A stretch of DNA of 52,271 nt from a virus, in IMG/VR virus record IMGVR_UViG_3300047586_000105, positions 1 through 52,271 of that record. The stretch is one strand, 5' to 3'. The translations under genes were made by a program, and so were the position numbers. A model generated the notes under the pieces. The model was not told the origin of the DNA, searched no databases, and saw only the letters and a program-made list of their open reading frames with translations. This document shows, in pieces, positions 1 to 52,271 of the stretch; the stretch's first letter is position 1; every line of letters starts with the position of its first letter.

Positions 1-462
1 GAGCACGCTGCCCTTCGTGAGGCCGGTCGCGCGTTCCGCCGCGCCCATCGCGGCACCAGCTCCGAGAGCGAGCGGCACGCCGATGCCGGGAATCGCCGCC
101 AGGGCCATCGGAGCGATCTTGGCGAGTGTCCCGCCGTTCCAGTCGGTGTGCGTCGCCGCCTTGTTCGCCTCGATGGAGTTGATGTTGTTCGTGTTCCCTG
201 AGAGCACCGCAGAGGCGAGCGCGCGATCCGCTGCTCGGCCGCCCGTGTTGCCGTGTCCGGTGTCGGCGGCTCCCCAGTTGATGTCCTCGTTCCAACCGGG
301 CACCGAGGAGCCGCGTGTGGTCCCTCCAGCCGCGATGGCCTGAAGGGTCGCCCGTGCTCCGGCGTCCCCTGCGTCGGCACGCGACTTGAGTGTCTGGAGC
401 GCAGGGAGGAGCCCCTGAGTGCCCCCTGGATTGGTGCTGTGACTTCCGAAAAGCCCGGCCAT
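1..462 (-). CDS. Virion-associated protein, C-terminus cut by window edge
   Basis: An open frame starts with ATG at 462 behind a clear GGGGGAGGA ribosome site and runs off the left edge, so at least 154 codons are present with no stop. The protein begins MAGLFGSHSTNPGGTQGLL and is Gly/Ala/Asn-rich. The last visible 40 residues form a hydrophobic, Ala/Gly-rich stretch (KIAPMALAAIPGIGVPLALG) that could be a membrane-active helix of the kind found in ejected internal virion proteins. I do not recognise the family. It is the last visible member of the leftward structural operon, 12 bases after the stop of the Q-rich protein. Confidence 0.75.
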   Translation of the reverse strand, partial: MAGLFGSHSTNPGGTQGLLPALQTLKSRADAGDAGARATLQAIAAGGTTRGSSVPGWNEDINWGAADTGHGNTGGRAADRALASAVLSGNTNNINSIEANKAATHTDWNGGTLAKIAPMALAAIPGIGVPLALGAGAAMGAAERATGLTKGSVL

Positions 463-474
463 CGTGTCCTCCCC

Positions 475-2403
475 CTACTGTTGGTTTGCCGCGAGCCACT
501 TTCTGATGGCTTCGGGGTCGTTGGGGTCCGGCAGCGTTGTCGTCTCCAGCTGATTGTTGTTGGGGTTGTCGCCGCCCACGACACGGCCCTGCTGGTCCAA
601 CCCAGTGCCGACGTCCGGCGTCCCGCCCCCGGTCGCACCCGCTCCGGTCCCTGTGTCGGTGCCCGTCCCCGTCCCCGTGCCGGTCCCGGTGGTCGTCCCC
701 GTTCCCGTCGTCGTGGTATCGGTGATGCCGAGCGTCTGCTCGGCGTACCACTTCTGGAAGTCGAGTTGCGCCTGCTGGTTGTCCGTCTGTGCCTTCAGCG
801 CCTTGCTCTGGTAGTCGAGTTCAGCGTACTGGTAGGCCAGGTTCTTGTCCCCAGTGCCAGGCACTTTATTGCCATTCGCATCTGTGTAACCGTACTCGTA
901 ATTCGCGGCCATCTGCTTGAACGTCGCGTCCTGACTAAGGGCCGCGTACTTGTAGGACTCGTCCGCGGTCATCCCTTGCTTCTGGAGGTCGAGCGCCTGC
1001 TGCTGCATGTCCCCCTGTTGCTTGAGGGCGATGGTCTTGTACGATGTGTCGGCGTCCATCCCTTGCTTCTGGAGGTCGAGCGCCTGCTGCTGGAGTCCGG
1101 CGCTGATGGCATCCTTGGCCTGCTGGGACTGCAGCGTCGTCGCCCACTGGGCGTTCTGCTGGAGCCGTGCGTTCACCTGCTCGCTATACGTCTGGGCGAA
1201 CTGCGCCTGTTGGGCCACGAACTGCTGCTGGTTGAGACCCATCGTCTGGGCGAATTGACTCTGCTGCTGGGCCAGCTCGTTCCCCGCCAGAGTCGCGTTC
1301 AACTGCATCTGCTCCTGCTGCAGCGCGGTGCTCGCCTGGTCGCGGGCCGCTTGCAGGTCGAGGGTCCGGCCCGACGTCGCGGCGTCCTGTACCAACTGCT
1401 GGGCCCGTAGGTCCACGTCCTGCTGGCTGATGCCGAGTTGCTGGAGCTGGAGGGACTGTGTGGCCTCCTGCTGCGCCTGCTGGAGGTCCAATGTTCGGCC
1501 CTGCGTGGCCGCGTCCTGCTGCAACTGCTGCGCCTTGAGGTCGATGTCCTGCTGGCTGATGCCCTGCGTCCCGGCGAACTCCGTCTTGGTCTCCGCCAAC
1601 TTCTGCTGCTCCAGCGCCTGCGCCGCTGCGGCCTGCTGTGCCTCGGTGCCCGCCTTGACCGTTTCGAGGCCGAGGTTCCCGGCGTTCTGCTGCCCCAGCG
1701 CCTGCGCGGTCGCCATCTTCTCCATGAGCTGGGCCTCGAAGTCCTGCTTGGCCCGCTGCATCTCCCCGGAGAGCTGCACCCGCTGGTCGCCCTCGTAGGA
1801 ACTGCCGAGGAGGCCGCGCCCCTGCGCCCACTCGGCGATCTGCCGCTCGGAATCCGCCTGGGACTTGGCGAGGTCCGCGTTACTGGCCGTGCGCGCCGCC
1901 GTCATCGCGTCGGTCCCGTAGGCGCTCGGGTTGTTCATCCAGTCCGAGGCGAACTTGCTCACCTGGTCCGTCAGCCCCGAGAGGTCCGGAGCCGCAGGAG
2001 GCGGAGGCGGAGGCGGCTGCACGAACCCCGAGGGGATGGTCGTGCTCGTGGCCGCTTGGCCGCCGGTCTGCGGACTCGGTGTCTTTGTTCCGACGTCCGT
2101 TGGCGCGGCGGAGCCACCGGAGGTCTTCGACCCGCCCGCGGCGGAGTTCAGCGCCGCGAGGTTCTGCCCCACGTCCACCTGCGTACCGGGGCTGGCGTTG
2201 AGTGACGGAGCACTACCAACGCCCTGCGTGTTCGGCCCAAGCGCAGCAGGGCCACCGGGGGCGCCGCTACCTTGGTCGCCAGCCCCGTATAGGGTGCTAC
2301 CCATTCCCTCAGAACGGGAACCGGCCGCCGCAGCATCGAATGTCGCCGCCTGATTGAGGCGCCGCTGCCGCTCTTCTTCGGTTTCGCCTATTGGTGCCGT
2401 CAT
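475..2403 (-). CDS. Q-rich coiled-coil internal virion or tail protein
   Basis: 642 residues from ATG at 2403, preceded by GGAG; an in-frame start further upstream would overlap the previous gene and lacks a good site. Residues about 130-150 carry a proline run. The middle (about 200-540) is Gln/Ala-rich, predicted coiled coil, with two copies of a roughly 43-residue unit (ISQQD-I/V-DL-K/R-AQQL...GRTLDL) and two copies of QQALDLQKQGM followed by SYK. The C-terminus is a Gly-Thr repeat tract. Long Q-rich alpha-helical proteins at this place in short-tailed phages are often internal or ejection proteins; that role is inferred from position and composition only. Confidence 0.75.
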   Translation of the reverse strand: MTAPIGETEEERQRRLNQAATFDAAAAGSRSEGMGSTLYGAGDQGSGAPGGPAALGPNTQGVGSAPSLNASPGTQVDVGQNLAALNSAAGGSKTSGGSAAPTDVGTKTPSPQTGGQAATSTTIPSGFVQPPPPPPPAAPDLSGLTDQVSKFASDWMNNPSAYGTDAMTAARTASNADLAKSQADSERQIAEWAQGRGLLGSSYEGDQRVQLSGEMQRAKQDFEAQLMEKMATAQALGQQNAGNLGLETVKAGTEAQQAAAAQALEQQKLAETKTEFAGTQGISQQDIDLKAQQLQQDAATQGRTLDLQQAQQEATQSLQLQQLGISQQDVDLRAQQLVQDAATSGRTLDLQAARDQASTALQQEQMQLNATLAGNELAQQQSQFAQTMGLNQQQFVAQQAQFAQTYSEQVNARLQQNAQWATTLQSQQAKDAISAGLQQQALDLQKQGMDADTSYKTIALKQQGDMQQQALDLQKQGMTADESYKYAALSQDATFKQMAANYEYGYTDANGNKVPGTGDKNLAYQYAELDYQSKALKAQTDNQQAQLDFQKWYAEQTLGITDTTTTGTGTTTGTGTGTGTGTDTGTGAGATGGGTPDVGTGLDQQGRVVGGDNPNNNQLETTTLPDPNDPEAIRKWLAANQQ

Positions 2404-2437
2404 CGCGATACTCCTTGCCTGCCAACTTTGAACCCAA

Positions 2438-3472
2438 TCACGCGAACTCGTCAACGCTAATTACGCCTGCCGCGCCATTGCCGCCAGCTCGCGCAGCCGA
2501 GGCCGCCGTCAGCCCCCCGCTCCCGCCACCGCCGTAGCCCACCGTGGCGTTCGTCCCGTTCCCTGCGGCGACCACACCGAGCGCGCCGTTGCCCAGCATC
2601 GAGGCGCCGCCCTCCCCAGACACGCCCACGGACCCGGTCACGATGAGAATGATGCCGGGGCCGCCCGCTACGCCACCGTCGTTGAGGTCCCCGTTCGTGG
2701 AGACGGCCGGTCCCGCTGCGCCGAGGAACGCCTTGAGAGCCGTCGTCGGGACGCACTGCGGGCCACCGAGGCCGCCCTTGGCCGTGACGGTCACGCCGCC
2801 GACCGCGAACGTCGTATCGCCGCCGGGGTTGCCCGCCGCCGCAGAGACCCCCGTTCCGCCGAGTCCTACGGCGCATACATAGGAGGTGTTCGGCGCAACC
2901 GCGAAGGTCTTCTCGGCGTAGCCGCCCCCGGACGCACCGCCTGCCGCTCCAGCCGCCGACGCGACGGACGTGCAGCCCCCACCCGCGCCTCCAGCAGCCT
3001 GAAGCCTGACGAAGATCGTGTTCGTCTCTGGACCCGTGACGAAGGCCGTGGTCGGATTCAAGACCAGCGTCGTCTTGAGATAGCGGCCCGATCGCCCCGC
3101 CACTTTCCGCCCACCGGCTGCATCCACGACGAAGAATCCCTCGACGTCCGTGTAGTACAGCGCCTCGCCGACCTGGAGCGTGGCCTTGAACAGCGTAGAG
3201 AGCGTCGAGTTGTCGAACAGCCGAATCGTCGGCGTGATGGCTCCCGTGTCCACATTGACCAGCGAGAGGCCGTTCACCTTCCGCTGCGTGGACCCTCCGG
3301 GGGCGGGCACGATGTCCACCGCCGTCACGCCGTTGGTCACCGTCGGCGTCGGACCCGGCGTCGTCGCGGAGGCGGTGATGTCCACCCAGTCCACGACCAC
3401 GGGGCAGTCCACGCTGGACTTCGCCGCTGCGAGGATCACCTGCAACTTGCGATTGGCGTTGTCGAGGAACAT
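2438..3472 (-). CDS. Glycine-rich tail fibre tip or adhesin
   Basis: 344 residues. The first 160 look like a beta-rich virion-attachment part. From about residue 165 the chain becomes very Gly/Ala-rich with repeated GG turns (GGAGGG, GGASGGGYAEKTF, GGDTTFAVGG, GGLGG, GGGGSGG), a pattern known from phage adhesins with packed polyglycine helices and glycine-rich fibre tips. It likely recognises a cell-surface receptor. It lies 3 bases downstream of the DHNHG-type fibre gene in the same operon. The family assignment rests on composition, so the exact receptor-binding role is inferred. Confidence 0.7.
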   Translation of the reverse strand: MFLDNANRKLQVILAAAKSSVDCPVVVDWVDITASATTPGPTPTVTNGVTAVDIVPAPGGSTQRKVNGLSLVNVDTGAITPTIRLFDNSTLSTLFKATLQVGEALYYTDVEGFFVVDAAGGRKVAGRSGRYLKTTLVLNPTTAFVTGPETNTIFVRLQAAGGAGGGCTSVASAAGAAGGASGGGYAEKTFAVAPNTSYVCAVGLGGTGVSAAAGNPGGDTTFAVGGVTVTAKGGLGGPQCVPTTALKAFLGAAGPAVSTNGDLNDGGVAGGPGIILIVTGSVGVSGEGGASMLGNGALGVVAAGNGTNATVGYGGGGSGGLTAASAARAGGNGAAGVISVDEFA

Positions 3473-3475
3473 GGG

Positions 3476-4165
3476 TCACATCCTCAAAGAAACCCGCGCA
3501 AGCACTTGCGGGTGCGTCAGTCCAGAACCGCCAGCGGGAACCGCCCACGTCGCGTCTTCCCGCAGGAACTTCGTTGTACCTGCCGCCGCACCGGGATCGG
3601 GGACCGTGCCCCGCGCGTGCCCTGTGCCCGATGGCGTGAAGTCCGATACGGCAATCGTGCGGTCAGCCGTCAGGTCGCCGCCCCCGGTGACTGGCGCGGT
3701 GGTGTCGATGTGCCGAGAGGTCGGGACCCCACCCAAGCCCGCCAGGGTAATCGCTGCGGCGGCACCCGCCGGGTCAGCGCCGACCTCTGAGTAGGTGTAG
3801 GACGGCTTGGTCCCGGCCTTCGCCCAGGTGGACACATCGCTGGCAGGTCGCGCGTTCGACAGTCGCGCATCGTCGCCCGCCGCCACCGTGCCCGCGATTG
3901 TCCCAACGTTCTTGGTGGCCGAATCCCCGGCCCCTAAGCCAGCGAGGGTCGGGGCGGCAGGTGTCCCGTGGTTGTGGTCGCCCCGCGAGTACTCGCTGGC
4001 CGCTCCTGCGGCGGGTGTGACTCCGAAGGACGTCGCGCTCGCCACGGTAGCGGAGGGTGTACCTCCGCCGCCGACAGGCGAACCACTTCCATCGACCAGC
4101 GTCTCCCCCGGCAGCATCTTCCGATGGCGGTGGTCCGCCTCGACGAGAACGGTGACGTCGGCCAT
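3476..4165 (-). CDS. Tail fibre protein with DHNHG collar motif
   Basis: 229 residues from ATG at 4165, which overlaps the tailspike stop as TGATG; a GGAGACC site precedes it. Residues about 60-75 contain SRGDHNHGTP, the His-x-His motif common in phage fibre proteins, followed by a segment (SATKNVGTIAGTVAAGDDARL) typical of tail-fibre repeat regions. The C-terminal part has TAPVTGGGDLTADRTIAV and FLREDATW, also widespread fibre phrases. Probably a trimeric fibre linking tailspike and baseplate-like structures. Translation is coupled to the tailspike. Confidence 0.8.
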   Translation of the reverse strand: MADVTVLVEADHRHRKMLPGETLVDGSGSPVGGGGTPSATVASATSFGVTPAAGAASEYSRGDHNHGTPAAPTLAGLGAGDSATKNVGTIAGTVAAGDDARLSNARPASDVSTWAKAGTKPSYTYSEVGADPAGAAAAITLAGLGGVPTSRHIDTTAPVTGGGDLTADRTIAVSDFTPSGTGHARGTVPDPGAAAGTTKFLREDATWAVPAGGSGLTHPQVLARVSLRM

Positions 4166-7068
4166 CAGGTCTCCACTTCCAGACTGCACCGTATGTTCGC
4201 CGTGATCGGCAGCCAGCCCGCGTCCGTCGTCACCGCGAGGTAGAGTTCATCCCCGGCCGCGAAGACATCCGTGTCCTTCGCCTGCGTCGTCGCCTTGCGC
4301 GAGGGATTCGTTCCGTCGAGCACCGCGCTCAGGGTGCCGAGAACCGCCCCGACTGCATCGGCCAACCCCGTGTTCTTGTAGACGGTGATGGTGAGTGTGC
4401 CCGCCACGCGCGCCGCAGTAGAGGTCACGACGAGGGCGGTCACCGACCCGGCGCGCGGCGCCCGCCAGCGACCCGAGGATCGGGTGAGTTCGACGGCCGT
4501 CTGCCCGGCCACCACAAGTTCCTGCGTCCAGTCGTCGATGGTCTGGCGGAAGCCGCCGACAGCCACGATGTCGCCCGCGAACGTCGCCAGGAGGGAACCG
4601 AGCGTGAGTTGCAGGACAGTGTTCCGCTTGAAGAGGACATCGGTGTTCGTGGCCGAGTCGAAGATGTCGGCGTGCTCCGTCCCACCGACGTACGTTGACT
4701 TCGCCACCGCGAGGCCACCCGCCGTCGTGAGCGAGGCCGCTACGGCTGACGTGGCGTCGGTGACATCGGACACCGTGAACTGGGCATTGACGGTAAGCCG
4801 CTGGTTCGCTGCGGTGGCGTCGAAGATGCCGTAGAGCAGCGCCTTCGCCTTGTCGCCCGCCGTGTCGGTGCGATCCTGATTGTCTACATAGAAGGCATTG
4901 GACCCCGTCTCATAGCGACCCGCCGACTGGCCGAGACCCACGTTATAGGAACCGGAGACGTTGGCCCGGAGGGCGGAATAACCCACCGCAACATTGTAGT
5001 GCCCTGACTGGAGTGAGCCCCCGGCGTTCGAACCGGCGGCCGTGTTGTAGTGCCCCGACGTAATCGACTGGAAGGAGTAGGCCCCCGTGGCGGTATTGTT
5101 GTACCCCGTGATGATGTTGCGGAGCGCATAGAATCCGAGGGCGACATTGCTCTTGAGCGCCGTTGAACTGCCGCCGCCGATGAGGCCCGCCTGATAGCCG
5201 ACAAAGGTGTTTTCCTGGGCACCGACGATGATGTTGGACCCGGCTTGCTGGCCAAAGAACGTGTTGTAATCCGTCCCGTTGATGCCCATGAGGCCGTCGT
5301 CGGCCAGAAGCCGCCCCGCGATGGCCGCCGTGCCCGTGGTGAGGTTGGCGAGAAAGACGGCTGGCTGGTGGGCGGCCAGGAAGTAGAAGGGCACGACCGA
5401 TCCGTCGGGCGTGGTGAGCAGGCAGACGTTCCCGATGAGTCGCGCACCGTCTACGGCGCCGAACTTGACCATGCCGTCTACGACGGTGGTGACATCCTTC
5501 ACTTGGTTGAACGAGCAGGTGGTAGACGCCTGGCCCGAGTAGATGCCGTTGCCGACGGCCCCGTCGATGAGGTTATGTGCGATGCGGGCGTAGGAGTATC
5601 CGCCGACCGCATTGATCCCGATGCCGGTTACGCTACGGATGGTATTGTCGAGCACACTGACGCGGTTGGCCTCGGCGATGATGCCGGTCGCGCACGCCGA
5701 GATTGTGTTCCCCGAGACCTCGCTGTCGTCGCTCCACGTCGAGATGCCGGTGGTTGTGCAGGACCGCACCGTGTTGCCGCGCACGAGGCATCCCGCCGCC
5801 GCATCGCTCACGGAGATGCCCGCGCCACCCGAGGTCAGGACGGTGTTGCCCTCCACGCTGCACCCTGGCGTGAGGACGGGTGCCCATGAGCCGAACAGAA
5901 TGCCGGCCCCGGTGTTGTTGATGCAGATGTTCCCGAGGATGGCGATGTCGGAGACCTGGCTGACGGCGTTCGGCTCGACATCAATCCCGGCTTGGGGTGC
6001 CGTGCCATTCGTATTCTTGAACGTGTTCCCGATGATCTGGCCGCGCAGACACCCGACGACGCTGAGGCCCTGGCGTCGGTTGTTGTCCGAGGTGCAACTC
6101 GTGATGCGGATGTCCTGACACGGCACCGTCTCGCCCGCCGCAGAACCGATGTAGATACCGTCGCCCCAGCAGTCCTTGATGTAACAGTCGGTGATGGCCC
6201 CATTCAGGACGCCCTCGAAGTGAACGCCCATGCCCCACTCGCCACCGCCTCCGTGTGTGCCCCGGTCGCCCGTGATCTTGAGGTTGCGGACAGCGACGTT
6301 CGAGACACAGGTGGCGTAGACGATGGCGTAGTCCGTCAGCGAGTTGGAAATGGCCTTGAGTTCGGCCCCCGGCTCGCCCACGAGTTCGACGTTGGACCCG
6401 AGGACGATGGCGTAGTTCGAGGACACCATACAGGCGTGGCCCGTCGCCGGGACGAGCACGCGCCCGCCGCCCGCCGCAACGGCCGCTGCGATAGCCGCCT
6501 GCACCTTCGCGGTATCGTCCGTGGCGCCATCCACCGCAGCGCCGAACATCGTCCGGACGTTGTACTCGGGGAGTTTCTGCGCGACCCACGCCACGCCGGT
6601 CCACTGCAAGGCGTCGTTCACCGTGACGCCTAGCGGGAACCCCCAGGGCATTCCGCCGGGGCCACCCGTCGCCAACTTGGCCATCGCGTCCGGTCGCCCG
6701 CCCACGCCGTCGTACAGCACCTTCGTCCCCGCGCCGTCGTACTGCACCGGGGCCAGGAAGACCGCGTACCCGAGGCCGGGCGTGAGTGCAATCGTCCGGT
6801 CCTGAAGGCGGTCGGCGCGGCAGTCCACCAGCGTCGTCGAGACGTAGTTGGCTGGGTCGTAGGCCGCGACGCCGCCCTTGCCCGCCGCCGTGCTCTGGAC
6901 GTGCACCTGGACCCACGGGGCATCCAACGGCGAGCGGAATCGCACCCCGAGGTTCGACCCATCGTAGACCGTGCCCACGATGGTCGGCTCCTTGCGCGCG
7001 AGTTCCGCGTTGAGCGTCGCGACCAACTCCGTGAGGTAGGGATCGCCGTTCGGCGGGCGGCGCAGCAT
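4165..7068 (-). CDS. Tailspike: beta-helix plus YadA-like head repeats
   Basis: 967 residues from ATG at 7068, overlapping the previous stop as TGATG. Residues 1-190 are a probable virion-binding part. Around 195 begins a right-handed parallel beta-helix (GGGRVLVPATG, then many rungs with GNT, NTI and DNT turns to about 530), as in pectate-lyase-like tailspikes that bind or cut surface polysaccharide. Residues about 600-715 hold several repeats of the form NTAxGxxA/GYNN (for example GYNNTATGAYSF, GHYNTAAGSNAG, GSYNVGLGQSAG), matching YadA-type adhesin head repeats. The last 250 residues look like a separate beta domain. Catalytic residues cannot be assigned by eye. Confidence 0.85.
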   Translation of the reverse strand: MLRRPPNGDPYLTELVATLNAELARKEPTIVGTVYDGSNLGVRFRSPLDAPWVQVHVQSTAAGKGGVAAYDPANYVSTTLVDCRADRLQDRTIALTPGLGYAVFLAPVQYDGAGTKVLYDGVGGRPDAMAKLATGGPGGMPWGFPLGVTVNDALQWTGVAWVAQKLPEYNVRTMFGAAVDGATDDTAKVQAAIAAAVAAGGGRVLVPATGHACMVSSNYAIVLGSNVELVGEPGAELKAISNSLTDYAIVYATCVSNVAVRNLKITGDRGTHGGGGEWGMGVHFEGVLNGAITDCYIKDCWGDGIYIGSAAGETVPCQDIRITSCTSDNNRRQGLSVVGCLRGQIIGNTFKNTNGTAPQAGIDVEPNAVSQVSDIAILGNICINNTGAGILFGSWAPVLTPGCSVEGNTVLTSGGAGISVSDAAAGCLVRGNTVRSCTTTGISTWSDDSEVSGNTISACATGIIAEANRVSVLDNTIRSVTGIGINAVGGYSYARIAHNLIDGAVGNGIYSGQASTTCSFNQVKDVTTVVDGMVKFGAVDGARLIGNVCLLTTPDGSVVPFYFLAAHQPAVFLANLTTGTAAIAGRLLADDGLMGINGTDYNTFFGQQAGSNIIVGAQENTFVGYQAGLIGGGSSTALKSNVALGFYALRNIITGYNNTATGAYSFQSITSGHYNTAAGSNAGGSLQSGHYNVAVGYSALRANVSGSYNVGLGQSAGRYETGSNAFYVDNQDRTDTAGDKAKALLYGIFDATAANQRLTVNAQFTVSDVTDATSAVAASLTTAGGLAVAKSTYVGGTEHADIFDSATNTDVLFKRNTVLQLTLGSLLATFAGDIVAVGGFRQTIDDWTQELVVAGQTAVELTRSSGRWRAPRAGSVTALVVTSTAARVAGTLTITVYKNTGLADAVGAVLGTLSAVLDGTNPSRKATTQAKDTDVFAAGDELYLAVTTDAGWLPITANIRCSLEVET

Positions 7069-8747
7069 CAGGCCACCTGCTCCCGGAGGAGTTCCGCGCT
7101 GACGCCAAGGAGGGAAATCTTGGCGTCGTTGGTCACACAGCACTCAACTTGGGGTTCATCGGCGACGACGTTCACCATCGCCCGCCCGCGCCGACTCTGC
7201 GAGAGGCCGGTCGCCGCGTACGCGATGGTCTGGCGGGCACCTTGGACGCCTCCGCCACGTACAGCCACGACCAAGGACATCGCGTCGGGGATCTCGGCCG
7301 AGACATGCACCGCGCGCACCCGCTTGCGTTGCCGCGGTCGGCCCAGGAGGAAGGGCCGCGAGATGAGCGTCATCGTGACGTCGGTCCCGCCCGTCCCGCC
7401 AAAGAGTTCGTCGTCCTTCGTGGCGCCCGAGTGCCGCCGCACGAAGCCGTCGTAGCCCAAGGAGTAGATGGTCGTCATGCCGCTGCTGTCCGGACCAGAG
7501 AAGAGGGTCGCGGGGACGGTGTCGTCCGTCACCACCTCCAGATAGCCGTCGAGGTCGGCCGCCACGATGAACCCGTTGGCCGCCAACGTCAGATACCCGT
7601 TCGCGTCGCCGGTCACCCCGCTGCCTCCCGTTACCGCGTCGAGGTACATCCCGTCACTCGTCCCGAGGGATACATCACCACCGATGGGACTCTGGAGTTG
7701 GTCAATCGCACAGGCCCCGGTCGGCCCCGACCGTTGCCACTGCGCGTTCTCACGCAGGTTCAGCACGAGGACCCGGTTGTTCCGTGTCCCGTTGGTCGAG
7801 AGCGCCAAGTGGAAGTTCTGCTCGATGTCGTCGTAGGCGCCTGACATCCGCCCCGGATTGGCGTAGAGTTCCGACCAGTCGATACTGAGGAGGAACGACT
7901 GGACCGACCGACTCATCAGGGTGATGCCGCTGCTCGGTGAGTAGTATTCGACCCCGCGCCGACTCAGCCAGCAGACCGCGTTGTCCCCCACACCCACCAC
8001 CGTCCGGAACCCCATGCACCCGACCGACCGCGAGAACCCCGTCGCGCCAGCCGCCACGATGATTGTCTGCTCGCCGAATCCGTCGATGTAGGAGGTGGAC
8101 TGACTGTCCCAGACGAGCAGGTGCGGCCCGACCTGAAAGAGGCCCGTGGGCGTGTCGCGAACCTGCACGGTCAGCCCATCCGGAGAGGCCCACGTCTGCG
8201 GAGCCCCGATGGCCGATGCCTGCACGAGAACGCCGCTGTGGCCGGTGGCGTAGAGTCGCCCGTTGAAACAGGCGAGGAACTTCACCCCTGATGGCGCGTT
8301 GGGCAGTGTGTCCCACACGAGTCCGTTCCACCGCTGAACCGTGGTGGCACCGTTGGCGGCGAAGAGGTAGTTCGTCGTCCCGACCCGCATCGTCGCGAAG
8401 GAGTAGTAGTCCTGCCTGAGTGCGACGATCGCATCGCCGGACCCGTCGAGGCAGGGGACCCATGTCGCCCCGTAATCGACCGAGTAGAAGGCTTGCGCCC
8501 CGAAGATGGCGACGAACTGGTCCACCCCGGCCGCCGTCGTGAACCACGCCCCGCCGTAGCCGGTGGCTGCGTTCAGGGTCGCGGCGCTCAACCGAATCGT
8601 CCCCGGTCGGCGCTGGACCGTGCTGTCTGGCTGAATCCGACCGTTGAAGAGGGCGGCGACCGCCGTCTTCGGGAACGCCGTTGGCGCGGCACTGTCGAGA
8701 GCGCCGTAGCTGAAGTCCGTCGTTTCCTCGGACAGTAGTCGCGCCAC
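7068..8747 (-). CDS. Tail stabilisation (P22 gp10-like) beta-propeller protein
   Basis: 559 residues, beginning MARLLSEETTDFSYGALDS. The first 100 residues include the phrase VQRRPGTIRL, typical of the P22 gp10-like stabilisation/head-tail connector family, followed by repeating beta-strand units (TTAAGVDQFVAIFGAQAFYS, TTNYLFAANGATTVQRWNG, FNGRLYATGHSGVLVQ) that suggest a propeller. In P22-like phages this protein plugs the portal-adaptor channel and binds the needle and spikes. Here its stop overlaps the tailspike start by TGATG, consistent with co-assembly. Family assignment is by recognised phrases and order only. Confidence 0.7.
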   Translation of the reverse strand: MARLLSEETTDFSYGALDSAAPTAFPKTAVAALFNGRIQPDSTVQRRPGTIRLSAATLNAATGYGGAWFTTAAGVDQFVAIFGAQAFYSVDYGATWVPCLDGSGDAIVALRQDYYSFATMRVGTTNYLFAANGATTVQRWNGLVWDTLPNAPSGVKFLACFNGRLYATGHSGVLVQASAIGAPQTWASPDGLTVQVRDTPTGLFQVGPHLLVWDSQSTSYIDGFGEQTIIVAAGATGFSRSVGCMGFRTVVGVGDNAVCWLSRRGVEYYSPSSGITLMSRSVQSFLLSIDWSELYANPGRMSGAYDDIEQNFHLALSTNGTRNNRVLVLNLRENAQWQRSGPTGACAIDQLQSPIGGDVSLGTSDGMYLDAVTGGSGVTGDANGYLTLAANGFIVAADLDGYLEVVTDDTVPATLFSGPDSSGMTTIYSLGYDGFVRRHSGATKDDELFGGTGGTDVTMTLISRPFLLGRPRQRKRVRAVHVSAEIPDAMSLVVAVRGGGVQGARQTIAYAATGLSQSRRGRAMVNVVADEPQVECCVTNDAKISLLGVSAELLREQVA

Positions 8748-8758
8748 GCGCTACCTCC

Positions 8759-9232
8759 TCACCCATCCGTCTTCGGTGGAGCAGACTTCTCGGGGGTCAG
8801 GTCTTCGAGGAGTCCGCCGAGCGCGAATGTCTGCTCTGGCGTAGGTGCCTGTTCCTCGTGCAGCCAGTCGGAACCATCCGGGGTGAGTGGCCCAAAGTCC
8901 TTCACGGCCAACACCTCGGGGGGCGTCCACGTCACGAGAAGCAACTCCCCAACGTCATGTGCGAACGCCGCCTTGGCTGCGTCGTCCGCGAACACCACCT
9001 GCCCGTTCTCCTCCTTGCGCCTGCCGTTCTCGTCCTTGGCCCCGTGGAGGTCGAGCAATTCCTGCCTCTGCGTGTCGTAGTCGCCCAACTGCGCGTTCAC
9101 GGAACGCACCACCCGACGCATCTTCATGGTGGACATCATCGGCCGCTTGACGCGCATGAGTTGGGCGAGCACCTGGCTCGCAACGATGGTCTGGCTGATG
9201 GTCAGTGTGACGGTCTTCACGGGTTCACTCAC
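8759..9232 (-). CDS. Conserved hypothetical virion-operon protein
   Basis: 157 residues, mostly charged and alpha-helical, start MSEPVKTVTLTISQTIVASQ. It has basic segments near residues 25-45 (MRVKRPMMSTMKMRRVVRS) and an acidic C-terminus. No signal peptide, membrane segment or cysteine cluster. I do not recognise the family. It sits between a fibre gene and the stabilisation protein in the structural operon, and may be an assembly or virion accessory factor. Confidence 0.65.
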   Translation of the reverse strand: MSEPVKTVTLTISQTIVASQVLAQLMRVKRPMMSTMKMRRVVRSVNAQLGDYDTQRQELLDLHGAKDENGRRKEENGQVVFADDAAKAAFAHDVGELLLVTWTPPEVLAVKDFGPLTPDGSDWLHEEQAPTPEQTFALGGLLEDLTPEKSAPPKTDG

Positions 9233-9284
9233 TGGTTCCTCCTCAGATGTCTGGCGACCGCCTGTGGGTCAGATAACCGACGGG

Positions 9285-10388
9285 TCAGGTCGCGATTGCG
9301 CCGTGCGCCCGCATACGCGCCAGAAGGTCGTTCAGCCGCGCCATCGTACTCGGGGCGTCGGTCGCGTTGGCCACGGGAGCCCCCTGCGCGCCGAGAACCT
9401 TGGTCCCAGTGACCCGGTAGCCGTTGGTGCTGGTGACGTCGATGTAGCCACTGGCGCCACCGACCGAGATGAATCCGTGCGCGCCCGTGAGATAGAAGGT
9501 GCCGTAGTCCTGGAAGATGGCGATGCCCTCCTCGACGGACAGACCCCGTGCTACCCCAAGACCACCGGCAACCTTGAGTGCTCCCGTTGTCGGAGAGGAC
9601 GACGCGGTCGCGTTCGTCAGCGTCACGACGCCTGATGCTCCGAGCGTCGTGATACCCGAGAGCGCCCCTTGGAACGCGAACGCGCCCGCCGGGAAGGTGC
9701 CCGCGCCGACGCTCGCCGCCGTGAGGTCTGTGACCGTGGCACCCGTCAGGGTGAGTGTCTGCCCCGCCGCCACGGTAAGGCCAAGGTTCGCCGAGAGAAG
9801 GCCGCTGAACGCCCCGGCTACGGCGGCGAGACCCGCCGCAAGTGTGAGGCCACCCGGCATGTTCCAGTTGCCGGACTGCGAGACGTAGGTACGCTTGTTC
9901 GACCCACCGTTCGTGCTGAGCAACTCCCAGTTGTCCGAATCGTCGGCACGGCCACCCATGTACCACATGTCGCTGCCCGCCGTGCTCCACGCGAGGCGAC
10001 CACCGAAGGTCCCGGCGGCGGAAGGAAGCGTCAGGCCGGTCGCTGCAGTGAGGGTGAGTGACGCCAGGGACGGGGTGGAGGTCCACTCCGGCGCGGTCGC
10101 CCCCGCGTTGACCTGGAGGACCTGATGGGCTGTGCCGATGGCGAGGGGGTCCAGTCGCTTGACGCCCGTGACGCCGCCCGCGACGGCGTAGGGAATCCCA
10201 CCGACCGCGAAGGCGGCGCTGTAGAACTTCCCGGTCAGGTCAACCGAAAAGACGCGCGCCGCAGACGTGGCACCATTCCACACGTCGGCGAGAAGGTCCG
10301 ACGCCGTGGTGCGCGGTGTACTGAATCCGAACTCGTGCGCCAAGGCATCGGCTGCGCCCGGCTGAATGAACTTCGCCCCGTAGAGCAC
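9285..10388 (-). CDS. Tail fibre-like protein
   Basis: 367 residues starting MLYGAKFIQPGAADALAHEF. It contains long runs of Thr/Ala/Gly beta-repeats (LTLTAATGLTLPSAAGTFGG, LTLAAGLAAVAGAFSG, VTLTNATASSSPTTGALKVAGG), typical of trimeric fibre shafts. The end (ATDAPSTMARLNDLLARMRAHGAI) looks like a short trimerising helix. Probably part of the receptor-binding apparatus. No catalytic motif seen. Confidence 0.7.
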   Translation of the reverse strand: MLYGAKFIQPGAADALAHEFGFSTPRTTASDLLADVWNGATSAARVFSVDLTGKFYSAAFAVGGIPYAVAGGVTGVKRLDPLAIGTAHQVLQVNAGATAPEWTSTPSLASLTLTAATGLTLPSAAGTFGGRLAWSTAGSDMWYMGGRADDSDNWELLSTNGGSNKRTYVSQSGNWNMPGGLTLAAGLAAVAGAFSGLLSANLGLTVAAGQTLTLTGATVTDLTAASVGAGTFPAGAFAFQGALSGITTLGASGVVTLTNATASSSPTTGALKVAGGLGVARGLSVEEGIAIFQDYGTFYLTGAHGFISVGGASGYIDVTSTNGYRVTGTKVLGAQGAPVANATDAPSTMARLNDLLARMRAHGAIAT

Positions 10389-10418
10389 GCTACACCTCGC
10401 CTTCCGTTCGCACCGGAC

Positions 10419-10754
10419 TTACTTCAGGACCACGAGGATCGTCCGGTCCGCGCCTTCCGCCGACCCGCAGACGATCTTCAGGTAGTCGAACGCGGCCAGC
10501 ACGTCTGCCTTGGCACCCGCGACCCCGATGGCCCGAGAGGCGGCGACAATCACATTCACCTGATTGCCGAGGTCGTCGTAGACCGGCACGAAGGTCCCCG
10601 TCCGGGTATCGCACCCCTTGAACGTGATAGAGGACGAGGTGAGCGCGACCGGCGTGACGATGCCGACGAGCGTGTAGACGCCCAACTCAAGGAGGTCGGA
10701 CTCCGTCAGTCCCGACAGGACCGTGACGGTGCGGATCAGCGGCTTTCTGTACAC
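10419..10754 (-). CDS. Small conserved phage structural protein
   Basis: 111 residues, predicted beta-rich, ending KIVCGSAEGADRTILVVLK. Similar small proteins with this type of C-terminus occur in structural operons of uncultured podovirus-like phages. No signal, membrane or metal motif. Function unknown; likely virion or fibre-associated from position between two fibre-type genes. Confidence 0.65.
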   Translation of the reverse strand: MYRKPLIRTVTVLSGLTESDLLELGVYTLVGIVTPVALTSSSITFKGCDTRTGTFVPVYDDLGNQVNVIVAASRAIGVAGAKADVLAAFDYLKIVCGSAEGADRTILVVLK

Positions 10755-10777
10755 TTTAGAACTCCTTCCTGGTGTGC

Positions 10778-11800
10778 CTAGCGGCGGCGCTCACGGCGCT
10801 CGCGCCGGAGATGGCTGTGCTCGTCCGGAGGCGGTAGGACGGTGCTCCCTTGGCCCATACTGCGTCGCGTCTCCGCTACCAATCCCCACGGGCCAGCCAT
10901 CGTACGAGGACTGTTGGTGTACCCGGGGCCGTTGACGGAAGCCGGGCCGATGGGATACCGGGGAAGCACGGTGCTGCCCAGGCCGCGCAACGTCTCGGCG
11001 ACCAGACTCCACGGACCCGCCATCTGCGTGCGGGCAGCGGGGCCGTGTGTGCCATACGCCGGAACCAACACTTGGAACGGGTCGGCCGCGAACTGCGTGA
11101 TCTGCGCCGGGGTCCATGCACTCTTCTGCGCGACGAGCATCAGCACGTTGCCAGAGTAATAGGCGGCGCTGTCTGCGCCTTCCCGGCCGACCGTAAGCGT
11201 CACACCGTTGTCCAGGTTCCGCGTCAGGTTGTCGGCCGCCGCGCCGTCTGGACTGCCATTCGTGTAGAGTTGCAAGAGGTGGTGTGATCCGTTGGAGGTA
11301 TCCCAGGTCAGGACGAGTACGGCCAGTGTGCCGCTCACCACCGGCACCGACCCCGTGACTTGTCCCGCCGTCCCGCCACCGGCACAAATGCGCGCCTGCC
11401 ACACATCTGCGGCCGTTTGGTACAGTCTCAAACTGTAGATGGTCCCCCCGGCGTTGTCGTCGCTCAGGATGTGGCGTACTGCTCCCACTGCATCGGGTCG
11501 CACGACCGCGCCGAGCGTGAACGCGCCGTTCCCCATCAATGCCCCGAAGCCGGTCGGCGTCACCATGTCCGCGCGTGCCGAGACCCCACCGAAGCCGACG
11601 CCCACGCCGAGCGCATCAGCCACCCACATCGGCGGAGCGGCGCCCGCGAAGGCAGCCGGAGCCGCGAGATCCCCCAGGTCGTGCAACGCTGTGCTCGTGT
11701 TCTCCCACATCGGCAGGAGCCACAGGCCCGAGGCGCCGTACTGTTTCCAGAAGGCGACCTTGGTCGCGTCGAACGCCCACGCGGTAGGCTTCAGTATCAT
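10778..11800 (-). CDS. LamG/concanavalin-like carbohydrate-binding fibre protein
   Basis: 340 residues. Residues about 35-240 read as a LamG/ConA-like jelly roll (GAFTLGAVVRPD, ILSDDNAGGTIYSLRLYQ, AVLVLTWDTSNGSHHLLQLY, NGSPDG, LTVGREG, YYSGNVLMLVAQKSAWT), a fold that often binds sugars on phage fibres. The C-terminal 100 residues contain two copies of MAGPW-S/G-LVAET...GSTVLP and end in an Arg-rich tail (HLRRERRERRR). It is likely a virion protein for surface glycan binding; glycan identity unknown. Confidence 0.75.
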   Translation of the reverse strand: MILKPTAWAFDATKVAFWKQYGASGLWLLPMWENTSTALHDLGDLAAPAAFAGAAPPMWVADALGVGVGFGGVSARADMVTPTGFGALMGNGAFTLGAVVRPDAVGAVRHILSDDNAGGTIYSLRLYQTAADVWQARICAGGGTAGQVTGSVPVVSGTLAVLVLTWDTSNGSHHLLQLYTNGSPDGAAADNLTRNLDNGVTLTVGREGADSAAYYSGNVLMLVAQKSAWTPAQITQFAADPFQVLVPAYGTHGPAARTQMAGPWSLVAETLRGLGSTVLPRYPIGPASVNGPGYTNSPRTMAGPWGLVAETRRSMGQGSTVLPPPDEHSHLRRERRERRR

Positions 11801-11866
11801 CGTCCCGCTCCTCCCAGCCGAGGCCGGCGATGGCAGTCACCACCGCCGGCACTACCTCGTCTGCGG

Positions 11867-12433
11867 CTAGTTGTCGCTGGAGACGATGTACTCGTGCACC
11901 GTGACGCCGTTGCCGGCGTCCGAGATCGAGAACCCGGCCCAGAGGTCGAACACGTTCGCGATCGTCGAGTCGAAGCCCGTACCCACCGCCGGAGCCGTTG
12001 CCGGCGCCATGATGAGGGTGTCGCTCTGCGCGTCGTCCGTCTGGCCCGCCGTCTTCGTGAACTGGACGCCGCAGACCCTCCCCATCCCCATGAACGTCGC
12101 CGACGTCCCCGACCCCACGGACCGTAGGGTCAGCACCGCGAGGAAGTGGAACGGCAGGAGCGTGTGCGCCGTGGCGTTGAGCTGGATCGCGCCGGTGGTG
12201 AACACCACGATCGATCCCATCATGCACTGGAGCGTGATGGTCCCGGGCGTGGTGACGATGTTGCTGAGGGCACCCCAGACATCCACGGTGATGACCTGGC
12301 CGACCTGGGAGAGGAACCCCGCCGGCACGGTCCAGAGGGCCTGCGGCTTGATGACCGTCTTCGCGGTCGTGTAGGTGTTGAATGCCGTTCCCGCAGCCTG
12401 CTGCGAGGCGACAAGTGCGCGGTAGCCGAGCAT
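11867..12433 (-). CDS. Putative structural (tail/decoration) protein
   Basis: 188 residues, nearly all predicted beta-strand, start MLGYRALVASQQAAGTAFNT. Hydrophobic strands alternate with Gly/Thr loops; one Cys pair (QCMMGS, RVCGVQF). No recognised domain. Beta-rich proteins of this size in this position commonly form tail or decoration parts, but this is an inference from position. Confidence 0.65.
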   Translation of the reverse strand: MLGYRALVASQQAAGTAFNTYTTAKTVIKPQALWTVPAGFLSQVGQVITVDVWGALSNIVTTPGTITLQCMMGSIVVFTTGAIQLNATAHTLLPFHFLAVLTLRSVGSGTSATFMGMGRVCGVQFTKTAGQTDDAQSDTLIMAPATAPAVGTGFDSTIANVFDLWAGFSISDAGNGVTVHEYIVSSDN

Positions 12434-12475
12434 GGTCGTGTTCTCCCGTCCTAGTGGATTGTGACCCCGATGAGC

Positions 12476-12694
12476 CTACCCATGTCGAGCCCCGGCCCCA
12501 TCAACCGGCAACGCCCCGGCGGGAGCAACGACGATGTGATTCACCTGCTTGGCCGCGTACTCGCGGATTCCGTCCTTGGCCATCTCCAGCATCAGGTAGC
12601 ACTGGGCCTTGTTCCCGATGGGACCGCGGAGGGTCACGGTCATGTCCGGGTTCAGGATGATGAGCAGTCGGTCCAGCCCGTCCGTCTCGTTCAT
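12476..12694 (-). CDS. Small hypothetical phage protein
   Basis: 72 residues from ATG at 12694, one base after the adaptor-like stop. The core LLIILNPDMTVTLRGPIGNK resembles a short family seen in phage structural operons, with NPD and RGPI turns followed by an amphipathic helix (CYLMLEMAKDGIREYAAK). Function unknown; possibly an assembly factor coupled to the adaptor. Confidence 0.65.
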   Translation of the reverse strand: MNETDGLDRLLIILNPDMTVTLRGPIGNKAQCYLMLEMAKDGIREYAAKQVNHIVVAPAGALPVDGAGARHG

Positions 12695-12695
12695 G

Positions 12696-13379
12696 TCACC
12701 ACCTGTTCCCGAGTCTGCGTGGCTTCCGGAGCGTCCGTGGCCCCTTGTTCGCCCGTGCGATGTCCCGCGCCCGCTCCCGCGCCCGTGCGAGATACCGCTC
12801 GATTTTCTGCTCGCCGTCAGGGCCAAGGGGTTCCCAGTTCTCCTCCTTGGCAACGTTCGCGGCCTCGGCCACGATGAGCGACCGCGCATCCACCGGGAAG
12901 TCGAGTGTGACGCCCGACGCCAGGAGCGGGTGCGTGTAGTGGTACTCCAGATACACCGGCGTCGGGGGCTGCGCGGTCCGGGCCAGCCAGAGCGTGTCGC
13001 CCCGGATGGAGTAGCCGTTCCCCTTGGCCAGTTCATCGTCCGGGAGGAGTTCCACGCCCCACGGGTCCCCGTTCGCCTCGCGGAGTGCGGAGACCCGCTG
13101 ATTCCCGTAGGCCCGGAGGAAGTCCGACGGCAGGGCGCAGTAGCGCCCCCCATCCGCCGCATCCGAGCCCAACCATGTGAGCGCCGAGGACCGCTTTCTC
13201 CACCCGGCGTATCCCATGTGCAGCATCCACCGCTGCGCTTCCCGACACCCGAGAGTCAAGTAGGTGTCGGCGACCTCGTTCAGGGCCTCGCCGTTCTCGA
13301 CGAGCGCCGAGTCGTTGGCCACCGTCCCCACCAGGCGCAGGAAGGCGTTCCGAAGTTGAACGACGGTACTGAGTTCCAC
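12696..13379 (-). CDS. Head-tail adaptor-like protein
   Basis: 227 residues, mainly helical. Residues 40-70 (EALNEVADTYLTLGCREAQRW) and 80-100 (ALPSDFLRAYG) match the typical look of short-tailed-phage adaptor/tail tubular A-like proteins, whose helical bundle docks under the portal. The C-terminal part is strongly basic (ARERARDIARANKGPRTLRK). It lies downstream of capsid genes, where adaptors are expected. Call is by pattern, not certain. Confidence 0.6.
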   Translation of the reverse strand: MELSTVVQLRNAFLRLVGTVANDSALVENGEALNEVADTYLTLGCREAQRWMLHMGYAGWRKRSSALTWLGSDAADGGRYCALPSDFLRAYGNQRVSALREANGDPWGVELLPDDELAKGNGYSIRGDTLWLARTAQPPTPVYLEYHYTHPLLASGVTLDFPVDARSLIVAEAANVAKEENWEPLGPDGEQKIERYLARARERARDIARANKGPRTLRKPRRLGNRW

Positions 13380-13382
13380 CGA

Positions 13383-14009
13383 CTACTCCTCCGGCACCTT
13401 CGCCGCTTCCTTCTTCGCCTCAGCGATAGCCGCCTCTGCTTCCTGCGCGGCCTCCTCGCTGCCCTGCATCTTCGTCCCGTTCGAGAGGAGGTACCATCCG
13501 CCGCCCTTGGCCATCGGGTACAGGCTCGGGACGGGTGGTTCCGTCATCGCGGCGGCTGGCACGATGGGGGTCGCCGCCGGGACCGCGAGCGCCTTGAGGT
13601 CGGCGAGCAGGTTGGCGGGGTCCACGCCCGCGTCCACGAGCGCCTCGGCGAGTTGGTCCTTCATCGCCACGACCTTCTTCACCCGCGTCTCGGCGGCCAG
13701 TTCCTCGGCGGTCGGGACATGGTAGGGCACCATCTCCACGTTCCCGTTCAACTGGTCGAGAAGCGTGAAGAGGTCGGTGGCCTCGTACACCTCGCCCTGA
13801 TTCACCGGCAACAGCGGTTCCCCGGTGAGCGGATGCTTGCGCCAGACGCGATTACCCTCCGCGTCCAGTTTGGGGACGGCCCGACCGCGCTGCATCGTCC
13901 GCTGGTAGATGATCCGTCCGTCCGGGGTGGTGCCGTACGTCGTCGAGCCGGCCGGTGGAATCAGGTCGGACTTGATGGGCTTCACGCGATCCAGTACGCT
14001 GCGTGCCAT
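13383..14009 (-). CDS. Hypothetical structural-operon protein
   Basis: 208 residues. The N-terminus (MARSVLDRVKPIKSDLIPP...TPDGRIIYQRTM) is beta-like. A helical, charged middle follows (ELAAETRVKKVVAMKDQLAEALVDAG), and the C-terminus is an Ala/Glu/Lys coiled coil (EEAAQEAEAAIAEAKKEAAK). No known domain recognised. It stops 3 bases before the adaptor-like gene. Confidence 0.65.
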   Translation of the reverse strand: MARSVLDRVKPIKSDLIPPAGSTTYGTTPDGRIIYQRTMQRGRAVPKLDAEGNRVWRKHPLTGEPLLPVNQGEVYEATDLFTLLDQLNGNVEMVPYHVPTAEELAAETRVKKVVAMKDQLAEALVDAGVDPANLLADLKALAVPAATPIVPAAAMTEPPVPSLYPMAKGGGWYLLSNGTKMQGSEEAAQEAEAAIAEAKKEAAKVPEE

Positions 14010-14024
14010 GTCTGCGCTCCCGTG

Positions 14025-14555
14025 CTACGGTAGGAGGTCGGCCAGCACCCCTACCAGTGGAATCCCGAGCACCTGCCGGCGCTTGTCGCGGGCTTCGTCC
14101 CGGGCACCTTCGCGCGCATCCGTGCGGTTCTTCTCGCGGGCCTGCGCGTTGTCCTCGTTCACCTTCTTGAGTTGCTCCTCCAGTGACCGGAACTCGCCCC
14201 GGCCACTCCACGTGTCCCCCTTTTCGAGGAACGTCCGCACCCCCGACGCCCCGAGTTGCAGGATGTCGAAGGGGCGATAGCCCGTGTGATGCGAGGCGTC
14301 CGGCTCATGCAGCCAGACATCCTCGGTCGGGGGCTCGGCGACCTTCCCCTCCCGGTAGAGCAGGAGGCGTTTGTCGCCAGGCTTGAGGGTGAGGCGCACC
14401 ACCCACGTCCCACTGGCCACTCGGCCCCGCAGGAAGGCGGTCGGGATGAAGTGGAGGGTCGCGTGACGCCCGGACAGACGCGCCCACGCCTCCACTTCAT
14501 CCGCGATCTCGACCGGCGGGACCGGAAGACCGTTCCTACGCACCTGCAGCGTCAC
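14025..14555 (-). CDS. Hypothetical phage protein with basic coiled-coil tail
   Basis: 176 residues. The first 110 are beta-rich (LHFIPTAFLRGRVASGTWVV). Residues about 125-160 form a highly charged helix (EEQLKKVNEDNAQAREKNR, DEARDKRRQ). The end is hydrophobic (VLGIPLVGVLADLLP) and could be a membrane-touching segment. Its ATG overlaps the stop of the paralogous virion gene upstream by 4 bases. Function unknown. Confidence 0.65.
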   Translation of the reverse strand: MTLQVRRNGLPVPPVEIADEVEAWARLSGRHATLHFIPTAFLRGRVASGTWVVRLTLKPGDKRLLLYREGKVAEPPTEDVWLHEPDASHHTGYRPFDILQLGASGVRTFLEKGDTWSGRGEFRSLEEQLKKVNEDNAQAREKNRTDAREGARDEARDKRRQVLGIPLVGVLADLLP

Positions 14556-15613
14556 GACGGCGTCCCCAACTGGCGCAGGACGATGTCGTCCGCCGCGAGG
14601 AAGGGCTGGTTCAACGCTGCGCGACCCACCTCGATCGCGTCGGCACCCGGACCGTTCTTGGTGAACGTCACCGACAGGCCACTCTTGTCCAGCAGGGTCG
14701 AAGCCGGGACGTAGGCGGCACCACTCTTGTTGTCGATGATGATGGTGCCGATCAGGGCCAGGAGCGGGTTCGGGCTGCTGTCGCGAATCGCGTCCTTTGC
14801 CGCCTGGACAGTCGCGTAGGCGTACCCGAGCTGGAGTGCGTACTCCACGTCATCGGCGAGGCCGTAGACCAGCCAGACACCCACGGCACCGTTGGCGACG
14901 CTGGTACCCGTGAGGGCGCACCCCGTCTTCCCCGAAGCCGCCACCCGTGTCCCCGAGCCGAGAACGAAGGTCGTGGCGCCGTAGACGTACGTGGCCGAGG
15001 CGGCGACGAGGGCGAAACTCGCTGCGGCAACCTCGACCGACGGTCGCCGGATGAGGTCGTAGAAGGTGCCGACCGTCGCGAGGGTCGTGGTCCCCATCGT
15101 GTGGTCTGCGGCCGTCGGGGCAACCGTCAGCGCCCCGATGCAGACCGCGTGCGCGCCCGCCGTCGGCGGCAGGGGATTCGTCGCCACGGCCCACTGGGAC
15201 AGGGCGATGACGGCGCTGGCGTGCGCCTGCGGCGTCCCGGCCGCGTCTTCGAGGTCGAGACCCCCGGCGGTGCTCATGAACGCCCAGAAGGCCCCGTAGT
15301 AGTGGTCCGTGATGACATCGGCCGCACACGTCGCTGCCGCCGAGATGTCGAGCGCGGCCACCGCGCTTGCCGAGTAGACCTGCCCCTGGTGCCGGAAGAC
15401 GATAGTGCTGTCCGTCTCCACGTCCTCGGGACTCCCGTCGATGGAGAACCCCGGCGTGGTGCTACTCGCCAAGAGGCCGTCCCCGGCCACTAGGGTCATC
15501 AGTCGGCTGGTGAGCGACGAGAGTTGGTTGATGACGCCGAGTGCCGCCCAGATGGCCGATTCCGGCCTCCGGACGATGCTGGACGACGCCGCTGTGACTG
15601 TTCTCCGTGCCAT
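14552..15613 (-). CDS. Virion protein, paralogue of the 15715-17154 protein
   Basis: 353 residues. Its N-terminus (ESAIWAALGVINQLSSLTS) aligns with that of the upstream gene (KSVMWVVMELINDLVALAN). The middle shares the pattern YYGAxW, then a run reading ALSQWAVATNPLPP...GALTV against the partner's ALLSLSALAPTANAATLGYLTV. So the pair arose by duplication. No enzyme motif. Likely a structural protein assembled from beta-rich modules. Confidence 0.7.
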   Translation of the reverse strand: MARRTVTAASSSIVRRPESAIWAALGVINQLSSLTSRLMTLVAGDGLLASSTTPGFSIDGSPEDVETDSTIVFRHQGQVYSASAVAALDISAAATCAADVITDHYYGAFWAFMSTAGGLDLEDAAGTPQAHASAVIALSQWAVATNPLPPTAGAHAVCIGALTVAPTAADHTMGTTTLATVGTFYDLIRRPSVEVAAASFALVAASATYVYGATTFVLGSGTRVAASGKTGCALTGTSVANGAVGVWLVYGLADDVEYALQLGYAYATVQAAKDAIRDSSPNPLLALIGTIIIDNKSGAAYVPASTLLDKSGLSVTFTKNGPGADAIEVGRAALNQPFLAADDIVLRQLGTPS

Positions 15614-15714
15614 CTGCTCCCCCTTGTGGTCCGGGGAGTTACCCCCGGTGGTGAACCTGCTTGACGGTGTACGACGGGGGAGGCGCGGACCGCCTCAGAA
15701 CCCGTCTCACTGGC

Positions 15715-17154
15715 CTACGGTGCGCCCAACTCGTGCGTCGAGATGTCATCCACGGCCGCCGCACTGAGCGTGGCCGGTCCCGAGGTGATGGCGATGGACG
15801 CCGTGAGGGTCGCCGGACCCGCTGTCGGCTTCTGGGCCGTGAGCGTGGCCGGAGCCGCTGCCGGAGTCGTCGCGGCGACGAGGGCTGGAATCGCGACCCG
15901 ACTGATCTGATGCGAGTCGAACCCCGTCGGCTTCGTCCGATCCCACCCCGCCACGGTGGCGTCGGTGATGGTGGCCGTGACGAGGGCCGTGTTCCATGCC
16001 GTGGTCTTGAAGGTGAAATCGCCGACGGTGCCGTTGTAGACCCGGATGAGCGCGAAGGGGACGAACATCGACGGCAGGCGGTCGACCACGAGGTCGATAG
16101 CCGCCTTCGCGGTCGCCGCGTCGGCGTAGGCCATCGTCTGCACGGCCGGGAGACCGGCGGCGTTCAGCGAGACCGTGCTCGTGCCGGCGAGGTCGGTGCA
16201 GATGACCACCGCGCCGTACTTGGTGGTGGAGATGATGTCCGCGTCGGTCAGGGCCTGCGCCGCACCCGCACCAATCTGGGCCTTCTTGAGGCCGTTCATG
16301 TTCGCGTCGATGGTCCCGTGGCCGTAGGTGGTCGAGGCCGAAACCAGCGCCGAAGCGGCACCGAGCGCGGCGTTGAGTCCCGAGACCCGCTTCCGCGGCC
16401 CGCGTTCGTAGTAGATGGTGGCCGTCGCCGTAGCGACGGTGAGGTTGTCCGTGCCGATGTTGAAGGCGGACGCCGTCTTGACCACCGTGAGGTAACCGAG
16501 GGTGGCCGCGTTCGCGGTCGGTGCGAGAGCACTGAGCGACAGGAGGGCCTTCTGCTCGGTGCTGTAGCCGCCGACGAGGGCGCACAACTTCGCGGTGCAG
16601 GCCCCGAGGCGGTCGATCTCGATACGCCACGCACCGTAGTAGTTCTGGGCGATGTCCCCCAGGTCCTCTAGGGTGATGGTCGCGGGCAGGGAGGCGTGGT
16701 AGCGGATGCTGCCGATCTGATAGTCGACATACCCAGCCGCCGTCAACGTCACCGCCCCGCCAGCGGTGAAGTAGTAACTGCCTCCGTACACGCCGTTCGG
16801 CGTGAGCAGGAAGTCGAGGTGGTTGCTGAGGTTGTTGTCGTCGTCGGCGACCTCGGTCGCCCACGTATTCGTCTCGTCCACATCCGTCTTGAAGGTGGCG
16901 TGGTCGTCGATGAGTTCGTCGACGGCGGTCACGAGACCGTCCACCGTGACCTTGTAGGTCCCGTGGTCGGTGCCGAGTTCCTCGGCCAGCGTCTCCAGCT
17001 GGTCGACGGTGACCTTCGTGGCCGCGTGGTCCGTCCGCATCTCGTTGGCGAGCGCAACGAGGTCGTTGATGAGTTCCATCACGACCCACATCACCGACTT
17101 CGGGTTCTTGCTGATCGGCCGCGCTTCGCCGGTTCCTACGGTCCTGGTCGCCAT
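15715..17154 (-). CDS. Virion protein with three 21-residue coiled-coil repeats
   Basis: 479 residues. Residues about 42-105 hold three consecutive 21-residue (three-heptad) repeats, each starting DH and carrying K-x-TVD or K-x-DVD. A beta-rich body follows (residues 120-430) related to the 353-residue protein downstream. The C-terminal 70 residues are Thr/Ala/Pro-rich with PATLTA repeats, like a flexible tether. It is the first tail-side gene after the capsid and the UUCG hairpin, suggesting an abundant virion component. Family not recognised. Confidence 0.7.
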   Translation of the reverse strand: MATRTVGTGEARPISKNPKSVMWVVMELINDLVALANEMRTDHAATKVTVDQLETLAEELGTDHGTYKVTVDGLVTAVDELIDDHATFKTDVDETNTWATEVADDDNNLSNHLDFLLTPNGVYGGSYYFTAGGAVTLTAAGYVDYQIGSIRYHASLPATITLEDLGDIAQNYYGAWRIEIDRLGACTAKLCALVGGYSTEQKALLSLSALAPTANAATLGYLTVVKTASAFNIGTDNLTVATATATIYYERGPRKRVSGLNAALGAASALVSASTTYGHGTIDANMNGLKKAQIGAGAAQALTDADIISTTKYGAVVICTDLAGTSTVSLNAAGLPAVQTMAYADAATAKAAIDLVVDRLPSMFVPFALIRVYNGTVGDFTFKTTAWNTALVTATITDATVAGWDRTKPTGFDSHQISRVAIPALVAATTPAAAPATLTAQKPTAGPATLTASIAITSGPATLSAAAVDDISTHELGAP

Positions 17155-17296
17155 CGCACACCTATCTCCTGCGCCCGTGAGCGCCGTTCTTCGGTGGTCC
17201 TCCGAGTTGTGGGCACCTTCCCACGTCCCCGGTGCTGCCCGGTCCCGTCCCCGACCGTGTGTCGGGTGGGCGACCGTCCTGCTGCTGCGGCGGGTC

Positions 17297-17324
17297 GGGG
17301 CAGGGGTCCGAAGACCCCCGCCCC
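17297..17324 (-). terminator. UUCG-loop hairpin after the capsid gene
   Basis: On the minus strand, GGGGCGGGGGTC and GACCCCTGCCCC form a 12-bp stem (one G-U pair) closed by a TTCG tetraloop, about 38 bases after the capsid stop. No U-run follows, so it is not a classic intrinsic terminator. It may be a leaky terminator, attenuator or mRNA-stabilising 3' end that separates capsid from tail expression. Confidence 0.6.
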
Positions 17325-17361
17325 AACCGCATCCTTCACTTCACCTCACGAACTCCCGGGC

Positions 17362-18693
17362 TTAGTAGTCGGGGATGCCCGTGTAGTCGCCGCTCGTCAC
17401 GTCGACGGAGATGCCCGTGAGGGCACCGTTCGCGCCGCGGTTCGTGCAGAACGTCTGCATGTACTCCGCGACGAACGCTTCCTTGCCGTCGAAGTCACCG
17501 ATCCGCTGCCACTGGTTGCCGTCCTCGGTCCAGAAGTCTGCCGGACCCCCGAGGTCAACGCGCTGCAACCCTTCCTTCCACAGCGTCATCGCGATGTTGT
17601 GGTAGAAGAAGCCGTCCCCCACGAGCGGCATCCCGTTCACCGTGACGCCCGTGTACCCACCCTTCAGGTCCCCACCCGTGTACGCCTGCTGCTGATAGCC
17701 CATGAGACTCCGGGCGATCTGCGCGACGCAGGCAGGGAAGGTGAGGAGGACGTCCGTCGCCGGGGTCACGTCGAAGCCGCGCTTCTGGCCGAGCTGCAGC
17801 CAGTGCTCGGTGAGTTCGAGATGGTCGAAGGTGACCGACGCCTTGCGGTAGGGCTTGTGCCGCGGATAGGTCGCCTCGACGATGTTGAACACGGTCGAGA
17901 CCGCCGCCGCCGGGTCCACGATGACGCCGAGCCCGTTCGGCCCCGCGTTCCGCTCCAACTCGAAGTAGTCCGCGGTGATGTCCGTTGTGGTGGCGAAGTA
18001 CACGAGGTCGTCGGCAACCACTGCCGGCGTGCCCGACTCCGTCTCCCAGCTCGCGACCATCGTGATCTGACGGGTCGAGTAGACGATGGAGAGGACCTTC
18101 CCGGCCCCACCGACGACCGACGTGCTGACGTCGTACCAGCCTATGACCGACCCCTCGGAGATGTTCGAGAGGGGGTTCGTGCTCGTGTTCCCGTAGGCGT
18201 CCTTGATGGTGAAGACGGTGCTGGACGTGCGGGCGTCGACCTTCCCCAGGAGACAGGAAGACGACCCGATGGAATGGCGAATCTCCATCGACTTCCACGA
18301 GTCCCAGAGGATGTCGAACAGCCGCGTGCCGAAGTCCTGGAACGCGCCGGGGCCGCTGGCCTGCTTCTCGACCAGACTGTCGGCCGCGATGCGCCGATAG
18401 CGCCGGATGGGGGTGATGCGACCCTGGATGGGGTCGAGGCCCACATGGTCCGGCAGGCTCCCGAGGGTCGCCATGCCGCCCGTCGCGAACCGATAGTCGG
18501 CCGCGAAGACCATGTGCTGTCCTTCGAGCCGGTACTCGCCCGGCCCGTTGCCCTGCGCCGCCTGCTGGAACAGCGTGGCGGTGGGCGACTCCCGACGGAC
18601 GTTGGGCAGCACTCGTCCGACGAAGATGTCGTGCGTCAGCCCCGTGAGGGCGGTCATCGCCTCCACGGTGGCGTGCTGTGAACCGTATGCCAT
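17362..18693 (-). CDS. Major capsid protein
   Basis: 443 residues. Order (portal, scaffold, this gene) and sequence features fit a major capsid subunit: N-terminal helix LTHDIFVGRVLPNVRRESPT, a mid-domain with many beta strands, and the C-terminal segment (YTGGDLKGGYTGVTVNGMPLVGDGFFYHN, QWQRIGDFDGKEAFVAEYMQTFCTNRGANG) that resembles coat proteins of podovirus-like phages. It would polymerise into the procapsid around the scaffold. An HK97-type fold is expected but not shown. Strong ribosome site (AGGAGTAGG) before ATG 18693. Confidence 0.82.
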   Translation of the reverse strand: MAYGSQHATVEAMTALTGLTHDIFVGRVLPNVRRESPTATLFQQAAQGNGPGEYRLEGQHMVFAADYRFATGGMATLGSLPDHVGLDPIQGRITPIRRYRRIAADSLVEKQASGPGAFQDFGTRLFDILWDSWKSMEIRHSIGSSSCLLGKVDARTSSTVFTIKDAYGNTSTNPLSNISEGSVIGWYDVSTSVVGGAGKVLSIVYSTRQITMVASWETESGTPAVVADDLVYFATTTDITADYFELERNAGPNGLGVIVDPAAAVSTVFNIVEATYPRHKPYRKASVTFDHLELTEHWLQLGQKRGFDVTPATDVLLTFPACVAQIARSLMGYQQQAYTGGDLKGGYTGVTVNGMPLVGDGFFYHNIAMTLWKEGLQRVDLGGPADFWTEDGNQWQRIGDFDGKEAFVAEYMQTFCTNRGANGALTGISVDVTSGDYTGIPDY

Positions 18694-18731
18694 GACCTAC
18701 TCCTGCGCCCCGATGGGCGCTGGCTCCCTGT

Positions 18732-19991
18732 TCAGGTTCCGAGGTGGCGTGCGACGTCGTCTCGCACGGCCGCTCTCGCCGACTTGCGATTCAGTTGGGG
18801 GCTCTGCTCGGCGGCGGGTACAGCGGCGGCCTCGGAGCCTGCGGGTACACGGTCGCGGCTAGCGCCAGTGAGGTTCCCCAGCGGATGCGGGGGAATCGCC
18901 TCGCGCGTCGTGGCGACCTGCTTCTTGTACGCTTCGACTGCGTCCTGCTTGATCTGCTCGATGCGGCGCTGTTCCTCCGCGACCTTCGCGGCGGCGAGGG
19001 TGCGCGCCTCAACGTCCTTCTGACCCATCTTCCTGACGACATCGACGACTTCGGGTCGCGCGGTGAGCAGCGCGTTGAAGAAGTTCATGAACTTCTTGTG
19101 CATCTGGTCGGTGTCGCCGGGCTGGATTTCGGGGTAGTGCCCGAGCGCCAGTTCGGCGTCGAACGAGTGGACCGCGCTCTCGAACCACTTCGGGAAGTCG
19201 GGGAGCGTCCGGATGACCTCCGGCAGTGTGGTCACGTTCCCCCACGCCTCGTCCTTCCACCCGAGGGCCGCGCGCTCGATGGCCTGCGCGTTCACCGTGG
19301 CCATCCGCCTCTCGACCTCTTGGCTCGCGACCTGCTCCAGGTCGGCGTTGAAGCCCCGGAGGTACTGGTCCGCCACCTCGTCGCCGTACGCCTCGCGCAG
19401 CTCCTGCGCCTTCCCCATCACGGCGGCGTACTCGGGTCGCGACTGCCACGTCTGGTACGCGGCCTCCCGCGCCTCGCGCTCGACCTTCTCCCGCTTCAGT
19501 CCCTCGTTCTCGGCCTGCACGGTCGCGAGTTCCGCGCGCCGGACGTAACTGTTGAGGGCGGCCCGGATAGCCCGCTCCTCCTTGGGGTCCTGCGCCGTCA
19601 GCGTCTCGACCCCCATCTCCCGGAGCGGATGCCCCTGCGGGATGGGGACCTTGATGGCCTGCGGAGCCGCTGGCGTGGCCGGAGCCGCTGCCGGGGTCCC
19701 AGGGGTCACCGGAGTCGTGGGGGCCACGGGTTCGGCGGCTGGTGCCCCTGCCGCGGCTTCCGGCGACGGCGTGTCGGGAGTCAGACCGTCCGAGGCACTC
19801 GCGGGGGCCGTGACTTGGGCGGTGGCCTCACGAAGGCCCTGCCGAGCGCCCTTGCGTGAAAGGAACTCGGCCCGGCTCGGGGCCACGGGAGCCGCCGGAG
19901 CGACAGGTGCAGCGACCGCTGGCGCGACCGGAGTGACTGGCGGCGCGGCGGGGGTAACAGGGGCTACGGTTTCGGTGGCTACGTCAGTCAT
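18732..19991 (-). CDS. Scaffolding protein
   Basis: 419 residues. The first 125 are Pro/Ala/Val-rich and disordered. Residues about 145-260 form a charged coiled coil (VQAENEGLKREKVEREAREA, QELREAYGDEVADQYLRGF). The C-terminus ends with a helical, basic segment (LNRKSARAAVRDDVARHLGT), the part that in scaffolds commonly contacts coat protein. Position just upstream of the capsid gene supports the role. The in-frame ATG at 19991 follows GAGGATGGC. Confidence 0.75.
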   Translation of the reverse strand: MTDVATETVAPVTPAAPPVTPVAPAVAAPVAPAAPVAPSRAEFLSRKGARQGLREATAQVTAPASASDGLTPDTPSPEAAAGAPAAEPVAPTTPVTPGTPAAAPATPAAPQAIKVPIPQGHPLREMGVETLTAQDPKEERAIRAALNSYVRRAELATVQAENEGLKREKVEREAREAAYQTWQSRPEYAAVMGKAQELREAYGDEVADQYLRGFNADLEQVASQEVERRMATVNAQAIERAALGWKDEAWGNVTTLPEVIRTLPDFPKWFESAVHSFDAELALGHYPEIQPGDTDQMHKKFMNFFNALLTARPEVVDVVRKMGQKDVEARTLAAAKVAEEQRRIEQIKQDAVEAYKKQVATTREAIPPHPLGNLTGASRDRVPAGSEAAAVPAAEQSPQLNRKSARAAVRDDVARHLGT

Positions 19992-20061
19992 GCCATCCTC
20001 ACTCGTTGCGACAGTACTGCGGGGCGCGGCGTTCGCGGCGCCCGGACGGACTGCCGGTGCA

Positions 20062-22257
20062 TCAACCCGTCATCACGGCACCCGGGCCACCGCCAGCGCC
20101 CTGCATCTGGGCGGCGACGGCGGCCGGGGCGATACTCGTCTGTTGGGGCGGACCCTGCGGACCGGCGGGAGCGCCCTGTTGGGGCATCGCCTGCGCGGCC
20201 TGCATCGCCTGCCACTGGTACATCAGGTCCTGTCGCTTCTGGGCGGCGAGTCGCGCGATCGCGTCCGCCGTCTCGTCCTGCGTCAACTCCGAGAGGGCGT
20301 CGAGGTGCGCCTTTAGGTCATCGTCCCGCAGGCGGGGGTACTGCGTCTCGACCTGCCCGAACACGAGGAGTGCGGCGCGCTGGACCCACGGATGCGCGAT
20401 GCTCGTCTCGTGGAAGTTGTTCTGCTCGCGGAACTGCGCCGTGAGGTGCAGGATGGCGTTCGTGATGGCCTTGGCCCGACGCTTCTGCACCGCCTTGGGA
20501 TAACTCTCGTCACCGAAGATCATCGGGTTCGGGTACGCCCGACGCGCTTCCTCGGTCGAGAGGAAGGGCTGCTTGTCGGCGCCCATCGTCTGGCAGAGTT
20601 CGAGGACTTCCTGCGCCCGCAGTTCGGGACTCGGCCCGAAGGCGTTCACGAGTTTGAACGAGGGCGGCTGGTCCGAGAGTTTCGTGTTGTCGATGTAGGG
20701 ATCCACGAGATGCCCGTACTCGTCCCCGACGATGCGGATGAGCCACGGCACGTTCCCGTAGGTCTTCATCTGCCGCCAGCACCCCACGGCGAAGTCGCAG
20801 GCCGAGCGCCGGAACCGCTGGTTCACCGGCCCGTGCACCGTGTTGTCCGCCTGCTGGAGGGCCACGATGGCGCGATAGGCCATCCGGGACCCGGGCGCTT
20901 CCCCACGCGAGGATGCCTGGTAGCCGCCGCCCGTGAAGATGGCCCTCCGCTTCTCGTCGGCTTCCCGCTCGAGGCCCTGGAGGATGTAGGCGGGCCACTC
21001 GATGGCGCGGGGTCGCCAGGAGGCGAGACTCGGCTCGATCTCCATGATGTTGTAGCCGCCGAGGTCGCCCATGTCCTCGTGAATCGCGCCGCCGGGGGCC
21101 ACGATGGGCGACTCCATCGCCCGATTCAGGAACTCCCACTTCTTGGAGAGTGCGATGTTGAGGTCCACCTGCTGCTGGTCGCAGTCCTCAACCCACGGCT
21201 TCCCGAGGATGTCGTCGGCGCGGTGATGCGAGTAGAACAGCGAGAAGGAGAAGTCCTTCGCTGGCAGGGCCTGGTCCGCGAGCGGGACGACGTGTCCAGA
21301 GCCCGTCTGGCCCCGCAGGAGGTCCACCGTGCCGGGCACCCCCACGATCTGGAGCCGCCCGTTCGGGTAGTCGGTCAGTACGCCGGGCAGCGTCTCGCGG
21401 CAGAGGAGGAGGAGGAGTTCCTCGGAGCCGTCCTGCCCTGCCCGCTGATTCAGGACCGGGGAGCCGTGGACGCCGAGGCCGTCCATCTTCCACTGGCGCG
21501 CGATGCGCTGGAACACGGAGGCCGATGGCATCCGGGTACTGCCCTCCAACCCCGCCGCCTCGGGGACGTTGGCGAAGTGCTTGCGGACCATTGCCGCCGG
21601 CAGTACCCGCCCGTAGGAGCAGGCATAGGCCGACCCCCGCTTGGCCCCGACATCGAACACGGTGTCGAAGGGGTTGCCGACCCAGCAGTCGATGGACCCC
21701 GGATGCGGCGTCGCCGTCCCGTCCGGCACGTCCTCGTAGTCCCCGGAGGCGTCGTCTCGCCAGTAGCGGTGCACCGGGCAGAAGCCCGCAGGCATCGCCA
21801 TGTAGAGGGCGTCGGCGAACACCCCGTTGAGGTCCTGGGCGTCCGCGAGGTAGTTCATCCACAGCATGTCCACCAGCGCCCGGTCCCGGGACTTCCGGTC
21901 TGGCGTCGAGTCGGCGAAGTAGCGCAGCGGCATCGTGGTGTGGTGCGCCACGGCATTGTCAACGATGAGGCGGAGGCAGTTCTCGGTCTTGCGGAAGTCG
22001 GAGATAAGACGCGGGATGGCAATGCGTTGGCCCTCAAAGATGGCCGCCCACTGGGCATCACCTGCGCCGTCAATGTGCAGGAGCAGCATCTCGGAGATGA
22101 GGTCGCGTTCCCGACGTGCCGTCAGGCCCGCCTTGTGGAGTGTGACCACCATCTGGGCGTCCGCCTGGGCCGTGCGCCGTCCCTGAGCGTCCACCTGGTT
22201 CTGCGCGGGCGCGGGAGCGATCGGAGGGGGCGGCGTGCCGACCTGGGGTGCGGTCAA
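20062..22257 (-). CDS. Portal protein
   Basis: 731 residues from a TTG start at 22257, which overlaps the stop of the upstream gene (TTGA) and has AGGGA eight bases before it; the nearest upstream ATG lies in the other gene. Length is close to P22-type portals (about 725). Features: helical N-terminus, SDFRKTENCLRLIVDNA, KSRDRALVDMLWMNYLADAQ, a core with RYWRDDASGDYEDVPDG and wing strands, the clip-proximal EDCDQQQVDLNIALSKKWEFLNRAME, then a helical barrel tail ending QKRQDLMYQWQAMQAAQ. Forms the dodecameric DNA channel at one capsid vertex. Confidence 0.85.
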   Translation of the reverse strand: MTAPQVGTPPPPIAPAPAQNQVDAQGRRTAQADAQMVVTLHKAGLTARRERDLISEMLLLHIDGAGDAQWAAIFEGQRIAIPRLISDFRKTENCLRLIVDNAVAHHTTMPLRYFADSTPDRKSRDRALVDMLWMNYLADAQDLNGVFADALYMAMPAGFCPVHRYWRDDASGDYEDVPDGTATPHPGSIDCWVGNPFDTVFDVGAKRGSAYACSYGRVLPAAMVRKHFANVPEAAGLEGSTRMPSASVFQRIARQWKMDGLGVHGSPVLNQRAGQDGSEELLLLLCRETLPGVLTDYPNGRLQIVGVPGTVDLLRGQTGSGHVVPLADQALPAKDFSFSLFYSHHRADDILGKPWVEDCDQQQVDLNIALSKKWEFLNRAMESPIVAPGGAIHEDMGDLGGYNIMEIEPSLASWRPRAIEWPAYILQGLEREADEKRRAIFTGGGYQASSRGEAPGSRMAYRAIVALQQADNTVHGPVNQRFRRSACDFAVGCWRQMKTYGNVPWLIRIVGDEYGHLVDPYIDNTKLSDQPPSFKLVNAFGPSPELRAQEVLELCQTMGADKQPFLSTEEARRAYPNPMIFGDESYPKAVQKRRAKAITNAILHLTAQFREQNNFHETSIAHPWVQRAALLVFGQVETQYPRLRDDDLKAHLDALSELTQDETADAIARLAAQKRQDLMYQWQAMQAAQAMPQQGAPAGPQGPPQQTSIAPAAVAAQMQGAGGGPGAVMTG

Positions 22258-22565
22258 CGCATCATTCCCTGCGCTGGGGGTCCGGGAGGCGTTACGGCGG
22301 CTCCACGCGCCATCTGGGTCGCGGGGTGGTTCTGCTCGAACCACGCCCGCACCGCGTTGGCGTCCTCGGCGGGACCCTCACCCTTCTCGGCCTGCACGGG
22401 GAACGTGGTGCCGCACTTGGGGCACGTCTGCGTGGCGAGCGCCCCGTTGACCGTCGGCTCCTGCGGACCCTCGGCCTCGGCGGTCGGGGGACCCTGTGGC
22501 CCTGCGGGAGCGGGTGGCCCCGCTCTGCCCGCCATCATCGCCAACCGACCCAGTGATTCGCCCAT
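22254..22565 (-). CDS. Zinc-ribbon-like protein upstream of portal
   Basis: 103 residues, Pro/Ala/Gly-rich with one CPKCGTTF knuckle around residue 47. It starts with ATG at 22565, the first gene after the promoter at 22694-22722. Its stop overlaps the portal TTG start, so portal translation is probably coupled to it. No second cysteine pair is visible, so full zinc binding is uncertain. Function unknown. Confidence 0.6.
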   Translation of the reverse strand: MGESLGRLAMMAGRAGPPAPAGPQGPPTAEAEGPQEPTVNGALATQTCPKCGTTFPVQAEKGEGPAEDANAVRAWFEQNHPATQMARGAAVTPPGPPAQGMMR

Positions 22566-22693
22566 GTGACCCCCGGAGACGAGAACAGCCCGACCCGCGC
22601 TGCGTCTGGCAGCACAGGCCGGGCTGAGGGGGTTCAGGCTCCGGCGACCCCACCCTTGGTTCCGGGCGCGGTCGGTACTACGTCACGATACCG

Positions 22694-22722
22694 ATTCTAC
22701 GACGCACCCTCCTCGCTGTCAA
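22694..22722 (-). promoter_or_regulatory. Strong sigma70-type promoter for the head operon
   Basis: On the minus strand a perfect TTGACA (22722-22717) is followed by a 17-base spacer and TAGAAT (22699-22694), five of six matches to TATAAT. Transcription would start near 22687, ahead of the zinc-ribbon/portal/scaffold/capsid genes. It overlaps the 3' end of the small DUF2292-like gene, so the head genes get an internal promoter. Confidence 0.7.
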
Positions 22723-22903
22723 GGTGGCGTGACAGTGGCTCCTTCCCGAGTCGGCGTGTCTCGGTGCGCCGAACCCCCATCGGAATCCCGTCCTTGAAGT
22801 CCAAGGCGAGGTTTCCGGTGAAGCCCGTCTGTGCGGCTCGCAGGACCTCGTCCACCACCTCCCGAACCCGGGGGCTGGTCACGTAGGAGGGGGCGTGGCT
22901 CAT
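22697..22903 (-). CDS. DUF2292/YezD-like small protein
   Basis: 68 residues; ATG at 22903 overlaps the preceding stop as ATGA. The segment TGNLALDFKDGIPMGVRRTE, followed by TRRL, resembles the short DUF2292 pattern (G-x-V-x-L-x-V-x-DG-K-x-x-x-I-x-x-TE-x-x-R). The N-terminal half is a helix (VREVVDEVLRAA). DUF2292 has no established function; its members are small bacterial and phage proteins. The match is by eye. Confidence 0.6.
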   Translation of the reverse strand: MSHAPSYVTSPRVREVVDEVLRAAQTGFTGNLALDFKDGIPMGVRRTETRRLGKEPLSRHLDSEEGAS

Positions 22904-23280
22904 GCGGCGGACACCGGGGACGGCTCGACCTCACCGGGGTTGGCAGCACCCGGTTGGCCCGCGCCTGGACTCGCGGGTTGCGGCTCTGCCGTTCTCCCCG
23001 GTGCCGTCGCAGCATCTTCCTTCGGCTTCGTGAACCACGCGGCGAGCGCGACGAGTGCGGCCCACGTCTTCTTGCCCCGACTCCGGAACGGGTGTTCCAG
23101 CGCCCAGATGCGCTCCCGGAGCGGCTTCACCTGCATCCCGTCGAACATCACGAGGGCCTCGGAGACCTTGCCGCAGATTTCCTGGTTGAACGCGGCCAAA
23201 GTGCGCTCAAGGCCGCCAATTCGCACCGGGGTCCGCGAGAGGTTCTGGCCACGCTGGGGGTGCTGACGCTTCGCGCTCAC
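22900..23280 (-). CDS. Hypothetical phage protein
   Basis: 126 residues from GTG at 23280, which overlaps the previous stop (GTGA) and has a perfect GAGGAG site eight bases upstream. Helical core (ERTLAAFNQEICGKVSEALVMFDGMQVKPLRERIWAL is the region), then a hydrophobic stretch (TWAALVALAAWF) and a Pro/Ala/Gly-rich C-terminal 45 residues. Family not recognised. Between terminase and portal, so probably virion assembly or late function. Confidence 0.65.
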   Translation of the reverse strand: MSAKRQHPQRGQNLSRTPVRIGGLERTLAAFNQEICGKVSEALVMFDGMQVKPLRERIWALEHPFRSRGKKTWAALVALAAWFTKPKEDAATAPGRTAEPQPASPGAGQPGAANPGEVEPSPVSAA

Positions 23281-23624
23281 TCTGTCTGCTCCTCGGCCAT
23301 CACCTCGGCCACGATAGTTGCCCACGGCGTGCCTCGAACGTGCCTTCGCCACGCCACTGCCGTCATTTCCCTTCGGACCGTCCGGTTGCCGAAGGCCGCG
23401 ATGTACTTCACGAGTTCGTCGGGCATCGGCTCCGGAGCGGGACGCGGCTGGCGTGGCTCCTCGGAGAGTCCCGCTTCGCTGCGCCCGATGCGCACGAGGG
23501 CGTCGGTCAGGCGGTCCACCTCGGCGCGGAGGTGCTCGACCTGACCCATCGCGTCACTGAGGCGAGCGCGGACTTGCTCCGCTGCGTCGTCGAAGCGAGC
23601 GCGACTGACCCACGGCCAGATCAT
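23277..23624 (-). CDS. Phage protein of the MIWPWVSR type
   Basis: 115 residues from ATG at 23624, overlapping the upstream stop as ATGA. The start MIWPWVSRARFDD matches a common class of short phage proteins beginning MxWPFVSRxxYD and followed by a coiled coil (VEHLRAEVDRLTDALVRIG). The C-terminus has MTAVAWRRHVRGTPWATIVAEV. Function unknown; the class is found near terminase and portal genes in many tailed phages. Confidence 0.7.
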   Translation of the reverse strand: MIWPWVSRARFDDAAEQVRARLSDAMGQVEHLRAEVDRLTDALVRIGRSEAGLSEEPRQPRPAPEPMPDELVKYIAAFGNRTVRREMTAVAWRRHVRGTPWATIVAEVMAEEQTE

Positions 23625-24028
23625 GGCGTTCTCGTCGATGGACGGGTCCACCATGAATGGAAGTTGCGGATAGCCACCGCGCGCCGCCGCCCTAGTCGTT
23701 GCTCCGGCGTGAATCGCGCACGAGATGGTCTGCCGACGTGCCTGTTGCGATATGGGTGCTGTGCGTTCCACAGGTCTTGCTGTCTCCGTGCGGACACCCT
23801 CGCACATGGGCCTGGGCACCTCTTCCGCGGAGCACCGCGGTATCCCGAAATAACGGGCTTACCGCACTCCAAACACATCTGAGCCGAGCCTACAGTCACC
23901 AACTGTCCAAGGTGTTTCCCGACACGGATGGTGATGACGCTGGGTTGGCCGTGCGCCAACAGTCGCTCGGTGTCCGCGCCATCGACACGTCGCTGCCATA
24001 TGTCGATTCGGACGCCCGCGCTCGTCAT
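23621..24028 (-). CDS. Zinc-finger-like basic protein
   Basis: 135 residues from ATG at 24028 with GGGGAG upstream. Residues about 53-78 contain CLECGKP...GAPRKRCPGPC, a four-cysteine knuckle pair, followed by a basic tail (VSARRQ, NRHVGRPSRARFTPEQRLGRRR). Likely a zinc-binding, nucleic-acid-binding small protein. Its start overlaps the small membrane protein stop by 4 bases. No exact family recognised. Confidence 0.65.
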   Translation of the reverse strand: MTSAGVRIDIWQRRVDGADTERLLAHGQPSVITIRVGKHLGQLVTVGSAQMCLECGKPVISGYRGAPRKRCPGPCARVSARRQQDLWNAQHPYRNRHVGRPSRARFTPEQRLGRRRAVAIRNFHSWWTRPSTRTP

Positions 24029-24249
24029 TGCGACTCCCCTTCCGTGGCCTTCGCAATCTTCTCGCGGATGTCGGTGACGAACTGCCGGGTGCGCGACGCG
24101 GATGCCTTCTCTAGTCCACGCTCTAGCCCGAGTCGGTGTCCTCGCATGAACAGTTTCTCGGCGTCCCGCATCAACCGCACGGCCCCGTGCAAGCGACCGA
24201 CCCAGTAACAGACGAAGGCCGTGACGAGCACGGCGATGACGGTCCACAT
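24025..24249 (-). CDS. Small single-span membrane protein
   Basis: 74 residues: an N-terminal membrane helix (VIAVLVTAFVCYWVGRLHG, residues 4-22) and a charged helical remainder (EKLFMRGHRLGLERGLEKAS). This is the shape of an i-spanin or a membrane accessory protein, but no partner o-spanin is adjacent. It lies directly downstream of terminase large subunit (2 bases apart). Confidence 0.6.
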   Translation of the reverse strand: MWTVIAVLVTAFVCYWVGRLHGAVRLMRDAEKLFMRGHRLGLERGLEKASASRTRQFVTDIREKIAKATEGESQ

Positions 24250-24251
24250 GG

Positions 24252-26015
24252 TCAGACTCTCCCTCGGTGGGCGAACTGGCGCCGGATGCGCCGCTCCTCG
24301 GCCTGTGCGTGCTTGGCGTGCGCGGCAAGGCGTTTTTCCAAACCCGTATCACGATTTCGGTCTACCTTCTGCGTCTTGGGCGCCAGATGGGCGCGGTCGG
24401 GCGAGCGGGGACGCACCCAGTTCCCGTAGGCCACGGCATCGGCCTTGTCGGGGGAACGTCCAACGCGGGAGCGGATGTGCTCCTTGAGCGCTAGCGTGAT
24501 CTTGCCGCCCGGCTCCTCGTACTCGATGGCCGTCAGTTCCTCGAAGAGTCGCTGGTCCTTCGGCAGGCCGATGCGGTTGAGGCGCAGGTCCTCGCGGAGC
24601 CGCCAGAAGACTTGGGAGCGGACATTCGCGTAGCGTTCGGCCTCGGGCACGACGGGGCCGGCAGGGCGGAGCGCGCCCTCTTCGTCCTTCCTCGTCTGGC
24701 TCCACTGGCCCTCGATGTCGATGGCGGGCACCGCGCGCTCGCCGCCTGAGATGCGGCGGACGCGCACCCCGAGCCGCACGAGTTCATTGACGGTGCTCGC
24801 TCCGACCCCTACCGAGTCGATGCCCACGTTCCGGGGACTGATGGGCGCGTCGGGGTTCGTCATCTCCCGGTGCACGATGCGCCCCACCTCGGAGGCGTCG
24901 GCGGCGACGAGGTACTCGACTTCCGTGCACACCGCGCCCTGCCAGCGCGAGACGGCGCTCTTGTCCCCCGTCGGGGAGTCGGCCACGTCCACGCCGAGCG
25001 AGAGGGGTCCGTCACGCAACTTCTCGTCGCCCCACCGACCCGCTGCCGATTCGCACCAGTCCCACCGGATGAGTGCCCTCTTCGACTGCGTGGGTGCGAT
25101 ACCCCGGACACGGGAGAGGTAGATGGGGTCGTCCTGGTTCCCCCCGGCGTCCGCGAGGCGGCGCGCGATGCTCTCCGGCGTGACGGCACCGGGAATGATG
25201 TCGCGCCCCGTCACGACGTTCGGGTGGTCGAGTGCGGAGATGCGGACCGCCTTGACCCACGGGCGCGCAGCGAAGAGGCCGAGCGTGTCGTAGCGGTGGT
25301 CCGGGTTGCCCATCCCGAGGATTGGGTTGAAGCGCCCCGTCGCCGTGTTGATGATGGTGTTCACGAGCGCCGTATCGACGCCCGGCATCTCCTCGACGAG
25401 CCACAGCATACTCGGATGGTGGAAACCCGCGAGGCGCTGGGCCACATCCTCCTGTGCTCCGACGCCAGCCGCGAACGCCGTGGCGGCCCACACCTCTTGG
25501 TCGCCCTGCCCGTCCATCATCCGCAACTTGCCGGTGAGGAGCGCCGCGTTCGGGAAGTGGCGCTTGAATCTTGGATACAGGCGGCCGATTTCTTTCCAGA
25601 GGTTGAGGAGGAGCTGCTCTTGCTTCGGCGCGATGCTGAGGACGATGGAGTTCGTGTGAGTAGCGAGGAACCACAGTGCCCCGCAGGCACCGAGTCCGTA
25701 CGTCTTCCCCGTGTTCGTCCCCGAACTGACGGCGACGCTCCGACCCTCGGCGAGTTCGTTCAGCACGAGCGGGATGGGGTCGATGTCACCATCCCATTCG
25801 TGTGTCGCGTAGCCTTCGTTCAGCGACCACCGGAGCGTGTTCTCCGGCACCCCGAGGTACTCGACGATCCATTCGAGCGGGCGTTTCTGGTATGCCGTGT
25901 GGGCCACCGCGCCCGACGTCCACAGTCCCGCCCGCTTGCGCCGCTCGACCTCGGCCTCGGCCTTGGCGCGGGCGAGTTCGAGTTCGGCGGGCGAGGCGGC
26001 GCCGGGGATGCTCAC
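24252..26015 (-). CDS. terL: Terminase large subunit
   Basis: 587 residues from GTG at 26015, overlapping the upstream stop (GTGA). ATPase motifs: Walker A SSGTNTGKT at about 97-105, Walker B LWLVEE at 204-209. The nuclease domain has GVDVADSPTGD at about 341-351, NVGIDSVGVGAS further on, and the final KADAVAYGNW. It translocates DNA through the portal and cuts it. The length and motif spacing are complete. The small subunit is not adjacent but about 5.6 kb away at 31646-32386. Confidence 0.93.
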   Translation of the reverse strand: MSIPGAASPAELELARAKAEAEVERRKRAGLWTSGAVAHTAYQKRPLEWIVEYLGVPENTLRWSLNEGYATHEWDGDIDPIPLVLNELAEGRSVAVSSGTNTGKTYGLGACGALWFLATHTNSIVLSIAPKQEQLLLNLWKEIGRLYPRFKRHFPNAALLTGKLRMMDGQGDQEVWAATAFAAGVGAQEDVAQRLAGFHHPSMLWLVEEMPGVDTALVNTIINTATGRFNPILGMGNPDHRYDTLGLFAARPWVKAVRISALDHPNVVTGRDIIPGAVTPESIARRLADAGGNQDDPIYLSRVRGIAPTQSKRALIRWDWCESAAGRWGDEKLRDGPLSLGVDVADSPTGDKSAVSRWQGAVCTEVEYLVAADASEVGRIVHREMTNPDAPISPRNVGIDSVGVGASTVNELVRLGVRVRRISGGERAVPAIDIEGQWSQTRKDEEGALRPAGPVVPEAERYANVRSQVFWRLREDLRLNRIGLPKDQRLFEELTAIEYEEPGGKITLALKEHIRSRVGRSPDKADAVAYGNWVRPRSPDRAHLAPKTQKVDRNRDTGLEKRLAAHAKHAQAEERRIRRQFAHRGRV

Positions 26016-26218
26016 CCGACGAGCGCGAGGTGGTGATGGCCTGCAGGTTGCGCCGCGAGAACGCGCTGCTGGCACGCCTCACAGGTGGTCGGTGCCCAAG
26101 TGCCGTCCCAGTCGTGTTGCACGATGGTCGTGGTGCACGGCGTGTTCGTCGCGGGGTCGAGGACCACCTCACAGGTGGCGAAGCGCCACGACGCCGGGAT
26201 GTCGCGGATAGCAGTCAC
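26012..26218 (-). CDS. Small cysteine-containing protein
   Basis: 68 residues from GTG at 26218 (GTGA overlap with the upstream stop). Cysteines occur at TCEV, TPCT and CEAC, so a zinc-ribbon-like fold is possible. Segment HDWDGTWAPTTCEACQQRVL resembles short phage zinc-ribbon proteins. Function unknown. Translationally coupled on both sides. Confidence 0.6.
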   Translation of the reverse strand: MTAIRDIPASWRFATCEVVLDPATNTPCTTTIVQHDWDGTWAPTTCEACQQRVLAAQPAGHHHLALVG

Positions 26219-26919
26219 TCTTCGGTGCTCGCGCGGCGTGCGATGCGGCCCACGGACCGGAGGTTCGCGACCGGCGTGGCGATCGCCGCTCGGAGCGCGG
26301 GCATCCGCTTCTCCAGCCAGCCGGGGTTCTGCGCCACGCCGCCCTCGGAGGCCGTATCGGGGATGCTGCGGTAGTACTCCTCACGCAACGCCAAGTACTT
26401 CTCGGGGTCGCCACCACTCGCCGCGAGCATCTGCTTCGCGATACCGGGGCCGTGCTGGACTGCGGCGTCCATATGCACGAGGCCGAGGTTCGGGGGCAAC
26501 GTGTTCGCGCCCGACCGCGTCCAGAGGTCGTGCCAGACCCGCATCCCATACTGCGCCGACTCGTGCGGGTCCGCCTGGTTGTATGTGTCGCCGGGGTGGG
26601 TCCGGTGGTACTCCTCCTCTTGGCCACCCGGCGCCAGTCCCTCTCCCGACGCCATGAAGTCCGCGAGGTGCCCACCGCGGACTTGTCCGGAGTACCCCGG
26701 CCGGGATTCCTGCTCGGCGATGAAGCGCATGGCGCGCATGAAGTTCGCATCGTTCTGCGGACTAGGGGCGGTTGCCGGACCGATGAGCGGTACGGGCCTC
26801 TGGCTCTCTACTGGGTCGGTCGTGAAGACCGCCGTGGCGTCGGGGGTTGCCACCGCAGACCCCAGAAGGCCCGCGACGGCGAGAGGCAGACTCCCTTTCG
26901 GGAAACGTGGTGCGGTCAT
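26215..26919 (-). CDS. Lysozyme-like (GH108-type) protein, probable peptidoglycan hydrolase
   Basis: 234 residues from ATG at 26919 with CAGGAGGGAC upstream. Residues 9-25 are a hydrophobic, signal-like stretch (LPLAVAGLLGSAVA). The C-terminal half has HMDAAVQHGPGIAKQMLAAS, YLALREEYYRSI and NPGWLEKRMPALR, the order and look of the GH108/secretion-activator muramidase family. The usual N-terminal EGG catalytic motif is not obvious; candidates are AEQES and MASGEGL. Could be the endolysin or a virion-associated transglycosylase. Catalytic activity unproven. Confidence 0.6.
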   Translation of the reverse strand: MTAPRFPKGSLPLAVAGLLGSAVATPDATAVFTTDPVESQRPVPLIGPATAPSPQNDANFMRAMRFIAEQESRPGYSGQVRGGHLADFMASGEGLAPGGQEEEYHRTHPGDTYNQADPHESAQYGMRVWHDLWTRSGANTLPPNLGLVHMDAAVQHGPGIAKQMLAASGGDPEKYLALREEYYRSIPDTASEGGVAQNPGWLEKRMPALRAAIATPVANLRSVGRIARRASTEE

Positions 26920-27048
26920 CGTCCCTCCTGTCGTGGAGGCGGACCGGGGGAGTGCCTTGGCTGGGGGCGCGGACCTTGTGTAAGGGACTGGCACGGATGG
27001 CCAGCGCCGCGGTGATCCCAGGTGCCCTCTCCCCCGAGTACCGCCAGC

Positions 27049-27273
27049 TCAGTCGTTGCCCTTGTGCGCGCGGGCGATGGAGCCGATGGCGTTGAGCGCG
27101 AACTGGGCGCGCTTCTTCGTCCGCGTTGCCGCTCGGGAACCCGCCGCGAGAGACTTGTGGGCGAACTCTCGGACGGTCATGCCCGCCCGCTTCGCCTGTG
27201 CGGTGAAAGATCCGGTGGTGCCTTTCCGCTCCATCTCGTCCCGCGCCGTCTGCAACCAGTACTTGTCGGCCAT
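27049..27273 (-). CDS. Small basic conserved phage protein
   Basis: 74 residues, start ATG 27273 behind CAGGAGGGC. The phrase MERKGTTGSFTAQAKRAGMTVREFA matches a recurrent short phage protein type (KGT-G-FT-A-A-G-M-EFA). Basic C-terminal half. It lies just after the tmRNA gene in the transcription direction. Function unknown, likely virion or nucleic-acid binding. Confidence 0.65.
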   Translation of the reverse strand: MADKYWLQTARDEMERKGTTGSFTAQAKRAGMTVREFAHKSLAAGSRAATRTKKRAQFALNAIGSIARAHKGND

Positions 27274-27301
27274 CGTGCCCTCCTGTGAGTCATCCTACGA
27301 A

Positions 27302-27668
27302 TGGAGCCGAGGGGAATCGAACCCCTGTGCAACGCGCAGTTCCGGCGTCGAGCTACGAGCGTTCCCGAGTTCAAGTCCCGGGCAGACTGGGAGCGACCGA
27401 CTTCATCACTCCTCCACCAGCGCGGTTTGTCGGGGCTGCGCGGCCCGTATAACCGCGGCGCTTGGGTTCTCACGGTGCGCCGCAACCGTGGCGTTCACGG
27501 CTGCCTAAGCAGCCATCGCGACCGGCCGCTCATACTGCGGAGCGACCCGACCTCGGAACGCGAGCACCTTGCCCGAAGGCTTGGCATTTGAAGCGTGGGC
27601 CGCATAGGCGCGTGCCCATCTCCGCTCGCCCTTCCCCTTCACTGCCGCTGTCGAAACCTGTCGGCCCC
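27302..27668 (-). ncRNA. ssrA: tmRNA (ssrA), complete one-piece form
   Basis: On the minus strand the 5' GGGGCCG (27668-27662) pairs with the 3' CGGCTCC (27309-27303), giving a 7-bp acceptor stem with discriminator A at 27302; CCA is not encoded. The 3' end has a T-arm AGGGG-TTCGATT-CCCCT. The 5' side has the conserved GGTTTCGAC. The tag frame ends YERPVAMAA with stop TAG at 27507-27505, followed by a GGCTGC/GCAGCC hairpin. Two resume codons are possible: GCC at nt 84 (26-residue tag beginning AKPSGK) or GCT at nt 126 (12 residues, APQYERPVAMAA). It tags stalled polypeptides and frees ribosomes. Confidence 0.88.
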
Positions 27669-27697
27669 GTACCTCCCGTCGCCCTAGCGACACCTTG

Positions 27698-27726
27698 ACA
27701 GTATGCCGACACCCTCGCGCCATCAA
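27698..27726 (-). promoter_or_regulatory. Possible tmRNA promoter
   Basis: Minus strand TTGATG (27726-27721), 17-base spacer, TACTGT (27703-27698). The -35 matches four of six and the -10 three of six. A GTCGC/GCGAC hairpin (27678-27691) lies between it and the mature 5' end. Weak by sequence, but the spacing and location fit. Confidence 0.3.
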
Positions 27727-28340
27727 GTACCCGTCACCTTGGCGCGACGTCCACGCTCCTCGGTGATGCGGTTGAGGCACTCGGCGTAACCCGCCATGTC
27801 GGTCCGATTGTCGCGCTTCGGCTGATAGGTCTCGCGGGACACCTTGAGGAGCACCATACAGAGTGCCACCTGTTCGGCGGTCACGGGTATCCCGAGGACG
27901 CCAGACCACATGACTCCCGTGCGACTGAAGTCATCGAGTGGGTGCCCGTAGGTTGCCCCGCGATCGCCGTAGACGAGTCGCCGGGCTTCCTCCAGTACCG
28001 TCTCGTGCTTCGGGATAATGAGGTCGAGTGTGTCGGCATCGAGGACCGGGATGCCACATTGCTCGGCGACATACACCTCCAGCCGCGCGCCCACGCTGTC
28101 CCGCCAGCCGGGAAGCACGGCCACGGCGTCCGACCGGCAGACCTCCGGTAGGTCGAGCGCCATGTAGTAGGCCGTCGGCTTCACGGCGTCCGTGGCAGGA
28201 TTGAAGCCCTCGGACTCGTCGCGTTCGGCGGGCGACCAGACGTCGTGCCCGAGGTCGCGGAGCCGCCGTGCAGCCGCGTGGAAGGCGGGGAACCCAAAGT
28301 CGGGCAATCCCCGCATCTTCCCCGATAGGTAGACGCGCAT
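27723..28340 (-). CDS. DUF4406 plus DUF6378 fusion protein
   Basis: 205 residues from ATG at 28340 (TGATG overlap). Residues 1-110: MRVYLSGKMRGLPDFGFPAF and a VWSPAERD segment match DUF4406, related to nucleoside 2-deoxyribosyltransferases. Residues 120-205: ETVLEEARRLVYGDRGATYGHP, DDFSRTG, EQVALCMVLLKVSRETYQPKRDNRTDMAGYAECL match DUF6378. The catalytic role on nucleotides is plausible from the fold but unproven. Ends 55 bases before the tmRNA. Confidence 0.8.
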   Translation of the reverse strand: MRVYLSGKMRGLPDFGFPAFHAAARRLRDLGHDVWSPAERDESEGFNPATDAVKPTAYYMALDLPEVCRSDAVAVLPGWRDSVGARLEVYVAEQCGIPVLDADTLDLIIPKHETVLEEARRLVYGDRGATYGHPLDDFSRTGVMWSGVLGIPVTAEQVALCMVLLKVSRETYQPKRDNRTDMAGYAECLNRITEERGRRAKVTGT

Positions 28341-28495
28341 CAGGTCAGTCCTTCCAGTCCAGCGAGGCGCCGGAGTTCTGTGCGGGCGGCGACGAGTTCG
28401 GCGAAGACAATCGCTTTCTCGGTGCGACGCCACTCCTCTTCAGCCAACAGGAGAGTTACCACGGCGTGGAGCAACTCCCGGTCGGACTCACTCAT
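28340..28495 (-). CDS. Small helical phage protein
   Basis: 51 residues from ATG at 28495 behind GGAGAA. Sequence is a charged amphipathic helix pair (ELLHAVVTLLLAEEEWR, EKAIVFAELVAARTELRRL). It overlaps the previous gene by 8 bases and the next by TGATG. Function unknown. Confidence 0.55.
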   Translation of the reverse strand: MSESDRELLHAVVTLLLAEEEWRRTEKAIVFAELVAARTELRRLAGLEGLT

Positions 28496-28643
28496 CCGGT
28501 TCTCCCTTCCCGCGCAGGGCCGCCACGACGGCGTCCTCGCAGTGGTCAACGAACGCCTGCTGTGACGCCTCGGCCCGATGCCCCGAGAGTGACCAGCCGC
28601 AGGAACACCCGACCGTCCGTGTGAGCGAATTGACGAGTATCAA
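28488..28643 (-). CDS. Small CxC protein
   Basis: 51 residues if it starts at TTG 28643, which overlaps the stop of a 21-codon frame (28640-28705) as TTGA. Contains VGCSCGWSLSGHRAEASQQAFVDHC is the informative region, with CSCGW and a later HC that might bind zinc, as in small phage CxCGW proteins. Start choice is uncertain. Confidence 0.5.
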   Translation of the reverse strand: MILVNSLTRTVGCSCGWSLSGHRAEASQQAFVDHCEDAVVAALRGKGEPDE

Positions 28644-28701
28644 CTCGTGCGCTCGTGCGCTGCCTTGGCTGCTGCCCAGTCGAGGTGCGAGGGACGGGCG
28701 C

Positions 28702-29133
28702 TCACACCTTCGGCTTCCGGCGCACGGACCGCACTTGCCACCGCTCCTTGGTCGCGTGGAGGTACAGCGTGGGGTACTTGATGCCGGTATCGCGTGCCGC
28801 AGCGGCCAGCCCCAGTCGGGCAGCGACATACCGTGCCCGGTGGAGTTCGTCCCGCGTGCAGATGCGGTAGCGACACCCAGTACCCGACCGCGTGACGACC
28901 GAAGCCGAAGGCGTGCGAGCGAGTGGTTGCACGACCTTCGTGAACGTGTGCCGGCGCTCGAACCGCTGCAGCCGCTCGATCTCCCGGCGACAGGGCTTGC
29001 AACCCCACAACACCTTCCCGTTGCCGTCGGTGTAGGGCGTGAGCGGCTTCAAGCAAATCCAGCAGTCGCCGCCCTTGTTCGCCGCTGTGTCGAGCAACCG
29101 GGCGAGTGTCATCCCTTTCCGGGTGTGGGTCAC
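28702..29133 (-). CDS. Zinc-ribbon/HNH-like protein with C-terminal HTH
   Basis: 143 residues from GTG at 29133 (AGGCGG six bases upstream); a second start, ATG at 29112, has its site too close. Residues 24-48 hold CWICLKPL...GCKPCRREIERL, a CxxC...CxxC pair typical of phage zinc-ribbon nucleases. The C-terminal part AARLGLAAAARDTGIKYPTLY, then LHATKERWQV, looks like a helix-turn-helix. Possibly a recombination or homing-type endonuclease remnant, or a DNA-binding regulator. Confidence 0.6.
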   Translation of the reverse strand: MTHTRKGMTLARLLDTAANKGGDCWICLKPLTPYTDGNGKVLWGCKPCRREIERLQRFERRHTFTKVVQPLARTPSASVVTRSGTGCRYRICTRDELHRARYVAARLGLAAAARDTGIKYPTLYLHATKERWQVRSVRRKPKV

Positions 29134-29221
29134 GAGAGGCCGCCTGTTTCACGTGCAACAGTCGGAAGTCCGACCGTCGCGGTCGTGATGAGCGGGGTCC
29201 GCGTCAGCCAGCCGCCGCGCT

Positions 29222-30310
29222 TCACGCCGTGTCCTCGGTGAACGTCTGGCCGCGTGGAGTCAGGAACGCTCCCGGGCGCGCGTGCTCCCAGAGCCCTGGT
29301 CGGTAGTCCTTGCCGTCGCGGCGCGCGAAGAGTGCCCACTTGAACGGCGACGCCACCGCCCGCAGGGCGAAGTCCTTCCGCGTGTGGCCGGTTGGCAGGT
29401 CGGCTACGGTCGCAGCGTAGGTGCGCTCAATCTCCGCAGCGCCATCCTCCACGGTTGCCAAGAGTCGCGCCGCAACAGCACGCGTCCACTCGTGAAACTC
29501 GTCGGGGAGTGGGGCGATCAACTCGGCGATGGGCTTCCCGTTCTTCAGATGCTCCCAGACGGTGCGCTCGTTGAGGCCAGTCACGAGGCGATGCAGCGCG
29601 ACGTAGTCCTCCTGCTTGAGTTTCACACGCTCGTCCGTCGAGAGAACATGTACGACCAGCCCCTCCGCATTACGACGAACCGGAGCGGTAAGCGCGGCGG
29701 TGAGCGTCGGATAGTCGAAGCGCGCCGCGCGGGGTCCGGGCCAGTTTGCCACGTCCTCACCTGGGATGCTCCGCCCTGTGGCGATACTCACGCCCGCAAG
29801 CAAGAACAGGTCGTCGGTCGCCCCGTAGTCCACGACGATGCGATTGCTCGGGTAGACGATCTCGAAAAGGAGCGTGAGGCCAGCCGGAGGCGCGTAGTCG
29901 GAGTACCGCTCCGCCCAAAGCGCGGTGGCGTGTAGGGCCTGTTCCCCCGCAAAGGAGCCGCGCGTGGCGATGGCGTGCCCGTCCGGTATCGGGTAGAGAA
30001 TCCCCAGGCTGCCGTCGAGCTTGTCGGTGACGGACGCGGGGGAGTCGAGGTCGAGTTGCGCCCCGCCGGACTGGCCGTAGTTGAAGAACTTGCGGAAGGG
30101 TCGCGCCACAACCTCGCGCGTGTCCGTCCGGTAGATGAGGCCACGGCACTGGCGCGTCACGGCGTTCCAGGCGCCGTTCTCGTACTGGCACCGCTCGGTG
30201 TAGTTGAGGATCGCCAACGGCAGAGTCGGGTGCTCGCGCCGCACCACGAACCGCTCCTCAAGCATCCGCTCCAAAAGGACCGCGTCGAGCACATCGTCGA
30301 GGGTGCTCAC
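29222..30310 (-). CDS. RNA ligase, T4 Rnl1 family
   Basis: 362 residues from GTG at 30310 behind AGGGGAGCC. Nucleotidyltransferase motifs are in order: motif I TDKLDGS with Lys97 as the adenylated residue, CRGLIY just before it, motif III-like LLFEIVYPSNRIVVDY with Glu150, motif IV EGLVVH, motif V RVKLKQEDYV. It joins RNA 3'-OH and 5'-phosphate ends using ATP. Such phage ligases usually repair tRNAs cut by host defence. No polynucleotide kinase is nearby. It lies about 1.5 kb upstream of the tmRNA in the same direction. Confidence 0.88.
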   Translation of the reverse strand: MSTLDDVLDAVLLERMLEERFVVRREHPTLPLAILNYTERCQYENGAWNAVTRQCRGLIYRTDTREVVARPFRKFFNYGQSGGAQLDLDSPASVTDKLDGSLGILYPIPDGHAIATRGSFAGEQALHATALWAERYSDYAPPAGLTLLFEIVYPSNRIVVDYGATDDLFLLAGVSIATGRSIPGEDVANWPGPRAARFDYPTLTAALTAPVRRNAEGLVVHVLSTDERVKLKQEDYVALHRLVTGLNERTVWEHLKNGKPIAELIAPLPDEFHEWTRAVAARLLATVEDGAAEIERTYAATVADLPTGHTRKDFALRAVASPFKWALFARRDGKDYRPGLWEHARPGAFLTPRGQTFTEDTA

Positions 30311-30341
30311 GTCGGCTCCCCTGGGGCCACGCGGGAACCGC

Positions 30342-30539
30342 TCACCGGACGCGGATGGCGTGTTCGATGCGTTCGAGGCAGCGGGCTATCTGCTCCAGCA
30401 GGACGACCACCCTGTCGCGTTCGGCCAAGGGGGTCAGAACACGGTCGAGCGCGGGACAGTGCCCGCTCCCGCCCCAGGTGTGGACGCCGAAGATGGTCGA
30501 GCCGCAGTCGGGGCAGAACACGTTGGCGGGCGCGGTCAC
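30342..30539 (-). CDS. Small zinc-ribbon protein
   Basis: 65 residues from GTG at 30539, overlapping the previous stop as GTGA. CPDCGSTIFGVHTWGGSGHC places three cysteines and two histidines for a zinc knuckle, then a helical, basic tail. It is one of several consecutive tiny coupled genes. Function unknown. Confidence 0.6.
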   Translation of the reverse strand: MTAPANVFCPDCGSTIFGVHTWGGSGHCPALDRVLTPLAERDRVVVLLEQIARCLERIEHAIRVR

Positions 30540-30676
30540 GGGATGAGCCGCCAGCCCCAGGTGAACACCACGACCACCGCGTGGCACACGAACCCCAGCG
30601 CCAGTAGGGCGACGAAGACCGCCGCGCCCTGGGCGCAGTCGATCGCGAACACGCGAACCCCAGACTTCACCTTCAT
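30536..30676 (-). CDS. Tiny single-span membrane protein
   Basis: 46 residues from ATG at 30676 with GGAAGGGGG upstream, overlapping neighbours by ATGA and GTGA. A hydrophobic helix spans about residues 15-38 (AAVFVALLALGFVCHAVVVV). No lipobox. Such tiny membrane proteins in phages include holins and accessory factors; no assignment possible. Confidence 0.55.
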   Translation of the reverse strand: MKVKSGVRVFAIDCAQGAAVFVALLALGFVCHAVVVVFTWGWRLIP

Positions 30677-30879
30677 CGTGCCCCCTTCCCATCCGTGTCG
30701 AGTTCCAAGAACAGGTCGGCCAGCGGCGATCGCTCCTCAAGGTTCCGACGGGCCATCTCCCGAGCCGCCGGAAGTCCCTCCAAGAGGGCGGCGTCCACCT
30801 CCGCCAACGTGGGCACCTCGCGCCGCACCGTCAGCGGGTGCCCGTCCAGCGCGCAGAGGAGCCAGCGGAGAAGACTCAC
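30673..30879 (-). CDS. Small hypothetical helical protein
   Basis: 68 residues from GTG at 30879 (GTGA overlap). Starts VSLLRWLLCALDGHPLT, then acidic helices (EVDAALLEGLPAAREMARRN, LADLFLELD). Domain not recognised. Coupled to the zinc-ribbon gene upstream and the membrane protein downstream. Confidence 0.55.
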   Translation of the reverse strand: MSLLRWLLCALDGHPLTVRREVPTLAEVDAALLEGLPAAREMARRNLEERSPLADLFLELDTDGKGAR

Positions 30880-31037
30880 CGGGGCTTCCGTGTGGCGAGC
30901 CGAGCGACCCCGCCCGTGATGACGTACTGCCTGCCGCAGGACGGACAGGTGAACGTGGCGTCCGCCGCCAGCCAACTCGCCTTGTAGCGCTGGTGCCGAC
31001 CGCAGCGGCACTTGAACCCGCGCCGTGAACCGCTCAC
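30876..31037 (-). CDS. Small zinc-ribbon protein, first gene of the leftward operon
   Basis: 53 residues from GTG at 31037 behind GGAGG. Four cysteines in CRCG and CPSCGRQY, separated by about 20 residues, form a classic zinc ribbon with basic flanks (VSGSRRGFK, ATRKPR). It is the first gene after the TATAAT-bearing region, so it is expected to be transcribed early. Role unknown, probably nucleic-acid binding. Confidence 0.6.
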   Translation of the reverse strand: MSGSRRGFKCRCGRHQRYKASWLAADATFTCPSCGRQYVITGGVARLATRKPR

Positions 31038-31053
31038 CGTGCCTCCATGTCTA

Positions 31054-31065
31054 GTGTCACGACAC
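31054..31065. promoter_or_regulatory. Palindromic operator-like site
   Basis: GTGTC-AC-GACAC is an inverted repeat with a 2-base centre, 17 bases upstream of the 31037 start. Its core TGTCACGACA recurs at 31200-31209, and CGCTGTCACGAC recurs at 36306-36317. A repressor/Cro-type regulator could bind it. Confidence 0.45.
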
Positions 31066-31093
31066 CATCATCACACCCTATGCAGGAATGACG

Positions 31094-31099
31094 ATTATA
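31094..31099 (-). promoter_or_regulatory. Perfect TATAAT -10 element of the leftward operon
   Basis: Minus strand TATAAT at 31099-31094 in an AT-richer patch (31080-31190) of an otherwise GC-rich region. No good -35 lies 16-18 bases upstream (TTGAGA is only 9 away). A start near 31087 would place the GTGTC-AC-GACAC palindrome in the 5' leader. Confidence 0.4.
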
Positions 31100-31199
31100 C
31101 ATGACCATTCTCAACTGGACCCGTTGGAACCCGTCTTTGGCGACACTTCCATGCACTTTTCAATACCGCCGTTGAGAACCACCGCGCCAAACTAGTCGC

Positions 31200-31209
31200 T
31201 GTCACGACA
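31200..31209. promoter_or_regulatory. Second copy of TGTCACGACA operator-like site
   Basis: TGTC-AC-GACA in the context CGCTGTCACGACAC, 146 bases from the first copy at 31054-31065. Sits upstream of the -10 element on the minus strand, a typical place for a second operator. Confidence 0.4.
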
Positions 31210-31645
31210 CTGCGCCGCTATTCCGACACCACCACCCGACCCTTAACCCCCACCCCCCTGGGGTGATGCCCTTTGGGCGAAACAGCAGGCCGAGGACGCG
31301 CACATAGCCACGTGAGCCGCCATCCGTGGTTCCGTGCCGGTGGGGGGCTAGGTGGCCTCGTGGGCCGGGCGCTGGCTAGGCCGTCCTCTTCCTTGTCTCC
31401 GCTGCCCCCTGCCTGCCCTCCTGCCTTCCGATCGCTGCGCCGCTGCCCTGCCGTGCTGCCTGCCTGGTAGCGCCGCCCTGCCTGCCATCCCTAGCCGCCT
31501 GCCCTGCCTCGCGTCCTGGTGCCGCCTACCCTGCACCGCCACCACACAGGCCACCACATTGCGAGAGTCACACCCTCCCCGAGTCGTCGCAACCCGCTGC
31601 CGCTGTGTGGGTTACACCATCACCGACCAACGGATAGCGGAACCG

Positions 31646-32386
31646 TTACGGCTTCTCCCCTTCCTTACTAGAGGGCGTTCCGGGATCTGCTGGGCCTGCC
31701 GGCAGCGCCCGTACCTTCTCCGACGCCAGGACGGCTAGCGGATGCTCGCCGGCCGCAATCCGTGCGAGCTGGTCATCCCGGAGCCGGGAGTAGTCAATCA
31801 TCGCCAAGCCGCCGCGGACGTTTAGCGTCTGCTGGTCGCTCCACCCCATGTTCTTTAGGGCGAAGATCGAGCCGGTTGGCCGGTCCCGGTCTAGTCGGCG
31901 CTCGTAGTCGGCTTCAACGGCCAGCCTCGCGCGTTTTACGGCGTCACTAAACTCGGGGCGCTCGCCATACCGTTCAAAGCTCTCTCGACTGCTGAGTCCG
32001 AGGGTCAGGATAAGGCCGGTGAGGGTAACGGGTTCCTTGTCTCGTGAGCGCTGTTCGAGGTAGGCGGCTACCCTGATGTCCAGTTCCTCGGGTGTTTCGA
32101 TGATGCGGGGCCGTCCTCCGGCGTGCTTGGGCTTGGTATCGGTGCCCGGTCCCGGCTCCGCCGGCACCCCGGCCCCCGGCCCGGCCCCGGTGCCCGGTGC
32201 CGTCTCTACCGCTCTCCCTGCTGTTATCCCGTTACCGTGAGGCGTGGTGTTCGTGGGATCGGTTGCGGTTGGCGGCGGGGGCGCGCTGGGGTTCGCTGGC
32301 TTGCGGGGCTTCCGGGTGCGGCGCTTCGGCTGCGGCGCGTGCGATGCGCTGGCGTCGAGGGTCGGAGGCGTGGTGTCGTCGTTCAT
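31646..32386 (-). CDS. terS: Terminase small subunit (P22 gp3-like)
   Basis: 246 residues from ATG at 32386 after GGGAG. The first 90 are Pro/Thr/Lys-rich and disordered. The core begins GRPRIIETPEELDIRVAAYL, continues VTLTGLILTLGLSSRESFERY and ends GSIFALKNMGWSDQQTLN, the typical layout of gp3-like DNA-packaging proteins, which bind the packaging site and hand DNA to the large subunit. It is separated from terL by about 5.6 kb, which is not usual. Confidence 0.82.
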   Translation of the reverse strand: MNDDTTPPTLDASASHAPQPKRRTRKPRKPANPSAPPPPTATDPTNTTPHGNGITAGRAVETAPGTGAGPGAGVPAEPGPGTDTKPKHAGGRPRIIETPEELDIRVAAYLEQRSRDKEPVTLTGLILTLGLSSRESFERYGERPEFSDAVKRARLAVEADYERRLDRDRPTGSIFALKNMGWSDQQTLNVRGGLAMIDYSRLRDDQLARIAAGEHPLAVLASEKVRALPAGPADPGTPSSKEGEKP

Positions 32387-32574
32387 CACTCCCGAATCTA
32401 GCCGAGGTCGGAATCCCGGCAAGGTGGCGTCATACCGTCCGCTGTTACATTCCTGTTACATAGAATGGTCACGGCGTCACAATGTGCCCTTGTTGTGCTC
32501 TGGCCCGCTCCCTACGTTGTCGCTTGTCTGACACGGTGCCGGAAGACCGGCACCACACCCCAACCGGAGTCCAT
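32387..32574. promoter_or_regulatory. Divergent control region
   Basis: Lies between leftward terS and the rightward operon. GTTACAT occurs at 32444-32450 and 32455-32461, an 11-bp (one helical turn) direct repeat, followed by TAGAAT at 32461-32466. No convincing -35 is found. Possible regulator site for both directions. Confidence 0.4.
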
Positions 32575-32967
32575 ATGGCGCACATCATTCGGGAGCGCGA
32601 GCGGCGCGAGGGCCTCAACCGCGCCTTGTCTTTCCACTGGCGCAACGATACCGGCGCCGGATTTTCCTTCCCGTGCGATGCCAGCGGGAACACGGGCGAC
32701 CTCAACCCGGACGCGGCCCGCAACCTCGCGGCGTGCCTGTCGGGGGCGTTTGATGTGGTGGCCGATGGCGTCGTAGCGTGGCCCTGGGCGTACACGGAAC
32801 CTGCCGCCTTGCGGTGCGACTGTGGGCGGGAAGTGACCCTCGACGGGTTCACTTGCTCTTGCGACTGCGGGCGTGACTACAACAGCGCGGGCCAGCGGCT
32901 CGCGCCGCGCAGCCAGTGGGGCGAGGAAACGGGCGAGTCGTTGGGCGACATTCTGGCGATTCGGTAG
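32575..32967 (+). CDS. Zinc-ribbon protein, first gene of the rightward operon
   Basis: 130 residues from ATG at 32575 behind CCGGAG. Residues about 75-105 contain CDCGREVTLDGFTCSCDCG, six cysteines within 20 residues, a double zinc-ribbon-like cluster. The N-terminal half (LNRALSFHWRNDTGAGFSF) has no known match. Possibly a regulator or an inhibitor acting early. Function unknown. Confidence 0.65.
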   Translation: MAHIIRERERREGLNRALSFHWRNDTGAGFSFPCDASGNTGDLNPDAARNLAACLSGAFDVVADGVVAWPWAYTEPAALRCDCGREVTLDGFTCSCDCGRDYNSAGQRLAPRSQWGEETGESLGDILAIR

Positions 32968-33077
32968 TAGGTCGCCCCGCTGCGGGAGGCCCGTTCGACT
33001 CGGGCGCGGGGCTTGGGTAGGTTCGTAGCGGCGCCGGGCCGCACCCGGCAGGCAGTCCCCGAGCAGGGAGAGACGCC

Positions 33078-33482
33078 ATGCGGTACACGAAAGAGGAAGT
33101 CGCGGAGGCCCGGACGCGGTTGCTCGACTGGCTCCAGCCGGGCGATACGGTGTACACCGTCCTTCGACACGTCAGCCGGAGCGGGATGCAGCGGGAGATT
33201 GGGCTAGTCGTCTTCCGCGACGGCCAGCCGCTCCACCCGAACTATGCAGCGGCTACCGTGGTCGGGATGTCGGTCAACAAGCAGGGCGACGGAATCATTG
33301 TGGGCGGCTGCGGAATGGACATGGGTTTCCACCTCGTGTATGAGTTGAGCGCCGCCCTGTTCAATGGCTACTGCAACGGCGCGGCGACCCGCAAGCGGCC
33401 CGCCCACGTCCCGCACAGCAACAACGGCCCCGCCTGCGAGTACCAGTCCGGCGGGTATGCGCTCCGGCATGAGTGGCTGTAA
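33078..33482 (+). CDS. Conserved phage protein, SRSGM type
   Basis: 134 residues from ATG at 33078 with GGGAGAG upstream. Contains VLRHVSRSGMQREIGLVVF, GGCGMDMGFHLVYELSAALF and the terminal GGYALRHEWL, a pattern widely shared by phage proteins of unknown function. No catalytic residues known. The wide distribution suggests a general role early in infection. Confidence 0.72.
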   Translation: MRYTKEEVAEARTRLLDWLQPGDTVYTVLRHVSRSGMQREIGLVVFRDGQPLHPNYAAATVVGMSVNKQGDGIIVGGCGMDMGFHLVYELSAALFNGYCNGAATRKRPAHVPHSNNGPACEYQSGGYALRHEWL

Positions 33483-33554
33483 GGCAGTCGCGCCCCGCGC
33501 GGACGGCGCGGACCTGGCTTCGAGGCCAGCGGGGCGCATCACTAGGGGGGATCA

Positions 33555-33896
33555 ATGCCAGGGTTCAAGGTCGGGAATGGGTACGCGGACCTCGTGCGGG
33601 ACATCACGCCGGGACCGTGGGAATCTGACAGAAGCGGCGACCTACGGGGCGACCTGTACGTCCGGCGAGTGGGTGCGGTAGTAGGTGAGCCAGCTATCTG
33701 CAAGATGATGCGGTCTGCTGACCGGGCCGAGAATCAGCGCCTCGTCGCGGCCGCGCCGGACCTCCTGGCCGCATGCGAAGCGGCGCTCGTCAACTTCGAC
33801 GAGACGGTGGACAGCCGCCGCAAGTGGACGGCGCGTGACCAGCGGACCTACGACGCTCTCCTCGCCGCCCTCGCCAAGGCGCGGGGCACCCCATGA
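33555..33896 (+). CDS. Conserved phage protein with AAAPDLLAA motif
   Basis: 113 residues from ATG at 33555 after GGGGGGATCA. The N-terminal ITPGPW and the later ENQRLVAAAPDLLAACEAAL are the marks of a very common small phage protein family of unknown function, usually in accessory operons. Overlaps the next gene by ATGA. Confidence 0.75.
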   Translation: MPGFKVGNGYADLVRDITPGPWESDRSGDLRGDLYVRRVGAVVGEPAICKMMRSADRAENQRLVAAAPDLLAACEAALVNFDETVDSRRKWTARDQRTYDALLAALAKARGTP

Positions 33897-34078
33897 CCGA
33901 CACCCAGCACGAGGCGCTGAACGCCACATGCCGTGAGGTCAACGCCCTGGCCGATCACGAAGCGCGCACCGGCCGGCACCTCAGCGGCGGCACGGTCCCC
34001 GACCGCTGGATAGCCGAACACCCCAAGGTCTACGCCCAGCTCGTCGCGCTCGCACGGGAGGGCTTGAATCATGCCTAG
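33893..34078 (+). CDS. Small hypothetical protein
   Basis: 61 residues, ATG at 33893 in an ATGA overlap. Charged and helical (EALNATCREVNALADHEART, then WIAEHPKVYAQLVALAREGL). No known domain. Overlaps the lipoprotein gene start. Confidence 0.6.
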   Translation: MTDTQHEALNATCREVNALADHEARTGRHLSGGTVPDRWIAEHPKVYAQLVALAREGLNHA

Positions 34079-34301
34079 GATGGTCGCCTTTCCGACCGCG
34101 CTTCTCCTGACCGTCCTGCTCGGCTGTGGGGCGTTCACCACGGCACCCAAGCCGCCGCAGAGGGTCCAGGGGCCGGGCTGCACTATCACCACGCGCAAAG
34201 GCTTCGTGGTGCTGGCGCAGCACTTCGCGGTGTGCCCGACCGGAGGGTACGACACAACGGCCACCGTTACCGTCGTTCCGGACAGCACCGAGGTTCCGTG
34301 A
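34071..34301 (+). CDS. Small lipoprotein
   Basis: 76 residues. The N-terminus MPRMVAFPTALLLTVLLGCG carries a lipobox LLGC (Cys19), so signal peptidase II cleavage and a lipid anchor are expected. The mature part has two more cysteines (GPGCTITT, AVCPTGG) and ends in a Thr/Val-rich strand. Could act in superinfection exclusion or as an o-spanin-like protein, although no i-spanin overlaps it. ATG at 34080 is an alternative start. Confidence 0.65.
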   Translation: MPRMVAFPTALLLTVLLGCGAFTTAPKPPQRVQGPGCTITTRKGFVVLAQHFAVCPTGGYDTTATVTVVPDSTEVP

Positions 34302-34516
34302 CCAAGGACGAGTTCCGGGCCATCCTGCTCGACTTGGGGTTGACCCAAGCCGCGCTCGCCAAGGATGTGGGGGTGACCCGGCGCGCGGTGGTGTATTGGG
34401 CGGCCGGCAAGCGGGCCGTTCCGGCACGGGTCGTGACCCTTCTTCGGCAAGCGATGCTGCGCGGGTGGTGGGAGTCGCCTACGGGTAGCGCGGGCCACGG
34501 TGGGAAGGCATCTTAG
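34298..34516 (+). CDS. Cro/XRE-type helix-turn-helix protein
   Basis: 72 residues from GTG at 34298 (GTGA overlap, GAGG upstream). LGLTQAALAKDVGVTRRAVVYWAAGKRAVP is the region of a Cro-like HTH with recognition helix around residues 25-40 and the typical WAxGKR turn. A candidate lysis-lysogeny or early regulator that could bind the TGTCACGACA sites. Too short for a full CI repressor with oligomerisation domain. Confidence 0.72.
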   Translation: MTKDEFRAILLDLGLTQAALAKDVGVTRRAVVYWAAGKRAVPARVVTLLRQAMLRGWWESPTGSAGHGGKAS

Positions 34517-34524
34517 GGGCGACG

Positions 34525-34737
34525 ATGACCAACGACGAAGCACTCGCGCTGCTACGGGCAGACATCCAGGCGTCCGGCCTGTCTGCCCGCAAGTACGCCG
34601 CCGAGGTATTGGGGCGCGACGAGCGCCACGTGCGTAGGTGGTTGGCGGAGGAATGGCCGATTCCGGAGGTCGTGTTCCCGCTCCTACTTGCCCGTGAGAG
34701 CAGGAAGCACCTTGACACCGGGGGGCCGATTCCGTAA
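34525..34737 (+). CDS. Second small HTH-like protein
   Basis: 70 residues from ATG at 34525 after GGGGCG. The stretch GLSARKYAAEVLGRDERHVR, followed by RWLAEEWPIPEVV, resembles an XRE-type HTH with a WPIP turn. It follows the other HTH gene by 8 bases, so the two may form a switch pair or act as heteromers. Weaker match than its neighbour. Confidence 0.6.
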   Translation: MTNDEALALLRADIQASGLSARKYAAEVLGRDERHVRRWLAEEWPIPEVVFPLLLARESRKHLDTGGPIP

Positions 34738-34740
34738 CGT
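34712..34740 (+). promoter_or_regulatory. Possible promoter for the initiator genes
   Basis: Perfect TTGACA at 34712-34717, a 17-base spacer, and TAACGT at 34735-34740 (three of six). Located at the 3' end of the HTH gene, 45 bases before the next ATG at 34785. Confidence 0.45.
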
Positions 34741-34784
34741 AGCGATGCGCTAGGGTAATTCAGCCCTGCGAGCAAAGGCACCGT

Positions 34785-34961
34785 ATGGCACCGAAGTTCC
34801 GCGTACCCACCTACCATCCACTCATCCGCACCGTCCAGCAACTCCGAACCAGCCAGCGCCGCAGTGCCCGCACCCTTCTCCAGGAGTGGGGCTACACCGA
34901 GCAGGAGGCCCGCGCCATCGTGCGCGAACTGATCCCGGCCCGGCCGTCACGCCGCTCCTGA
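34785..34961 (+). CDS. Small basic protein
   Basis: 58 residues, ATG at 34785 with AAAGG upstream, stop TGA at 34959-34961. Sequence is basic and helical (IRTVQQLRTSQRRSARTLL, then EQEARAIVRELIPARPSRRS). It ends 8 bases before the initiator-like GTG, so the two are probably co-translated. It may bind DNA. Not recognised. Confidence 0.55.
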   Translation: MAPKFRVPTYHPLIRTVQQLRTSQRRSARTLLQEWGYTEQEARAIVRELIPARPSRRS

Positions 34962-34969
34962 GGCGTCTC

Positions 34970-35395
34970 GTGGCATCCGGGTACGTGAAGGTCCCGAACG
35001 ACCTTCTCGGTGACGTGGAACTGCCCGACCGAGCGTTCCGGCTCTGGGTCCTCGTTCGGGCGCGGAACGGCGAGGGCGCGTTTCGGGGATGCTTCCAAGG
35101 CGCTGCGGGGCTCGACGGCCAGATGAAACGCCCTCGCCGGCGTTCACACGCGGCGACCGACGCCGCCCGCATTCCTTGGGCGTTCAAGCAGGCGCAGCGG
35201 GCGCTCGTCCAGCGCGGGTTGATGGTGGTCAGGCGTCAGGGGCCTGGTCGCCCCTGTCTGCGCTGGGCGCTGGCGCCGGGGATGGTCGGCGCACTTGAAC
35301 TCGGCCGTCTTCTCGAACGCCAAGACATCAGTGGTCGGACCTTCCACGAAGTATCGGCTAGACTGGCGGTGTACCGACCATCAGATGGGCGGTAG
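34970..35395 (+). CDS. Winged-helix replication-initiator-like protein
   Basis: 141 residues from GTG at 34970 with TGAGG seven bases upstream. The start VASGYVKVPNDLLGDVELPD, then RAFRLWVLVRARNGEGAF resembles the N-terminal winged helix of phage replication/regulatory proteins. The C-terminal half is basic (MKRPRRRSHAA; ALVQRGLMVVRRQGPGRPC). The gene's 3' end overlaps 23-bp iteron-like repeats, a classic arrangement for an initiator and its origin. No helicase-loader or polymerase neighbour seen. Confidence 0.6.
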   Translation: MASGYVKVPNDLLGDVELPDRAFRLWVLVRARNGEGAFRGCFQGAAGLDGQMKRPRRRSHAATDAARIPWAFKQAQRALVQRGLMVVRRQGPGRPCLRWALAPGMVGALELGRLLERQDISGRTFHEVSARLAVYRPSDGR

Positions 35396-35433
35396 AGCGA
35401 CCATCTTGTGGGCGGTGTACCGCCCACAATACA
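35365..35433. repeat. Three 23-bp iteron-like direct repeats
   Basis: GGCGGT recurs with an exact 23-bp period at 35365, 35388 and 35411. Copies 1 and 2 also share CGACCATC at the same offset (35375-35382 and 35398-35405); copies 1 and 3 share GGCGGTGTACCG. The first two copies overlap the end of the initiator-like gene. Candidate origin or autoregulatory operator. Confidence 0.6.
35406..35429. repeat. 11-bp perfect inverted repeat in the iteron region
   Basis: TTGTGGGCGGT-GT-ACCGCCCACAA, stem 11 with a 2-base centre. It contains iteron copy 3. It could be a dimer-binding operator or a cruciform/hairpin at an origin. Confidence 0.6.
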
Positions 35434-35457
35434 GAACCAGAGGATACAGAACCAGAG
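35430..35457. repeat. Short tandem repeat TACAGAACCAGAG
   Basis: TACAGAACCAGAG at 35430-35442 and 35445-35457, 15-bp period, followed by an A/G-rich stretch to about 35491. The base bias and AT-richer content would suit an origin's DNA-unwinding side. Confidence 0.5.
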
Positions 35458-35518
35458 ACACAAGAAGAGAGAGATACAAGAGAGAAGAGTCGGGCTGTCG
35501 GGTCACGACGGGCTCCCT

Positions 35519-35533
35519 GTGCCCTCAGGGCAC
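35519..35533. terminator. Convergent hairpin at the end of the lipoprotein gene
   Basis: GTGCCC-TCA-GGGCAC, with the TCA loop being the complement of the lipoprotein stop codon. It sits between converging rightward and leftward transcripts. No U-run; a weak terminator candidate. Confidence 0.35.
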
Positions 35534-36142
35534 CTGCGTGACCCCCAGCACGACGACCCCCGACCCCGCAGTGTAGGTGGAGAGTTGCTCGTACGTCCAG
35601 TAGCCCCAATTGCCGACGCAGGAGGCACCCGCGTACACCCGGAACGTCGTCCCAGCGTCCAAGCGGTAGTACCCCCAGGAGGCAGCGGCCACGTGGCTCT
35701 GCCAGCCGACGCAACGCCGCCCTGTTGGCTGCACCACCTCGTAGGAGAGGGTGTCTCCGCTCTGCCACAAGTTGAATGAGAGGGACGTGCGTGGCGTGAA
35801 GTACGGGACGCCGGCCACGATGTTGGTGATGTCAAGCGTGCCGAGGTTCTGCGGAATGGACAGCGACGCCCCGTTCAGGTCATCCGGAACCAGCGAGCCG
35901 TCAGCGTAGCGCCTCTTGGCCGACGCCCAAGTCACAGTCGTCGTGCGCGGCGGGAGGGTCAGAACCGTGCTCTGGCCGCTGGATACGCTCCCGTAGTTCG
36001 TACCGCCAGCCGACACGCTGACGGCTAGGTCAAGGCGGTTGAAGATGGTCACGGTGACAACGGTATCGGGGGCCGTGGTGCCACGGCAGGCAAGGAGCGC
36101 CGTGAGCAGGAGCACCGGGAAGCGGACTCGCATGGTCGCCAT
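35525..36142 (-). CDS. Lone lipoprotein, putative lysogenic-conversion gene
   Basis: 205 residues from ATG at 36142 (GGAGG two bases away; ATG 36133 is an alternative with the same site). Signal RVRFPVLLLTALLAC carries lipobox LLAC, followed by RGTTAPDTVVTVTIFNRL, a tether like those on secreted host lipoproteins. Beta-rich mature part; two late cysteines (RRCVGWQ, ASCVGNWGYWTYEQL). Single leftward gene with its own flanks, between the origin-like repeats and the recombination module. Could be expressed from the prophage and alter the cell surface, but function is unknown. Confidence 0.65.
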   Translation of the reverse strand: MATMRVRFPVLLLTALLACRGTTAPDTVVTVTIFNRLDLAVSVSAGGTNYGSVSSGQSTVLTLPPRTTTVTWASAKRRYADGSLVPDDLNGASLSIPQNLGTLDITNIVAGVPYFTPRTSLSFNLWQSGDTLSYEVVQPTGRRCVGWQSHVAAASWGYYRLDAGTTFRVYAGASCVGNWGYWTYEQLSTYTAGSGVVVLGVTQVP

Positions 36143-36229
36143 CCCCTCCAGAAGGGCAGTCGAACCTAGCACACGGCGCGCCCTGCGTCCATCGCCATCC
36201 TAGCCCCTAGGTGCCTCGCAGCGACACGC

Positions 36230-36266
36230 AGGCCCCGGAAGCCCCCTACCCCTGTCTCCGGGGCCT
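36230..36266 (-). terminator. Hairpin ending the leftward early operon
   Basis: AGGCCCCGGA (36230-36239) and TCCGGGGCCT (36257-36266) form a perfect 10-bp stem with a 17-base loop, 72 bases after the HNH gene stop. No U-run follows. Probably limits read-through from the early operon into the lipoprotein gene. Confidence 0.5.
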
Positions 36267-36305
36267 CGTTCGCTCACTGGCGGCCTGTCTGAGCTCCGGC
36301 GCTGG

Positions 36306-36317
36306 GTCGTGACAGCG
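36306..36317. promoter_or_regulatory. Third operator-like CGCTGTCACGAC site
   Basis: Reads GTCGTGACAGCG on the plus strand; the complement CGCTGTCACGAC equals the site at 31198-31208. Lies between the HNH stop and the hairpin, upstream of the lipoprotein gene. Confidence 0.4.
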
Positions 36318-36337
36318 ATTAGCCGCGCTACTTCGGC

Positions 36338-36739
36338 TTACAGGGCTTCTTGGGCTTCATCTTGGACACCCCCTTTCAGTTGCCGCTGATCCCATGCTTC
36401 TCCAAACCCGGCTGCAGCGAGGGCAAGGTCAATGCCGTGCCGTCGCTCGAACGTCAGCAGGCCGACCCGGTGCTGTTCGTCATGGCATCGCCGATCCATT
36501 GGCACGGTGTTGCCGATATCATCACCGCCAGCGCCGCGGGTCTTGACATGGCAACACTCCGACTCCCCATCCCGCCCGCACACGACGCACGGGAACTGTC
36601 GTATCCACTTCCGGTGCGCCGGGTCGCGCCGCTTGCGGAACCACCCCTTCCCCTTGGCGCGGATTCGGGACTTCCGTTTGGGGGAATCCCCGCTAGGGTT
36701 TAGGGTGGACTTGGCCCGGAACCAGCGCCGGCGGCGCAA
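36338..36739 (-). CDS. HNH-type nuclease (DUF968-like)
   Basis: 133 residues from a TTG start at 36739; the frame has no better start. The N-terminal 45 residues are strongly basic. Residues about 50-95 contain CVVCGRDGESECCHVKTRG, then DDIGNTVPMDRRCHDEQH, with four metal ligands (CxxC, CH, CH) and a His-based active site like HNH/DUF968 phage recombination nucleases. It probably cuts branched or nicked DNA. The final helix is acidic. Confidence 0.7.
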   Translation of the reverse strand: MRRRRWFRAKSTLNPSGDSPKRKSRIRAKGKGWFRKRRDPAHRKWIRQFPCVVCGRDGESECCHVKTRGAGGDDIGNTVPMDRRCHDEQHRVGLLTFERRHGIDLALAAAGFGEAWDQRQLKGGVQDEAQEAL

Positions 36740-36750
36740 CGGCGTTCGCT

Positions 36751-36930
36751 TCAGCGGGGCGTCTCCCGGGCAGCCCCCGACTCGTCGTAAGTGTAGTCGT
36801 CTTCGGCGGTTGAGTCAGCCTGGCAACAGGAGCGGCACCGTCCGCATCCGCAGGGGCACGGAGGGTTGTAGCCGCCGCAGTCGTCGAGGTGGAACTCGTC
36901 TCCGCACTCGTAGCAGTAGCCGTCAGCCAC
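36751..36930 (-). CDS. Cysteine-rich small protein (10 Cys in 59 residues)
   Basis: 59 residues from GTG at 36930, with GGAGG six bases upstream (in the next gene's end). Sequence CYECGDEFHLDDC is followed by PPCPCGCGRCRSCC, a dense cluster that can bind two or more zinc ions. C-terminal tail is acidic (EDDYTYDES). Not found in the longer-frame set and easily missed. Function unknown. Confidence 0.6.
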   Translation of the reverse strand: MADGYCYECGDEFHLDDCGGYNPPCPCGCGRCRSCCQADSTAEDDYTYDESGAARETPR

Positions 36931-37252
36931 GGGTTTCCTCCTTCTTGGGGGCGGACGCCGCCCGGAACGCCGCTAGTTTCGCGGGCCACGTCATCGGGTC
37001 CGTCGTGCCGAGTTCCGCGTCTTGAAGTTCTCGGCGGGTGACGCCCCAATTCGCCGCCGCTTCGGTGCAGGAGAGGTCGAGGGACCGCCGTGCATCCGCG
37101 ATCACCCTCCCTCGCGCCATCGCGTCGGCTTGCCACGCGGGCGCGACACCCGACCCCGCGCATCGCGGGCAGGGCACTTCGATGCGCCGGAACCCCGGAC
37201 AGGCGAAGCCGATGAGCTTCCCGGCTCCCCCGCATCCCGCGCAGTCACTCAT
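36923..37252 (-). CDS. DnaJ-type zinc finger plus HTH protein
   Basis: 109 residues from ATG at 37252 after AGAAGGACC. Residues 4-35 have CAGCGGAGK and CPRCAGSG, the CxxCxGxG repeats of DnaJ-like zinc domains. Residues 62-90 (LDLSCTEAAANWGVTRRELQ) look like an XRE HTH. Possibly a regulator. Overlaps both neighbours. Confidence 0.68.
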   Translation of the reverse strand: MSDCAGCGGAGKLIGFACPGFRRIEVPCPRCAGSGVAPAWQADAMARGRVIADARRSLDLSCTEAAANWGVTRRELQDAELGTTDPMTWPAKLAAFRAASAPKKEETRG

Positions 37253-37517
37253 GGTCCTTCTCCTCCCGGGCAGCCCCACGAGCCAGACGGCGCAGCCACG
37301 TCCGCAATTCCCAACGTAGTTGTGGCTTCATCAGTCGCACGAAGCCGTCGGAACTGTCCGGCACCGTCTTGGCGCTCACCGCCAGCACGCCGCGACGGGC
37401 GAGGAAGGAGGCCATCTCCTCGTAAACGCCCGCCATCCCCATCGGCAGCACGCCCGCGTCCTCTTCGGCGGCAAGCAGCAGTCTTGTCAGAGCGCGCACA
37501 TTGGCGCTGGGCTTCAT
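37245..37517 (-). CDS. Hypothetical helical protein
   Basis: 90 residues, all-helical: VRALTRLLLAAEEDAGVL, EEMASFLARRGVLAV, RWELRTWLRRLARGAA. No motif recognised. Overlaps the zinc-HTH gene by 8 bases. Confidence 0.6.
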   Translation of the reverse strand: MKPSANVRALTRLLLAAEEDAGVLPMGMAGVYEEMASFLARRGVLAVSAKTVPDSSDGFVRLMKPQLRWELRTWLRRLARGAAREEKDHE

Positions 37518-37545
37518 GGGGGCGTCGCCCGCTGCCGGGGCCGCG

Positions 37546-37740
37546 TCACCGGGACACTACCGGAAGTTCCGTCAACCATCGCGTGACGCAGAGACCTGAG
37601 CAGAGTTCTCCGACGCGGTCATTGGCACACAAGACGCGCTGAACGACATGGAACCAGCCAATCGGGATGCCTGAAAGCGTGGAGCGCTCTTCATGTCCGC
37701 AATGCTCACACTTCCATTGCGTGTAAGTCGTCTTGCTCAT
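37546..37740 (-). CDS. Small zinc-ribbon protein
   Basis: 64 residues from ATG at 37740 after GGAGGG. CEHCGHEERS and the later LCANDRVGELCSGLC give two cysteine pairs. Typical phage zinc ribbon. Overlaps a 29-codon frame by ATGA. Confidence 0.65.
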   Translation of the reverse strand: MSKTTYTQWKCEHCGHEERSTLSGIPIGWFHVVQRVLCANDRVGELCSGLCVTRWLTELPVVSR

Positions 37741-37826
37741 TCGTCCCTCCCGCCTGCAATGAGATGCGGACGCGGTCGCGGCTCGATGCGCCGCAGAATC
37801 AGTCCCGCCCGGTAGAGGTAGCCCAT
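37737..37826 (-). CDS. Possible 29-residue microprotein
   Basis: ATG at 37826 overlaps the preceding stop (TGATG) and the stop at 37737 overlaps the next start (ATGA). Sequence is basic and amphipathic (MGYLYRAGLILRRIEPRPRP). The double coupling suggests a real but tiny gene. Confidence 0.42.
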   Translation of the reverse strand: MGYLYRAGLILRRIEPRPRPHLIAGGRDE

Positions 37827-38092
37827 CACCGATTTCCCTTCCTGCGCTGCCCTCGCCGGCCGAGGTTGCGCGCCCGGCTGGCCGTCTCCATCGCCCACTT
37901 CCGGCGCTTCGCCCTTGCGCTCTTGGTCCGCTTCCGGTTGTTGCCGATGTGGCGTGTCGGCTTGGGCAGGAGGTCCGACTTCCCCTGTGAGGGCGACGGA
38001 GGCACCGGGAGCGCATGACCGGAACCGTGGCCGTGGACCAAGCCGATGAGGGCACCGAGGGCACCCCAGATCAACGCGCGGGGACGACTCAT
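37826..38092 (-). CDS. Small membrane-anchored basic protein
   Basis: 88 residues. Residues 7-22 are hydrophobic (LIWGALGALIGLVHGHG), followed by a proline linker and a very basic tail (NNRKRTKSARAKRRKW; RNLGRRGQRRKGNR). Likely membrane-associated, nucleic-acid contacting. Not recognised. Confidence 0.55.
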   Translation of the reverse strand: MSRPRALIWGALGALIGLVHGHGSGHALPVPPSPSQGKSDLLPKPTRHIGNNRKRTKSARAKRRKWAMETASRARNLGRRGQRRKGNR

Positions 38093-38101
38093 CTCTTCAC
38101 C

Positions 38102-38506
38102 TCACCGTAGGATGATGAACCCAAGGCGTGCGAGCATCGCCTTCGCCTCGGGCACGCCGCCGCAGCCGCTCGGGATGCCGCACGCCTCGTTGCGTCGCTG
38201 GAAGGCGACCTGTTCGGGCGTCTGGCCGTCGCGGTTGCTCGGCTTCTTAACCTCAAACCACAGGGCCTCTCCGCGCTTCTCGAACTGCACATAGAGGTCT
38301 GCCAGCCCCTTCGTCTGTCGCGTCGTCCCGTGTCCCCTGCCGCCGGGTCGGTAGCCCTGCGCCAGATTGCTCACGAAGCCACCCACGCGCTCGAACAGGT
38401 CGCGTACCGCCTGCTGCGTCTGCGCCTCGGTGATGGCGCGACAGGTGGCGCACAGGTCCACGCGCACCTTCGGGCCGCACACGCAGCCGCAGTTGCGACA
38501 CCTCAC
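38102..38506 (-). CDS. VRR-NUC nuclease with N-terminal zinc ribbon
   Basis: 134 residues. CRNCGCVCGPK and CATCRA (residues 3-22) form a zinc ribbon. The nuclease core has TKGLADLYVQFE (Asp70), LWFEVKKP (Glu85, Lys87) and GQTPEQVAFQRR, then a GCGGVPEAKAML helix, the order of the VRR-NUC/PD-(D/E)xK family, which includes Holliday-junction-type nucleases. Probable branch-cutting enzyme in recombination or replication. Confidence 0.8.
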   Translation of the reverse strand: MRCRNCGCVCGPKVRVDLCATCRAITEAQTQQAVRDLFERVGGFVSNLAQGYRPGGRGHGTTRQTKGLADLYVQFEKRGEALWFEVKKPSNRDGQTPEQVAFQRRNEACGIPSGCGGVPEAKAMLARLGFIILR

Positions 38507-38739
38507 GCGAACGTCTCGTCGCCCGGGTAGTCGTCCGGCTCCTCGGCGCTCTCCTCGGCGTGTCGCTCCTCGTCCTCGCCCCGCGCCGACATCTCGGCGT
38601 CCTGTTGCATCTCGTAGGCGTAGTCATCGGCGAGTTCCCACAGGAACTTCCTGCGCTCTGCCGTGTCGGGCGTGCCCTCGCGTTGGTCGCGTTCGAGCCA
38701 GTCCTGATACTTCATCTCGGCGATACTTCGGTGGCTCAT
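38503..38739 (-). CDS. Small acidic protein
   Basis: 78 residues from ATG at 38739 (ATGA overlap). MSHRSIAEMKYQDWLERDQ, then an acidic tail (EDEERHAEESAEEPDDYPGD). DNA-mimic-like charge, but no evidence of such activity. Confidence 0.55.
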   Translation of the reverse strand: MSHRSIAEMKYQDWLERDQREGTPDTAERRKFLWELADDYAYEMQQDAEMSARGEDEERHAEESAEEPDDYPGDETFA

Positions 38740-39089
38740 TCGCCCTCCGAGGTGCGCCGGGGCCGCCGCAGGTCGCTGTGGTCCTGGGGTCGCGCCGGCT
38801 GGTGGAACTTCAGGAGGAAGCGGTCGAGGCACGGGTCACAGGGCGCGTTCCGCGGCTCCTCGTCGTCGTACTGCGGCGTCAGGGAGAAGCCGACGTAGGA
38901 CCGCCCGCAGCCGTGGAACCGCCGCCCCAGCCAGTCCTCGAAGTCGTCGCAGACCTTCCGGATGCGATACAGGGGGAAGTCGCTCTCATCGTGCTTGAGG
39001 GGCGTCGCCCCCGAGTGCTCGTTGGGCCGCGTGGGGTCCACGGGCGTGGGCTGGCCGAGAACGCGGCTGATGTGCACGAGTTCACCCAT
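38736..39089 (-). CDS. Hypothetical protein with two cysteine pairs
   Basis: 117 residues from ATG at 39089 after GGAGGGTGG. Sequences HGCGRSYVGFSL and APCDPCLDRFLLKFH suggest metal binding. N-terminus VHISRVLGQ. Not recognised; between the DUF1376 gene and the VRR-NUC. Confidence 0.6.
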   Translation of the reverse strand: MGELVHISRVLGQPTPVDPTRPNEHSGATPLKHDESDFPLYRIRKVCDDFEDWLGRRFHGCGRSYVGFSLTPQYDDEEPRNAPCDPCLDRFLLKFHQPARPQDHSDLRRPRRTSEGE

Positions 39090-40008
39090 CGCCACCCTCC
39101 GAGGTAGTGGTGGGCGAGAGGTAGCGGATGGCGGTCGGATGGGGCTTCCCGGCACGGAAGCCGGGGCAGAACCCCGCCAGTTTCTCGATCTGCTCCTGGT
39201 CGCGGAGGATGATCGCGAACGCGGACTGTTTGCGGCGGTCCACCCACGGGTCGAGCAGGACCCCGTCCACGACGTAGAGTAGGAGGCTGACGTCGTCGTC
39301 GTTCTCGCGGAGCGCCTTCACGATGAGGCGTTCGACCTTGTCGTTGTACCGGGGCTCGGGCTTGATGCCGAGGCGCTTCACCCGGTAGGCGAACACGAGT
39401 TCGGCACAGACCCGCCTCATCGCCTCCTTGTCCTGCCGGAGCGCGGTGCGGGCCTCCACCGTGGCGAGCGCATCCCGAGCGTGCTGCCGGACCTCGGTGA
39501 CCGATCGACCCTTGCGACGGACGAGGGCGGTACCGGGGACAGGAGTAGTTGCCTCTGCTTCTGTGTGACTACTAGCATCTTTACTACTACTACTAGATAC
39601 AGAGTCACTGCTTGGGGTTTGCTGCACCGTTGCTTCGTTCTTGCTTGAAGCGACCCTTCGCCTCCTAAGTCCTGATATGATACCACCCTTGCGGCCACTC
39701 ACCGCCTTTGCTTCATGCTTTGCTTCCTGTTCGGCCCGGATTTCTTCGAGCCGAACGTTGAAGCGAACCGAAGCATCGCTTCGATCCACAGGGAAGCATG
39801 GCTTCACCTGGTCGAGTGCCTCTTGGGAGCACGGCTTCACGATGCACCCGCGTAGCCCCTCGTCGGACGCCGGGACGTTCCTGTTGACCCACTGGCTCCG
39901 GAGGAGGGTGTTGTATGCCCCCTCCGCCTCCAAGGTCATTGCCCGCACCTTCTGGCTCGACTCGTAGTGGTGGACATACAGTGGGAACCAAGGCATCCGG
40001 TCACCCAT
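39082..40008 (-). CDS. DUF1376 replication-associated protein
   Basis: 308 residues. The N-terminus PWFPLYVHHYESSQKVRAMTL, then EAEGAYNTLLRSQW, is the DUF1376 signature, often a phage replication or helicase-loader-adaptor module. A Ser/Thr-rich linker (about residues 130-150, AT-richer DNA with TACTAC runs) separates it from a helical C-terminal half that may bind DNA or host protein. The exact partner is unknown. Confidence 0.75.
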   Translation of the reverse strand: MGDRMPWFPLYVHHYESSQKVRAMTLEAEGAYNTLLRSQWVNRNVPASDEGLRGCIVKPCSQEALDQVKPCFPVDRSDASVRFNVRLEEIRAEQEAKHEAKAVSGRKGGIISGLRRRRVASSKNEATVQQTPSSDSVSSSSSKDASSHTEAEATTPVPGTALVRRKGRSVTEVRQHARDALATVEARTALRQDKEAMRRVCAELVFAYRVKRLGIKPEPRYNDKVERLIVKALRENDDDVSLLLYVVDGVLLDPWVDRRKQSAFAIILRDQEQIEKLAGFCPGFRAGKPHPTAIRYLSPTTTSEGGDG

Positions 40009-40639
40009 CGGCCCGCCCGTCGTTCAGGTGGCCGTGCTGACCACGAGGCGCCAGCGGTACCCCGATGGCGGCGAAGGCGGCGCGGATCTCGGCACCCATA
40101 CCGCGAACCTTCCGGTGGGCTCCAACCCAGATGTTCTCCATGCAGCCGCCAGCCTGCTCTGCCGGCACCACCCTACCCGAGGCCCGGGACGCGATTTCTC
40201 TCCACAACGGAGCCCGCCCTAGTTCCGCGTACAGCGTCTTGCCAGCGTCCAGTACGGCAACCCTGCGGGCTGCGGCATCCTCCCTCCGTTGGACCAATCG
40301 GTCGGCGATGCGCGCGGCGACGTGGGGTTGCTTCTCTCGTCTCTCGCCCCGACGCCCGATAGGGCGGAACCGCTGGTCGGCCTCGACCCAGACGCGCGTC
40401 CACGGGCCGCGTTCGGGTGCGATGCCGAGGGCCCTTCTCCACTGCCGCACCCGCTCCCGACTCACGCCGAACATCATCCCGACCTCGGAACAGGTGTATC
40501 GCTCCTCCACGAGGAGGATGCGCAGACTTTCGGCGAAGCCAGGGATGTCCACCACGCGGCCCGCGGGTCCCTTGGGGAGAGGACCCTTGATGCGCTCCCA
40601 TGCCTTCCGGTGCAGCGCGGCGACCGTGCTATCCCTCAT
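40001..40639 (-). CDS. HTH DNA-binding protein (sigma region 4-like)
   Basis: 212 residues from ATG at 40639 behind GAGAGGG. Residues about 40-70 (ERYTCSEVGMMFGVSRERVR) are a textbook HTH, ending in RQWRRALGI. Basic throughout. Probably a transcription regulator of early genes, though a replication role cannot be excluded. Overlaps the DUF1376 start. Confidence 0.68.
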   Translation of the reverse strand: MRDSTVAALHRKAWERIKGPLPKGPAGRVVDIPGFAESLRILLVEERYTCSEVGMMFGVSRERVRQWRRALGIAPERGPWTRVWVEADQRFRPIGRRGERREKQPHVAARIADRLVQRREDAAARRVAVLDAGKTLYAELGRAPLWREIASRASGRVVPAEQAGGCMENIWVGAHRKVRGMGAEIRAAFAAIGVPLAPRGQHGHLNDGRADG

Positions 40640-41015
40640 CGGACGCCCTCTCGGCCCGAACGACGGGTGGTGGCCCGCCGTCCTGGGTGACCACGATGGC
40701 GGCCCGCGCGATGACGTCGAGAGCTGTGCCGATGCGTTCGAGCGCAAGTCGCGTCCGCTCTGGCGTCAGCCCCAGAGTGTTCGGCTGCCCGCAGGCGACC
40801 CAGAACAGTCCTTCGGCTACGGGGACGACCAAGGGAGCGGCGAGGCGCGTACAGGCCAGGCAGGGCGTCCGCGTGCCCATCGTGAGGCGATGCGCAGGAC
40901 CCCGCCGGCGGCAGATGAGCGTGGCGATCGCCCGGACCGTCTGCTTCCAGACGTGCTTCGGCTCGGCGTAGGGGTGGTCGAGCGCCGGGACGTCGGGCAC
41001 GGGGAGTGCCGTCAC
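40629..41015 (-). CDS. Hypothetical protein
   Basis: 128 residues from GTG at 41015 (GTGA overlap). Start VTALPVPDVPALDHPYAEP; contains LICRRRGPAHRL and LACTRLAAPLVVP. Two separated cysteines. Family not recognised. Confidence 0.58.
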   Translation of the reverse strand: MTALPVPDVPALDHPYAEPKHVWKQTVRAIATLICRRRGPAHRLTMGTRTPCLACTRLAAPLVVPVAEGLFWVACGQPNTLGLTPERTRLALERIGTALDVIARAAIVVTQDGGPPPVVRAERASDEG

Positions 41016-41275
41016 CCGGCAGCCTTCACGCCGTGCGCCTCTTGCCAGTGCTGACGGCACATCTTCTCGCCGGGGATGGCCAGATGGGTACACGCCGCCG
41101 TGCTCTGGCCTTCCCGGTTCCCGATGCGGTAGGCGCAGATGCGCGGCTGCCACTTCGGGAGGTACGGTGCGTTCGGGTTCCACTGGCAGGCGCGGCACGA
41201 GTAGTGGCGTACCACGCCCTCGACGAACATCCCGAACAGGAAGGCTCCCGCGATGGGGACGATGGCGGGGATCAC
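41012..41275 (-). CDS. Membrane protein with zinc-ribbon-like cysteines
   Basis: 87 residues from GTG at 41275 (GTGA overlap; GTG 41293 possible). Residues 1-22 are a hydrophobic helix (VIPAIVPIAGAFLFGMFVEG). Then CRACQWNPN, ICAYRIG, ACTHLAI and MCRQHW supply cysteine/histidine pairs. Cell location: membrane with a cytoplasmic or periplasmic zinc domain. Confidence 0.55.
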   Translation of the reverse strand: MIPAIVPIAGAFLFGMFVEGVVRHYSCRACQWNPNAPYLPKWQPRICAYRIGNREGQSTAACTHLAIPGEKMCRQHWQEAHGVKAAG

Positions 41276-41574
41276 AGGTCGCCCGCGTCGCACATGGCGG
41301 CGAGCAGGCCCGCCGCGATGACCCGGCAGTCGTCGCCCTTGCGGTCGCGCGTCCAGTAGAAGACGAGGCCGTTGACCTGGTCAAACAGTTCGATGGGTTC
41401 CGCAAACGCCAGCCACACCCTGACCGGTTCGCGGGTTGTCGCCAGATCGGCGGCGTGGCACAACCCGGCCGATGAGATGCCGACCGAGGGACGCTCGCCG
41501 TGTCCATTCCGCTCGAACGCCCGCGCGATGCGCCGCCACTTCGCCGCCGCGCGCTCCCGCTCACGCTTCGTCAT
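41272..41574 (-). CDS. Hypothetical protein
   Basis: 100 residues from ATG at 41574 (ATGA overlap; GGAG upstream). Basic N-terminus (MTKRERERAAAKWRR), then IELFDQVNGLVFYWTRDRKG. Function unknown. Confidence 0.55.
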   Translation of the reverse strand: MTKRERERAAAKWRRIARAFERNGHGERPSVGISSAGLCHAADLATTREPVRVWLAFAEPIELFDQVNGLVFYWTRDRKGDDCRVIAAGLLAAMCDAGDL

Positions 41575-41768
41575 GGACGCTCCTGCTGCGGGCACAGCGG
41601 CTCGCTCGCCCGCTGGTCGGCATCTTGGGCGGCCTTGTACGAACTCCACGCGGCCGTCAGGGTTTCGAGGGTGACAGGCACCCCGTCGTAGTCGCGGCGG
41701 GACTCCACGAGCATCCCGGCGACCTCGACCACCCGTTGCTGGCGGAACAGGACGTCGGCGCTTCTCAC
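41571..41768 (-). CDS. Small hypothetical protein
   Basis: 65 residues from GTG at 41768 (GTGA overlap). VRSADVLFRQQRVVEVAGML and TLTAAWSSYKAAQDADQRA are helical. No motif. Confidence 0.5.
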   Translation of the reverse strand: MRSADVLFRQQRVVEVAGMLVESRRDYDGVPVTLETLTAAWSSYKAAQDADQRASEPLCPQQERP

Positions 41769-42025
41769 GCCTCTGACCCGCGAATCAGCGCCTCCAGCGA
41801 CCACAGGAGTTCGCGCTGACTGGCGACGAGGCACTTCAGCGCCGCCCGGTCGTAGGACCCCCGTGAGGCCAGCCGCAGCATCGCCCGCTGGCTGTTCTCG
41901 TCGAGCGTCTTGAGCAGGGCGTCCCGCTGGCCCGTCACGACTTCCAACTGCTTGCTGAGGGTCGTCAACCGGGCGAGCCGCTTCTCGGACTTGAGCGGCT
42001 TCCCGGCCTTAGTCGGTCGGTTCAT
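41765..42025 (-). CDS. Coiled-coil protein next to attP
   Basis: 86 residues from ATG at 42025 after AAGGGG. Highly helical (SEKRLARLTTLSKQLEVVTG, then QRDALLKTLDEN). First gene on the 3' side of the attP region; may be involved in excision complexes only by location. Not recognised. Confidence 0.55.
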   Translation of the reverse strand: MNRPTKAGKPLKSEKRLARLTTLSKQLEVVTGQRDALLKTLDENSQRAMLRLASRGSYDRAALKCLVASQRELLWSLEALIRGSEA

Positions 42026-42104
42026 CGGCACCCCTTCGGTAGACGAGTTGCGGTGGCTAGCGCGGGGACTTGCTGGCGGCCCTGGGCATCGTATTGGCGG
42101 CGTC

Positions 42105-42122
42105 CTGTCGGAATACCGACAG
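42105..42122. repeat. Inverted repeat beside attP
   Basis: CTGTCGG-AATA-CCGACAG, 7-bp stem, 42 bases left of the tRNA-like core. Could be an integrase or excisionase arm site. Confidence 0.45.
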
Positions 42123-42163
42123 TCGGCACTATGAAAAAGTGGCCGTTGCCCCGCGACAGCGAA

Positions 42164-42208
42164 GGACTCATAATCCGTTGGTCGGAGGTTCGAGCCCTCC
42201 AGGGCCCA
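42164..42208 (+). other. Probable attP core: 3' half of tRNA-Met(CAU)
   Basis: From GGACTCATAATCCG through GGTCGGAGG-TTCGAGC-CCTCC to AGGGCCCA, the sequence matches the anticodon arm (anticodon CAT), variable loop, T-arm and acceptor 3' strand of a bacterial elongator tRNA-Met. The 5' half is missing: upstream sequence does not pair with the acceptor or form a D-arm, and the 5' anticodon stem is broken at AAGGA. A phage carrying exactly a tRNA 3' half would restore the host gene on integration. Confidence 0.75.
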
Positions 42209-42223
42209 TAACGACTTACACGA

Positions 42224-42238
42224 TTCACGAAGCGTGAA
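42224..42238. repeat. Short inverted repeat right of attP
   Basis: TTCACG-AAG-CGTGAA, 16 bases after the tRNA-like segment. Possible recombinase or excisionase binding site. Confidence 0.35.
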
Positions 42239-42272
42239 ACGAGCGGGGGTGTGGTGGGCCCTGTGGTGGCGA

Positions 42273-42530
42273 TCATCCGGCAAGCCTCAAAGGATTCAGA
42301 CACCGCGTACGGGTCGCGCGGTCATCCTCCACTGGGAACCTTACTGGCGGCAACGTGCCAGCCTGCTCGGTCGCCTCGTAGCCGTACTCGGCCTTCCCGT
42401 GCTCCCGCTCCCAGACACCCACGGCATCGTCGCTCGTCGCCGCGTCCAATTCCGACAGGAATCCCCGGAGAAGGAGGAAGGACGCCCCGTTGCGGTCGCT
42501 CCGCTTCTCGGAGATGCGCCAGACGGTCAC
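42273..42530 (-). CDS. Hypothetical phage protein
   Basis: 85 residues from GTG at 42530 (GTGA overlap). VTVWRISEKRSDRNGASFLL and EREHGKAEYGYEATEQAGT. No recognised domain. It is the last gene before the attP region. Confidence 0.55.
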   Translation of the reverse strand: MTVWRISEKRSDRNGASFLLLRGFLSELDAATSDDAVGVWEREHGKAEYGYEATEQAGTLPPVRFPVEDDRATRTRCLNPLRLAG

Positions 42531-42724
42531 TGTACGCACCGGAGAATCCCGATGGAGATGACGGCAACGATGACGCCTATCACGAGATAGCCGAACATCT
42601 TGAGCGCCCCCTCGACCAGTCGGTCCGTGACGGTTTCCGCCGACCCGCGCGTGGCGAGCATGATGAGGAACAGGGAGATGGCCCCCGCGAACACGATGAC
42701 CTCGTCGCAGCGGAAGGGGGTCAC
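42527..42724 (-). CDS. Two-span membrane protein (holin-like shape)
   Basis: 65 residues from GTG at 42724. Hydrophobic helices at about 9-26 (VIVFAGAISLFLIMLATR) and 43-63 (MFGYLVIGVIVAVISIGIL). The two-helix layout is that of class II holins, but it sits in the early module, so a membrane role in superinfection or lysogeny is as likely. Confidence 0.5.
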   Translation of the reverse strand: MTPFRCDEVIVFAGAISLFLIMLATRGSAETVTDRLVEGALKMFGYLVIGVIVAVISIGILRCVQ

Positions 42725-42951
42725 CGGGGGGCCTCCGGGTGTTCGTTCTCCCGCCTGTCCATGAACTCAGCCACGTCGCGGAGACAGTCCGCTGACCATT
42801 CGGTCGGGTAGCCTGGCCACAGCACGAGACGGCGCCAGCCCGGGGACCACATGATGTTGCCTAGGGAGGTTCCGTCGCGCTTGGCACACACGCCCCAAGT
42901 CGTCACCCTGCCGTGCTGCGGCTGCGCGACGAAGGCGATGTACTTAGCCAC
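42721..42951 (-). CDS. Conserved phage protein
   Basis: 76 residues from GTG at 42951. VAKYIAFVAQPQHGRVTTWG, then GTSLGNIMWSPGWRRLVLWP and CLRDVAEFMDRREN, a pattern shared by short phage accessory proteins of unknown function. Overlaps both neighbours. Confidence 0.65.
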   Translation of the reverse strand: MAKYIAFVAQPQHGRVTTWGVCAKRDGTSLGNIMWSPGWRRLVLWPGYPTEWSADCLRDVAEFMDRRENEHPEAPR

Positions 42952-43192
42952 CGTCAGCCCCCGCTCTCTCCCGGCGCTCACGGAGAATCTGGTCTACCCG
43001 CTGCGCGTCCAGCCGTTCGTACCGCTCGACCTGAGAGAACAGGTGCGTCAGTTCGGCCGCGAGTTCATCCCCGGCCAAGGTGACTATCACTAGGGCCGTT
43101 CCCATACGCCCTTCCTCGACGTGCTGCGCTGCCTTGGCGATGGCCTCCGTCCAGCGTTGCACCGGCCCCGCAGTCGTCACGGGGTCAGCCAC
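42944..43192 (-). CDS. Helical phage protein
   Basis: 82 residues from GTG at 43192 in an 8-base overlap with the previous gene. VQRWTEAIAKAAQHVEEG and LAAELTHLFSQVERYERLD. No motif recognised. Confidence 0.55.
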   Translation of the reverse strand: MADPVTTAGPVQRWTEAIAKAAQHVEEGRMGTALVIVTLAGDELAAELTHLFSQVERYERLDAQRVDQILRERRERAGADGG

Positions 43193-43370
43193 CGCGCACC
43201 ACGATCCCGTGCACGCGGCTGACCGGGTGGGCGCAGGACGGATGGAAGGCATGGGGGCCGCGCCAGATGACCCGTCCGCCCTCGATCCGCTGGCCACAGG
43301 CGTAGCAGAGGGGCCGGACGGACGTGGTCCGCCTAGGGGCCGCAGGAGGGGCTGACGTGGAGGTGGTCAC
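43185..43370 (-). CDS. Small CxxC zinc-knuckle protein
   Basis: 61 residues from GTG at 43370 (GTGA overlap). CYACGQRIEGGRVIWRGPH, then FHPSC provides a CxxC and C plus His ligand set. Basic N-terminus. Function unknown. Confidence 0.58.
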   Translation of the reverse strand: MTTSTSAPPAAPRRTTSVRPLCYACGQRIEGGRVIWRGPHAFHPSCAHPVSRVHGIVVRGG

Positions 43371-43618
43371 GGGACGGCCCTCCAGTCACCTAGCCGAATC
43401 GCCTCTTCGGACGCTAGGGCAGCGCGTAGCGTCGACCCCGCAACCCTCATCGGCCCTGCCGTCATGACTACCCCGTGTGCCGTGGACCTGATCTCGTAGC
43501 CCACCGCAAGTAGGCGTGCGGCCCGGTCGAGGAGTTGCGTGTCTATGGGGGGAACGCGCGCGACCCCATGCCCCAGCGCCTTCTTCGACAGGGGGCCGAA
43601 TCCGAGGGGGGCGCTCAC
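43367..43618 (-). CDS. Hypothetical protein
   Basis: 83 residues from GTG at 43618 (GTGA overlap). LLDRAARLLAVGYEIRSTAH and RVAGSTLRAALASEEAIRL. No known match. Confidence 0.52.
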   Translation of the reverse strand: MSAPLGFGPLSKKALGHGVARVPPIDTQLLDRAARLLAVGYEIRSTAHGVVMTAGPMRVAGSTLRAALASEEAIRLGDWRAVP

Positions 43619-43941
43619 GGGGTCCCCCGGAAGGCGCGCAGGGCTGCGGAGGGAAAGGTAGACACGGCGCCGATAGCAACGGCATGGGCCGCCGCGTCCA
43701 GTGCCGCCTCGATCTTCCGGGCGATGACTGCTGCGGTCTCGTCCACCTTCGCGTTGTGGGCGTCCAAGCCGCAGTCGCAGGGTCCGCCAATCGTAGACTC
43801 TTTGCAGGTGTTCCCCCCGTCGTGCTCCTCCGTGGCCGCCGGGCAGGTGTACCAGCAGTCCTCGTCGCAGACGTAGTGCTTCGTGCGCCGCAGGGGTTCG
43901 AGCGCCTCGCGCACGGTGCCGAGCCAGGGGGAGTCGGTCAT
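43615..43941 (-). CDS. Conserved phage Cys-rich protein
   Basis: 108 residues from ATG at 43941 (ATGA overlap). HYVCDEDCWYTCPAATEEHD, then GNTCKESTIGGPCDCGLDAHN is a repeated feature of a common phage protein family of unknown function, with six cysteines that could bind zinc. Ends with a hydrophobic helix (VSTFPSAALRAFRG). Confidence 0.68.
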   Translation of the reverse strand: MTDSPWLGTVREALEPLRRTKHYVCDEDCWYTCPAATEEHDGGNTCKESTIGGPCDCGLDAHNAKVDETAAVIARKIEAALDAAAHAVAIGAVSTFPSAALRAFRGTP

Positions 43942-44144
43942 GAGACGAGGCCCCACCACGCGGCACCGAACATGGCTACCCCAAGTAACATGAGCAGGGC
44001 GTAGAAGGCGGCTGAAATCCGGTCCCTGCGTGAGACGATGACCGCATCCTCAGTGGCCATCGCGCCCAAGAGCACGGCGCACGCCGCGCAGGCAAGGGCG
44101 AGAAGCGGTAGCACGAAGGCAGCGAAGTGTCGGAGGACGGTCAC
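43938..44144 (-). CDS. Two-span membrane protein
   Basis: 68 residues from GTG at 44144. Hydrophobic segments at 9-32 (FVLPLLALACAACAVLLGAM) and 45-66 (AAFYALLMLLGVAMFGAAWW). No lipobox. Membrane role, unknown. Confidence 0.55.
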   Translation of the reverse strand: MTVLRHFAAFVLPLLALACAACAVLLGAMATEDAVIVSRRDRISAAFYALLMLLGVAMFGAAWWGLVS

Positions 44145-44563
44145 GCGCTCCTCGTTTCCACGGCCTTGAGTGCGGCACGGCAGATGGCGAGTGGGGCCGT
44201 GTCAACGTCGTCACTCATCACGAATACGCCACCGCCGAGTTGCTCCGAGACCAGGGCGCTATACTTGCCATTGAGGCGCTTCGTGACGCCGCCCATCAGT
44301 CGCCCGGATGACGTGATCTTCTCGACCACCTCCCACGCGGCGGCGATGTCCGTGGAGTAGGGCCGGAGAACGGTGTTCTTTGCTACGCCGTCTAAGTGTC
44401 CGGTTATGCCGCCGTCCGAGCGCCGCCAACCAGCTAGGAACCCGTCCGGCGATTCGAGATACTCTCCGGGTTCGCCCATCCACTTGGTCAACCACCGATA
44501 ACCCATCACCTTCTCGGCGATGAGGGCGTCCAGCTCCCGGCCAGCGGGGAGATCGTCGCTCAT
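44141..44563 (-). CDS. Phage ABA-sandwich domain protein
   Basis: 140 residues, ATG at 44563, overlapping the integrase stop by ATGA. GRELDALIAEKVMGY, then YSTDIAAAWEVVEKI and APLAICRAALKAVE match the phage ABA sandwich domain family. Function unknown, but it is widespread in phage accessory regions. Confidence 0.75.
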   Translation of the reverse strand: MSDDLPAGRELDALIAEKVMGYRWLTKWMGEPGEYLESPDGFLAGWRRSDGGITGHLDGVAKNTVLRPYSTDIAAAWEVVEKITSSGRLMGGVTKRLNGKYSALVSEQLGGGVFVMSDDVDTAPLAICRAALKAVETRSA

Positions 44564-45651
44564 GCTGTCCTCGTTTCCACGGCCAAGTCCACCAGCCCGA
44601 GCGGACGACCGATGTAGGCGACCAGTTTCTTGCGGTCCTCAGCGATGACCGACAGCGGCAGCGCGTTCGTCCCCAACTCCCGCGTCGTGGTGCGTTCGTT
44701 GAGGTAGAGGTCGTGCACCTCGGTCGGCACGGCGTGGCCGCAGTACATCTTGACCCGGAACCTCGGGATGCCGGCGTCCTCGGCCCACTGGATGTAGGTG
44801 CGCCGGAAGGTGTGGGGCGTCACGGCGAGGTCGGGGAAGGCCCGAGCGAGCGCCGCCCGGAAACTCTTGGCCGCGTGCTCCGGCTTCGTCAGGGCGCAGA
44901 GGTAGGGCAGCACGCGATCACTGGCGCTCCGCTTCACGCCGAAGACCCGGGTGATGCCGACCTCCGCGTCCTGTCGCCAGCCATCCTCGGTGAACTCCTT
45001 CCACCGCATCCCCGAGGTCACGAGCGACCACGCCGTCCGGGCGTAGCGCGTGGGCAGCAGGATCACGCCGTCCCGGAACTCCTTCACCGTGAGGCCCGGC
45101 TTGTCGGGTCGCGTGTAGGGCATCGCCGGCACCTTGCGGAGCGCGTTCCACAGCGGGGACTCCACCTCGCCCAAAGCCCAGGTGGCGAAGGACATCAGCA
45201 CCCGCTTGTGTCGGTTGAACGTCACCGCAGCCCCCCGGCGCTCGTAGCGCGACTTGAGCGAACGGAGGAGGTCCGGCAGGTCGGAGAGCCGGGCACCCTG
45301 CCGAGCGACCGCCTCGACCTGCGTGATGGCGAGTTGGATGTCCTTCCGGTACGCCTCGGACTTGGGGTAGACCGTCGCGAAGTCCCGCAGTTTCGGCAGG
45401 AGTGGAGCGGAGGTCCGGGTGTCCCGCGCCACGAGGTCATTCAGTGTCCCGGTGGAGACGGCGTTGTAGACCTGGAGCGGGCTCACCTGTCGGTCGTAGA
45501 GTCGCTGCAGGACATCAATGCGCCCCCGCTGGACACACATCCGGACGGCGGCCCGGACATCCTGCACGAGTTTGGGGTCACTCGTGCCGACGTGCCGATG
45601 GATGCGGCCCACGCCGGGGATGACGATGTCGAGCGAGGGAGTGCCGGTCAC
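44560..45651 (-). CDS. int: Tyrosine-recombinase integrase
   Basis: 363 residues. Catalytic set: Arg216 in SGMRWKEF, possible Lys240 in GVKRSASDR, His280 and Arg283 in TPHTFRRTYIQW, His306 in YCGH, nucleophile Tyr316 in VHDLYLNE. The N-terminal 180 residues are an arm/core-binding helical part. It integrates phage DNA at the tRNA-Met 3' half whose copy lies about 2.4 kb downstream at 42164-42208. Start GTG or ATG 45651 overlaps the Xis-like gene by ATGA. Confidence 0.88.
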   Translation of the reverse strand: MTGTPSLDIVIPGVGRIHRHVGTSDPKLVQDVRAAVRMCVQRGRIDVLQRLYDRQVSPLQVYNAVSTGTLNDLVARDTRTSAPLLPKLRDFATVYPKSEAYRKDIQLAITQVEAVARQGARLSDLPDLLRSLKSRYERRGAAVTFNRHKRVLMSFATWALGEVESPLWNALRKVPAMPYTRPDKPGLTVKEFRDGVILLPTRYARTAWSLVTSGMRWKEFTEDGWRQDAEVGITRVFGVKRSASDRVLPYLCALTKPEHAAKSFRAALARAFPDLAVTPHTFRRTYIQWAEDAGIPRFRVKMYCGHAVPTEVHDLYLNERTTTRELGTNALPLSVIAEDRKKLVAYIGRPLGLVDLAVETRTA

Positions 45652-45875
45652 TTAGACTGTGCCTCCAAGAAGGCGATGACGGCCCGCCAGAGGTAACGCC
45701 GCGTCCTTTTCCCGACGTGCAGCACGGGAAACCGAATCCGCTCCGCGCTGCGCACGCTAATCTGCAACCCGACGGCGACCTGTGCAAGCGTCAATATGGC
45801 ATTGTCCGGGTAGCAGACCGGCAACCCGAGTATCTCGGCCACCTCGTCCGACTCGTCGTCCCCTTGGTCGGCCAC
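45648..45875 (-). CDS. Excisionase/MerR-type HTH protein
   Basis: 75 residues. The C-terminal 45 (LTLAQVAVGLQISVRSAERI, then VLHVGKRTRRYLWRAVIAFL) match the DNA-binding fold of Xis/MerR-like HTH_17 proteins. Its place immediately upstream of integrase, in an ATGA overlap, supports an excisionase role. Not proven. Confidence 0.7.
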   Translation of the reverse strand: MADQGDDESDEVAEILGLPVCYPDNAILTLAQVAVGLQISVRSAERIRFPVLHVGKRTRRYLWRAVIAFLEAQSK

Positions 45876-46175
45876 CTAGTCCTCGACCGTGGCCGGGGTC
45901 AGCGTCAGGGAGACTTCGCCCGACCGATGGCGCGTCACTTCGCCGACGAGCGCGCACCCAGGGCCGAGTTCCGGCCAGAGGTTGCACACCACCTCGGAGG
46001 GCAGGGTGAGCACCCCGTCCACCTCGACCTCGACCTCGCAGGTCGTGAGGGGCTTCACGCCCTCGTCGTAGGACTTCATCGCCTCAGCGACGGCCTCGGC
46101 GTTCATCCCGCCCCGCTTCAGGGCCATCTCGAACCGATTGCGCTCCGGACGCCGGACCCGCTTTTTCTCTGTCAC
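45876..46175 (-). CDS. Hypothetical protein
   Basis: 99 residues from GTG at 46175 behind GAGGGGG; GTG 46190 also possible. Basic N-terminal half, then beta-rich (CEVEVEVDGVLTLPSEVV, GEVSLTLTPATVED). Not recognised. Confidence 0.55.
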   Translation of the reverse strand: MTEKKRVRRPERNRFEMALKRGGMNAEAVAEAMKSYDEGVKPLTTCEVEVEVDGVLTLPSEVVCNLWPELGPGCALVGEVTRHRSGEVSLTLTPATVED

Positions 46176-46206
46176 CGTGGACCCCCTCACTTCGTGGTGG
46201 GGCTAC

Positions 46207-46389
46207 TTAGTTGTCGGTCGTCACCTTCTGGCAACGGCACCCGGCCCATATGCACCGCTCGACCCCGCCCCAGTGACAGTCCAGCGGATGACCGCAGTTC
46301 CTACAGGTGGGCGGCGACGCCACCTTCCGCGGCACCCGAGCCGACTTGACCGGATTGGGCCGCGCCACCGCATCCTTCGGGCCACTCAC
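46207..46389 (-). CDS. Small zinc-ribbon protein after RecT
   Basis: 60 residues from GTG at 46389 (GTGA overlap with RecT stop). CRNCGHPLDCHWGGVERCIW and GCRCQK, five cysteines and one histidine in 30 residues. Basic N-terminus. Confidence 0.6.
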   Translation of the reverse strand: MSGPKDAVARPNPVKSARVPRKVASPPTCRNCGHPLDCHWGGVERCIWAGCRCQKVTTDN

Positions 46390-47309
46390 CCGTGGGCGTC
46401 CTCGCCCGCGAGTTCGAGGTCCAGCGCGAGGTTCTTCTTGCGGAGCGTCTCCTCGTCCTCGGGTTCCGCCTGCGGGGCCTCGGCGGTCTTCGCCTCCTTG
46501 CCGGCGGTGAGTTGCTTCTTGATGGCTTCGGCTTTCTCGGAGGTCTTCTCGCGGACGTGCTCCTCGACCTCTTTGGCCGAGTCGATGAGGTCGCTCACCA
46601 CACTGATGTCGCCCGACTCGGCCCGGTTGTCGAGTTCGATGGCGGCGGTGAGTTCCGGCGTCTGCGGGAGCATCTTGCAGTCCCGCTTGACGACGGTCTT
46701 CTTCCCCATCTGGACGTAGTCGGTGACCCACGGCCCGTCGTTGGCGGCCTTGCTCCGCTTCCGGATGGCGTCCACCTCATCCTTCGTCATGGGCTCGCCG
46801 ATGATGACCGTGCCGTCCGTCAGCCAGGTGATCGTGTAGAAGCACAGGAGGTCGTCCTGGTGCCGCGACCCGCCGAGCTTGGGCTTGTGAAGGATGAACG
46901 GCTGGCTCCCGAGGGCGTAGTCGAAGACATCGTCCTTGTAGGCGGCCCGGACGTCGATGTGCTTCACCTTCCCCGAGTTCACGGCGAGGTGCACGAGGCC
47001 GCGGTAGTCGGGGATGAGGGCGCACTCGGTGTCGCCTCGCTTGTTCTTGAAGGGCACGAGGTGCGCGTGCTGGCCGATCTCCAGGCCGAGGCGGCTGGCG
47101 TTCATGACCGCCGTGAACAGACTGATGGGCGTGCACTCCTTCAGCCGCGGCGTCTTGGCGGCGGCGAGGAAGATGAGCGTCATCATCCGCTCGGGCGTGA
47201 GGTGCTTGGGCAGCAGTTCCGCCATCCGCGGCTTCATCTGCTCGACGAGGCCCGTGAAGGTCAGGGCCTTCCCCGGCTCCTTGGCGCCGCCCTGCGCGGG
47301 TCCCGTCAC
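46386..47309 (-). CDS. recT: RecT-family ssDNA annealing protein
   Basis: 307 residues from GTG at 47309 (GTGA overlap). Core from LTPERMMTLIFLAAAKTPRL, CTPISLFTAVMNASRLGLEI, HAHLVPFKNKRGDTECALIP, DYRGLVHLAVNSGKVKHIDVR, then VVKRDCKMLPQTPELTAAIE, matching RecT throughout. The C-terminus is charged and possibly disordered (EEVREKTSEKA region). It anneals ssDNA produced by the exonuclease encoded two genes upstream. Confidence 0.88.
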   Translation of the reverse strand: MTGPAQGGAKEPGKALTFTGLVEQMKPRMAELLPKHLTPERMMTLIFLAAAKTPRLKECTPISLFTAVMNASRLGLEIGQHAHLVPFKNKRGDTECALIPDYRGLVHLAVNSGKVKHIDVRAAYKDDVFDYALGSQPFILHKPKLGGSRHQDDLLCFYTITWLTDGTVIIGEPMTKDEVDAIRKRSKAANDGPWVTDYVQMGKKTVVKRDCKMLPQTPELTAAIELDNRAESGDISVVSDLIDSAKEVEEHVREKTSEKAEAIKKQLTAGKEAKTAEAPQAEPEDEETLRKKNLALDLELAGEDAHG

Positions 47310-47452
47310 TCCGCCACCTCCTCGACTACGCCGCCCTGCTTCTCGAAGTCCGCAGGCCCCAGCGCGAACACCATGATGTCCGCTGCCTGGTCTACGGCGT
47401 CGTCCACGCTCTCGGCCTCGACCGTGATGGCCACCTTGTACCGCTTGCTCAC
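47306..47452 (-). CDS. Small protein between RecT and exonuclease
   Basis: 48 residues from GTG at 47452 (overlaps exonuclease stop). RYKVAITVEAESVDDAVDQA, then ADFEKQGGVVEEVAE. Could be a small partner of either enzyme. Too short for domain calls. Confidence 0.55.
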   Translation of the reverse strand: MSKRYKVAITVEAESVDDAVDQAADIMVFALGPADFEKQGGVVEEVAE

Positions 47453-48381
47453 TTGGCCCCCTTGCGTAGGAAGACGGCGAACTTCTCGTAGGGTTCGCCC
47501 TGCCGCTCATACTGCGTTGGATCGATGCCGTGGGCGATGAGCGCCGCCTTGTCGATGCTGCGCCGCCCCGGCTCCGTGACGTACTGGATCGTGGCCGTGG
47601 GCAGTCGGAAGGACCCCTTCGCGGGCAGGGAGTCCTTGAGGGCGTCCTTGGCCATCGTGAACGCGGAGTTGGCTTCGTCCACGACCTTCTTGGCCTCGGC
47701 GTAGATAGCGAGTGCCGCCACGATGACCGCGTCGTCGATGACCTTGGTCTCGCCGACCGGGGTGACGTTCACCTGCGGGGCGTCCACGAGTGGCGGGGGC
47801 ACGCGCGGCAGGATGTGGTTCTGGTAGAACTTGACCGCGAGGTCGAGCAGCGCGGCGTAGAGGGCGGGGTCGAACGCGACGTCAAACGTCATCAAATCCC
47901 ATCCCTCACGGGAGAAGACGGCGTACGATCCCCACGTGAACCCGCCGAGGCCGAGGTACCATTGGAGTTGGGCGATGTGGCCGGGGAACAGGCCCTCGTT
48001 CCGCACCATGTCGAAGGCGTGGGCGCCGTGGGTCTTGATCTCCAGCAGCCCCGTCTCCGGGTGATCCTCGGCGTCCACCTTCCGGTCCGGGGTGCCCATG
48101 AGGAACGGGTAGTCGGGATGGAGGAGCACCTTGGTCTTGTACACCGTGCGCCCCGTCCGCTTGGCGTACATCCGAGCCACGATGGGTTCGAGGGTGCGAC
48201 CCGCCACCATCACGGGCGTCTCCTCCACCGCCGGCGCGAGGCCCGCCTTCTCGTTGTAAACCGAGAGGTTCGAGCGGTAGCGGTCGAGTCCCGCGATGGC
48301 GGCGACATCGGTGCCGCCGAGTTTCGTCTGGCGCATCGCCAGCCAGTCCCGACGGCGCATCGGCTTCACGGCGGCGGTCAC
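47449..48381 (-). CDS. YqaJ/lambda-exonuclease family nuclease
   Basis: 310 residues. Residues 15-60 (LAMRQTKLGGTDVAAIAGL, YRSNLSVYNEKAGL) and motif TPDRKVD...LLEIKTHGA with acidic and Lys residues, plus HIAQLQWYLGLGG, match the YqaJ viral recombinase/lambda-type 5'-3' exonuclease fold. With RecT it forms an Exo-SSAP recombination pair. ATG 48381 overlaps the upstream stop as ATGA. Confidence 0.85.
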   Translation of the reverse strand: MTAAVKPMRRRDWLAMRQTKLGGTDVAAIAGLDRYRSNLSVYNEKAGLAPAVEETPVMVAGRTLEPIVARMYAKRTGRTVYKTKVLLHPDYPFLMGTPDRKVDAEDHPETGLLEIKTHGAHAFDMVRNEGLFPGHIAQLQWYLGLGGFTWGSYAVFSREGWDLMTFDVAFDPALYAALLDLAVKFYQNHILPRVPPPLVDAPQVNVTPVGETKVIDDAVIVAALAIYAEAKKVVDEANSAFTMAKDALKDSLPAKGSFRLPTATIQYVTEPGRRSIDKAALIAHGIDPTQYERQGEPYEKFAVFLRKGAK

Positions 48382-48956
48382 TTGGGCGTCTCCTTGCCAT
48401 CGGCGAGGCGCGCGAGGCCCTTCTCTCGCCAGATGCGTTCGATTTCCTCGGCGGATGCTCGCTTGAAGTCAATGCCGCAAGCCGCGCATTGCATCTCGCC
48501 GTCGTCGCCGTAGAGCGTGGCGATGACGCAGCCATGCCGCAGCCAGAGCAACTTGCGAAGCGTGGCTGTCTCCCGGTCGAGCGGGGCACCAGCGGAGGCC
48601 GCGTCGCGGAGTCTCCAAATGATGCGGCGCAGTTCGTAGTAGCCCGTTTCGGCCGCATCCTGCCCACGCTCTCGGGCTGTCCTCGCGTCCGTGGCCTCAC
48701 AGATGGCGACTGCCTCGGTTATGGCCGCCGTGCTTGGCGTCGGGGGCGGCGAGGGAACGCGCAAAGCGGCGTTCCATGCCTCGGCTGCCGACTCGGCGTC
48801 ATACCACGTCGAGTGGACGTTGCCGATGCATCCCTCTGTGTCGCATCCGATGCTAACGGCCTTCCCGTTACCACCGAATAGGGTCGCCTCCTGTCCGCAG
48901 AACGGACACGGCGCCAACTGCTCCCGCGCGGTCGGGTCAGGCGCGAGGCTGCTCAC
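48378..48956 (-). CDS. Lar-like zinc-ribbon protein with C-terminal domain
   Basis: 192 residues from GTG at 48956 (GTGA overlap). The N-terminus CPFCGQEATLFGGNG, then IGCDTEGCIG...AAEAWNAAL is like Lar (restriction-alleviation) zinc ribbons. The rest is helical, with a second CAACGIDF pair near the C-terminus. Anti-restriction is one possibility, unproven. Confidence 0.62.
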   Translation of the reverse strand: MSSLAPDPTAREQLAPCPFCGQEATLFGGNGKAVSIGCDTEGCIGNVHSTWYDAESAAEAWNAALRVPSPPPTPSTAAITEAVAICEATDARTARERGQDAAETGYYELRRIIWRLRDAASAGAPLDRETATLRKLLWLRHGCVIATLYGDDGEMQCAACGIDFKRASAEEIERIWREKGLARLADGKETPK

Positions 48957-49204
48957 GGCATCACCTCGCGGATACGGGTGCAGTAAAGCCAGTAGGAGCA
49001 ACCCGTGTCGTCGTTCCGCACCTTCACGCGGTCGGAACTCTGCTCCTCGACGATGACGTGACGGAGGTGCTGAGCGTGTTCGTACGTCACCGCCCGATCC
49101 GGCTGGAGCGCGGCCCGCAGCGCCCTCTCAAACCGTACTACCGCAGCGCACTTGGCGAGGTAGGCGGCGATTGCTTCTCGGTCTCGAGGTTCGGTGTTAG
49201 TCAT
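48953..49204 (-). CDS. Hypothetical phage protein
   Basis: 83 residues from ATG at 49204. YLAKCAAVVRFERALRAALQ, YEHAQHLRHVIVEEQSSDRV and CSYWLYCTRI. No recognised domain. Confidence 0.52.
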   Translation of the reverse strand: MTNTEPRDREAIAAYLAKCAAVVRFERALRAALQPDRAVTYEHAQHLRHVIVEEQSSDRVKVRNDDTGCSYWLYCTRIREVMP

Positions 49205-49892
49205 TGACTGCCTTCTCCTCCTGCCGCGCCGGGGCGGCCTGCGCGGCCAGTGCAGCACGCAACGTCGGACCACGCGACACCTCGTGCCACTCACGGTCGT
49301 TCACATTGCCGGTGCGCTCGTAGAGCACGACTTCGCCGCTCTCGTAGTCGGTGTCGTGCTCAAAGTTCAGATGCTTCTCCCACCAGTCGAGCAGGGCGGT
49401 ATCGTTCGGCGTGGCGCGCACCGGGAGACGGGATAGCACGGCGTCGGCCTTGTCGAGTAAGAACTTCTGCGCCTGCTCCGGCAACTTCTCGAATGGGTCG
49501 GGGTCGTTGGGCCACTCCACCGTCTTGAGCGCCCGCGCCATCGCCTCTTGGCTGACCGTGGGGGCCGCCCGCAGCAGCCGGGCGGAGCGTTCAATGGCGA
49601 CCTGTGCGTTCGTTGCCCGTACCGATGCGGGCGCATACTGCTCAATGAGCGCCGTCGCGTCGTAGAGCAACCCCGCCAGCGCCTCGGCATCCGGCGCGGC
49701 TCGTTGCGCCGCCAAACCGAGACGAATCGTCTCCTCGGTAGCGGCGTTGAGTTGCTGCGGTGTCATCTCCGGCGCGGACGACAGCGCGTCGAGCGCTGAT
49801 GCCATCGCGTCTCCGGCGAACTGGTACTCACGATAGTCCTTGGCGTTGCGCCATTGCTCCGCGAGCCGGGCGGCGTCCGCCAGCGCGCTCAC
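49197..49892 (-). CDS. Hypothetical multi-helix protein
   Basis: 231 residues from GTG at 49892 (GTGA overlap). Long helical segments (LAEQWRNAKDYREYQF, EETIRLGLAAQRAAPDAEAL, EAMARALKTVEWPND) and an acidic C-terminus. Contains DWWEKHLNFEHDTDYESGEV. No motif recognised. It lies between recombination genes and DUF1660-like gene. Confidence 0.55.
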   Translation of the reverse strand: MSALADAARLAEQWRNAKDYREYQFAGDAMASALDALSSAPEMTPQQLNAATEETIRLGLAAQRAAPDAEALAGLLYDATALIEQYAPASVRATNAQVAIERSARLLRAAPTVSQEAMARALKTVEWPNDPDPFEKLPEQAQKFLLDKADAVLSRLPVRATPNDTALLDWWEKHLNFEHDTDYESGEVVLYERTGNVNDREWHEVSRGPTLRAALAAQAAPARQEEKAVND

Positions 49893-50011
49893 CGGGACAC
49901 CCACGTCTTCACCTGACCACAGCGTGAGCAGAACACGGTGCAGGCGGCGCTGGAACCGAGTTCCCCGAGTTCCCACCGATGGCCAATAAGCCAGCAAAGC
50001 AGTCCCTTCAT
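49889..50011 (-). CDS. DUF1660-like tiny zinc protein
   Basis: 40 residues from ATG at 50011 after AGGAGGGG. MKGLLCWLIGHRWELGELGS, then CTVFCSRCGQVKTW matches the short DUF1660-type phage proteins (xxLLCxLxGHxW...CxRCG). Four potential zinc ligands. Function unknown. Confidence 0.6.
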   Translation of the reverse strand: MKGLLCWLIGHRWELGELGSSAACTVFCSRCGQVKTWVSR

Positions 50012-50379
50012 TTCCCCTCCTGGTGGTCGGCCCGGACGGCGTCCCGGTCAAAGGCGACGGCGCCGAAAAGTTCGTCCTCGCGGTCGCAGGCGCGGTCACG
50101 GGCGGCCCTGTAATCGGGACCGGCGCGGTTCGGCACATAGAGCGCATCCCGCTCGCGGCACGCAAAGACGTAGAAGCGCGCCACGCTCACGATGACTTCG
50201 GCGCGTTCGGCGCGGGCCTCCGCCGCCTGCACCCGCTGCGCCAGTTTCTCGACCGTCTGGCGTAGGTATTCAAGCGCGGTCATAGACGCCCTGTCGGTTC
50301 TCGCGGAGGCGAAGTCGGATGAGGACCTCATCGCGCGCTCCACGTCGGCCCGGAGGTCCGCCCGCAGCGTGTCAGCCAT
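50008..50379 (-). CDS. Coiled-coil phage protein
   Basis: 123 residues. ADVERAMRSSSDFASARTDR, TALEYLRQTVEKLAQRVQAA, then RDRACDREDELFG. Mainly helical. Starts with ATG at 50379, overlapping the next stop by 8. No known family. Confidence 0.55.
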   Translation of the reverse strand: MADTLRADLRADVERAMRSSSDFASARTDRASMTALEYLRQTVEKLAQRVQAAEARAERAEVIVSVARFYVFACRERDALYVPNRAGPDYRAARDRACDREDELFGAVAFDRDAVRADHQEGK

Positions 50380-50635
50380 CGCGCGCCTCCACCACCTGAA
50401 CCGGCGGCTTCCAGGGTAGTAGATCCTCGGCGGTGAACTGCGGCACGCCGGCCAGTATCCTCCGGCGGCGCTCTTCCAGCCATCCGATCACGCGCTCGGC
50501 GTTGCGGTCCAGACACTCCCCGCAGAGCGGCGGCTTCGGCCTCCACTCCCCATCCAGCCCCAGGTGCTGCGTCGCCAGGCCGTCGGTACACGTCGCGCAC
50601 TCGACGAAGCGGGTCGGGAGGGGAGGCGTGCTCAC
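50372..50635 (-). CDS. Zinc-ribbon protein
   Basis: 87 residues from GTG at 50635 (GTGA overlap). CATCTDGLATQHLGLDGEWR, then CGECLDRNAERVIGWLEERR gives CxxC...CxxC. Helical C-terminus. Probably DNA or RNA binding. Confidence 0.6.
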   Translation of the reverse strand: MSTPPLPTRFVECATCTDGLATQHLGLDGEWRPKPPLCGECLDRNAERVIGWLEERRRRILAGVPQFTAEDLLPWKPPVQVVEARDG

Positions 50636-51285
50636 GCGGTCTTCTTCTTCCGGTCGAGGTACGCCTGCGCGGCGGGGTCGGAGTCGGCCAGCGCCTCAGC
50701 GATCTGCTGGAAGCCCAGCTGCTCGTCAGCGGCGCGTGTTTCTGGCGTCCTCTCATCGTCGCGTGTAGCGACTGTTCCCGTACTCCTTTTCGTACTCTCG
50801 TACTCATTCCTTATGGGCGGGCCCTCCAGGAGGGCGGGTCGAGGGCGGGTAGCGCCGTCCTCGAGGGCGGGTGTGTCGGTTTGACCCGCCCGCGTAGAGG
50901 GCTCCCCCTGGGCCCGCGTGGAGGGCGGGTTGTCGGCCTCCGTACCCGCCTTCCTAGCGGGCGGGTCACCGGCTGTCGCTTCGGCCACGATCTCGGCTAC
51001 GACGGCCTCGGGAAACGCCGCGAGGTACATCGTCGGCTGACCGACGCGCTCGGCTCGAACGATCCATCCGAGCCGCATCAGGTCGAGGAGGTGTTCCTGC
51101 ACGGCGCTGCGCGCGAGTCCCGTCTCCTGCCGAAGCAGGGCGAGCCCGGGGAAGCAGGAGTCGCCGGCGCGGCTCATGTGCATGGAGAGCACGAACGCGA
51201 CGAGCTTCGTCGTGGGCTGCAGTTCGGCCTCGAGGATAGCGCGCCGCCAATCGAACCGCCGGGTCTTCGGCTCGGCTCGGAGCAT
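50632..51285 (-). CDS. Winged-helix replication/regulatory protein
   Basis: 217 residues from ATG at 51285 (TGATG overlap). The N-terminal 100 (TTKLVAFVLSMHMSRAGDSC, FPGLALLRQETGLARSAVQEHL, LDLMRLGWIVRAERVGQPT) are an HTH_36/RepO-like winged helix. A disordered, Pro/Thr-rich middle follows and a short helical end. Either a replication initiator with the host helicase or a transcription regulator. Confidence 0.7.
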   Translation of the reverse strand: MLRAEPKTRRFDWRRAILEAELQPTTKLVAFVLSMHMSRAGDSCFPGLALLRQETGLARSAVQEHLLDLMRLGWIVRAERVGQPTMYLAAFPEAVVAEIVAEATAGDPPARKAGTEADNPPSTRAQGEPSTRAGQTDTPALEDGATRPRPALLEGPPIRNEYESTKRSTGTVATRDDERTPETRAADEQLGFQQIAEALADSDPAAQAYLDRKKKTA

Positions 51286-51776
51286 CAGGCCACCCGCTCC
51301 AGCGCCGGGTAGAACCGCCCGCCGTAGGCCGCCGAGACGTGCACCGCCATTGGCCGGTGGCCGGGGTGCTGGCGGAGGCACTCGAGACGCCCGGCCTCGC
51401 GGTCCCCGTCGAAACTGTAGACGTAGTTGAGGCGCAAGCCGCTGATCCGCCGGGACACGATCACCGACGTCCAGGGCCCATCCGGGTCGCCCTCGTTGAG
51501 CGCCAGGGCAATCTCGAACGCCGTGCCCCCGCCGGTCCCGTCCTCGCGGAGCGGCCCCAGGCCCTTCAAGCAGCTCGTGATGTGCTTCCCCTGTTCCCGG
51601 GCCGATGGTAGGGCCGCGATGGCCGCTGTGTGGCTCGTGGGCGGGTCCCCGGCCCGTGCCAGGGGTGCCGTCACGAAGGGCTCCTGAAACCGCTCCGAGG
51701 CCCACGGCGGAGGCCCTCGCGGGGCGCGCCGTGGCTCCTCGAAGAGCGGGAGGCGCTCGGCGGCAACCGGGTTCAT
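51285..51776 (-). CDS. Winged-helix-like phage protein
   Basis: 163 residues from ATG at 51776. DPPTSHTAAIAALPSAREQG, then GTAFEIALALNEGDPDGPWT and VIVSRRISGLRLNY follow the pattern of phage proteins with a MarR-like wing that process or bind DNA ends. Beginning carries MNPVAAERLPLFEEP. Ends at the other winged-helix gene by TGATG. Confidence 0.6.
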   Translation of the reverse strand: MNPVAAERLPLFEEPRRAPRGPPPWASERFQEPFVTAPLARAGDPPTSHTAAIAALPSAREQGKHITSCLKGLGPLREDGTGGGTAFEIALALNEGDPDGPWTSVIVSRRISGLRLNYVYSFDGDREAGRLECLRQHPGHRPMAVHVSAAYGGRFYPALERVA

Positions 51777-51895
51777 GGCAGCACCGACACCAGAAAGCCC
51801 AGGGCGGCCACCAGCACGGCCCCCAGGACCGTGATCACCACGATCGCGACGAGGCACCAGGCGGAGGGGTCGCGGAAGCGGACCGCTTGCCTCAC
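51773..51895 (-). CDS. Tiny single-span membrane protein
   Basis: 40 residues from GTG at 51895 (overlaps the neighbours by ATGA and GTGA). AWCLVAIVVITVLGAVLVAA, then LGFLVSVL makes one long hydrophobic helix. Too short for the standard cut-off. Function unknown. Confidence 0.5.
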   Translation of the reverse strand: MRQAVRFRDPSAWCLVAIVVITVLGAVLVAALGFLVSVLP

Positions 51896-52271
51896 TTCTT
51901 CTTCTCCCCCTGGCCGCCGCGCACGACGCCCATGCCCCGGCGGATCCGCTCCCCGTCGCCCTGGTGCAGCGTGGCGCTCTGCCCGCCAGAGCTGATGGTC
52001 ACGCTGTCTATGCCGCTCCCCGGTTCGGGCGCCAGGGCGGCGACCGCCTCAACGACCTTCTCGGTGGCGGAGGGCTTCGCCTGCTCATCCGGCTTGCGCA
52101 TCGGCATGATCACGCCGCGCACGCCGACGAGGCCCTGGCCCGCAAAGCCGATGTGCTTGTCGGTGCCGTGGAACGTCAGATCGAGCGCCGTCACCGCCTT
52201 CAGCCTGCCGAGCATTCCGAAGAGCCGTGGCGCCACGCGCAACTCGTGGACCCGCTCCGCGGGCGAGATCC
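51892..52271 (-). CDS. Partial hypothetical protein at the right edge
   Basis: The frame is open to the window edge (codons from 52269), so the N-terminus is outside. Visible part has RLKAVTALDLTFHGTDKHIG and MPMRKPDEQAKPSATEKVV, and ends basic (GVVRGGQGEKKK). If an internal start were used, TTG 52242 or ATG 52215 are candidates. No recognised domain. Confidence 0.5.
   Translation of the reverse strand, partial: ISPAERVHELRVAPRLFGMLGRLKAVTALDLTFHGTDKHIGFAGQGLVGVRGVIMPMRKPDEQAKPSATEKVVEAVAALAPEPGSGIDSVTISSGGQSATLHQGDGERIRRGMGVVRGGQGEKKK

Follow-up and report, generated by a model that had tools for sequence, protein, structure and literature searches.

The window, a stretch of 52,271 bases (67% G+C, no terminal repeats) that makes up one IMG/VR virus record, raises the question of whether a phage carries a tmRNA of its own and, if so, what kind of tag this RNA would add to proteins. 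The window belongs to a virus of soil bacteria, which can be recognized as a tailed phage from its head protein, its tail spike, RecE/RecT and a replication-initiation-like gene. The only RNA gene that ARAGORN found is a one-piece tmRNA of 367 nt at positions 27302 to 27668 on the minus strand, with the tag at nt 84 to 164 of the RNA (window position = 27669 − i for RNA nt i); there is no tRNA gene. The Rfam model RF00023 matched positions 27299 to 27668 of the same strand over its full length with 47.2 bits (E = 1.2e-15), barely above its gathering score of 47 bits. A full-length homologue in a Gemmatimonadaceae prophage, described below, scored 90.7 bits, and the borderline score of the window tmRNA is due to the divergence of the RNA. 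In 200 Markov sequences with the length and dinucleotide make-up of the window, ARAGORN called no tmRNA. The window tmRNA is real, though borderline by the RF00023 model. The original prediction of a complete phage-borne tmRNA, which did not give the strand and named covariance-model and ARAGORN searches as its check, is borne out by both (by RF00023 only just), by the random sequences and by the anatomy of the RNA. We put at about 80% the probability that this gene encodes a functional, one-piece tmRNA of a phage-specific lineage, in a phage that probably infects Gemmatimonadaceae.

The RNA, all of whose elements lie on the minus strand, contains a tRNA-like domain. Its 7-bp acceptor stem is formed by the 5′ strand GGGGCCG (27662 to 27668) and the 3′ strand CGGCUCC (27303 to 27309), which is followed by the discriminator A; G3 lies opposite U364, the alanine identity pair. 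The homologue has the stem GGGGGCG/CGCCUCC. CCA is not encoded in the window tmRNA, the 3′ end of which reads CUCCA-UUCG, so that a host enzyme would have to add it. The domain also contains the conserved D-loop-like motif GGUUUCGAC (27650 to 27658), of the form GG..UUCGAC, and the T-arm AGGGG-GUUCGAU-CCCCU (27310 to 27326). These elements and a tag frame ending in YERPVAMAA and TAG had all been noted before and were all found in the sequence. The tRNA-like and mRNA-like parts are linked by the long helix P2. In its outer part the 5′ strand CAGCG (27646 to 27650) pairs with CGUUG (27330 to 27334), and in its inner part GCGAGCG (27623 to 27629) pairs with CGCUCGU (27355 to 27361) through 7 bp that are invariant in the homologue. 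Relative to the homologue, compensatory changes occur at three pairs of the outer P2 helix, two of the T-arm and one of a hairpin. A P5-like hairpin, GGCUGC-UUAG-GCAGCC (27499 to 27514), was placed by the Rfam alignment and by comparison with the homologue, and its loop holds the stop codon of the tag. Short stems compatible with PK1 are present at nt 52 to 76, and the Rfam alignment is poor across the pseudoknot regions (PK1 and PK2 to PK4).

The homologue came from the only one of 59 Gemmatimonadaceae genomes (G020) that carries two tmRNAs. The first of these is of the host type, with the tag ANDNLALAA. The second (C5:218949-219316, or L305:9750-10115) lies on a contig of 528 kb within an integrated prophage, which has bacterial genes on its left, and is surrounded by genes for a DNA methyltransferase, TerS, a lambda-like TerL (phrog_15) and a portal protein, about 2 kb upstream of the terminase genes. 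The prophage and window tmRNAs are homologous over their full length and approximately 60% identical, and the prophage stretch and the window have no recognizable proteins in common. In a tree the two RNAs group together with a support of 0.96, Gemmatimonadaceae ssrA falling outside the pair, and the window tmRNA is approximately 47% diverged from the host genes. A model of this two-member lineage gives 304 to 306 bits for both members, which are its training set, and 46 bits or less for any other tmRNA examined. In a scan of 395 Gemmatimonadota genomes, it scored high only at the known prophage (304 bits; next, 45 bits). No member turned up near relatives of the window's RNA ligase or, among the 17 best loci, of its DUF4406-DUF6378 gene, nor near relatives of the prophage TerL. 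We propose a phage tmRNA lineage distinct from the host's own, with two known members and defined by full-length homology and a common tag pattern, AKxS..VLxFR......RP..MAA, both of which are found in each member. In both phages the tmRNA lies near the packaging genes. Since the tag persists in a second virus of that host group with which the window otherwise shows no relationship, the window tmRNA appears to be a gene that phages have retained rather than a stray one.

The searches also returned matches of other kinds. RF00023 matched stretches of 70 to 90 nt in other viral records, two of them above the cutoff, and at those checked ARAGORN calls tRNAs or nothing. Five Gemmatimonadota genomes (G090, G095, G182, G227, and G243) have tmRNA matches of approximately 255 nt in which the first 150 positions of the model are missing; these are possibly a clade with a rearranged or two-piece tmRNA.

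The length of the tag had been left ambiguous in the original prediction, and the two candidate resume codons are as noted there: a codon at nt 84, giving 26 residues, and one at nt 126, giving 12. From the GCC at nt 84 the frame reads AKPSGKVLAFRGRVAPQYERPVAMAA and a TAG stop codon (27505 to 27585), and it ends in VAMAA. The nucleotide that fixes the resume codon, and with it the frame, in Escherichia coli is the A at −4, A86 (PMC2481249). The corresponding A is found at nt 80 of the window tmRNA (27589), and nt 84 is alone among the in-frame Ala codons of the window tmRNA in having it, although ARAGORN may itself favor such an A. The equivalent codon of the homologue also has an A at −4, and from there the homologue encodes AKDSNVLEFRPKAERQSLRPALMAA. 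Between the two tag frames, 14 of the 26 aligned codons (stop counted) have the same meaning, 8 of them through synonymous change, and the sole indel is of 3 nt, in frame and one whole codon long. Random placement of the 32 nucleotide differences yields a mean of 8.3 identities (p ~ 0.001; n = 2 sequences). This is suggestive, but not conclusive, of selection keeping the tag as a protein, since a test with two members has low power.

Initiation of the tag at the GCT at nt 126 (27541 to 27543) would also give an active tmRNA, with the 12-residue tag APQYERPVAMAA. This is the commonest length in the viral sample described below, and the GCT is preceded by GUC, as in E. coli. However, the nucleotide at −4 is a G, the homologue encodes Glu (GAG) at the equivalent position, and nt 126 lies approximately 50 nt from any PK1-like element, compared with 11 nt in E. 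coli (PMC2481249). Moreover, the codons upstream of nt 126 are themselves conserved, identity in that stretch alone exceeding random placement with p ~ 0.03 (n = 2 sequences). The short tag is therefore very improbable, and the 26-residue tag from nt 84 is much the better reading because of the A at −4, the Glu codon of the homologue and the codon conservation. The ambiguity now appears settled in favor of the longer tag.

A tag of 26 residues is approximately three times as long as those of the probable hosts. All 54 distinct Gemmatimonadota tmRNAs of the host type have tags of 9 residues, ending in LAA in 50 cases and in MAA, as AMAA, in 4; an AMAA end, as in the phage tag, therefore also occurs in the host group. 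The apparent novelty of the window tag is its 16 to 17 extra residues and its AK start, not its AMAA end. The net charge is +4 for the window tag and +2 for that of the homologue, compared with 0 or −1 for host tags. The claim that the tag is unusual is supported. Long tags are uncommon in viral tmRNAs, though this one is not the sole example: of 48 distinct one-piece tmRNAs in a pattern-biased sample from IMG/VR, most have tags of 9 to 15 residues, and 10 have tags of 18 to 33 as called by ARAGORN, some of which calls may be wrong.

Three viral tmRNAs with long tags are worth recording individually. Two were found by a pattern scan for long tags ending in MAA, and both represent other lineages. 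L363 (G416:C1:6457-6867, minus strand; IMGVR_UViG_3300049488_000018) has a basic tag of 28 residues, AKNTVVKAVKAVASFGVADTFVAVRMAA, which resembles the window tag in being long, in its AK start (AKNTVV) and in its MAA end (RMAA). L364 (G415:C1:89105-89495, plus strand; IMGVR_UViG_3300031576_000004, 163 kb) has a tag of 21 residues, ANSNVINGSFGSRAGVVAMAA, likewise long and with an MAA end (VVAMAA). Both fall outside the tree group of the window tmRNA, and the likeness of their tags to that of the window is limited to the ends. The third, at L180:2015-2382 on the minus strand, encodes an acidic 23-residue tag, ADSYSCDWDAEFAALLEEEGCLI, without the usual AA end.

The tmRNA gene lies between the genes for TerS (31646 to 32422; phrog_606, E = 2.8e-16) and TerL (24252 to 26075; phrog_2, E = 1.9e-17), both on the same minus strand. 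Alongside it are a gene directly upstream for a DUF4406 (deoxyribosyltransferase-like) domain fused to DUF6378 (27723 to 28433, minus strand), and, 1.5 kb upstream, a gene for a T4 Rnl1-like RNA ligase (29222 to 30310, minus strand; phrog_562, E = 3.3e-64; Pfam RNA_lig_T4_1), together with small unknown genes. The shared strand of the tmRNA, TerS, TerL and RNA ligase makes a late accessory operon plausible; no promoter or terminator match was found near the tmRNA gene. The RNA ligase and the tmRNA stand in one gene run, and ligases of the same family occur in tmRNA-bearing Streptomyces phages; this co-occurrence hints at a pairing of RNA repair with ribosome rescue. Elsewhere in the window, beside the RecE/RecT genes, positions 48378 to 49001 (minus strand) encode a 207-residue protein with a Lar-like restriction alleviation domain on its N-terminal side.

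The major head protein (17362 to 18693, minus strand; phrog_14242) served as a probe for related phages and for the probable host group. It is 78% identical to its counterpart in IMGVR_UViG_3300036760_000681 and 65 to 67% identical in another IMG/VR contig. The larger of these two contigs (67 kb), that of the nearest relative phage, has many structural genes in common with the window and no tmRNA by ARAGORN or by the lineage model, so the tmRNA is dispensable. TerL has no close relatives in the viral contigs, and when either a 20-kb part of the window or the tmRNA was compared with 50,697 phage records at the DNA level, only short matches appeared, mostly to the T-arm. The only genome that the head protein matched in the GTDB scan is the Gemmatimonadaceae MAG P6-2, in which two contigs of a related phage carry head pieces that are 61 to 65% identical. 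As these contigs are possibly misbinned, the host is probable and not proven; together with the prophage homologue, they indicate that the phage probably infects Gemmatimonadaceae.

In such a host, we infer that the RNA would be expressed, that the host would charge it with alanine and that host SmpB would carry it. No SmpB gene was found in the window, and both host genomes tested encode one. Where broken mRNA has stalled a ribosome, the charged tmRNA would enter it, and translation would switch to the GCC at nt 84, so that the Ala from the tRNA part and the 26-residue tag would be added. Release would follow at TAG, and the tagged product would be proteolyzed via its C-terminal end. The phage tag retains the host-type end (AMAA or LMAA), read by ClpXP-type proteases, with a longer basic segment replacing the short AN(N/D)N start of the host tag. 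The likely gain for the phage would be the recycling of ribosomes during infection.

The gene could also be a mere passenger, a host ssrA taken up by an ssrA-integrating phage, kept by accident and now decaying. Phages are known to use ssrA as an attachment site (PMC3029335), and the window encodes an integrase-like protein (44560 to 45651), albeit a weakly supported one. However, the gene is complete and lies midcontig between TerS and TerL, away from an attachment site; tag, helices and tRNA-like domain are retained despite the divergence from the host genes, and the tmRNA is common to phages without common proteins. Accidental uptake is consequently quite unlikely. Nor is the RNA at all likely to be a decoy that binds SmpB or ribosomes and blocks host trans-translation instead of performing rescue. 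Such a role has been suggested for the RNA of mycobacteriophage DS6A, which amounts to hardly more than a tRNA-like domain, and tmRNA can be inhibited by RNAs of that sort (PMC4131195); the phage encoding no SmpB would also suit such a role. A decoy needs no tag, yet here the tag frame, the stop hairpin and the degron end are all conserved.

A functional phage tmRNA thus remains the preferred reading, and it can be extended: the long tag may have a job other than proteolysis, or its basic insert may re-route products to another protease or adaptor. The insert pattern is conserved and the AN(N/D)N start of the host is absent. The corresponding stretch of the E. coli tag is a binding site for the adaptor SspB. 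The degron-like end is nevertheless retained, and the insert is moderately conserved on the basis of two sequences, which leaves this extension doubtful. It is an equally tentative thought that unrelated Gemmatimonadota phages share a dedicated tmRNA that marks stalled proteins during infection with a long basic tag and so changes their handling, through another adaptor, protease or fate, the rescue step being kept.

tmRNAs are found in 402 of 18,146 phage genomes, or approximately 2% (PMC9004378), and phages with ssrA were listed in 2014 (PMC4131195); no work on those of Gemmatimonadota phages was found in the open-access papers searched. The chromosomal ssrA of Gemmatimonadaceae is one-piece, like that of the window, and some host tags end in AMAA, whereas the host tag type, ANNNLALAA, has 9 residues of the form AN..LALAA and not 26. 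Mycobacteriophages Bxz1 and its relatives, as well as Wildcat, resemble the window phage in being tailed phages with a complete tmRNA, which in Wildcat is very highly expressed (PMC7474061), but these are different phages of different hosts, and in phage records their tmRNAs have no sequence match to that of the window past the T-arm. Like the window phage, the Streptomyces phages Faust, TunaTartare and their relatives each carry a tmRNA together with an RNA ligase, which belongs to the family of the window ligase; unlike in the window, their tmRNAs have tags of 11 to 13 residues and lie inside tRNA arrays. What phages gain from tmRNAs is an open question, and here it is the tag, not the RNA alone, that appears to be kept by selection. 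This tag differs strongly from the host tag and occurs in unrelated phages of a single host group, which argues that phages need a tag of their own. Phage tmRNAs and other long phage tags were known already; what appears to be new is a tmRNA lineage specific to phages, whose long, basic and conserved tag has a host-like C-terminal degron.
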